From Pseudidiomarina sp. (GTDB lineage Bacteria; Pseudomonadota; Gammaproteobacteria; Enterobacterales; Alteromonadaceae), in the NCBI GenBank assembly GCA_023260975.1, contig JALQTK010000013.1, positions 1 to 37,146 on the forward strand: 37,146 nucleotides of DNA, in the 5' to 3' direction. Shown here in pieces: positions 1 to 37,146 of this stretch. A model generated the notes under the pieces. It was not told the origin of the DNA and did no database searches. It worked only from the letters and a program-made list of their open reading frames with translations. The number at the start of each line of letters is the position of its first letter. Positions within the stretch are counted from its first letter, which is position 1. A program made the position numbers and the translations under genes.

Positions 1-892
1 CTTGGTACCAGGTAGCCGCATTGGCTTGCTGGGTCGCAACGGCGCGGGTAAATCAACCCTGGTGAAGTTACTGGCTGGTGAGCTCACCGCACAAGCAGGG
101 CTGATAGAGCTAAGTAGCGGAGTACGCTTAGGCTATTTCGCCCAGCACCAATTGGAATTACTCGATGTTAATGCCAGCCCACTACTGCATTTGCAACGCC
201 TCGACAGCCGCGCAACTGAGCAACAACTGCGTGACTTTATTGGCGGTTTCGGATTTTCCGGTGAGCAAGCTCTGAGTTTGGTTGGGCCCATGTCGGGTGG
301 CGAAAAAGCCCGCCTGGTGTTAGCACTGACCGTTTATCAACGGCCAAATCTGTTGCTGTTAGATGAACCGACTAACCACCTAGACAGCACCATGCGTGAA
401 GCGCTGGTATTCGCGCTACAGGATTACCAAGGCGCTATGGTCATTGTCTCACACGACCGTCATTTACTGCGCACCACCGTGGATGAGTTCTACTTGGTCG
501 CCAATCAGCAAGTTCAGCCGTTTGCCGGCGATTTGGATGATTACCATGATTGGTTGAAACAGCATGTAACGCAACCGCTAGTAAATGCGGCCGCAGCAAC
601 CAGCAACACGCCATCGCGCAAAGATGAAAAACGCGAAGCAGCGCAACGACGACAAGCGTTAAAGCCGCTCAAAGACGCACTGCAACAGGCCGAACAGGCT
701 ATGACCAAGCACCAACAAGCACTGGCCTTGGTGACCGACCGGTTAGGTGACAATGCTATTTATAGCAGCGAGCGCAAACCCGAACTGAGCCAATTATTGA
801 GCCAACAAGCGCAGCTTCAACAGCAACTACAGCAGGCTGAATCAGCATGGCTGGAAGCGGCCGAAGCGCTGCAACAGGCAGAGGCTGATTAA
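1..892 (+). CDS. yheS: YheS-type ABC-F ATPase, C-terminal part (5' end outside window)
   Basis: This is the second half of an ABC-F protein, a soluble tandem-ATPase family without membrane domains whose members act on ribosomes. The reading frame is open to the left edge (first full codon at base 2), so the start and first ATPase domain lie outside the window. In the visible 296 residues, Walker [10 protein letters not shown] is at 11-19, a Q-loop glutamine near 49, the signature MSGGEKARL at 97-105, Walker B followed by DEPTNHLD at 117-128, and an H-loop in VSHDRH near 150. The last 90 residues form a glutamine- and alanine-rich, coiled-coil-like tail, as in YheS. The stop overlaps the yheU start (TAATG). 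The assignment to YheS rather than another ABC-F subgroup rests on the yheU neighbour and on the tail. The TTG at base 2 is not a real start. Confidence 0.93.
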
Positions 893-1104
893 TGGAAATT
901 CCGTGGCAACAACTGGATGCAGATACCCTCACTAATATATTAGAAAGCTTTGTGCTACGTGAGGGCACTGACTACGGTGAAGTGGAAAAAAGTCTGGCGC
1001 AAAAAGTCGCCGATGTGCACGCTCAGTTAACCCGCAACGAGGTAGTGCTGGTGTACTCAGAATTGCACGAAACCTTGACTATTGTGCCACGCCAGGGCCG
1101 TTGA
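892..1104 (+). CDS. yheU: YheU family (UPF0270) small protein
   Basis: A 70-residue protein matching the UPF0270/YheU family, which has no assigned molecular function. It begins [20 protein letters not shown] and carries the acidic segment [13 protein letters not shown] typical of the family. The start overlaps the yheS stop as TAATG, so it is probably translated by reinitiation in a yheS-yheU operon, the same pair as in enterobacteria. Its last 26 bases overlap the convergent cysQ 3' end. No membrane segment or signal peptide is seen. Confidence 0.92.
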
Positions 1105-1924
1105 AAACCTGCTGCCATGGCACCTGTTGATCACCGAGCACAATAAAGTTGGGATTCGCTAGATTGGCTTCTTGGTTGTAAGTCAGTGGCTTAAATTGAT
1201 CACTGACAATGCGCCCACCGGCTTCACCGACAATCACTTCAGCAGCCGCGGTGTCCCACTCACCGGTGGGGCCAATACGCATAAAACAGTCGGCACTTCC
1301 TTCCGCAACCATACAGGCTTTTAGCGAACAGCTGCCGCGAGCAACTTGCTGATAGCGACGGTTCGGGTTGAGCTGAGCAAGCACCTTGCGCTGGTCTTGG
1401 CGCCGACTCATGGCGATCACCACGGCTTGTTGCTGCGGTTGTTGGAATTGTCGTACTTGCAGTGCGCTTTGCCCGTGCTGGTCAAAGCGCCAGCTGCCAA
1501 CATCGCGTTGCGCAGCCCATAAACGCTGTTGCACGGGCGCGTAAATGACCCCAATAATCGGCTGATGCGCCTCCACTAAGGCAATGACTACGGCGAAATC
1601 GTCGCTACCGGCAATAAATTCCTGAGTACCATCAATCGGATCAATTAACCAATAGCGCGGCCATTGCTGACGCTCGGCAAAGCTTAAATGACCACCTTCT
1701 TCAGATAATACCGGGATAGTTGGAGTGAGCTGCTGCAGCGCCTCGACAATCAACCGATTGGCAGCGAAATCAGCACTGGTAACCGGTGACTCGTCGGTCT
1801 TCGAGAAGGTTTCAAAACGTTGCTCGCGGTACAGTTCGAGCACTAACTCACCGGCATCGCGGGCGATCTGCATAGCGCCTTGCAACCATTGTTGCCGCTG
1901 TGCTGTGGAACTTGCCGCTGCCAT
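1079..1924 (-). CDS. cysQ: 3'(2'),5'-bisphosphate nucleotidase CysQ
   Basis: A 281-residue inositol-monophosphatase-fold enzyme. CysQ hydrolyses 3'-phosphoadenosine 5'-phosphate (PAP), a by-product of sulfate assimilation, to AMP and phosphate. The lithium-sensitive metal-site motifs are present: SEEGG at 74-78, DPIDGT at 95-100, and EWDTAAAEV near residue 220 supplying the third metal aspartate. The start codon overlaps the nudE stop (TAATG on the minus strand), so cysQ is the second gene of a nudE-cysQ operon, an arrangement also seen in other gammaproteobacteria. The 3' end overlaps yheU tail to tail by 26 bases. No signal peptide is seen, so a cytoplasmic or peripheral location is expected. 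Confidence 0.93.
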
Positions 1925-2478
1925 TAGCGCAGACCTTGCTGTTGGCGCAACATCAGTAACAATGCAGCAATACTGCGCGCTTCGGTAAAATCATCTTGCT
2001 CAAGCAGCGAATCAATATTTTGTAGCTGCCATGGCACCAGTTCTAAGGGCTCCGGCTCGTCACCAGGCAGCTGTTCCGGATAGAGATTGCGGGCGATATA
2101 AATATGCATGGTAGCGGAGAAAAACTGCGGCGCCATAGTGACACTTTTAAGCGCGATCAGCTCGCCAGCGCCATAACCAATTTCTTCTTTGAGTTCGCGG
2201 TTAGCCGCCTGTTCAGGGGTTTCACCCGGATCAATTAAGCCCTTCGGAAAGCCTAGTTGATAGTTGTGCAGACCGGCGGCATATTCACGTACCAGCAATA
2301 ACGTGTCGGGGTCTAAAAATGGCACCACCATCACTGCGCCACGACCGCTGCCCTGCATCCGCTCGAACTGCCGCTCGACGCCATTACTAAAACGTAAATC
2401 AATGGCTTCAATGCGCATCAGCCGACTGCTCGCGACCACCTTGCGAGTCACTATTTGGGGGATTTGTTTACGCGCCAT
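1924..2478 (-). CDS. nudE: ADP-compounds hydrolase NudE (Nudix)
   Basis: A Nudix hydrolase. NudE cleaves ADP-ribose, diadenosine polyphosphates and NADH into AMP plus a phosphorylated product. The complete Nudix box (G-x5-E-x7-REUxEExGU) is visible as GLIDPGETPEQAANRELKEE followed by IGYG. Flanking segments such as SNGVERQFERM, ELGF/QLGF-type context and DEPEPLELVPW match NudE rather than other Nudix groups. The frame extends upstream to 2502, but the start at 2478 (MARKQIPQIV) gives a family-like length of 184 residues and is preferred. It is cotranscribed with cysQ, with a TAATG junction. Confidence 0.91.
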   Translation of the reverse strand: MARKQIPQIVTRKVVASSRLMRIEAIDLRFSNGVERQFERMQGSGRGAVMVVPFLDPDTLLLVREYAAGLHNYQLGFPKGLIDPGETPEQAANRELKEEIGYGAGELIALKSVTMAPQFFSATMHIYIARNLYPEQLPGDEPEPLELVPWQLQNIDSLLEQDDFTEARSIAALLLMLRQQQGLR

Positions 2479-2543
2479 AATGATTCCGTAATGCAGGCTC
2501 AACGGCTGTTATTAGTGAATGATGTTGATTACTATAACGACAA

Positions 2544-2561
2544 AGTGTGCGACCGTACACT
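2544..2561. repeat. Small inverted repeat between nudE and envZ
   Basis: AGTGTGC-GACC-GTACACT can fold into a 7-pair stem (one G-T pair) with a 4-base loop in the 125-base gap between the nudE start and the envZ stop. No T-run of useful length follows on either strand, so it is not a convincing intrinsic terminator. It could be a processing or protein-binding site. Confidence 0.3.
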
Positions 2562-2603
2562 GTTAAACCCGCAGCACAACCCAACCAAAGTCAAGCCAAG
2601 GCA

Positions 2604-3953
2604 TTACGTCAATGATGTTGTCGGGTTTGCAGCTGGCGCAATGGGCAATTCCACCCGCACCACTAACCCACCCAGCTGCTCGCTTCGGGTAAAACTGACC
2701 CGTCCATGGTGGCGCTCAATAATCCGTTTGACGATCGCTAGGCCTAAGCCTGAACCACGGCTAGCACGGGCGCTATCGCCTTGGCTAAAGGGCTGCAGTA
2801 AGCGTTCTATCTCGCTCGCAGCGATACCCGGGCCATTGTCAGCGACGCTAAACCAAACCCGTTGATCGGCCCGATTATAGCCGCTAACAAGATGGATTTT
2901 ACCGCCGCCATAGCGTTCAGCATTTTCGAGTAAATTAACCAACACCCGCTTAATCGAAATGGCCCGCACCGAGGCCGGTGGAATATCACCATAATCCACG
3001 CTAATAATACTGTGCCAAGAATCAGGTAAGTGCCCAACTACATCTTCAATTAAGTAATTGAGGTTTTCAGCGTCGTTATCAGCGGCGGTATCAAGCCGCA
3101 CATAATCAATAAACTGATCAATGATCGCGTTCATATCGTCAATATCACTGATGATGCCTTCAGCGAGATAATCCTCAGTGGCTGGCATCATTTCAGTGGC
3201 TAAGCGAATGCGCGTCAATGGTGTACGTAGATCATGTGATACCCCAGCCATCAGCAAAGCTCTATCTTGCTCAAGCTGCTGCACCCCTTTTGCCATTTGG
3301 TTAAAGGCTCGGGTAACCGAAATCACCTCGGTTGAACCGCGCTCCGGCAATTGCTCTGGATAATTGCCTTTGGCAATTTGCAGTGCTGCCGCTTGCAGCG
3401 CTTTGAGCGGACGATTTTGCCAATTGGTGAACAGCATGCCGCCGAGTACCGACAGCACGCCAATTAAAATTAGATAGAATAGTAATGGTGAGAAGCGCGC
3501 TTCATCAAAGCTATCGAGATCCATCCGCAACCAATAATCGGGCAGATTATCGGTACGAATCCAGACTTGATAATAAGCGCCTTGGGAGATGCGAACTTCG
3601 CTATCGGCATTCAATAGTTGACTCATTTGTGCCGAGAGAAAATTATAGCCAACGGTCTGGCCCAAGCCCTGCCGCAGCGCTTCGCTTTGGGTAAATACTT
3701 TAATACCGGCAGCAGTACTGTACTTGAACGCTAAATCACGTTTTTCTGCGGCGTTTAAGCGGCTACTGGTGAGCCACTCATCAAGCAACAGCACCCCCTG
3801 TACTTGGCGCGCCACCACCGAACTGATTTGCTGCATGCTTGGTTTAACCACATACAGCCCAACCATTAAGTACGAAATGACTTGGTTAATCAGTAACAAA
3901 AAGGCAATGAGGGCTACGGTGCGAGCGAAGGCCGAGCGCGGCAATATGGGCAT
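2604..3953 (-). CDS. envZ: Osmosensor histidine kinase EnvZ
   Basis: A 449-residue inner-membrane kinase that phosphorylates and dephosphorylates OmpR in response to osmolarity and pH. Domains in order: first membrane helix about 10-35, periplasmic sensor about 36-155, second helix about 156-177, HAMP, then HisKA with phospho-accepting His240 in [12 protein letters not shown]. The HATPase follows, with N-box [11 protein letters not shown]1 DNGPGIA and G2 [10 protein letters not shown]. coli EnvZ uses His243, so length and register agree. The start abuts the ompR stop with no spacer, so the genes are translationally linked. It is the second gene of the ompR-envZ operon. Confidence 0.94.
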
Positions 3954-4679
3954 TTATGGCTTGCTCTCACCGTCAGGAACAAATACGTAGCCTAAACCCC
4001 AAACGGTTTGAATGTAACGCGGATTGGCTGGATCAACCTCGAGCATACGCCGTAATCGTGAAACCTGAACGTCAATGCTACGCTCCAGCGCACTATAGTC
4101 ACGACCACGCGCTTGATTCATTAATTTATCGCGCGACATCGGCTGGCGTGGATGGGTCACTAAGGCTTTGAGTACGGCAAATTCACCACTGGTTAGCGGC
4201 ATCGGCTGGTCGCCCTTAAACATTTCCCGCGTACCGAGATTAAGCCTAAACGCGCCAAAACTAACCGACTCATCGCTACCGGCCGGCGCCCCGGGTAGTT
4301 CTTTACCACGGCGGCGCAATACCGCCCGAATACGCGCCAGCAACTCGCGCGGATTGAATGGTTTAGCTAAGTAATCATCGGCGCCAAGTTCGAGCCCAAT
4401 AATACGGTCAACTTCATCGCCTTTGGCGGTCAGCATGACAATGGGGATAGCGTTATTCTGTTGCCGTAAGCGCCGACAAATCGACAGGCCATCTTCGCCT
4501 GGTAACATCAAATCGAGCACCATGAGGTGAAAGTTTTCGCGCTCTAGCAAACGATCCATCTGTTCACTCTGGGCCGCCGCACGAACATAGAAGCCTTGTT
4601 CTGTAAGATAGCGTTCGAGCAAGCTGCGCAGCCGCGCATCATCATCAATCACTAATACTTTAAAGGTTTCCTGGGACAT
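3954..4679 (-). CDS. ompR: Response regulator OmpR
   Basis: A two-component regulator of porins and envelope genes, partner of EnvZ. The receiver domain has the acidic pocket VIDDD at 10-14, phospho-acceptor Asp56 in MVLDLMLPGEDG, Thr84 and Lys106 (AKPFN). The C-terminal winged helix covers about 135-235 and ends with the family motif TVWGLGYVFVP. The open frame begins upstream at 4754, but the ATG at 4679 (MSQETFKVLVI) gives 241 residues, close to the 239 of E. coli OmpR, and lies downstream of a good promoter. The longer form would contain the promoter, so it is rejected. Confidence 0.95.
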   Translation of the reverse strand: MSQETFKVLVIDDDARLRSLLERYLTEQGFYVRAAAQSEQMDRLLERENFHLMVLDLMLPGEDGLSICRRLRQQNNAIPIVMLTAKGDEVDRIIGLELGADDYLAKPFNPRELLARIRAVLRRRGKELPGAPAGSDESVSFGAFRLNLGTREMFKGDQPMPLTSGEFAVLKALVTHPRQPMSRDKLMNQARGRDYSALERSIDVQVSRLRRMLEVDPANPRYIQTVWGLGYVFVPDGESKP

Positions 4680-4722
4680 TGCCGGCGCTCCGTACATCAA
4701 CTCGATTGAACCTACTGTTGCC

Positions 4723-4750
4723 ACTATAAAAGAAGCAGTACTATTTGCAA
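4723..4750 (-). promoter_or_regulatory. Predicted sigma70 promoter of ompR-envZ
   Basis: On the minus strand, TTGCAA (4745-4750), 16 bases, then TATAGT (4723-4728), placed 44 bases upstream of the chosen ompR start. The -10 matches the consensus at 5 of 6 positions. This is sequence inference only. Confidence 0.55.
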
Positions 4751-4782
4751 ACAACGGCTGGTAACAGTCCGCGATAATTTGT

Positions 4783-4812
4783 ATCTAAATGTTGTCGGTC
4801 GCGATCTAAATG
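4783..4812. repeat. Direct repeat ATCTAAATG x2, 21 bases apart, upstream of ompR
   Basis: ATCTAAATG occurs at 4783-4791 and again at 4804-4812. The 21-base period places both copies on the same face of the helix. They lie 33-62 bases upstream of the predicted ompR -35 element, a position suited to an activator, and 61 bases before the DUF2256 gene on the other strand. No regulator can be named from the sequence. Confidence 0.35.
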
Positions 4813-4872
4813 GTCATGACGACAGTATCGGCATAGAGCCGATCAATAGCAGCAGCACGAGTTAGCCGAGTA

Positions 4873-5019
4873 ATGAAGAAGCAGCATTTACCGCAGAAAG
4901 TTTGCCTGATCTGTGAGCGCCCATTCAGCTGGCGGAAAAAATGGCAGCGCGATTGGGAGCAGGTCAAATACTGCTCCCAACGCTGTGCTAGTCAACGTCG
5001 CAAGGTGATTAGTTCTTAA
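4873..5019 (+). CDS. DUF2256 small cysteine-rich protein
   Basis: A 48-codon gene starting ATGAAGAAGCAGCATTTACC and ending in TAA at 5017-5019. The product begins [20 protein letters not shown] and matches the DUF2256 family in length and pattern: Cys11-x2-Cys14, the basic aromatic core [12 protein letters not shown], then Cys34-x3-Cys38 and an arginine-rich end. Four cysteines in this spacing suggest a zinc ribbon or knuckle; the function is unknown. Its last 11 bases overlap the end of the convergent S9D peptidase gene. No strong Shine-Dalgarno sequence is visible (only GAG about 6 bases before the start). Family identification is from memory of the pattern. Confidence 0.87.
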
Positions 5020-7417
5020 CGAACTCATCCAGCCAATTGACGGTTTCCCAGAGCATATGCAGCACCGATTCGCGGGCACGATAGCCATGCGACTCAAGCG
5101 GTAGCATCACTAATCGAGTGGTACCACCGAGGCCCTTAATAGCTTGGTACAAGCGTTCACTCTGTAGCGGGAAGGTACCCGAGTTGTTATCGTTCATGCC
5201 ATGAATCATTAACAACGGTTCATTGATTTTGTCAGCGTGGAAAAATGGCGACATACGTACGTATAAATCGGCATCATCCCATACTGTGCGCTCTTCTCGC
5301 TGAAAACCAAATGGCGTCAAACTGCGGTTATAAGCGCCGCTGCGGGCAATGCCGGCTTTAAATAAATCGCTGTGCGCTAAAATATTGGCGGTCATAAAGG
5401 CACCATAGGAATGGCCACCAATAGCAACTCGGTCGGCGTCTAGAACGCCGCGCTCAACACCGGTTTTGATCACTGCTTGACCATTTAAGATCAGCTGCTC
5501 AATGAAGGTATCATTGGGCAACGCATCACCCTCACCAACAATTGGCATGGTGGCACTATCAAATACCGCATAACCCTGAGTGGCGAGAAATTGCGGCGCC
5601 CAATAACTGATACGGTTAAATTTGTAGGGCGAACCACTGACCTGTGCAGCCGCTGCTGCACTGCGATATTCGCGTGGATACGCCCAAACAATGCCCGGTA
5701 GTGGGCCGTCTCGCTCAGCCTCATAGCCAGCCGGCAAATATAACGTTGCTGACATCGCTAAACCGTCGGCACGCTGATAGGTGATCAACTCACGGCTGAT
5801 ACCCAACGTATGCGGCATCGGGTGAGCGGTTTCAGTCAACGCACGCAGGCTGCCATCGGTGATGTCGCGAAGGTAAAAATCAGCCGGCTGGTCGCTCGCT
5901 TCACGCTGCGTCAAGAAGCGCAGTTCGGTCGCATCAATCAGCGCAACAGCATCCTCATAGTAAGGCGCCGCTGAACGCCATAGCCGTTCACTGCTGCCAT
6001 CGGCCAGATTGTAACGGTCAATAAACGGCCGATCACCTTCGGCAGAGGCGCCGCTGCCACTGAGCAGAATCTGCTGACCATCAAGATGCAACAGGCGGCG
6101 ACCATTGCGCATCACGGTAAACGCCTGGCCCGGATCGTTATAACGGTCTTCCCATGAACGTTCCCAGACTTTGCGTGGCGGCGTTTCAGCGGTGCTGTCG
6201 ACTAACCATAAGGTCTCATTACGGTCAGCCCACCAACGCTCCCACACCAACAGGTGCTTCGCATCGGCAGCCAAGGCGCGGGCATAACGTTTGCTCATAT
6301 CAAGCAATTTCTGTGGCTGCGCAGTAAACGGTGCGGCTAATTGGAATAACTGATCGCGGACCGCCGTCTCTCGCGCTGGGTCGCCGCCATCGGTGGCTTG
6401 CGCCCACACTAAGGTAGCATCTGCATCATTACGCCAACTAATACTGCGGCGAGTGTTCACCACGGCATCAAAGGCAATCGGTAAGTTATCCGCCAGCGGT
6501 TGATCAACCACCTGATAGACTGGCTCACCGTTATCACGCCAAACCTCAGTGATACGAGCAAAGCGCGAGCTTGGTACCGCATAAGAATAAGGTGCCTGCA
6601 AGCGGGTCACTAACACATAGTTATCGTTGGGTGACAGGCTAAAGCTATTAATGATCGCCGGTTCACCAAGCACGCGCTGGTCAGCCTCAAGGCTTACATA
6701 GGTCAGCTGAGCGGTAAAATAATGTTCAAATAACGCTTCATCGTGCTTACTTTGCAACAAATCTTGATAGGTGCGAGCCGGCGCATTACGGCCCCGGCTC
6801 TCAGTAATCACCGGCCCTTGCGGAACCGGGTTGGCTTGCGGCTCAGCAGGATAGTCCGTAGGCACCTGCAACACCAACACACCACTGCTGTCACTGCGCC
6901 ATTCAAGTTGCCCACCCCAGCTGGCGTTTACCGGGTTCGTACTGAGTTGGCGGGCCTTGCCCGATTGGGTATCGACGTACCACAGCTGCACCGCGGTTGG
7001 GTTCATTTGCAAGAAAGCAAAGCCTTTACCGTTCGGTGCCCAGGCCAAGCCAATCGCTTTTAGCTGCTGTGGCAAACCGCTGATGTTTATACTGGCGCCA
7101 CTGTCGACATCAAGCAGCGCAAATTTATTGATATAGCGCGCTTGGCTAACAGTGAAATTAGCAGGATTGATGCGGCGACCCGCAAGTTTGTATTCGGCTA
7201 CAGCCAAATCAGCAATCTCGGGTAGTGCCGGGTACGAGGTCACCAATAATAATTTACCATGCGGACTTAAACTACCACCTGGTGATGGTGCCGCATCGAC
7301 AATATCGATGATTTCCTGTGGCGGCTGTTGATAGTCAATTTTGACCGGATTAGCATGACTGATGGCGCTGGTAACGAGCGTCAATGCAGCCCACCCAGCA
7401 ACTAAGATTCGTAACAT
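5009..7417 (-). CDS. Secreted S9D-type (glutamyl endopeptidase-like) serine peptidase
   Basis: An 802-residue prolyl-oligopeptidase-family enzyme. The N-terminus is a signal peptide ([20 protein letters not shown], then HAN), residues about 40-520 are propeller-like, and the C-terminal part is an alpha/beta hydrolase. The catalytic triad is Ser670 (GGHSYGAF), Asp743 ([10 protein letters not shown]) and His777 ([13 protein letters not shown]). The stretches [18 protein letters not shown] and [16 protein letters not shown] closely resemble plant chloroplast glutamyl endopeptidase, the type enzyme of S9D, so cleavage after glutamate is plausible but inferred. The start at 7417 is chosen because GGAG lies 6 bases upstream; the TTG at 7429 would precede that ribosome site. 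The gene is probably monocistronic. Its 3' end overlaps the DUF2256 gene by 11 bases. Confidence 0.88.
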
Positions 7418-7547
7418 GACAAACTCCAAGCGCTAACAACAGCGCGATAAGCGAAAAATTATGCTGTAATACGCTCTAAACTAGCACAATCCATGCAAAT
7501 GTCAGCCCCATATAACAGGCTCTTGGTGCAGCCGAGGATATTCACTA

Positions 7548-8195
7548 ATGTCGACCCAATTGTTTACCCAGACTGATATTGCCCAGCTACCGTCGCGTTA
7601 TCGCGCCCATTTTATTAACAGTTTGTCAGGCTTTAAAAGCGCTAATCTGCTGGCTACAGTCGATGCAAAAGGACGGACTAATTTAGCCATGATTAGTTCG
7701 CTGGTGCACCTTGGCGCCGACCCCGCCTTGATGGGCTATATCACCCGACCACAAACGGTAACACGACATAGCGTTGAAAATATTGTCGCTACCGGCGTGT
7801 ACACCTTTAACCAAGTGAATAGTCTGATGCTGCCGGCGGCCCATCAGTGTGGGGCGAAATATCCGCGTGAGGTATCTGAATTTGCTGCAACCGGACTAAA
7901 CGAGGGCTATGTCGATAATTTTGCTGCACCTTATGTCCAGCAAAGCAACCTGAGCATTGGCTTGCGACTGATTGAAAAGGTGCTGATCAAACACAACGGT
8001 ACCGAGCTAATCATTGGTGAAATCGCCTGGGTTCGGTTGCCATCGGCGGTGATCGCCGAGGATGGCTATGTGGCACTGGAACTGCTCGATACCGTGGCTG
8101 TATCGGGACTTGATGGATATCATCGCACCCAGCGTATCGCGCGCTTCAGTTATCCTGAAGCTGAGCAAGCTGTGCAGCAACTGAAATCACTCTAA
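7548..8195 (+). CDS. Flavin reductase-like (FMN-binding split-barrel) protein
   Basis: A 215-residue protein of the flavin-reductase-like FMN-binding split-barrel family. Typical features are the N-terminal strand pattern SGFKSANLLATVDAKGRTN, then ISSLVHLGADPALMGYITR, where FMN-phosphate contacts usually lie, and TVTRHSVENI followed by TGVYTFNQVN. Members bind FMN and reduce it with NAD(P)H or act as small oxidoreductases; the substrate cannot be read from the sequence. There is no signal peptide. GAGGA lies 9 bases before the ATG. It ends just before the PmrA-type box of the next operon and is probably transcribed separately from it. Confidence 0.75.
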   Translation: MSTQLFTQTDIAQLPSRYRAHFINSLSGFKSANLLATVDAKGRTNLAMISSLVHLGADPALMGYITRPQTVTRHSVENIVATGVYTFNQVNSLMLPAAHQCGAKYPREVSEFAATGLNEGYVDNFAAPYVQQSNLSIGLRLIEKVLIKHNGTELIIGEIAWVRLPSAVIAEDGYVALELLDTVAVSGLDGYHRTQRIARFSYPEAEQAVQQLKSL

Positions 8196-8220
8196 AAAAC
8201 ACTTTTAGCTAGCATAGCAA

Positions 8221-8253
8221 GTTAAGTTTCAGCTAAGAATTGCAGCGTATTAT
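8221..8253 (+). promoter_or_regulatory. PmrA/QseB-type box and promoter of the PAP2-eptA operon
   Basis: GTTAAG-TTTCA-GCTAAG at 8221-8237 fits the known PmrA box (HTTAAK, 5 bases, HTTAAK) at 10 of 12 half-site positions. After 10 bases comes TATTAT (8248-8253), which matches the -10 consensus at 5 of 6. There is no separate -35 element, as expected for an activator-dependent promoter. The PAP2 ATG is 33 bases further on. Confidence 0.6.
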
Positions 8254-8286
8254 CACGCCACTAAATTGACCAAAAAAGTCGACTAT

Positions 8287-8949
8287 ATGCTGCGCGCGAT
8301 AATTATTTATTTGCTTATTCTGTTAGTAACCTTGGCCACGGATATTCATCTGTGGGTGGCACAACAGTTATTTGATCTGCAGGGCCAGCAATGGCTATTG
8401 CGCGATTATTGGCTAACCGAAGACCTGCTCCATCGTGGTGTGCGTAACATCAATAGTGTCGTTGTAGCACTTCTGTTACTGGCTATTAGCTGGCGACTCG
8501 CGATTGATGGATTGACCGAACTGAATCAACGTCGACTGCGACTTGTGGCGGCCTTGCTGGCCAGTTTTGCCGTGATCAGCTATCTGAAATACGTTCTGCA
8601 GATGGACTGCCCTTGGGATATGCAACTCTATGGGGGTAATAAGCCTTATTATCCGCTGTGGGCAATAAAACCCAATCATATTAGCGGTGGTCGGTGTTTC
8701 CCAGCCGGCCATGCGAGCATCGGCTTTGCCTATATTGCCCTGTACTTTTATTGGCAGCCGCTGCGCCCGGTGGCCGCGAAAATCGCGTTAACTAGCGCAC
8801 TAACCCTTGGAGCTTTGCTTGGTTTTGTTCAGCAACTTCGTGGTGCCCACTTTTTCATTGATGATCTAACTACCGCAGTAATCTGCGCCATCGTTTCCTG
8901 GCTGATTTTTCGAGAACCTGATTATGCACATAACAAAAATAACCTTTAA
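8287..8949 (+). CDS. PAP2-family membrane phosphatase, EptA-linked
   Basis: A 220-residue membrane protein with about five to six helices and the three PAP2 motifs in altered form: Lys101-x6-Cys108-Pro109 (CPW in place of RP), PAGH at 139-142, and Gln182-x5-His188-x3-Asp192 with an Arg at 185. Relatives dephosphorylate lipid A, undecaprenyl pyrophosphate or phosphatidylglycerophosphate on the periplasmic face. Position in front of eptA suggests lipid A or a linked lipid, but the substrate is not shown. The ATG at 8287 is preferred over an upstream TTG at 8266. The 3' end overlaps eptA by 26 bases, so the two are cotranscribed under the PmrA-type box. GGRCFPAGHASIGF is typical of this subgroup. 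Confidence 0.84.
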   Translation: MLRAIIIYLLILLVTLATDIHLWVAQQLFDLQGQQWLLRDYWLTEDLLHRGVRNINSVVVALLLLAISWRLAIDGLTELNQRRLRLVAALLASFAVISYLKYVLQMDCPWDMQLYGGNKPYYPLWAIKPNHISGGRCFPAGHASIGFAYIALYFYWQPLRPVAAKIALTSALTLGALLGFVQQLRGAHFFIDDLTTAVICAIVSWLIFREPDYAHNKNNL

Positions 8950-10564
8950 GCCCTGGCAAATGGTATTGGTTTTATCCGCCTGGCTAACCTTTGTTTATAA
9001 TGGAGCGCTGCTCTATAGCCTGCCACAGCGTTATCAACTGACTCACATCAATGCTGTCATCGCCATAACCGTTGTGCTGTTTTTGCTCAACGGCTTGCTC
9101 GCCGCTGCATTGATATGGCCAAGAATTTGGCGATTGAGCGCGATCATAATCATCGCCCTATCAGCACTGAGTTTTTACTTTACCCAGCAATATGGTGTCT
9201 ATATTGATAGCGATATGCTAATTAACGTGCTGGAAACTGACTGGTCAGAGAGCTCAGCTCTCGTTACCCCGGCACTGCTTATCAGCCTGGCTGTGTTTGC
9301 TATTTTGCCGAGTGTATTGTTGTATTTTATTCAAATTGAATGGCCTCAACGTCATCGCCATTTGGTTTTGCAGCAGTTATTGCTGGTGTGCGGCTTACTG
9401 ATCGGCTTAGCGACGACAGCAGCTATCTGGTATCAACCATTATCATCGCTGGTTCGGAATCATCGCGAGCTGAAACACCAGGTTATTCCGCTAAACTGGA
9501 TAAGCGCCAGCGTCAGCCTGGTAAAGTCAAAAGCCCATTTACCAGCTGCGTATGCCGACCTTACCGCAGATGCCAGAAAAACCGATGTGCAGCCAGGTGA
9601 CCATCATCGCGTGATGGTTTTAATCATAGGCGAAACAGCACGTGCCGACCACTTTTCCATCAATGGCTATGACCGTAATACCACACCGCGACTACAGCAG
9701 TTGGTTGCTGACGGCTCCGTCATTAACTTTGGTGCAGTGGCTGCCTGCGGTACTGCCACAGCGATCTCACTGCCGTGTTTACTCAGCTATCAAAACCGTG
9801 ACCAATTCGATGCCACCACGGCGAGGAATTCATCGAGTCTTCTGGATGTAGCCCAAGCCGCTGGTTATCACGTGGTGTGGATCGACAATAATTCTGGCTG
9901 CAAAGATATGTGCAATCGCGTTACAACAATTGATCTTAGCCATGCTGATACTGATCCGCTCTGTGCCGAACGCGATTATTGCAATGATCGGATCCTAACG
10001 CGTGCCCTCCAGCAGCAACTACAAAGCATCAATCAAGACACCCTCATAGTGCTGCATATGATTGGTAGCCATGGTCCAGCCTACTACCAGCGTTCGCTGC
10101 TAACGGATAAGCTATTTCAGTCTGAATGCAGCAGTAATAGCTTTGACCAATGCAGTACCGAACAGATTGTGAATAGCTACGATAATTCCTTACGAAGCAC
10201 TGATGCGGTGATTGCCGAAAGTATCGCATTACTATCGCAAAGCAATCTAGAAACAACTTTGCTGTACGTGTCTGATCATGGTGAATCGCTCGGTGAATAC
10301 GGTACCTTTCTGCACGGCATGCCCTACTGGCTGGCACCGGCAGCCCAGCGCGAAGTGCCGATGCTGTTATGGTTGTCAAACAGCTACCAAGAAAATCAGC
10401 AGATTAACCGCAGTTGTCTGACTTCTGCAGCCACTACAGCGGTAAGTCATGATAATATTTTTCATAGTGTGTTAGGTTTATTAGAGGTGACAAGCCCGCT
10501 TTACCGCGCTAGCTTAGACCTCACTCATGGCTGTGGACAGTTTGATGCGCATACTACTGGTTGA
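8924..10564 (+). CDS. eptA: Phosphoethanolamine transferase EptA
   Basis: A 546-residue inner-membrane enzyme that moves phosphoethanolamine from phosphatidylethanolamine to lipid A, lowering negative charge and polymyxin binding. Five N-terminal helices span about 10-195; the periplasmic alkaline-phosphatase-fold domain follows. Zinc-site and catalytic signatures: GETARADHFS (Glu237), CGTATAISLPC at 275-285 containing the nucleophilic threonine, SHGPAYYQR, and SDHGESLGE with a later FLHG. The many cysteines in the soluble domain fit the disulfides of EptA/MCR enzymes. It overlaps the PAP2 gene upstream and the response regulator gene downstream. It is the chromosomal type by context: no mobile element is near and base use resembles its neighbours. 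Confidence 0.93.
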   Translation: MHITKITFKPWQMVLVLSAWLTFVYNGALLYSLPQRYQLTHINAVIAITVVLFLLNGLLAAALIWPRIWRLSAIIIIALSALSFYFTQQYGVYIDSDMLINVLETDWSESSALVTPALLISLAVFAILPSVLLYFIQIEWPQRHRHLVLQQLLLVCGLLIGLATTAAIWYQPLSSLVRNHRELKHQVIPLNWISASVSLVKSKAHLPAAYADLTADARKTDVQPGDHHRVMVLIIGETARADHFSINGYDRNTTPRLQQLVADGSVINFGAVAACGTATAISLPCLLSYQNRDQFDATTARNSSSLLDVAQAAGYHVVWIDNNSGCKDMCNRVTTIDLSHADTDPLCAERDYCNDRILTRALQQQLQSINQDTLIVLHMIGSHGPAYYQRSLLTDKLFQSECSSNSFDQCSTEQIVNSYDNSLRSTDAVIAESIALLSQSNLETTLLYVSDHGESLGEYGTFLHGMPYWLAPAAQREVPMLLWLSNSYQENQQINRSCLTSAATTAVSHDNIFHSVLGLLEVTSPLYRASLDLTHGCGQFDAHTTG

Positions 10565-11225
10565 AGATGATGAATTAATTGCCGCCGGAATTATCAGCGG
10601 GCTAACGCAGCATGGCTACCATGTCGACCATTGTGTGACGGGTAAACAGGCTGAGGCAGCGCTACGCAGTGATCAGTTTCAACTGCTTATTTTCGATCTT
10701 GGTTTACCCGATGGTTTGGCAATTCCAGTTATTCAACGACTTAAGCAACAGGGCTTGTCAGCACCCATATTAGTGCTCACTGCGTGGGACCAAATTGACC
10801 GCAAAGTCGCTGCACTCGATGCTGGTGCTGATGACTACATGGTTAAACCGTTTGATTTACGTGAATTAGAAGCACGTATTCGGGTGTTAGTGAGGCGCCA
10901 ACAAGCGCGCACTGATGATGTTCTGAATTATGCCGGCGTCAGTATGGACTTAGCCCAACAGAGTGTCAGCTACCAGGGGCAAGCGTTGGTGCTGACACGG
11001 CGCGAATGGCTGCTACTCAAAGAGTTCTTGCTCAACCCGAAACGGATTTTGAGTCGCGAACGTCTCGAATCAGTCTGTTATGGCTGGGATGGCGATATCG
11101 AGAGTAATACCATCGAGGTACACATTCATCATCTGCGCAAAAAGACCACTAAAGATTTGATTCGCAACGTTCGTGGTATGGGCTATATGCTCGCTGCCGA
11201 GAGCGAGGTCGATGATGCAAATTAA
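10545..11225 (+). CDS. PmrA/QseB-type response regulator
   Basis: A 226-residue OmpR-class regulator. The receiver domain starts MRILLVEDDEL, with phospho-acceptor Asp51 (FDLGLPDG), the same number as enterobacterial PmrA, and Lys in VKPFDLRELEAR. The DNA-binding winged helix ends VRGMGYMLA. The ATG at 10545 is preferred to the one at 10527 because it gives the canonical N-terminus; either way the gene overlaps eptA, so translation is coupled. The kinase gene follows, overlapping by 11 bases. Expected targets are the two PmrA-type boxes in this window, including the one before its own operon. PmrA and QseB are hard to separate by sequence, so no symbol is given. Confidence 0.88.
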   Translation: MRILLVEDDELIAAGIISGLTQHGYHVDHCVTGKQAEAALRSDQFQLLIFDLGLPDGLAIPVIQRLKQQGLSAPILVLTAWDQIDRKVAALDAGADDYMVKPFDLRELEARIRVLVRRQQARTDDVLNYAGVSMDLAQQSVSYQGQALVLTRREWLLLKEFLLNPKRILSRERLESVCYGWDGDIESNTIEVHIHHLRKKTTKDLIRNVRGMGYMLAAESEVDDAN

Positions 11226-12618
11226 ATCCATACGCTCGGCGTTATTAATTGGCGTCAATAGCATCGTTATTACCATTTTGGCGCTGACCGCATGGGCCAG
11301 CTATCGAAATACACTACATGAGCTGAATGAACTATTTGATGCGGAGCTGGCACAAACGGCGCGGTTACTGAAAAGTCTCACCCATGATCATGGCTTTTTA
11401 AGTAACGACGAAGAACTCACTGTGATTGAAATCCCAGCGTTTATTAATGATGAAAATTTCGCCACCGATAAAGACGGCTATCGCTCGCTCGACGGTCATA
11501 AATATGAGACCAAACTGGGTTTTCAGGTGTGGCGTGACAAGACCCTGATACTGGCGTCGGAAAATGCCCTCGGCCAAGCGCTATCGCAATTCGCACCAGG
11601 CTATCATCAGCACCAACGCGAGCAACAAACCTGGATTAGCTTTAGTCACTTTGATCAGAGCACTGGGCTATGGATTTTCACCGCACAACGCGATGATGTT
11701 CGCTCTGAACTAAGCGGATACTTAGCACTTGAGCAGTTAATCGCATTGCTGATGACCTGGGTACCTATTTCCATAGCAATTCTATGGCTGGTTAATCGCG
11801 TGTTACTGCCGGTGCGCAGCTATGCGGCATCACTCGGTGACCGAAATGCCGACCAACTGCAGCAAATCAACAGCCAATTACCACAAGAAATCGAACCTAT
11901 TCGACTTGCCGTCAATGCCTTATTCCATCGTATTTCTGAACAAATTGAACGGGAACGGCGCTTTATTAATGATGCTGCCCACGAGCTACGCACACCATTA
12001 GCCGCCCTGCAATTGCATGCCAGCCAACTACCCGATCGTCAGCATGCTAGCAGCAAAGCAGTGCAAAAAGCATCGCAACGGATGAATCATTTAGTCGACC
12101 AATTATTTATTCTCGCCAAAGCAGATAATCCCCGATTGGCACTCGGTGCGCCGCAGTCGGTCAATGTCAATGAGCTGATTGAGCAGAGTATTGCCGAGTT
12201 GCCGGTTGATGCGCTAGAAAAAACCCAATGGCAGGTCACTATCCCCGAACATATGCGCATTCAAGGCTACCCCACCTTACTCGGCGCGGCACTGCGTAAT
12301 TTGATTGAAAATGCCATTAAATATAGCGGTGATAAGCCCGAGGTAAGTATCTCAGTTGACGATTATCAGAGCAGCATAGCGATTATAGTCACCGATCAGG
12401 GTCCAGGCGTCGATGCTGAGCAATTACGCCATTTGGGCGAGCGTTTTTACCGTGCTGAACAGCACCGCCAGTATGGTGATGGTGCCGGCTTAGGGCTGTC
12501 AATCGCCGCGCGGGTTGCGGCTCTTCATGGCGGCCAGCTACAGTTTAGCTTGCGCCAACCACATGGTTTATCGGCTATTTTAACGATCGCAAAAACCGGC
12601 TACTATAACGGCAATTAA
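11215..12618 (+). CDS. PmrB/QseC-type sensor histidine kinase
   Basis: A 467-residue membrane kinase paired with the preceding regulator. Helix 1 spans about 8-29. The periplasmic part about 30-170 looks like the 2CSK_N sensor (ELFDAELAQTARLLKSL, then GFQVWRDKTLILASEN), typical of QseC and PmrB. Helix 2 is about 172-196, followed by HAMP. HisKA has His256 in NDAAHELRTPLAALQ; the ATPase has LRNLIENAIKYS, DQGPGV and GAGLGLSIA. The sensor holds acidic patches (NDEEL, NDENFATDKD) that could bind metal, though this is inference. The ATG at 11215 is chosen for the GAGG 6 bases upstream. Its stop codon lies inside the PmrA-type box of the next gene. Confidence 0.87.
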   Translation: MQIKSIRSALLIGVNSIVITILALTAWASYRNTLHELNELFDAELAQTARLLKSLTHDHGFLSNDEELTVIEIPAFINDENFATDKDGYRSLDGHKYETKLGFQVWRDKTLILASENALGQALSQFAPGYHQHQREQQTWISFSHFDQSTGLWIFTAQRDDVRSELSGYLALEQLIALLMTWVPISIAILWLVNRVLLPVRSYAASLGDRNADQLQQINSQLPQEIEPIRLAVNALFHRISEQIERERRFINDAAHELRTPLAALQLHASQLPDRQHASSKAVQKASQRMNHLVDQLFILAKADNPRLALGAPQSVNVNELIEQSIAELPVDALEKTQWQVTIPEHMRIQGYPTLLGAALRNLIENAIKYSGDKPEVSISVDDYQSSIAIIVTDQGPGVDAEQLRHLGERFYRAEQHRQYGDGAGLGLSIAARVAALHGGQLQFSLRQPHGLSAILTIAKTGYYNGN

Positions 12619-12646
12619 GTTTGCCTTAAGTTTTACTCGGCATGAT
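12614..12646 (+). promoter_or_regulatory. PmrA/QseB-type box and promoter of the LTA-synthase-like gene
   Basis: ATTAAG-TTTGC-CTTAAG at 12614-12630 matches the PmrA consensus (HTTAAK, 5 bases, HTTAAK) at every position and overlaps the stop codon of the kinase gene. After 10 bases comes CATGAT (12641-12646), 4 of 6 to the -10 consensus. The geometry is the same as at 8221-8253. Confidence 0.65.
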
Positions 12647-12676
12647 GGTAGCTGTATTAACTAAACGGATTGTTTC

Positions 12677-14641
12677 ATGACCGCCATTAGCAAAGCATTT
12701 GCCCCCTATCGTCCGCTGCTGACCATACTCCTGGTTGGCCTAGTAATCCTTAGCCTTAGCCGAGCTGGACTGTTTTGGCTCTACAGCGATCGCGTTACTG
12801 CCGCCGGGTGGTGGCCATTTTTGCTACTGCAAGGCCTACGCGCTGACCTGATTATGCTCGGCTATTGGAATCTGATAGCGCTATTGGTATTGCCAATTTT
12901 TTTACTCTTCAACGCAGTACGGGCGTGGCAGCGCGTAGCCCGTGTTTGGCTGATTTTAGTATTGACCATAGTCATCGCCATGGAATTAATGACGCCGGCC
13001 TTTATCGCTCAATATGATGTTCGCCCGAATCGCTTATTTATTGAGTATCTGGCTTACCCAAAAGAGGTGATAAGCACGCTCTGGAATGGCTTTCGGGGCT
13101 GGCTGCTGATCAGTGTTATCGGCATTGCAGGTACACTCACTGCATTGCTTAAATTAGCCCGCAGCACCAACGCTAACTTTGCTTCGCGGCGCGGCGCGTT
13201 GTGGTTATGGCCATTGCTAGTGTTGCTGACACTGGTCAGTATTCGCTCGACCTTCGATCACCGTCCTGCTAACCCAGCATTATTTGCTATTACTGCCGAT
13301 CCGCTGGTCAACTCGTTGCTGCTTAGTTCCACCTATTCAGTGCAATTTGCCCTCTACAATCTGCGGCATGAGGCCAAGGCAAGTAGTATTTACGGCAACT
13401 TATCTGACCAACAACTGACTGAATTTGTGCAGCAATTGCCGTATTTCGCTAGCACCCAATTCATTGACCCCGCGCTACCCACCTTGCACTGGCAGCCCGC
13501 CAGTCGCCAGCGTGACCAACCGCTCAATATTGTCATCATCGTGCAGGAAAGTTTGGGCTACGGCTTCGTTGAACGTGGCTTAGCGCCTAACCTGCTCGCC
13601 TTGCGTGACCAGGGCTGGTGGTTCGAACAAATGTATGCCACCGGAACCCGTTCAGTGCGTGGTCTTGAGGCAGTCTTTTCTGGCTTTCCGCCATCTCCGG
13701 CACGCAGTGTGGTGAAATTATCCGGATCCCAACAAGGCTTCTACAGTATTGCTCAAACACTCAAGCAAAACGGCTATTTCACCGAATTTGTTTATGGTGG
13801 TGAAGCGCATTTTGACAATATGCGGAGTTTTTTTACCGGTAACGGGGTGCAATCAATTATTGACCAAAATAGCTTTGATGAACCGCAATTTGTTAGTAGC
13901 TGGGGCGTCAGTGACGAAGACTTATTTGCCATGGCCCATCAACGCCTGACCGATTTACAGCAACGCCAACAGCCGTTGTTCAGTTTAATTTTTACCTCGT
14001 CGAATCATGAGCCATTTGAACTACCCGAAGGTAAACTAGATAACCTGACATTACCGCTGCAATCGGTCGATAATGCGGTACGGTACGCAGATTTTGCCCT
14101 CGGTAAATTTCTACAACAAGCACGCCAAAGCGACTATTGGCATAACACCTTATTTCTCATTGTGGCCGACCACGACAATCGTGTTTATGGCGATCAAATC
14201 GTTCCCATCGACAAATTCCATATCCCCGCGGTAATTATTGGTGCCGATATCCAACCGCAGTTAATGCCGGCGGTCGCTAGTCAAATTGATTTGGCTCCAA
14301 CGCTGCTGTCGTTGGCTGGAGTGTCGGCAGCGCTACCAACCATTGGTCAAGATCTGAGTGCACCTGGAGCGATTCCAGCGAATCGGGCGTTATTGCAGTT
14401 TAATCAAACATTTGCGCTACTCGAAGGCGACCAAGTCACGGTCTTACAAGCCGAGCAGCCAGCACTCAGTGGGCGCTACGATTTTGACGCCGGTCGACTG
14501 ACTCTCAGCAATGACTCGGAGCAAACGGCGGTGGGGCTTGCCAACGCGCTGCCTTATGCGTTGTTAGGAAATTGGCTGTATCGGCAGAAATTATATCGAT
14601 TGCCAAGCGTAAATGAATCCGCAGCACCAATAAAGCATTGA
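12677..14641 (+). CDS. LTA synthase family membrane sulfatase-fold transferase
   Basis: A 654-residue protein with about five N-terminal membrane helices (to about 190) and a periplasmic sulfatase/alkaline-phosphatase-fold domain. Metal and catalytic residues are visible: Glu291 (VQESLGYG), Thr324 in ATGTRSVRGLEA as probable nucleophile, and Asp498-His499 (VADHDNR). The family includes lipoteichoic acid synthase and OpgB, which transfer phosphoglycerol from phosphatidylglycerol. In a Gram-negative the acceptor would be a periplasmic or surface glycan or lipid A; the exact donor and acceptor are unknown. The perfect PmrA-type box in front ties it to the eptA operon. It could equally transfer phosphoethanolamine. 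Confidence 0.82.
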   Translation: MTAISKAFAPYRPLLTILLVGLVILSLSRAGLFWLYSDRVTAAGWWPFLLLQGLRADLIMLGYWNLIALLVLPIFLLFNAVRAWQRVARVWLILVLTIVIAMELMTPAFIAQYDVRPNRLFIEYLAYPKEVISTLWNGFRGWLLISVIGIAGTLTALLKLARSTNANFASRRGALWLWPLLVLLTLVSIRSTFDHRPANPALFAITADPLVNSLLLSSTYSVQFALYNLRHEAKASSIYGNLSDQQLTEFVQQLPYFASTQFIDPALPTLHWQPASRQRDQPLNIVIIVQESLGYGFVERGLAPNLLALRDQGWWFEQMYATGTRSVRGLEAVFSGFPPSPARSVVKLSGSQQGFYSIAQTLKQNGYFTEFVYGGEAHFDNMRSFFTGNGVQSIIDQNSFDEPQFVSSWGVSDEDLFAMAHQRLTDLQQRQQPLFSLIFTSSNHEPFELPEGKLDNLTLPLQSVDNAVRYADFALGKFLQQARQSDYWHNTLFLIVADHDNRVYGDQIVPIDKFHIPAVIIGADIQPQLMPAVASQIDLAPTLLSLAGVSAALPTIGQDLSAPGAIPANRALLQFNQTFALLEGDQVTVLQAEQPALSGRYDFDAGRLTLSNDSEQTAVGLANALPYALLGNWLYRQKLYRLPSVNESAAPIKH

Positions 14642-14699
14642 GCTGTTGCCAACAATTTCGCACAATAGCGGCTCTGAATGATACGAGCTGATCGCAACT

Positions 14700-15167
14700 A
14701 TGCCGACCTTTTTGATTACTCGCAGCGGTTATGAACGGCTGCAGCAGGAGCTGCAGTATTTATGGCGGGTTGAACGTCGTGAAACGACTGAAAAAGTGGC
14801 CTGGGCCGCCAGTCTCGGCGACCGCTCGGAAAATGCTGATTATAAGTACAATAAACAGAAACTGCGCCAGATCGACAAGCGTATTCGATTTTTACAAAAG
14901 CGATTAGACGTACTAAAAATCGTCGACCCAGCGCCCAGTCAAGCCGGTAAAGTGTATTTTGGTGCACATGTACAGTTCGAAAACGATGCTGGCGAAACGC
15001 TGGCGGTGCAAATTGTTGGCCCCGATGAAATTTATGGCCAAGCGCAGGTTATCTCTATTGATGCTCCGCTAGCCCGCGCCGCACTCGGCAAACAAGTCGA
15101 TGATGCGGTAATTGTTACTACGCCGAGCGGCAGTAAAACGTGGTACATTAGCGCCATTCATTATTAA
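14700..15167 (+). CDS. greB: Transcript cleavage factor GreB
   Basis: A 155-residue Gre factor. GreB enters the secondary channel of RNA polymerase and stimulates cleavage of backtracked RNA. The N-terminal coiled coil (about 1-75) carries the acidic tip LGDRSENADYKYNK, where the aspartate and glutamate chelate magnesium. The C-terminal FKBP-like domain has the family phrase VGPDEIYGQAQVISIDAPLA. The tip sequence and basic patch (RIRFLQKRLDVLKIV) favour GreB over GreA. It lies 76 bases before tex, the usual greB-tex (yhgF) neighbourhood, and may be cotranscribed with it. Confidence 0.94.
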   Translation: MPTFLITRSGYERLQQELQYLWRVERRETTEKVAWAASLGDRSENADYKYNKQKLRQIDKRIRFLQKRLDVLKIVDPAPSQAGKVYFGAHVQFENDAGETLAVQIVGPDEIYGQAQVISIDAPLARAALGKQVDDAVIVTTPSGSKTWYISAIHY

Positions 15168-15243
15168 GCAATTTCTCTTACCCATGGTCAGCGCAGGAGC
15201 AACATTCGGCGCGGCCACCAGCAAGGACTAAAACAAACCCGCT

Positions 15244-17574
15244 ATGCAGATCGCCCAATTACCCATACCGCAACAAATTGCCCATGAATTAGCCGTCAAC
15301 CCACAGCAAGTGCAAGCTGCAATTACCCTGCTTGATGATGGTGCCACCGTACCCTTTATTGCGCGCTATCGAAAAGAAGCAACCGGTGGGCTAGATGATA
15401 CCCAGCTACGTAATCTTGCCAGCAGGTTGACCTATTTACGTGAGCTCCATGACCGCCGTCAGGTGATCTTGGCTAGTATTCGCGAACAGGGCAAACTCAC
15501 CCAAGCGCTGGAACAAGCGATTCAAACCAGCGCATCAAAGACTGAATTAGAAGATTTATATCTACCGTTCAAACCCAAGCGCCGTACCAAAGGACAAATT
15601 GCTATTGAAGCAGGGTTGGAACCACTGGCATTAAGCCTGCTGGAAAATCCTCAACAGCAGCCAGAGCAATTAGCCGCCAGTTATCTCAACAGCGAAGCTG
15701 GTTTTGCCGACAGTCGCAGCGTGCTCGAAGGCGCCCGTTTTATTTTAATGGAACGTTTCGCTGAAGATGCCGCACTGTTGAAAAAAGTCCGAGATTATTT
15801 GTGGAATAATGCCGAAATAACCAGTGTTGTTAGCCCCGGTAAAGAAACTGAAGGGGCTAAGTTCCGTGATTATTTTTGCTTCAACGAGGCACTTAAAAAG
15901 ATCCCATCACACCGTGCGCTAGCGTTATTCCGCGGACGTAATGAGGGTATCTTGCAGCTCAAACTCAATGCAGACCCACAGCAACAAGATAGCACTGCGC
16001 GTAGTTATGGTGAGCAGTTGATTGCCAGCCATGTGGGCATTGAGGATCGCGGTCGAGCGGCAGATAGCTGGTTGCAACAAACCGTGCAATGGACCTGGAA
16101 AGTTAAAATTCTACTGCATATGGAAACTGAGCTGTTCGGTACTGTGCGCGAACGCGCCGAAACCGATGCGATTCAGGTGTTCGCCAATAATCTCAACGAT
16201 TTGTTAATGGCCGCGCCGGCTGGCAATAAAGTCACTATGGGTTTAGACCCTGGAGTTCGCACCGGGGTCAAAGTGGCGGTAGTCGATAACACCGGTAAAG
16301 TGCTAGCAACCAACACGGTGTTTCCATTTCAGCCACAAAATCAAGTGGACAAGTCGATGCGCACACTGGCCACCTTGTGTAAGCAATACAAAGTGGAGCT
16401 GATTAGTATTGGTAACGGCACCCACTCACGCGAAACTGATAAATTAGTCGCTGATATGCTGAAGGCCAACAGCGATATTCGCGCCAGCAAAATTATTGTC
16501 AATGAAGCCGGCGCATCGGTCTATTCAGCCTCTGAATTAGCAGCCCAGGAATTCCCAGACTTAGATGTCTCGCTGCGCGGTGCGGTATCGATTGCACGAC
16601 GCTTGCAAGACCCGCTGGCCGAGCTGGTGAAAATTGAGCCGAAATCTATTGGTGTCGGCCAATACCAGCATGATGTGGGCCAAGCACAACTAGCCAGCAG
16701 CCTTGATGCGGTGGTCGAAGATTGTGTAAATGCCGTGGGTGTTGACTTGAATACCGCCTCCGTTGCCCTACTCGCGCGGGTCGCCGGTATGAGCAAAACC
16801 ATGGCACAAAATATCGTCGCCCAGCGTGACCTGCAGGGTCGCTTTGAGCGCCGTGAGCAACTGTTAAAAGTGCCGCGATTAGGGCCTAAAGCGTTTGAAC
16901 AAGCGGCCGGATTTTTGCGCATCATGAACGGTAGTGAGCCATTGGATAGCTCCGCCGTGCATCCCGAAGCCTACCCGGTGGTGCAGCGTATTGCAGCGCA
17001 TTTAGGCAAACCGGTAGCCAGCTTAATTGGTGATAGCGCGGCATTAAAAACAGTTGATGCGAAAGCTTTCGTTGATGACACCTTTGGCTTGCCAACCATT
17101 GAAGATATTTTACGCGAGCTGGACAAGCCGGGGCGTGATCCGCGTCCTGAATTTAAAACCGCTAACTTTAAAGATGGCGTTGACCATATCAACGACCTCA
17201 AGGTTGGTATGACCCTAGAGGGGGTGGTGACCAATGTCGCCGCATTTGGCGCCTTCGTCGATATTGGCGTGCATCAAGATGGCTTAGTCCATGTCTCAGT
17301 GCTGGCGGATAAGTTCGTTAGCGACCCACGCGAGATCGTCAAAACCGGCGATATCGTCAAAGTGAAAATACTTGAGGTCGACGCAGCGCGTAAACGTATT
17401 AGTCTGACCATGCGCTTAAACGACGAGGTGACTGCTGCACCGGCGGCTAAACCACTGGGCAGCAAAAGCGCGAATCCTCCAGCGCCGCGCGCGGCCAGTA
17501 AAGCAGCGCCCGCAGCAGTCGGCTCAGCAATGGGTTCAGCCTTCGCCGATGCCTTTGCTAAGCTAAAGAAATAG
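15244..17574 (+). CDS. tex: Tex family RNA-binding protein (YhgF)
   Basis: A 776-residue Tex protein (E. coli YhgF is 773). Domains in order: N-terminal helical region from residue 1, YqgF-like RNase H fold about 325-460 ([18 protein letters not shown]), helix-hairpin-helix region about 490-560 ([31 protein letters not shown]), and a C-terminal S1 RNA-binding domain about 650-722 ([20 protein letters not shown]). A low-complexity Ala/Pro/Lys tail ends the protein. Tex affects transcription and RNA turnover. The best ribosome site, AAGGA, is 16 bases before the ATG and thus poorly spaced. The last 17 bases overlap the convergent desaturase gene. Confidence 0.93.
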
Positions 17575-18682
17575 TCATGAAATAGCGCTTTTGCGCGCTC
17601 ACGGCGCGGCGTAAATAGGCTACCTGTTGCTGTAACTCAGCAACAGTTGGCCAATGTAGTTGGTCTTTCATTGCTTGCGTACGCGCCTCAAATAACTTTT
17701 TGCGGAGTTGGTAGTACTCGCGCAAACGCTCTATTAAGGCATCATATTCAGCTTGAATACGTGCCATGCTATCGCTGCAGCGACCACCAATGGTTTGCTG
17801 AGCGCGCTGCAAGGCCATGGCCAGTCGCGCTCGTTCAATTTGATAAGGATTAGTGCGCTTCAAATTGCGCGTTAAACCCAGCCATGAACACGCCTTAATC
17901 AGCCACTTAGTCGGGTCAAACTGCCACCAGCGAATACCATTACGATAATCGGCTGAGAAAATATGATGGTAGTTATGATAACCCTCACCAAATGTGAGTA
18001 ACGCCAATACGCCATTATCGCGAGCCGAATTTCGGTCAGTATAGGTTTGCTTACCCCAAATGTGCGCTAGCGAATTAATAAAGAAGGTGGTGTGATGATT
18101 GATCACTAAGCGGGCAAAACCAACTAATAATAGGCCACCAATAATGTCACCCAGCAGCCAACCAATCAGCAGCGGCCAGCCAATTGCGGTTAGCAGCGTT
18201 AGGGTTAAATAATGCCGATGTTGCCACATAACAATCGGGTCGTTCTGTAGGTCTTTGACATTGTTGTAATCGTGATAACGATTGGCCTGATACTCACGCA
18301 ACATCCAACCAATATGTGAATACCAAAAGCCGCGACTGGCTGAATACGGGTCATGCTCGTGGTGGTCGACATGCTTATGGTGCTCACGGTGATCAGACGA
18401 CCAATGTAATGCGCTATTCTGCACCGCCAAGGCACCGCCGAGGGCAAATAAAATCCGTAATGACCAATGCGCGTCGTAGGTTTTGTGTGCCCATAAACGG
18501 TGATAACCAGCAGTGATTGAAATACCGGCAAAAATAATCGTGCCAAGCATCGCCAACCACAGCCCGCTGGTTAGCCCATGACTATAGGCGTACCACGGCA
18601 CGCCAATTATGGCGACAGCGAAGGTAATCACGAATAATAGGCTATTTAGCCAAATGACGGGGGGCTTCTCAGGGTGTTTCAT
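17558..18682 (-). CDS. Delta-9-type acyl-CoA desaturase
   Basis: A 374-residue membrane di-iron desaturase that inserts a cis double bond into acyl chains with oxygen. The three histidine boxes are present: HRLWAH at 61-66, [11 protein letters not shown] at 98-108 and HNYHH at 236-240. Helices lie near 10-30, 40-60, 75-93 and 160-195. The C-terminal 100 residues are an extra charged, coiled-coil-like extension ([28 protein letters not shown]). The ATG at 18682 is chosen; upstream in-frame TTG codons are not used. A strong promoter with a FabR-type palindrome just downstream of its -10 precedes the gene, and fabR is divergent, so it is a likely FabR target. The 3' end overlaps tex. Confidence 0.9.
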
Positions 18683-18698
18683 ACAACTCAACTATTTT

Positions 18699-18716
18699 AG
18701 CGAACACGTGTACGCT
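18699..18716. promoter_or_regulatory. FabR-type operator palindrome
   Basis: AGCGAACACGTGTACGCT is an 18-base palindrome with one mismatched pair, very like the FabR sites before fabA and fabB in enterobacteria. It begins 1 base downstream of the desaturase -10 hexamer, covering the expected start of transcription, and lies 130 bases from the fabR start. Confidence 0.8.
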
Positions 18717-18717
18717 C

Positions 18718-18746
18718 AATATACTGCGAATGCGTGTTTACCGCAA
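18718..18746 (-). promoter_or_regulatory. Predicted sigma70 promoter of the desaturase gene
   Basis: On the minus strand: TTGCGG (18741-18746), 17 bases, TATATT (18718-18723). The -10 hexamer is followed after one base by the FabR-type palindrome, a layout that fits repression by steric block. Confidence 0.65.
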
Positions 18747-18845
18747 CGTTCTTTGCCGCCAAATTGCCACAAATAAGCTCTCGCCGTTACTGATTGCACT
18801 TGTGTTAATGGACAGCGATACTAGCGGCTCAACCGAGGACATTTG

Positions 18846-19466
18846 ATGAGCGGAATTCGCGCTAAACAAAAACAAAAAACTCGCCGTTTATTAATTGAGG
18901 CGGCGATGAATCAGCTTTCTGCAGAACACGGCTACGCTAGTTTAAGCTTGCGCGAAGTAGCCCGTGAGGCCGGTATTGCGCCGACTAGCTTTTATCGGCA
19001 CTTTCAGAACATGGAAGAGCTGGGCCTATCGTTGGTGGATGAGGGCGGCTTGGCGCTACGACAACTGCTGCGCCAGTCACGCTTACAGATTGCCCGGGGT
19101 GGTTCGATTATTCGCTCATCAGTGACTACGTTTATGTCCTTTGTCGCCAACCAAACCCCTATTTTCCGCCTCCTGCTGCAAGAAAAATCAGGTAATTCAA
19201 GAGCATTCCGTTTAGCCGTGCAACGCGAGGTAGATCACTTTACCGCTGAGCTGGTCGACTACCTAGTGGCCGAGCAACACTATTCACACGAGCTTGCCGA
19301 ACTGCAAGCAAATGCCATTGTGCGGATTGTTTTTGGCGCCGGTGCCGACGCTATCGATGCTGCTGAAGATGAACGCCAGCGCCTTACCGAGCACACTATT
19401 GCTCAGGTACGCATGGTGGCGCGCGGAGCGGACGCTACCCGGCAATTGGGAAAAACCACAAAATAA
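18846..19466 (+). CDS. fabR: Fatty acid regulator FabR (TetR family)
   Basis: A 206-residue TetR-family repressor. FabR senses the ratio of unsaturated to saturated acyl thioesters and represses unsaturated fatty acid synthesis. The DNA-binding region [20 protein letters not shown] (31-50), then RHF, is nearly identical to E. coli FabR, and [17 protein letters not shown] in the ligand domain also matches. The ATG at 18846 is used (a TTG precedes it), with AGGA 7 bases upstream. The gene diverges from the desaturase gene across the FabR palindrome. A weak promoter TTGCAC-17-GATACT lies before it. The 3' 32 bases overlap the SLC13 permease gene. Confidence 0.93.
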
Positions 19467-21213
19467 TCGGTACCGCAACCGCTACCATGAGTACCGATAA
19501 CGGTAACCCCAGTTTCCAATAATCACCAAACGCATAGCCGCCTGGGCCCATGACCAGAATATTCGATTGATGGCCAATCGGGGTTAAAAAGGGTAACGAA
19601 GCGCCCATGGCGACGGCTAGTAAGAATGGATCAATCGAGAGCGCCAAGCTGCCTGCCATACTCACCGCGATTGGTGCCATAAGCACTGCTGCGGCAGCGT
19701 TATTGATGACGTTTGACAGCAGCATGGTCACCACCATAAGTACCGTGATAGCCACCGCAACGGGGGCATCTGCACTTACCGCCAAGGCCAAACCCGCTAG
19801 GGTATCGGCGGCACCCGTGCTATCCAAGGCGGCGCCAAGCGGAATGGTCGCACCGAGCAGTACCACAATCGGCCAATCGATATTTTCATATAATTCGCGC
19901 AGCGCAATCACATTGGTTAGTACCATTAATCCCGCCGCAATGGTAAAGGCCACTGGCGCACTGAGCAAACCCATCGCGGTTAAGGTGATCGCCGCAGCAA
20001 AAATCAGCAGTGGTCGCCAAATATTTTTACGAGAACCAATACGAATGCTGCGCTGCGCTAACGGAAAGCAGCCAAAACGGCGAAAAATATCATCCAGAAC
20101 ATCGGCATTACCTTGCAGCAATAATACATCGCCCGGCTTAAAGCGTAGATTCGATAGATTCGGTGTTAATGTTTGGCGCTCACGCGCCACCGCCAGCACA
20201 TTGACACCGAAGCGGTGGCGTAAACGCAGATCCGCCGCGGAGCGCCCAATCAGGCGCGAATCATGACCAACAATACCCTCGATTACTTTAATTTCATCGC
20301 TGGTAAGAAAACGTTCTTCAAACTCTTCTTCAGCATTGAGCTCGAGACTGGTGGCATCGAGAACTTGTTGCAAGGTATCGGCATCGGCCTCGACGATCAG
20401 TACATCTTCGGCACACAAACGCTGGTGTCGCGGCGGTGCGGTAATCTGTTTATCGCCGCGTTTGAGCGCGACAATAACAAAGTTCTCTTTACTCTTACTC
20501 TCCAATTCATACAGCGTTTCGCCAACCAATGGGTTGCCCGCAGGGAGATACAGTTCAGTCAGATAAGCACTGACATCATAAGGGGTATTTGCTGAACTGC
20601 GGGTGCTATTGGTCGGTACCAACCAGCGGCTAAAAATCCACATAAACAGTAACCCAGCGGCCGCCAGTGCTAGACCGACCGGGGTAAAATCAAACATCCC
20701 AAAAGCACTGCCGGTTTCGTGCTCGCGTACATCAGCGAGAATAATATTCGGTGGCGTGCCAATCAACGTGAGGGTACCGCCAATCAGTGAGCCAAAGGCC
20801 ATCGGCATCAGTACTTGTGAGGCATTACCATTACCGCTGCGCGCCAGCTGCAGCGCTACCGGGATCATGATCGCCATAGCCCCAGTGTTATTCATAAACG
20901 CTGACAGCAGGGTAGTCAGCAAGGTCAAGGCAATTAACTGCAACAGTGGCCGCTTTTCAACCCGTTTCATCATCCCAGCCAGGGCATCGACCGCACCAGA
21001 ACGCCAAAGTGCATGACTAATGACCAATACCGCAGCAACGGTGATCACCGCCGCGTTGCCAAAGCCGGCAAATACCTGATTGCTCGGCACTAGCCCAAGC
21101 ACTGCCGCCACCAACAAGGCCATCATGGCAACTAGGTCATAGCGCCATTTATCCCAGATAAATAATGCCAAGGCACCGACGATTACCGCGCCAATAAGAA
21201 TTTGATCGAGCAT
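19435..21213 (-). CDS. SLC13-type permease with two TrkA-C domains
   Basis: A 592-residue membrane transporter of the divalent anion:sodium symporter (SLC13) type. The N-terminal half has helices to about 200 with the motif [15 protein letters not shown] (104-118) and GTPPN (152-156). Two cytoplasmic TrkA-C domains follow at about 217-288 and 305-380 ([21 protein letters not shown]). The C-terminal transport half repeats the pattern with [11 protein letters not shown] and [17 protein letters not shown]. Candidate substrates are sulfate, di- or tricarboxylates or other anions; the sequence does not decide. The TrkA-C pair suggests gating by a small ligand. The gene stands alone, convergent with fabR. 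Confidence 0.88.
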
Positions 21214-21330
21214 GTATTAGTCCATGTAACACGTTTATTGCTATGGTTCAGAGTGGCTGGATTTTTTAGGATGTCAATAAATTTGCTGTTACTATTGCTC
21301 GCTATGTGAATTAGCTACAAGGAGAAAGCC

Positions 21331-23355
21331 ATGCGACCATCGACCTTATCGAAGTTTGGCATCAGTGTATTGTTACTGGTTATCAGCATGCCGATACTGG
21401 CTCGTGAACTGACATTAACCGAGACCATCACTTTAAAAACCATTAGTAGTGCCGCTGTTTCGGCTGATGGTAAAGTCACCGCCTTCACTCGCGTCAGCCC
21501 ACGCACGCCCTATATTGACGATGATGGCAGTGCTTTTGTGGAGTTATTTACTGTGCGTGGTGAAGCCCCGCCACAAGCGTATATCAGTAATAAAACCCCG
21601 ATCAGTGCGATGCAATTCCATGGCGAAAGTATTTATTTTCTAAGTAAACGTGGTGACGATAAGTTCACCAGCTTATATAAAATCGCCACCACTGGGGGCG
21701 AAGCAGAACGGGTGTTTACTCACAGTAATAACATTATCAGCTATAGCCTCAGCAGCGATGGTCGTTATTTGGCATTCCGGGCCCGCGATAAAGCCGATGT
21801 GAAGCAAACGCAGCTAGCAAAGAAAGGCTTTAAAGCTGAAATTTATGAAGAACAGTTTGAATTTACTCGCGCGTGGTTGGTCGATTTGCAACAAGCTGAG
21901 CTAAGTGCACAAGCTGTAAGCAGTGATCGGCAGGTACTATCGATCGCCTTTCGTCCGGGCCAGCAACAACTGCTGATGCGCACTGCGCCAACGCCACTGG
22001 TCGACGATGACTATATGAGCAGTCAATATGACCTGTTCAATTTTACTGGTGAGGTGGTTAGCAGCTTTGCTTCAGTGGGCAAGTTAGGGCAAGCCGAATT
22101 TTCTCCAGATGGCCGGTATTTAGCCGTAATCGGCGCAGCTGACTACCATGACCCGGCAGACGGGCGACTCTACGTTTACGACACCGAGCAAAACAATCAA
22201 GTGCGCGAGGTGCTGCCGAACTATCTGGGTCATGTGCAAGATATCGCTTGGCGCCGCAACGATGAGCTGATTTGGTTGGGCCATCGGGGTACTGAGACTG
22301 AAGTACAAGCGCTGACTATGCAGTGGCTTGAAAGCCGCAGCTTACTTGAGCCTGGCCGCGCCATCGTGGTCAACATTGCCACCGCACCAGGCAGCAGCGA
22401 AGTGATTGCCCTTGCGCATACTGCCGAGCACCCAACCGAATTGTTCCGCATCGAAAATCAGCAGCTGATTCGGCTCACCAACTCGAATCCGGTGCTTGCC
22501 GACATCACCATGCCCAAGCAACAGACCATTCGTTACAAGGCACGTGATGGCCTAGAGCTAGAGGGTATTCTGGTGTACCCGAGTGATTATCAACAAGGGC
22601 AAACCTACCCGCTGATTATGGTAGTCCACGGTGGCCCTGAAGCGCATTACAGTAATGGTTGGCTGGACCGCTATGGCAGCCCGGTTAAATATGCTGCGAA
22701 TAACGGTTTTGCGCTGTTTTTTCCGAATTATCGTGGCAGTACCGGGCGCGGCGTTGAGTTCTCCAAACTCGGCCAAAACGATTATGCCGGTAAGGAGTTT
22801 GATGACTTAGTGGACGGCAAAAATCACTTGATTGAGCTCGGTATTGTTGATGCTAAAAAAGTTGGTATTACCGGCGGCTCATACGGTGGCTTCGCCTCAG
22901 CCTGGGGTGCCACCGCACATACCGAGCATTATGCCGCCAGCGTGATGTTTGTTGGTATCAGCGATAATATCTCAAAATTTGGTACCACCGACATCGCGAA
23001 AGAAATGCATGCCGTGCATGCCCGTAGTTACCCCTGGGAAAAATGGCAGTGGTACCTAGAGCGCAGCCCAATTTACTATGCTGAGCAAGCACGCACGCCG
23101 ATTCTCATCATGCATGGCAAGGACGATACGCGGGTGCACCCGAGCCAGTCGATGGAGCTCTATCGTTACTTAAAAACCCATGGCAAGGTGCCAGTACGGT
23201 TGGTGTTATATCCAGGTGAAGGGCATGGCAACCGCCGCGCTGCCGCACAACTTGATTACGCGATGCGGCTAATGCGCTGGATGCAGCATTTCTTGGTTGA
23301 CGGCGGTAGCAGCGCTCCGCCTCATCAATTACCGCATGCAGAACAGCTAAACTAA
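21331..23355 (+). CDS. Secreted S9 prolyl oligopeptidase-family peptidase
   Basis: A 674-residue secreted peptidase. The signal peptide runs to about residue 25 (GISVLLLVISMPILA, then RELT). A propeller-like domain covers about 30-410. The hydrolase domain has the triad Ser517 (GGSYGGFASAW), Asp599 (HGKDDTRVHP) and His632 (GEGHGNR), with FPNYRGSTGRG as in the S9C acylaminoacyl/dipeptidyl peptidase group. It probably releases dipeptides or acyl-amino acids from peptides in the periplasm, feeding the peptide-based metabolism common in this bacterial group. The ribosome site AAGGAG is 7 bases before the ATG. It is not the same subfamily as the S9D enzyme at 5.0-7.4 kb. Confidence 0.9.
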   Translation: MRPSTLSKFGISVLLLVISMPILARELTLTETITLKTISSAAVSADGKVTAFTRVSPRTPYIDDDGSAFVELFTVRGEAPPQAYISNKTPISAMQFHGESIYFLSKRGDDKFTSLYKIATTGGEAERVFTHSNNIISYSLSSDGRYLAFRARDKADVKQTQLAKKGFKAEIYEEQFEFTRAWLVDLQQAELSAQAVSSDRQVLSIAFRPGQQQLLMRTAPTPLVDDDYMSSQYDLFNFTGEVVSSFASVGKLGQAEFSPDGRYLAVIGAADYHDPADGRLYVYDTEQNNQVREVLPNYLGHVQDIAWRRNDELIWLGHRGTETEVQALTMQWLESRSLLEPGRAIVVNIATAPGSSEVIALAHTAEHPTELFRIENQQLIRLTNSNPVLADITMPKQQTIRYKARDGLELEGILVYPSDYQQGQTYPLIMVVHGGPEAHYSNGWLDRYGSPVKYAANNGFALFFPNYRGSTGRGVEFSKLGQNDYAGKEFDDLVDGKNHLIELGIVDAKKVGITGGSYGGFASAWGATAHTEHYAASVMFVGISDNISKFGTTDIAKEMHAVHARSYPWEKWQWYLERSPIYYAEQARTPILIMHGKDDTRVHPSQSMELYRYLKTHGKVPVRLVLYPGEGHGNRRAAAQLDYAMRLMRWMQHFLVDGGSSAPPHQLPHAEQLN

Positions 23356-23368
23356 ACAGCAACGGCTG

Positions 23369-23390
23369 CGCAGTTGTGATTACAACTGCG
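23369..23390. repeat. Perfect 9-pair hairpin across the pckA stop codon
   Basis: CGCAGTTGT-GATT-ACAACTGCG forms a perfect 9-pair stem with a 4-base loop. It spans the last codons and stop of pckA, 14 bases past the stop of the convergent peptidase gene. No T-run follows on either strand, so it is not a standard intrinsic terminator, but it could protect or process either 3' end. Confidence 0.5.
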
Positions 23391-24978
23391 GGCCAGCAGC
23401 AACTAACGCAGCACCGTTTGGCGTGTCGGTAAATTTAACAAAGTTATCGACAAAGCGTTTGGCTAAGTCATGCGCCTTAATATCCCACTCGGCTGCTGCC
23501 GCATAGGTATTGCGCGGATCAAGAATAGTGCTATCAACGCCTGGTAACTGCGTTGGAACGGCCACGTTGAAATGCGGCAATTGAACACATTCTGCGTGCT
23601 CAATGCTGCCATCGAGAATGGCATCAATAATGGCACGCGTGGCTTTCAACGAAATACGCTTGCCGGTGCCATTCCAACCGGTATTGACCAAATAGGCTTG
23701 CGCACCTGAGGCGTCCATGCGCTTGCGCAGCACTTCGGCATATTGGGTTGGATGGAGACTTAAAAACGCCGCGCCAAAACAGCTCGAAAAAGTTGGCGTT
23801 GGTTCAGTAATACCGCGCTCGGTACCGGCCAATTTGGCGGTAAAGCCCGATAAGAAATAGTACTCAGTTTGTGCTTTGGTTAATTTGGATACCGGTGGCA
23901 ATACCCCAAACGCATCGGCAGTCAAGAAAATCACTTTCTTGGCGTGACCGGCTTTAGATACCGGTTTGACAATGTTATCAATATGGTAAATTGGGTACGA
24001 TACGCGGGTATTTTCGGTTTTCGAACCATCATCAAAATCGACAGTACCGTCAGCCAGCACAGTGACGTTTTCTAATAACGCATCACGACGAATAGCACGA
24101 TAAATATCCGGTTCAGCTTGCTCTGATAAGTTGATGGTCTTAGCGTAACAACCCCCTTCGAAGTTAAACACGCCGTCGTCATCCCAGCCATGCTCATCGT
24201 CGCCAATTAAGCGACGCTTGGGGTCGGTCGACAAGGTGGTTTTACCGGTACCCGATAAACCAAAGAATACCGCCACATCACCGTCGTCACCGACGTTCGC
24301 TGAACAATGCATCGAGGCAATGCCCTGCAATGGCAGGTAATAGTTCATGATTGAGAACATACCTTTCTTCATTTCGCCGCCATACCAGCTGCCACCAATG
24401 AGTTGGATACGCTCAGTCAGGTTAAAGGCAATGAAGTTCTCAGAATTTAAGCCATGTTGTTGCCATTTGGCATTGCTGCATTTGGCACCATTCATCACGA
24501 CAAAATCGGGCTTAAAGGTTTTCAGTTCATCGTCGCTGGGGCGAATAAACATATTTTTGACGAAATGCGCCTGCCACGCCACTTCCATAATGAAGCGCAC
24601 CGACAAGCGCGTATCCGCATTGGCACCACAATAGGTATCAACCACAAACAGGCGCTTACCTGACAGCTGCTCTGTCACGGTCGATTTGAGATCAGCCCAG
24701 ACCTCGGGGGTAATGGCTTTATTATCGTTTTTACCTTGATCAGACCACCAGAAGGTATCTTTGGTGGTGTCGTCACGAACAATGTATTTATCTTTCGGCG
24801 AACGACCGGTAAAGATGCCCGTATCAACCGCAACTGCGCCAAGCGTAGTGACTTTACCTTGCTCATAACCGACCAAATCGCCGCGAGTTTCTTCCGCAAA
24901 CAGCAGCTCATACGACGGGTTATAAATAACTTCAGTAACCTCGGTGATGCCGTACTGGCTTAAATCCAGATCAGTCAT
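23380..24978 (-). CDS. pckA: ATP-dependent phosphoenolpyruvate carboxykinase
   Basis: A 532-residue PckA that converts oxaloacetate and ATP to phosphoenolpyruvate, ADP and CO2, the entry step of gluconeogenesis. Visible motifs: GRSPKDKY at 58-65, the kinase-1a P-loop [12 protein letters not shown] around 239-250, the metal-binding [20 protein letters not shown] just after it, and [20 protein letters not shown] near 440-460. Length equals the usual 530-540. AGGAG lies 7 bases before the ATG, and a possible promoter (TTGCTA-16-TATTTA) sits in the 150-base gap to the divergent symporter gene. Together with kbl-tdh, two peptidases and the symporter, it suits growth on amino acids. Confidence 0.96.
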
Positions 24979-25128
24979 TAGCGGACTCCTGCGGGTCTGA
25001 CCATTTAAATAATAAGATAATCGTTGTTAGCAACGCTTGTTTGGAGCGGGATTCTACTCCGAAATGCATAAAAATAATAGTCTAACACCCGTTATAGCCG
25101 CTAGAATGGCGGTTTTTACGGGGGCTCT

Positions 25129-26454
25129 ATGCGCGATAGTTTTCATACCAGGCTAGGTTTTATCCTTGCTGCAGCCGGCTCAGCCGTTGGCTTAGGCAAT
25201 ATCTGGGGCTTTCCCACGCAAGTTGCTAATCATGGCGGCGCGGCGTTTATTCTGGTGTATCTGTTGGTGGTGGTGGTGCTTGCTATTCCAGCCTTATATA
25301 CCGAGCTCAGCCTGGGTCAGCAGGCGCAAGCCAATCCGGTGACAGCGCTGGAGCAATTGAGCCAAACAAACAATCGACTTGGTCCCATCGCTGGCCGCAG
25401 CATGGGCTATTTGAATGTCATCGGCGCGCTGTTAATGCTGAGTTTTTATCATTTAGTAGCGGCCTGGATGCTGGCACAGGGCTTAGCGGCACTGGCAACC
25501 GCTTTAGCACTGCCAAACATCGCCGGCTGGCTGGCCAGTGGTAGTATCAGTCGCGATTTGTTGCTGGTCGGCTTGTTTATTAGTCTAACCTTCGCGGTCG
25601 TTGCTGGCGGTATTGCCAAAGGTATCGAAACCTGGTCAAAGCGACTGATGCCGCTGCTGCTGGTGTTGTTGCTGGCACTGATCGTATTTATTGCCTTGCA
25701 ACCGGGATCAGCCGCCGGCTTTCGCGCTTATCTGGTACCCGATTTTAGCGCTTTCAATGATCCGCAGATGCTGGTTGCCGCTATGGGGCAAGCTTTCTTT
25801 TCATTGTCGATTGGCCTGGGTGGCATGCTCATTTATGGTAGTTATTTAGCCCCAGGTACTCGCCTCGGTCGGCTTACTATCAGTGTTGCTGCGCTCGATA
25901 CGCTGGTGGCGCTGCTGGCAGGGTTACTGATTATCCCGGCGCTCTATGTTGCCATGGCGCAAGGCATGACGGTTACCGCCAATGGCGAGTTAATTGGTGA
26001 AGGCCAGTTGATTTTCCAAGTCCTACCCGAGTTATTCGCGCGACTTGGTAGCGCCGGCCCCTGGGTTGGTTTTGCTTTTTTTAGCTTGCTGGCTATTGCC
26101 GCCTTAACATCAACCATTGCGGTTGCTGAAATTCCGTTATCCTACAGTATCGAACGCCATCAGCTGCCGCGCCGGCGCGCCGCCTGGTTACTGGCGCTGC
26201 TGGTGATGGTCATGGCTAGCTTACTGGTGGTGTGGTTTGACCCGCTATTTGGCTGGGTGGTGGGTTATGTTACGCAATTCCAATTACCACTCAGTGGGTT
26301 GTTTTATTTTCTGGTGCTGGGCTGGTTGTGGAAACGTAGTAATCGGCTGCGGCAATTAGCCGCACAGCAGCTGCGCTATCGTTTGCTGTTTTGGCATTTA
26401 CGTTTGGTCTGCCCGCTGCTGCTCAGTTGGGTTTTTGTTGACGTGGCCTTTTAA
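25129..26454 (+). CDS. Neurotransmitter:sodium symporter (NSS) family amino acid transporter
   Basis: A 441-residue LeuT-fold symporter with about 11 helices that moves an amino acid with sodium. The first helix carries the family signature AAAGSAVGLGNIWGFP at about 14-29, where the unwound helix binds sodium and substrate, and NHGGAAF follows. Other family phrases are FFSLSIGLGGMLIYGSYL near 225-242 and LAIAALTSTIAVAEIP near 320. The 11-helix length is the short bacterial form. Substrate is not predictable. GGGGG lies 5 bases before the ATG, and a -10-like TAGAAT is at 25102-25107. Three bases separate its stop from the end of the convergent coaD gene. Confidence 0.9.
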   Translation: MRDSFHTRLGFILAAAGSAVGLGNIWGFPTQVANHGGAAFILVYLLVVVVLAIPALYTELSLGQQAQANPVTALEQLSQTNNRLGPIAGRSMGYLNVIGALLMLSFYHLVAAWMLAQGLAALATALALPNIAGWLASGSISRDLLLVGLFISLTFAVVAGGIAKGIETWSKRLMPLLLVLLLALIVFIALQPGSAAGFRAYLVPDFSAFNDPQMLVAAMGQAFFSLSIGLGGMLIYGSYLAPGTRLGRLTISVAALDTLVALLAGLLIIPALYVAMAQGMTVTANGELIGEGQLIFQVLPELFARLGSAGPWVGFAFFSLLAIAALTSTIAVAEIPLSYSIERHQLPRRRAAWLLALLVMVMASLLVVWFDPLFGWVVGYVTQFQLPLSGLFYFLVLGWLWKRSNRLRQLAAQQLRYRLLFWHLRLVCPLLLSWVFVDVAF

Positions 26455-26460
26455 GCTCAA

Positions 26461-27009
<549 letters not shown>

Positions 27010-27075
27010 CTATGCAACTACATAGCCACTTAGCGCTGTTAACGACTCGCCTGTGCGTTGCGAATGGAGAATTAC

Positions 27076-28269
27076 ATGAAGCACGATTTTTATCAACAGC
27101 TGCAACAGCAACTTGAAGACCTCAAGCATGAGGGTCTGTACAAGCAAGAACGCATCATCACCAGCGATCAAGATGCTGAAATTACTGTACAGGGCGGCCA
27201 GCAAGTACTGAATTTTTGCGCCAATAACTATCTTGGTTTAGCCAACAACCCCGAGTTAATCAATGCCGCCAAACACGGCCTTGATGAGCATGGATTTGGT
27301 ACTGCATCGGTGCGCTTTATTTGTGGCACCCAAGATATTCACAAAACTCTCGAGGCCAAACTAAGTAATTTTTTAGGCACTGAAGATACCATTTTGTATT
27401 CATCCTGTTTTGACGCCAATGGCGGGTTATTTGAAACGCTAATGGGTGCCGAAGATGCGATTATTAGCGATGAGCTCAACCATGCCAGTATTATTGACGG
27501 CATTCGGCTGAGTAAGGCCAAGCGCTATCGCTATAAAAATAACGATATGAGTGATCTTGAAGCGCAATTAAAGCAAGCGCAAGCCGATGGCGCGCGGCAT
27601 ATTTTAATTGCCACCGACGGGGTGTTTTCGATGGATGGCGTGATTGCCAACATGGCTGGAGTATGTGATTTAGCCGACCAATACGGCGCCTTGGTGATGA
27701 TGGACGATTGTCACGCGACCGGTTTTTTAGGCGCCAACGGTAAAGGGACCCACGAATATTGTGGGGTGTTGGGCCGTATCGACTTCCTTACGGGTACTTT
27801 AGGAAAAGCCTTAGGCGGAGCGTCCGGTGGTTATATCTCTGGTAAAAAAGCCGCTATCGACTGGTTACGTCAGCGTTCACGCCCGTATTTATTCTCCAAC
27901 TCGGTCGCGCCAGCCATTGTGCAAGCATCTATTCGTGTGCTCGATTTGCTAGAACATGGTCACGCCTTGCGCAACCAATTATGGGATAACGCCAATCATT
28001 TCCGCAGCAAAATGAGCGCCGCAGGGTTTACCTTAAGTGGTGCCGATCACGCTATTATTCCGGTGATGATTGGCGATGCGCGCGTAGCCGCTGAAATGGC
28101 TGAGCGGTTGTTACGTGAAGGTATTTATGTGGTCGGTTTTTCGTTCCCCGTGGTACCGCGTGGCAAAGCCCGTATTCGCACGCAAATGTCGGCAGCGCAC
28201 AGTAAAGAACAGCTTGATAGAGCGATTGATGCATTTATTGGTATTGGTAAAGAACTCGGCATTATTTAA
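27076..28269 (+). CDS. kbl: Glycine C-acetyltransferase (2-amino-3-ketobutyrate CoA ligase)
   Basis: A 397-residue PLP enzyme that cleaves 2-amino-3-ketobutyrate with CoA to glycine and acetyl-CoA, the second step of threonine breakdown through Tdh. The PLP lysine is Lys244 in [14 protein letters not shown], the same number as in E. coli. Other family motifs are [23 protein letters not shown] and [10 protein letters not shown]. The ATG at 27076 is chosen over one at 27058 because GGAG lies 7 bases before it and the length matches. The next gene, tdh, follows after 19 bases, so the pair forms an operon in reverse step order, as in E. coli. Confidence 0.95.
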
Positions 28270-28288
28270 GGTTTAGTGGAGAATTTAA

Positions 28289-29314
28289 ATGAAAGCACTG
28301 GCGAAATTACATGCCGAACCGGGCATTTGGATGACCGACGCGGAAAAGCCTGAGTATGGCTACAATGACCTATTAATTCGGATCAAAAAATCGGCCATTT
28401 GTGGCACCGATATTCATATCTTTAAATGGGATGAGTGGTCGCAAAAAACCGTACCGGTACCGATGGTGGTTGGTCATGAATATGCCGGTGTGGTTGCCGC
28501 TATGGGCGATGGCGTCAAAGGCTTTCAGGTAGGTGATCGGGTTTCTGGTGAAGGCCACATTACCTGCGGCTACTGCCGCAACTGTCGTGCCGGTCGTCGG
28601 CATTTATGTCGCAACACGCTCGGAGTTGGGGTAAACCGTCCGGGTAGCTTTGCCGAATATTTGGTTATTCCCGCTGACAATGCATTCAAGTTACCCGATG
28701 ATATCAGTGACGACATGGCGGCTATTTTTGATCCGTTCGGTAATGCAGTGCATACCGCGTTATCGTTTGATTTGGTCGGTGAAGACGTGTTAATTACCGG
28801 CGCTGGCCCGATTGGCATTATGGCAGCGGCAATCTGTCGACATGTTGGCGCTCGCCATGTCGTGATCACTGATGTGAACCACTATCGCTTAGATCTTGCT
28901 AAAAAAATGGGCGCTACCCGCGCGGTCGATGTCAGCTGCGAAAATCTGCGCGAGGTAATGGCTGAACTTGGCATGAAGGAAGGCTTCGATGTTGGTCTTG
29001 AAATGTCGGGAATGCCATCCGCGTTGAACCAAATGCTCGATACCATGAATCACGGTGGTAAAATTGCTATGCTTGGCATTCCAGCCAAACCAATTGCCAT
29101 TGACTGGAATCTAGTTATTTTCAAAGGGCTGATTATCAAAGGGATTTATGGCCGTGAAATGTTCGAAACCTGGTACAAAATGGCATCGTTATTGCAATCA
29201 GGACTCGACCTAACGCCAATTCTGACCCATCAATTTGCCATTGATGATTATCAACAAGCTTTTGAGTTGATGGCATCGGGTCAATCAGGCAAAGTAGTAC
29301 TGAACTGGGAGTAA
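28289..29314 (+). CDS. tdh: L-threonine 3-dehydrogenase
   Basis: A 341-residue zinc medium-chain dehydrogenase that oxidises threonine to 2-amino-3-ketobutyrate with NAD+. Catalytic-zinc Cys38 is in [10 protein letters not shown], with GHEYAGVV following. The structural-zinc loop is [15 protein letters not shown], with four cysteines in the expected spacing. The Rossmann motif is GAGPIGIMA near 173. Length equals E. coli Tdh. GGAG lies 8 bases before the ATG. The product feeds Kbl, so the pair turns threonine into glycine and acetyl-CoA. Confidence 0.95.
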
Positions 29315-29319
29315 GTAGC

Positions 29320-29643
29320 ATGGCTGAATTTAAACGCATTAATGCCGCAACTGCGTATGCCCTTTGGCAACAGGGAAATGCTGCTTTTGCTGATATCCGC
29401 GATGAGCGATCGTTTGCGTTCGGCCATATTCCCGGTGCTGTGCACTTAACCAATAGCAATTTAGCGCAATTCCTCGATAGTCTGGAAGACCACACCGAAG
29501 TGGTGGTGGTCTGTTACCATGGCAACAGTAGTCAGGGTGCCGCACAATACTTAGCACAGCAAGGCATCGAGCCAGTCAGTAGCCTTGACGGTGGTTTCAC
29601 CGCCTGGGGGCAACAGTTTCCTGAGGCCGTGGAGCGAAGCTAA
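29320..29643 (+). CDS. glpE: Thiosulfate sulfurtransferase GlpE (rhodanese)
   Basis: A 107-residue single-domain rhodanese. The active-site Cys65 lies in VVCYHGNSSQGAAQYL, the same number and loop as E. coli GlpE. DIRDERSFAFGHIPGAVHL is the N-terminal rhodanese signature. GlpE transfers sulfur from thiosulfate to cyanide or thioredoxin in vitro; its physiological acceptor is unclear. It starts 6 bases after the tdh stop and its TAA is followed directly by the glpG ATG, so it belongs to the kbl-ubiA run. No glpD or glpR gene accompanies it, unlike in enterobacteria. Confidence 0.93.
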   Translation: MAEFKRINAATAYALWQQGNAAFADIRDERSFAFGHIPGAVHLTNSNLAQFLDSLEDHTEVVVVCYHGNSSQGAAQYLAQQGIEPVSSLDGGFTAWGQQFPEAVERS

Positions 29644-30465
29644 ATGCAAAAACTGTACACCACCCGCGATCACGCCAACATGGAAAAGCTGCACAGCTTC
29701 ATGCAACAACGCGGCATCCCGGTGACAGTCAGTGAACATGGCGAGCAGCTTGAGCTGTGGTTGATTCAAACCAGCTATACCGCGCTGGCGAAAGAATTAC
29801 TGGCGGAATTTAAAAGCAATCCCAAAGTTGCCGACCCTGTCGATACTTCGATGAGCGCTGATAGCGCTCCGAATGCCGCCACATCAAGCTTATTAGCCAA
29901 CCTATTAAGCCAAGCTGGGCGAGTCACCATAACCTTCGCGGTGCTGGTTATCGCGGTATTTTTAGGGCAATTAACCGCACTCCACGACGCTATCTTTGAA
30001 CTACTGCGTATCAGCGATAACTTTGACACCATTAGCTGGTGGCAGCCGTGGCGTGTGATTACTCCTGCGCTGCTGCATTTTAGTTTGCTGCATATTATTT
30101 TTAATTTGTTTTGGTGGTGGTACCTCGGTGGCCGCTTTGAAAAACTCTATGGCAGCGGCTGGCTCATTGTCGCGCTAGTGGTCTGCGCAAGTATCTCCAA
30201 TATCGCCCAATTTATTGTCAGCGGCCCCTACTTCGGTGGTCTCTCCGGGGTGGTTTATGGCTTATTTGGCATCGCTGTGGTGATGGCTTGGCAGCGCCCC
30301 AGCCACCCGCTCTATTTGCCCCCTGGGTTGATTGGCTTTTTACTGTTCTGGCTAGTGCTTGGTTATACCGATCTGCTCTGGGTAAATGTTGCTAATACCG
30401 CCCATACCGCCGGGCTCATCAGTGGCTTGTTAGTCGGTGGTGTAATGCGCGGGCTCAGCCGCTAA
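29644..30465 (+). CDS. glpG: Rhomboid protease GlpG
   Basis: A 273-residue intramembrane serine protease that cuts membrane proteins within or next to their helices. It has a soluble N-terminal domain (about 1-60), a linker, then six helices from about 93. The catalytic dyad is Ser201 (GGLSGVVYGLFG) and His254 (NTAHTAGLISG), identical in numbering to E. coli GlpG. The helix-2 HFSLLHIIFNLFWWWYLGG motif holds the oxyanion histidine and the asparagine. It starts immediately after glpE and its stop overlaps the ubiC start (TAATG). Confidence 0.94.
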   Translation: MQKLYTTRDHANMEKLHSFMQQRGIPVTVSEHGEQLELWLIQTSYTALAKELLAEFKSNPKVADPVDTSMSADSAPNAATSSLLANLLSQAGRVTITFAVLVIAVFLGQLTALHDAIFELLRISDNFDTISWWQPWRVITPALLHFSLLHIIFNLFWWWYLGGRFEKLYGSGWLIVALVVCASISNIAQFIVSGPYFGGLSGVVYGLFGIAVVMAWQRPSHPLYLPPGLIGFLLFWLVLGYTDLLWVNVANTAHTAGLISGLLVGGVMRGLSR

Positions 30466-31037
30466 TGCTGGCGTTTCCAATTATCAATCAAGGTGGCGAA
30501 GCGAGCTGGCAAGCTGCCGAGATGTGCAGCCAACAGCTCTCTGCGCAACAACAACAATGGTTATTCGATGATAGTTCGCTGACGGCCAAATTGAAAAGCC
30601 TAAGTAAACACTTCGCGGTTGAACTGCTCGGTCAGCGCCAAGCGGCCATAAGCGATGATGAAATCGCCTGGCTTAGCAATGCCGAAACAGTGTCGGTGCG
30701 CGAAGTGATTTTACGCTGTGATCACCAGCCGTGGGTGTTTGCCCGCAGCGTTTTTCCTCAGCAAGCATTGCAAGCAGCGCAACTTAAGTTAGCCGAGCTC
30801 GGCAATCGTCCGCTCGGCGAACATTTATTTAGTCAACCCGACTTGCAGCGCTCCAGCATTGAAGTTTCAGCGTTCTCAGCAAGCAGTCGGGTCGGCCAAC
30901 TGCACCAACAGCTTGGCTATCCAGCACAGACCTTGTGGGGGCGACGTAGCTGCTTTAGTGCAGCGGGGCAGCGCATTCTCGTTGCCGAAGTATTTATTGG
31001 CGCGGCACCACTCTACCAACTTAACCACGAGGGCTGA
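30465..31037 (+). CDS. ubiC: Chorismate pyruvate-lyase UbiC
   Basis: A 190-residue protein for the first committed step of ubiquinone synthesis, removal of pyruvate from chorismate to give 4-hydroxybenzoate. Family features: SLTAKLKSLSKHF near the N-terminus, VREVILRCDHQPWVFARSVFP in the middle, LAELGNRPLGEHLF, and LWGRRSCF before the C-terminal VAEVFI, which holds the usual catalytic glutamate. Sequence conservation in this family is low, so the following ubiA gene strengthens the call. The start overlaps the glpG stop, and ubiA begins 4 bases after its own stop. Confidence 0.9.
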   Translation: MLAFPIINQGGEASWQAAEMCSQQLSAQQQQWLFDDSSLTAKLKSLSKHFAVELLGQRQAAISDDEIAWLSNAETVSVREVILRCDHQPWVFARSVFPQQALQAAQLKLAELGNRPLGEHLFSQPDLQRSSIEVSAFSASSRVGQLHQQLGYPAQTLWGRRSCFSAAGQRILVAEVFIGAAPLYQLNHEG

Positions 31038-31040
31038 CAG

Positions 31041-31916
31041 ATGCTGATGCCAGCAATCAAAGCGCGCGCTTCGGCCTATTGGCGGTTGATGCGTGCTGAC
31101 CGCCCAATTGGCACCTTACTGCTGTTGTGGCCCACCTTAAGCGCCTTGCTGATTGCCGGTAACGGTGAGCCACCAGTAAAAATTTTGGTGATATTTATGC
31201 TCGGTGTTTGGCTGATGCGCTCAGCCGGTTGCGTCATAAATGATTACGCCGACCGCCATATTGATGGCCATGTGAGCCGCACTAAGATGCGTCCATTAGC
31301 GCGTGGTGAGCTGCATAGCTGGGAAGCGCTGGTGTTGTTTGTGGGGCTGCTGGCAGTGGCTTTGCTACTGGTCTTGCAACTCAACAAAAATACCATTTAT
31401 TTAAGCTTTGCTGCAGCGGCAGTAGCCACCTTGTATCCGTTTTCGAAACGCGTTACGCAACTACCGCAGGTAGTCCTTGGCATTGCCTTTAGTAGTGGTA
31501 TTTTGATGGCGTTTACGGCACTCGATCAGGGGCTGCCGTTGGCGGCCTGGTTACTGTTTTTGGCTAATTTAAGCTGGACCGTCGCTTATGATACCGAATA
31601 TGCCATGGCTGATCGCGATGACGATCGCCAGATTGGGGTAAAATCGACCGCTATTTTGTTCGGTCGTTATGACCGTTTCGCTATTGCTCTGTTGCAACTA
31701 CTCACACTGCTTTTACTGCTTGGTTTAGGCTGGCTAATCAGCGCCAGCTGGCTCTACTACCTGAGCCTTGTTATCACGAGTGGCTTATTTGTGTGGCAAC
31801 ATCGGTTGCTGTGGCAACGCCAGCCACAGCACTGCTTTGCCGCGTTTTTGCACAACAATCACGTTGGCTGGGTGATTACCCTGGCCATCGCGATTGAGTT
31901 CTGGTTTATGCGCTAA
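31041..31916 (+). CDS. ubiA: 4-hydroxybenzoate octaprenyltransferase UbiA
   Basis: A 291-residue membrane prenyltransferase that attaches the polyprenyl tail to 4-hydroxybenzoate. The two aspartate motifs that hold magnesium-pyrophosphate are NDYADRHID at 67-75 and DTEYAMADRDDD near 190, separated by several of the eight to nine helices. RADRPIGTLLLLWPT at 19-33 is the family N-terminal signature. It is the last gene of the kbl-tdh-glpE-glpG-ubiC-ubiA run and ends 9 bases from the convergent plsB stop, with no clear terminator between them. Confidence 0.95.
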   Translation: MLMPAIKARASAYWRLMRADRPIGTLLLLWPTLSALLIAGNGEPPVKILVIFMLGVWLMRSAGCVINDYADRHIDGHVSRTKMRPLARGELHSWEALVLFVGLLAVALLLVLQLNKNTIYLSFAAAAVATLYPFSKRVTQLPQVVLGIAFSSGILMAFTALDQGLPLAAWLLFLANLSWTVAYDTEYAMADRDDDRQIGVKSTAILFGRYDRFAIALLQLLTLLLLLGLGWLISASWLYYLSLVITSGLFVWQHRLLWQRQPQHCFAAFLHNNHVGWVITLAIAIEFWFMR

Positions 31917-31925
31917 AATCGCTGT

Positions 31926-34379
31926 CTAACTGATTTTCCTGCTTGCTAGCCAGTGCTGCACCGACTGCCGAATAGTCTGTAATACCGTCGGTTCAATTAA
32001 GCTATCAATACGATCACTAAACTCACCCACACGCTGGTCAGCGATTAATTGGCCCTGCTGATCAACGTCAATATAAGCCTGCGACTTTAACGTCGCAATT
32101 AAACCGGTTAATACTTTTTTATCGAAAAATTCAGGCGCCTTGATACCATGCAGCGCACTCAGACGTTCTGCTAAGGCCACGGCTTGTTGCTCTAAATCAG
32201 CTCGACCTATCGGTTGCGCCTGCTGTAACAGCTCCAAGACAATTGAATAGCGCTGCAACGTCTCACTGGCACCGCGCGCCAATAACTGCAACTGAAAGAA
32301 TTGTCGAGAGTCACGCGCTGGCGCACCATAACTGCCATCCGCTTGATGGTGTAACAACTGCATCTCAGTATATTGCTGCAGTAAAGCAACAACCCAAATC
32401 GCCATGCTGTCGCGATCATGACTGATAAACAGTTCATCTTGCAGTAACGGGTGCAGCTGCTGCACTAAGCCCACTGCATCCGCTTCAGTAAAGTTCCCGC
32501 GGGCAACCGCGATAGCCGCTACAATCGCCGGCACAATCACCATATGCATAATATTATTGCGGTAATAGGTCATGGCAATGGCCTTATTGCCTTCAAGCCG
32601 AATCAACTCGCCCATGCTGTCATTGATGATAGTGAACTTATCTTGTTTACTGGCAAGCTGCCATAACTCAGCGCCACTGGCACTTGGCACATAGCTATCG
32701 AGACTGTAGGGCACCTCACGCAACACCGTGGTGTACAGATCGAGTTGGCTGATCAATTCTTCGCGGGTCAAACTATGCTGTTCGGCACTAAGCAATGCTA
32801 ACGCCGATAAATTGATACTATTGAGGGCGGCAGCGTTATTAATGCGCTGCATAATTTGCTCCGCCAACAAATTGACAGTGGGGGTCAACCATTTTGGTCG
32901 TGCCGGCTCTTCAGCGCCAACGGTAATCGATTCACGCCAATTCGGTTGTAAATTATCGAGTGCCTCGCCAACATTAATCGGTTCACCAAAGGTAACATAA
33001 CCGTCACCGAAGTTTTTCAAGTGGCGCAGGCTAGCAAGAACCTGAAAAATCGATTCTTTTTTCTTACTTGAACCCTGCAACTCTTGCAAATAGGTGGCTA
33101 CTTCCATGACATGTTCGTAGCCCAAGTACACCGGCACTATCGACATTGGCCGCGTTTGTCCGCGCAACATGCCTTGAATGGTCATCGCCAGCATACCGGT
33201 TTTTGGCGGTAACAAACGCCCGGTGCGGCTGCGTCCGCCCTCGGTAAAGTATTCGACCGGATAGCCTTTTTGGAAAAGCCGATTGAGGTATTCGCGAAAT
33301 ACTTCGGAATAGAGCTTATTGCCCTTGAAACTGCGGCGCAAGAAAAACGCTCCACCGCGCCGAAATAATGGCCCCGCTGGAAAAAAGTCCAAGTTCACCC
33401 CAGCGGCGATATGAGGAGGCACCAGGCCTTCTTTATAAATGGTATAACTGAGTAATAAATAGTCCATGTGGCTGCGGTGACAAGGCACATAAATAATCTC
33501 ATGGCCAGCCTGCGCTAAGGCGCGAATGCGGTACCCGCCCTCAACGTGCACGCCATGATAAATTTTGCTCCACATCCAGCCCATAAAACGGTCTAGCACG
33601 CGCACCAAGGTATCGCTGTAATTGGCGGCGATTTCGTCAAGGTACTTGGCTGCCGTGCGGGTGGCTTCGGCATGACTAGTGCGTTTGCTTTTGGCCTCAT
33701 CAGCAATTGCCTGCTGCAGTGCTGGGGTCGCTAATAAACTGCGAATGACCTCGCCACGCTCGGTGATTTTAGGCCCCGCCACAGCATGCCGAAGGCGAAC
33801 AAAATGAACCCGTGCAACCCGCGCTAATTTATGCGCTATACGCCTATCAACACCATTGTCATCGGTCATTTGGCGCAATTGCACTGGGGCACTGCCGCGC
33901 ACTAAGATATGTCGACCGGAAAATAACACCAGCCAAAACTTTCGCCACTTGCCTGGGTTATCCAAATCAGCCACCATGGCTTTGCCTTCGCGCCGCTCTT
34001 GACCCGGCTTACGCCCCCAAAACAAGCCTAACGGTAACACTTGCACGTTAATAGCCCGATCATGCTGATGCGCTTCTAGCAGCGCTAACAACTCATCAAT
34101 AGCAGCGGCAGCGCTATCATCTTTACCTTTGGCAAGATACATCACCCGCGGAAATTCTCTGCCATTCACCAACAATGGCTGCTGAGCCGTCGGCAGGCCG
34201 AGCTGCTGCAACGCCCGTTCGGCAACAAGCAAATCAGTCAACGAGGTGGAGCGCATAACATACACCACCTGATCGCTGCCAATGCACGACTGTGCCGCTT
34301 GATCGAGAATAACTTCAAAGCGCGTTAACCAACGCACCGGCCAATACAATAATGAGCGCCCTAAGCCGCGTAGACTCAT
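31926..34379 (-). CDS. plsB: Glycerol-3-phosphate 1-O-acyltransferase PlsB
   Basis: An 817-residue inner-membrane acyltransferase (E. coli 807) that acylates sn-1 of glycerol 3-phosphate from acyl-CoA or acyl-ACP, starting phospholipid synthesis. The catalytic motif HRSHMD is at 301-306. Substrate-site motifs follow: GAFFLRRSFKGNKLY, FTEGGRSRTGRLLPPKTG and IVPVYLGYEHV. AGAGGA lies 6 bases before the ATG. It diverges from lexA across 146 bases, the plsB-lexA neighbourhood also known from E. coli. Confidence 0.95.
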   Translation of the reverse strand: MSLRGLGRSLLYWPVRWLTRFEVILDQAAQSCIGSDQVVYVMRSTSLTDLLVAERALQQLGLPTAQQPLLVNGREFPRVMYLAKGKDDSAAAAIDELLALLEAHQHDRAINVQVLPLGLFWGRKPGQERREGKAMVADLDNPGKWRKFWLVLFSGRHILVRGSAPVQLRQMTDDNGVDRRIAHKLARVARVHFVRLRHAVAGPKITERGEVIRSLLATPALQQAIADEAKSKRTSHAEATRTAAKYLDEIAANYSDTLVRVLDRFMGWMWSKIYHGVHVEGGYRIRALAQAGHEIIYVPCHRSHMDYLLLSYTIYKEGLVPPHIAAGVNLDFFPAGPLFRRGGAFFLRRSFKGNKLYSEVFREYLNRLFQKGYPVEYFTEGGRSRTGRLLPPKTGMLAMTIQGMLRGQTRPMSIVPVYLGYEHVMEVATYLQELQGSSKKKESIFQVLASLRHLKNFGDGYVTFGEPINVGEALDNLQPNWRESITVGAEEPARPKWLTPTVNLLAEQIMQRINNAAALNSINLSALALLSAEQHSLTREELISQLDLYTTVLREVPYSLDSYVPSASGAELWQLASKQDKFTIINDSMGELIRLEGNKAIAMTYYRNNIMHMVIVPAIVAAIAVARGNFTEADAVGLVQQLHPLLQDELFISHDRDSMAIWVVALLQQYTEMQLLHHQADGSYGAPARDSRQFFQLQLLARGASETLQRYSIVLELLQQAQPIGRADLEQQAVALAERLSALHGIKAPEFFDKKVLTGLIATLKSQAYIDVDQQGQLIADQRVGEFSDRIDSLIEPTVLQTIRQSVQHWLASRKIS

Positions 34380-34463
34380 GTAAAGTCCTCTTAATGATGC
34401 AATGCCGCAAGCATACCATTGTCATAGCGGTAATGCCGCTTGAAAAAAAATTCACAAAAAAAG

Positions 34464-34491
34464 TTGCCAAACTAAAACACCTGTATATACT
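34464..34491 (+). promoter_or_regulatory. Predicted lexA promoter
   Basis: TTGCCA (34464-34469), 16 bases, TATACT (34486-34491). The -10 hexamer lies inside the first LexA box, which explains autorepression. Confidence 0.65.
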
Positions 34492-34496
34492 CACAG
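34481..34496. promoter_or_regulatory. LexA (SOS) box 1
   Basis: CTG-TATATACTCA-CAG matches the CTG-N10-CAG core of the gammaproteobacterial SOS box and covers the predicted lexA -10 element. Confidence 0.85.
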
Positions 34497-34501
34497 TATC
34501 A

Positions 34502-34517
34502 CTGTATAGATAAACAG
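34502..34517. promoter_or_regulatory. LexA (SOS) box 2
   Basis: CTG-TATAGATAAA-CAG is a second SOS core, 21 bases after the first (two helical turns), ending 8 bases before the lexA ATG. Paired boxes before lexA are also found in E. coli. Confidence 0.85.
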
Positions 34518-34525
34518 GTATTCAC

Positions 34526-35146
34526 ATGCGACCATTAACGCCTCGTCAGCAAGAAATTTTGACCCTCATCAAAGATGCTATTGACGCTACCGGTATGCCA
34601 CCAACACGCGCCGAAATAGCATTGCAACTGGGCTTTCGTTCTGCTAATGCCGCTGAAGAGCATCTCAAAGCACTGGCAAAAAAAGGCGTTATTGAATTAT
34701 TACCAGGCATGTCCCGTGGTCTGCGTTTAGTCGCCGGCATGGAAGACGATATTGCCGATGGCTTGCCGTTGATTGGTCAAGTAGCAGCAGGTGAACCTAT
34801 TTTAGCGCAGCAACACATCGAGAGTCATTACCGTGTTGATGAAAACCTATTTCGCCCTCACGCTGACTTTTTACTGCGCGTGAATGGTATGAGTATGAGA
34901 AATATTGGCATTTTAGACGGTGACTTACTCGCCGTTCACAAAACCCAAGAAGCCCGTAACGGCCAAATCATTGTTGCCCGCGTTGATGAAGATGTCACGG
35001 TTAAGCGTTTTGAGCGCAAGGGCAGCACGGTGCTGTTACACCCCGAAAATGAAGAGTTTTCGACCATTAAGGTCGACTTGGCACAGCAATACTTCACTAT
35101 TGAAGGGCTGGCCGTTGGTGTTATTCGAAATGGAGCATGGTTATGA
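34526..35146 (+). CDS. lexA: SOS repressor LexA
   Basis: A 206-residue repressor. The winged-helix domain covers about 1-70 ([20 protein letters not shown]). The self-cleavage site is Ala88-Gly89 ([11 protein letters not shown]), and the serine-lysine dyad is Ser123 (NGMSMRNIG) and Lys160 (VTVKRFE), all displaced by 4 from E. coli numbering. RecA filaments trigger cleavage and lift repression. Two LexA boxes and a promoter precede the gene, so it represses itself. Its stop overlaps the sulA start (ATGA), so both respond together to DNA damage. Confidence 0.97.
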
Positions 35147-35547
35147 GATACGATTATCAATCCGCCAGCAACAGCGGCCAGATGGCCGACTATGCTGAAA
35201 CGAGTTTAGGTGATGCACGTTTTGATGATGTGCTAAATCGAGTGCAATCATTAGCATTGCGCACATCGCAATGGGTAACCGTGATTGGCGGTTGTCGCGA
35301 GGCCATTGCACAATTGGTAGCTGCTGGCATCAGCCGCAATCGTATTCGCTGGATTGGTGGTCGTGACCATGATCATCGTGAATGGGCCACCGAACAGGCT
35401 TTATTGGCCGGCACCAGCAGTCTGGTGGTGAGTTTCCTCGAGCAAATTTCACCCCGTATGCAGCAGCGTATCAAGATGGCGAGCAAGGTCAGTCAAACCC
35501 ACAGCTTCGTATTTAACGAAAAGCCGTCACGTACCCCACTGCACTAA
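35143..35547 (+). CDS. sulA: SulA-type cell division inhibitor
   Basis: A 134-residue protein resembling SulA, which binds FtsZ and halts septation during the SOS response. The segment [20 protein letters not shown], then [11 protein letters not shown], fits the RecA-like core of the family; E. coli SulA is longer (169). The start at 35143 overlaps the lexA stop and has GGAG 7 bases upstream, while the ATG at 35137 is too close to that site. It has no promoter of its own and depends on the lexA promoter, unlike the separate sulA gene of enterobacteria. The C-terminus is basic and could hold a Lon degradation signal, as in E. coli SulA. A strong terminator follows. Confidence 0.83.
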
Positions 35548-35570
35548 TTAGTACTGTCATCGAGTTTAAC

Positions 35571-35599
35571 AAAGGGCTGCATCTGCAGCCCTTTTTTTT
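35571..35599 (+). terminator. Rho-independent terminator of lexA-sulA
   Basis: AAAGGGCTGC-ATCT-GCAGCCCTTT forms a 10-pair stem with a 4-base loop, followed by a run of 8 T (35592-35599). It lies 23 bases after the sulA stop and separates the SOS operon from the cox operon. Confidence 0.93.
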
Positions 35600-35834
35600 A
35601 AAAATCTTAACTTGGGCGGTGGTAATTTAATCGTTACATGGTATTTTGTAGCAGCAATTAATACTGCTAACACAACTAACAATAATAATTATTGATAAAA
35701 AACAACAAAGAGTTAGTAGGGAAAGCGATTTTTTCGATTCTGGGAATGCTGTTCCTTTTTCTGCTTACCTCTTTGTTCTTCAGGCTCGCACTTCGGTGTA
35801 TTCGCGTTAAACCGCGTCGGAAGAATGAGAGGAG
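35600..35834 (+). promoter_or_regulatory. Leader region of the cox operon
   Basis: About 240 bases with no assured gene. It is AT-rich to about 35710 (AACAATAATAATTATTG) and must hold the cox promoter, but no hexamer pair stands out. A short frame, TTG 35692 or ATG 35746 to TGA 35844, would encode a hydrophobic stretch followed by a basic tail. Its stop overlaps the GTG start candidate of coxB, but no good ribosome site precedes it. GAGAGGAG at 35827-35834 is the coxB ribosome site. Confidence 0.45.
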
Positions 35835-35840
35835 ATGTCC

Positions 35841-36962
35841 GTGAGAACGAGACTTATCGCAGCACTATCAGCGGCACTGCCGTTCACAGCTAGTGCACAA
35901 TCGCAGTTGAATCTGACTCAAGGTGTTACTGAGATCAGCAACCGCGTTTATGACCTTCACATGACCATACTCTATATATGTATTGTGATTGGCATTGTGG
36001 TTTTTGGCGCCATGTTTTGGTCCATGATCGCACACCGTAAATCACGCGGTCACAAGCCCGCGACTTTCCACGAGAATATTAAGGTAGAAATTCTGTGGAC
36101 GGTGATCCCGTTTGTGATCTTAATTGGTATGGCAATTCCCGCCACATCAACCCTTATTGCTATGGAAGACACCAGCGAATCTGATGTTACGGTATTGGTC
36201 ACCGGGTCGCAGTGGAAATGGCATTACCGCTACTTTGAGCATGATGTCGAGTATTTCTCGCTGCTTGCTACGCGCCCAGACCAAATCAAGAATAAGTTAC
36301 CCAAAGGCGATAATTACCTACTTGAAGTTGACCGCCCATTAGTCATTCCAACGGGTAAAAAAGTGCGTTTCTTGATCACCTCAGATGATGTAATTCACTC
36401 GTGGTGGGTACCGGCTTTTGCGGTCAAGAAAGATGCCAACCCTGGTTTTATTAATGAAGCCTGGACCAAGGTCGATGAGCCTGGTATCTATCGCGGCCAA
36501 TGTGCTGAGCTCTGTGGTAAAGACCATGGCTACATGCCCATTGTAGTCATTGCCAAAGAACCGGCTGAGTATGAAGCATGGATTACTGCGCAAGAAACCA
36601 CTCAGCGTGAAGCTAAAGAAGAAGAGCAACGGTTATTGGCACTGTCGATGACTGAAGCAGAGCTTATGCAGCTCGGCGAGCGCGTGTACCTAGGTAACTG
36701 CGCTGCCTGCCATCAACCTAATGGACAAGGTATTCCCGGCGTATTCCCAAGTTTAGTCGGCACCGAAATGGTGACTAACGATATCAATGGTCACATCGAT
36801 ATTGTTCTTTACGGAAAACAAGGCACCTCAATGCAGGCCTTTGGTAATATGCTCACCCTGCGCGAAATTGCAGCGGTGGTGACCTATGAACGTAATGCGT
36901 GGGGCAATAACACCGGCGAGCTGATTCAAGCCGCTGATGTCAATGCTCGGATGAAGAATTAA
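35841..36962 (+). CDS. coxB: Cytochrome c oxidase subunit II with fused cytochrome c domain
   Basis: About 373 residues. Subunit II takes electrons from cytochrome c into the CuA centre of the aa3/caa3-type terminal oxidase. Order of parts: signal peptide (RLIAALSAALPFTASAQ), two helices near 38-60 and 83-105, the CuA cupredoxin domain with an early histidine (VIHSWWVP) and Cys221-x3-Cys225-x3-His229-x2-Met232 (CAELCGKDHGYM), then a C-terminal c-type haem domain with Cys287-Ala-Ala-Cys290-His291. The fusion marks the caa3-like form. GTG 35841 is preferred because GGAG sits 6 bases before it; ATG 35835 touches that site directly, but it is the alternative start and would add two residues. Confidence 0.93.
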   Translation: MRTRLIAALSAALPFTASAQSQLNLTQGVTEISNRVYDLHMTILYICIVIGIVVFGAMFWSMIAHRKSRGHKPATFHENIKVEILWTVIPFVILIGMAIPATSTLIAMEDTSESDVTVLVTGSQWKWHYRYFEHDVEYFSLLATRPDQIKNKLPKGDNYLLEVDRPLVIPTGKKVRFLITSDDVIHSWWVPAFAVKKDANPGFINEAWTKVDEPGIYRGQCAELCGKDHGYMPIVVIAKEPAEYEAWITAQETTQREAKEEEQRLLALSMTEAELMQLGERVYLGNCAACHQPNGQGIPGVFPSLVGTEMVTNDINGHIDIVLYGKQGTSMQAFGNMLTLREIAAVVTYERNAWGNNTGELIQAADVNARMKN

Positions 36963-36976
36963 GGGGAGTACCGACT

Positions 36977-37146
36977 ATGAGCACAGCTGCTGGAACGATT
37001 GATCATCACGATCACGATCATCACCATCATGCGCCGTCGGGTATTTCCCGGTGGCTATTTACTACCAACCACAAAGACATTGGTTCAATGTATCTGTGGT
37101 TTTCGTTCATTATGTTTTTGTTGGGCGGCTCTATGGCTTTGGTTAT
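36977..37146 (+). CDS. coxA: Cytochrome c oxidase subunit I, N-terminal fragment (cut by window end)
   Basis: The first 56 codons plus two bases of subunit I, the haem-copper catalytic subunit. After a leader with a histidine- and aspartate-rich stretch (DHHDHDHHHH at 9-18), the sequence SRWLFTTNHKDIGSMYLWFS is the conserved start of CoxA, followed by the first helix. GGGGAG lies 8 bases before the ATG, and the start is 14 bases after the coxB stop, so the two form an operon. The His-rich leader is an unusual addition. The rest of the gene is outside the window. Confidence 0.92.
   Translation, partial: MSTAAGTIDHHDHDHHHHAPSGISRWLFTTNHKDIGSMYLWFSFIMFLLGGSMALV

What the first reader, a model, noticed from the sequence alone, without database searches (positions are those of the whole stretch)
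8221..12646. Two PmrA-type boxes with the same geometry define a surface-charge regulon
GTTAAG-TTTCA-GCTAAG (8221-8237) and ATTAAG-TTTGC-CTTAAG (12614-12630) both fit the PmrA/QseB half-site pair with a 5-base spacer, and each is followed by exactly 10 bases and then a -10-like hexamer (TATTAT, CATGAT). One lies before PAP2-eptA-regulator-kinase, the other before the LTA-synthase-like gene. The boxes are seen directly. Positive autoregulation of the operon and inclusion of the sulfatase-fold gene in the same regulon are inferred.
Basis: partly seen in the sequence, partly recalled or inferred. Interest (0 to 1): 0.7.

Follow-up and report, generated by a model that had tools for sequence, protein, structure and literature searches.

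The report
PmrA-type regulon with LTA-synthase-like core
Two short DNA switches in this marine bacterium are real and conserved: they mark genes that remodel the cell surface and that the neighbouring two-component regulator very probably controls together, with a little-studied lipoteichoic-acid-synthase-like enzyme as the most constant target rather than the known antibiotic-resistance enzyme EptA.

Summary
Comparison with relatives gives strong support. In the genus (Idiomarina/Pseudidiomarina) a box precedes 23 of 23 LTA-synthase-like (LTAS) genes with upstream sequence and 23 of 24 regulator operons, the 24th cut by a contig end. A stricter pattern gives 48 sites in 26 genomes against 5 for the control; 45 precede LTAS, regulator operon, dgkA or a T_hemolysin cassette. 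The window's genome has three exact sites, before LTAS, dgkA and the cassette; box 1 is a one-mismatch fourth. LTAS and regulator share the same 19 of 26 genomes, eptA only 11: LTAS is the constant target. Outside the genus 22 of 68 LTAS genes have the strict site. Against: three regulator-less genomes keep a dgkA box. Nothing was tested by experiment. Prior art: Vibrio vulnificus CarR controls dgkA-eptA-mdoB through another motif (PMC10433830, passages). New variant of a known kind.

The parts
8221..8237 (+). Box 1, GTTAAG-N5-GCTAAG, before PAP2-eptA-regulator-kinase
   Evidence: same geometry before the regulator operon in G014, G025, G016, G018, G008 and G005 (sequences of all but G018)
8248..8253 (+). 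-10-like hexamer TATTAT, 10 bp after box 1
   Evidence: spacing conserved
8287..8949 (+). PAP2 phosphatase gene (ATG 8287; a TTG at 8266 is also open)
   Evidence: PF01569; below the NCBIfam lipid A phosphatase cut-off
8924..10564 (+). eptA, phosphoethanolamine-lipid A transferase
   Evidence: PF08019 and PF00884; NF028537 over cut-off
10527..11225 (+). PmrA/QseB-type response regulator (the ATG at 10545 is the likelier start, as homology begins at residue 7)
   Evidence: base-contact residues N188, V192 and R210 of Klebsiella PmrA kept
11215..12618 (+). histidine kinase, QseC/PmrB-like; its stop codon 12616-12618 lies inside box 2
   Evidence: searched from 11218
12614..12630 (+). Box 2, ATTAAG-N5-CTTAAG, before the LTAS-like gene
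   Evidence: box before 23 of 23 LTAS genes of the genus with upstream sequence
12641..12646 (+). -10-like hexamer CATGAT, 10 bp after box 2
12677..14641 (+). LTA-synthase-like (sulfatase-fold) inner-membrane transferase, VP1736 family

Best explanation
The regulator at 10527-11225 is a PmrA/QseB-type response regulator. As a phosphorylated dimer it binds head to tail to two TTAAG half-sites 11 bp apart. The box ends 10 bp before the -10, so it covers the -35 position and replaces a poor -35 by recruiting RNA polymerase: activation at a fixed distance. In this genome it controls its own operon (PAP2-eptA-regulator-kinase), the LTAS-like gene next door, an unlinked dgkA, and an unlinked cassette (T_hemolysin-AMP ligase-haem-oxygenase-like-SDR). 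Shown: the sites, their geometry, conservation and genome-wide scarcity. Inferred: binding, activation, the signal, and the common purpose. The likely purpose is envelope remodelling by transferases that take head groups from phospholipids and release diacylglycerol (EptA; by analogy the LTAS-like enzyme), with DgkA recycling the diacylglycerol.
For: Box before 23 of 23 LTAS genes with upstream sequence in the genus, 22 of 23 with YANNNT exactly 10 bp on, in at least five different gene neighbourhoods. Box before 23 of 24 regulator operons; the 24th is cut by a contig end. Strict pattern: 48 sites in 26 genomes, reversed control 5; 45 of the 48 lie just before LTAS (20), T_hemolysin (12), dgkA (8), the regulator (4) or PAP2 of the operon (1) (the four regulator genes are labelled there by the window's second regulator as query, identity of the genes). 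Own genome: 3 of 3 exact strict sites precede regulon genes, and the two one-mismatch matches unrelated to the regulon lie inside long open frames. Outside Idiomarina/Pseudidiomarina, 22 of 68 named LTAS loci have the strict site upstream; over all 80 it is 32, reversed windows 0, shuffled mean 0.0. Among 37 distinct boxes chosen without regard to the -10, YANNNT stands at 10 bp in 27 and at no other distance from 4 to 21 bp in more than 3; outside the genus 19 of 28. Box goes with a nearby regulator (27 of 32 against 8 of 48) and with dgkA within 1.2 kb (19 of 32 against 1 of 48) (rows related, not corrected for descent). Regulator and LTAS gene are present in the same 19 of 26 genomes, with at least 5 changes on a Tex tree, 3 forced by well-supported branches. 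In G014 most of PAP2 is deleted but box and -10 remain before its remnant and eptA. Only one regulator of this type was found in the window genome (86.6% complete); its next best is 32% identical.
Against: Regulator-less genomes G002, G003 and G004 keep an exact half-site pair before dgkA, G006 a damaged one, G007 none, so another regulator may use it, or it is a leftover. The joint-presence test is weak after phylogenetic correction: 3 independent pairs, sign test p 0.25. Box 1 alone is not rare: it is one of four one-mismatch matches in the genome. Outside the genus many regulators of 39-47% identity have no box within 7.5 kb upstream: 5 of 12 order relatives and 11 of 25 in the named loci outside Idiomarina/Pseudidiomarina, some of these cut by locus ends; in L088 and L165 the site counted is about 3 kb away with no known gene between. 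46 of 68 LTAS loci outside the genus lack the strict site, Massilia/Duganella among them although some have a regulator nearby. 38 strict sites lie elsewhere in the 80 loci, many of them the opposite strand of the LTAS box or at regulator and cassette positions, but I did not assign each. The window regulator has His where Klebsiella PmrA has base-contacting Asn196, but so do relatives with perfect boxes. Two groups of regulator, by identity to the window (about 50-88% and 40-47%), share one box type, so which one acts where both occur is open. No binding or expression data.
Confidence: 0.85

Rival explanations
1. The boxes are real but are bound by another OmpR/PhoB-family regulator of the genome, the adjacent system being a passenger.
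For: dgkA keeps a box in three genomes without a PmrA-type regulator. Two groups of regulator, alike only to about 40-47%, share one box type.
Against: Strict sites occur in 19 of 19 genomes with the regulator and 0 of 7 without (with the last -10 base relaxed, 3 of 7). Boxes precede regulator operons in 23 of 24 cases. The regulator is nearest to PmrA among NCBIfam models and solved structures and keeps its main DNA contacts.
Confidence: 0.1
2. The boxes act as repressor sites, or as both: binding over the -35 position blocks polymerase, so the operon is negatively autoregulated.
For: The box overlaps the -35 position at a 17-bp spacing (sequence); no transcript data decide the sign.
Against: The 10-bp distance is fixed (27 of 37), as expected for activation at a fixed face of the helix; a repressor site tolerates more drift. 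No good -35 hexamer is seen by eye under the boxes. In Klebsiella pbgP the -35 element lies at half-site 1 and PmrA activates (PMC4660055, passages).
Confidence: 0.08
3. Chance resemblance: AT-rich hexamers near promoters.
For: HTTAAK-N5-HTTAAK matches are no commoner than the control; box 1 is degenerate and stands among one-mismatch matches that lie inside genes.
Against: Conservation, spacing and site scarcity.
Confidence: 0.02

Closest known systems
PmrAB regulon of Salmonella/Klebsiella (PmrA box: CTTAAG and NTTAAT half-sites, 5-bp spacer; Klebsiella pbgP CTTAAT and CCTAAG; PMC3973317, abstract and passages)
   Same: Half-site, 5-bp spacer, direct repeat, eptA among targets, regulator family, main base contacts
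   Different: Targets: an LTAS-like gene, dgkA and a T_hemolysin cassette. No arn operon was noticed in the stretches read, but the genome was not searched for one. Kinase scores slightly higher against QseC than PmrB.
CarRS regulon of Vibrio vulnificus (PMC10433830, passages)
   Same: A two-component system activates dgkA, eptA and a phosphoglycerol-transferase (mdoB) gene plus itself; dgkA and mdoB are needed for full polymyxin B resistance
   Different: One dgkA-eptA-mdoB operon; motif GACAN6TACA, not TTAAG repeats. Whether that MdoB is of the VP1736 family was not checked.
QseBC / DbfRS (VC1638-VC1639) of enterics and Vibrio cholerae (PMC5636140, PMC6370654, PMC12714742, passages)
   Same: OmpR-family regulator with a histidine kinase, tied to envelope and polymyxin stress
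   Different: Target named there is sipA/vca0732; dgkA and eptA do not occur in the main text of PMC12714742, and LTAS-like targets are not named in the passages I saw
mcr-1-pap2 and mcr-3-dgkA pairs (PMC7559476, abstract)
   Same: PAP2 or DgkA coupled to a phosphoethanolamine transferase
   Different: Mobile pairs; no shared regulator box is described in the abstract
LtaS/LtaP, OpgB, YejM and PDB 3LXQ (VP1736)
   Same: Fold and the metal/nucleophile positions
   Different: Far below the cut-offs of all five NCBIfam models it matches; best is phosphoglycerol transferase I, 76.3 of 572 bits; substrate unknown

Membership tests
PmrA regulon / PmrA box | Two TTAA-core half-sites in direct repeat, 5-bp spacer | tested here: met
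   box 2 fully, box 1 with GCTAAG (Klebsiella verified CCTAAG, PMC3973317)
PmrA regulon / PmrA box | Fixed place relative to the -10 | tested here: met
   27 of 37 distinct boxes with YANNNT at exactly 10 bp
PmrA regulon / PmrA box | Bound by the regulator, transcript changes with it | not testable with these tools
   needs footprint and deletion strain
PmrA (NCBIfam NF007928 equivalog) | Score over the curated cut-off | tested here: not met
   229.7 against 330 bits, though the best NCBIfam match: a relative, not filed as PmrA
PmrA | Base-contact residues T187, N188, V192, H195, N196, R210 (PMC4660055, passages) | tested here: inconclusive
   N188, V192, H195, R210 kept; T187 is Ser and N196 is His in the window
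QseB (NF007663) / QseC (NF007664) / PmrB (NF008025) | Score over the curated cut-off | tested here: not met
   189.2 of 345; 193.6 of 475; 184.5 of 314
Phosphoethanolamine-lipid A transferase (NF028537) | Score over the curated cut-off | tested here: met
   522.5 against 500; the stricter EptA equivalog PRK11598 is not met (469.9 of 660)
LtaS / OpgB / YejM | NCBIfam score over the curated cut-off | tested here: not met
   55 of 970, 44.2 of 574, 23.7 of 825
LTAS superfamily (sulfatase-fold transferase) | Fold and catalytic positions | tested here: met
   3LXQ 45% identity, TMt 0.91; E291, T322, D498, H499 invariant in 15 and aligned with LtaS-type chains; their catalytic roles in LtaS are recalled

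The most novel reading that the evidence does not exclude
The VP1736-type LTAS-like enzyme with DgkA, not eptA, is the ancestral core output of PmrA-type systems in marine Gammaproteobacteria (and possibly some Betaproteobacteria, where only near-matches of the box were seen). Together with the T_hemolysin-AMP-ligase-haem-oxygenase-SDR cassette it makes an undescribed envelope lipid modification, eptA being a later, dispensable addition. The window regulon is one case of this.
Probability: 0.35. Interest if true: 0.72.

Novelty: new variant of a known kind. Interest (0 to 1): 0.52.

Why it matters
It gives an uncharacterised, widespread enzyme family (solved as 3LXQ, still named 'uncharacterized protein VP1736' in the structure bank) and an uncharacterised gene cassette a regulatory context: co-control with a phosphoethanolamine transferase and a diacylglycerol kinase. 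That makes a testable guess about their chemistry (phospholipid head-group transfer with diacylglycerol release) and about envelope-stress defence in marine bacteria. It also gives a site pattern strict enough to predict members of this regulon in unannotated genomes.

Tried and rejected
My first result that regulator-less genomes have no sites (0 of 7) did not survive relaxing the last -10 base: G002, G003 and G004 carry a dgkA box. Sign test on the Tex tree: too few independent changes to reach 0.05. The downstream-gene listing read minus-strand sites in the wrong orientation, and the upstream scan of L031-L060 assumed wrongly that those loci were turned to the match; neither is used in any count (L061 onward, read with strand, and one search were used instead). 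The kinase was searched from 11218, one codon after the ATG at 11215. The 18 matrix promoters were hand-picked. No tree of the regulators was built; the two groups named are by identity only. Papers: no paper on LTAS-like genes with PmrA boxes, on a T_hemolysin/AMP-ligase cassette under such a regulator, or on Idiomarina with PmrA was seen among the listed results (open-licence library only; listings are capped and most hits were not opened). The CarRS paper, listed, is the nearest prior work. The structure model of the LTAS-like protein (mean pLDDT 83) added little beyond 3LXQ.
Full report
What is there. The sequence confirms both boxes, spacers and -10-like hexamers at the stated places. Gene products are PAP2, EptA-type transferase, OmpR/PhoB-type regulator, histidine kinase, and an LTAS-like sulfatase-fold protein, followed by greB and tex. 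The window is contig 44 of a 1.9-Mb, 186-contig genome, 86.6% complete.

Is it more than chance? With the form seen in relatives (NTTAAG-N6-TTAAG-N10-YANNNT) the own genome has three exact matches (C44:12615, C88:24815, C153:3589) and four with one mismatch, box 1 among them. Of the other three, one is the opposite strand of the C153 site and two lie inside long open frames with no regulon gene behind them. Across the genus 48 sites stand against 5 in the reversed control. 45 of the 48 lie just before LTAS (20), T_hemolysin (12), dgkA (8), the regulator (4) or PAP2 of the operon (1); the three left are G015:C1:1624068, G019:C7:42033 (no known gene) and G001:C45:2264 (greB). A matrix built without the window's genome ranks box 2 and box 1 first and second in the window by a wide gap.

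Conservation through rearrangement. LTAS stands downstream of the kinase (window, G014), behind greB (G016, G018, G008, G005), divergent from dgkA-PAP2-eptA-regulator-kinase (G009, G010, G013, G015, G017, G023, G024), convergent with a regulator-kinase pair at the end of the T_hemolysin cassette (for example G012, G019, G017), or apart from the system (G025). A box of at least 11 of 12 half-site letters lies upstream of 23 of 23 such genes with upstream sequence, and 22 of 23 have YANNNT exactly 10 bp on (the exception is G005, AATAGT). One more LTAS gene (G001) is cut by a contig end. In the divergent cases the near-palindromic box could serve both sides: on the dgkA side it reads CTTAAG-CTGAA-CTTAAT, 10 bp, TACTAT in G010. 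In G014 an internal deletion left only the tail of PAP2, yet box and -10 remain just upstream, now before eptA.

Autoregulation. For 24 regulators in the genus, 23 have a box (at most one mismatch, -10 included) upstream on the same strand, the known genes between being on that strand too; the 24th starts at a contig end. Beyond the genus the picture is mixed: 7 of 12 order relatives and 14 of 25 regulators in the named loci outside Idiomarina/Pseudidiomarina have one within 7.5 kb (11 of 11 inside it); 5 and 11 have none, some cut by locus ends, and two of those counted (L088, L165) are doubtful, about 3 kb off with no known gene between.

The regulon. Units in the window's genome: the operon, LTAS, dgkA (C153) and the cassette (C88, running off the contig end). 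The cassette's proteins in G014 are T_hemolysin PF12261, AMP-binding, Haem_oxygenas_2, SDR and a protein with weak TPR matches; the C153 gene is DAGK_prokar. Genus tally: regulator (41% identity or more) and LTAS in the same 19 of 26 genomes, T_hemolysin in 13, all with the regulator, eptA in 11, all with the regulator, dgkA in 24. Eight regulator-bearing genomes lack eptA, one of them only 77% complete. So LTAS is the constant partner. All 13 T_hemolysin genes have a box with at most one mismatch. Of 25 dgkA genes in regulator-bearing genomes 24 have one, G025 not; several of these are the opposite strand of an LTAS box.

Result against. dgkA in G002, G003 and G004, which have no PmrA-type regulator or LTAS, keeps an exact half-site pair with TATTAC at 10 bp; G006 has a damaged one, G007 none. 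On the Tex tree G003, G004 and G006 form one clade and, with G002, sit beside regulator-bearing G005, G008, G016 and G018, so leftovers of a recent loss are possible, but another regulator cannot be excluded. Joint presence of regulator and LTAS gives only 3 independent pairs, p 0.25.

Wider test. Of 80 named LTAS loci, 32 have the strict site between 330 bp upstream and 30 bp inside the match start, reversed windows 0, shuffles 0.0 on average. Twelve of the 80 are Idiomarina/Pseudidiomarina (10 with the site); of the other 68, 22 have it: Arsukibacterium, Rheinheimera, Alishewanella, Cellvibrio, Methylophaga, Pseudohongiella, LSUCC0112 and two unnamed MAGs. 38 further strict sites lie elsewhere in these loci, 0.005 expected per 360-bp window at that rate. 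Of 37 distinct boxes picked without looking at the -10, 27 have YANNNT at 10 bp, other distances 0 to 3; outside the genus 19 of 28. dgkA lies within 1.2 kb in 19 of 32 with the box and 1 of 48 without; a regulator within 9 kb in 27 of 32 and 8 of 48; these rows are related, so the Fisher values are not corrected for descent. Of four plasmid-collection records read, Pseudoalteromonas xiamenensis has boxes before dgkA-LTAS and before eptA, Photobacterium a one-mismatch site about 170 bp before dgkA, Methylophaga pinxianii and Aeromonas caviae none.

Proteins. The regulator is nearest to BasR/PmrA among solved structures and keeps N188, V192 and R210, as do all 44 regulators aligned; residue 196 is Asn, His, Lys or Ser among them with no visible change of box. 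The LTAS-like protein matches 3LXQ (VP1736; 45% identity) and LtaS-type chains; its substrate is unknown.

Mechanism. Two regulator protomers on tandem half-sites over the -35 position contact polymerase; in Klebsiella pbgP the -35 element also lies at half-site 1 (PMC4660055, passages). The shared logic, head-group transfer plus diacylglycerol recycling, is inference from families; V. vulnificus CarR offers an experimental parallel: dgkA and mdoB are needed beside eptA for full polymyxin B resistance (PMC10433830, passages).

Noticed in passing
G000:C88:24815-27989 (L137): T_hemolysin (PF12261)-AMP ligase-haem-oxygenase-like-SDR cassette with an exact box, running off the contig end; in several other genomes it ends in its own regulator-kinase pair. 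Function unknown.
   Followed up: partly
G000:C153:3198-3620 (L139): dgkA with an exact box 10 bp before CATAAT, on another contig than the window.
   Followed up: yes
L245, L247, L251 (G003, G002, G004): dgkA box kept in genomes without a PmrA-type regulator or LTAS gene; unexplained.
   Followed up: partly
L061 3866-3995 (G014): PAP2 is reduced to a C-terminal remnant; box and -10 remain upstream and now face eptA.
   Followed up: yes
window 12614-12618: The kinase stop codon lies inside half-site 1 of box 2, so coding and operator overlap.
   Followed up: no
window 2604-4754: A second two-component pair (HAMP kinase and OmpR-type regulator, minus strand) 3.5 kb before box 1; kept near the system in several relatives.
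   Followed up: no
G015:C1:1624068; G001:C45:2264; G019:C7:42033: Strict sites not before a regulon gene (one is before greB); about the number expected by chance.
   Followed up: partly
G013, G015, G017, G023, G024: Two LTAS genes per genome, both with boxes, in different neighbourhoods.
   Followed up: partly
window 17558-19466: Fatty acid desaturase gene divergent from a TetR-type regulator gene.
   Followed up: no
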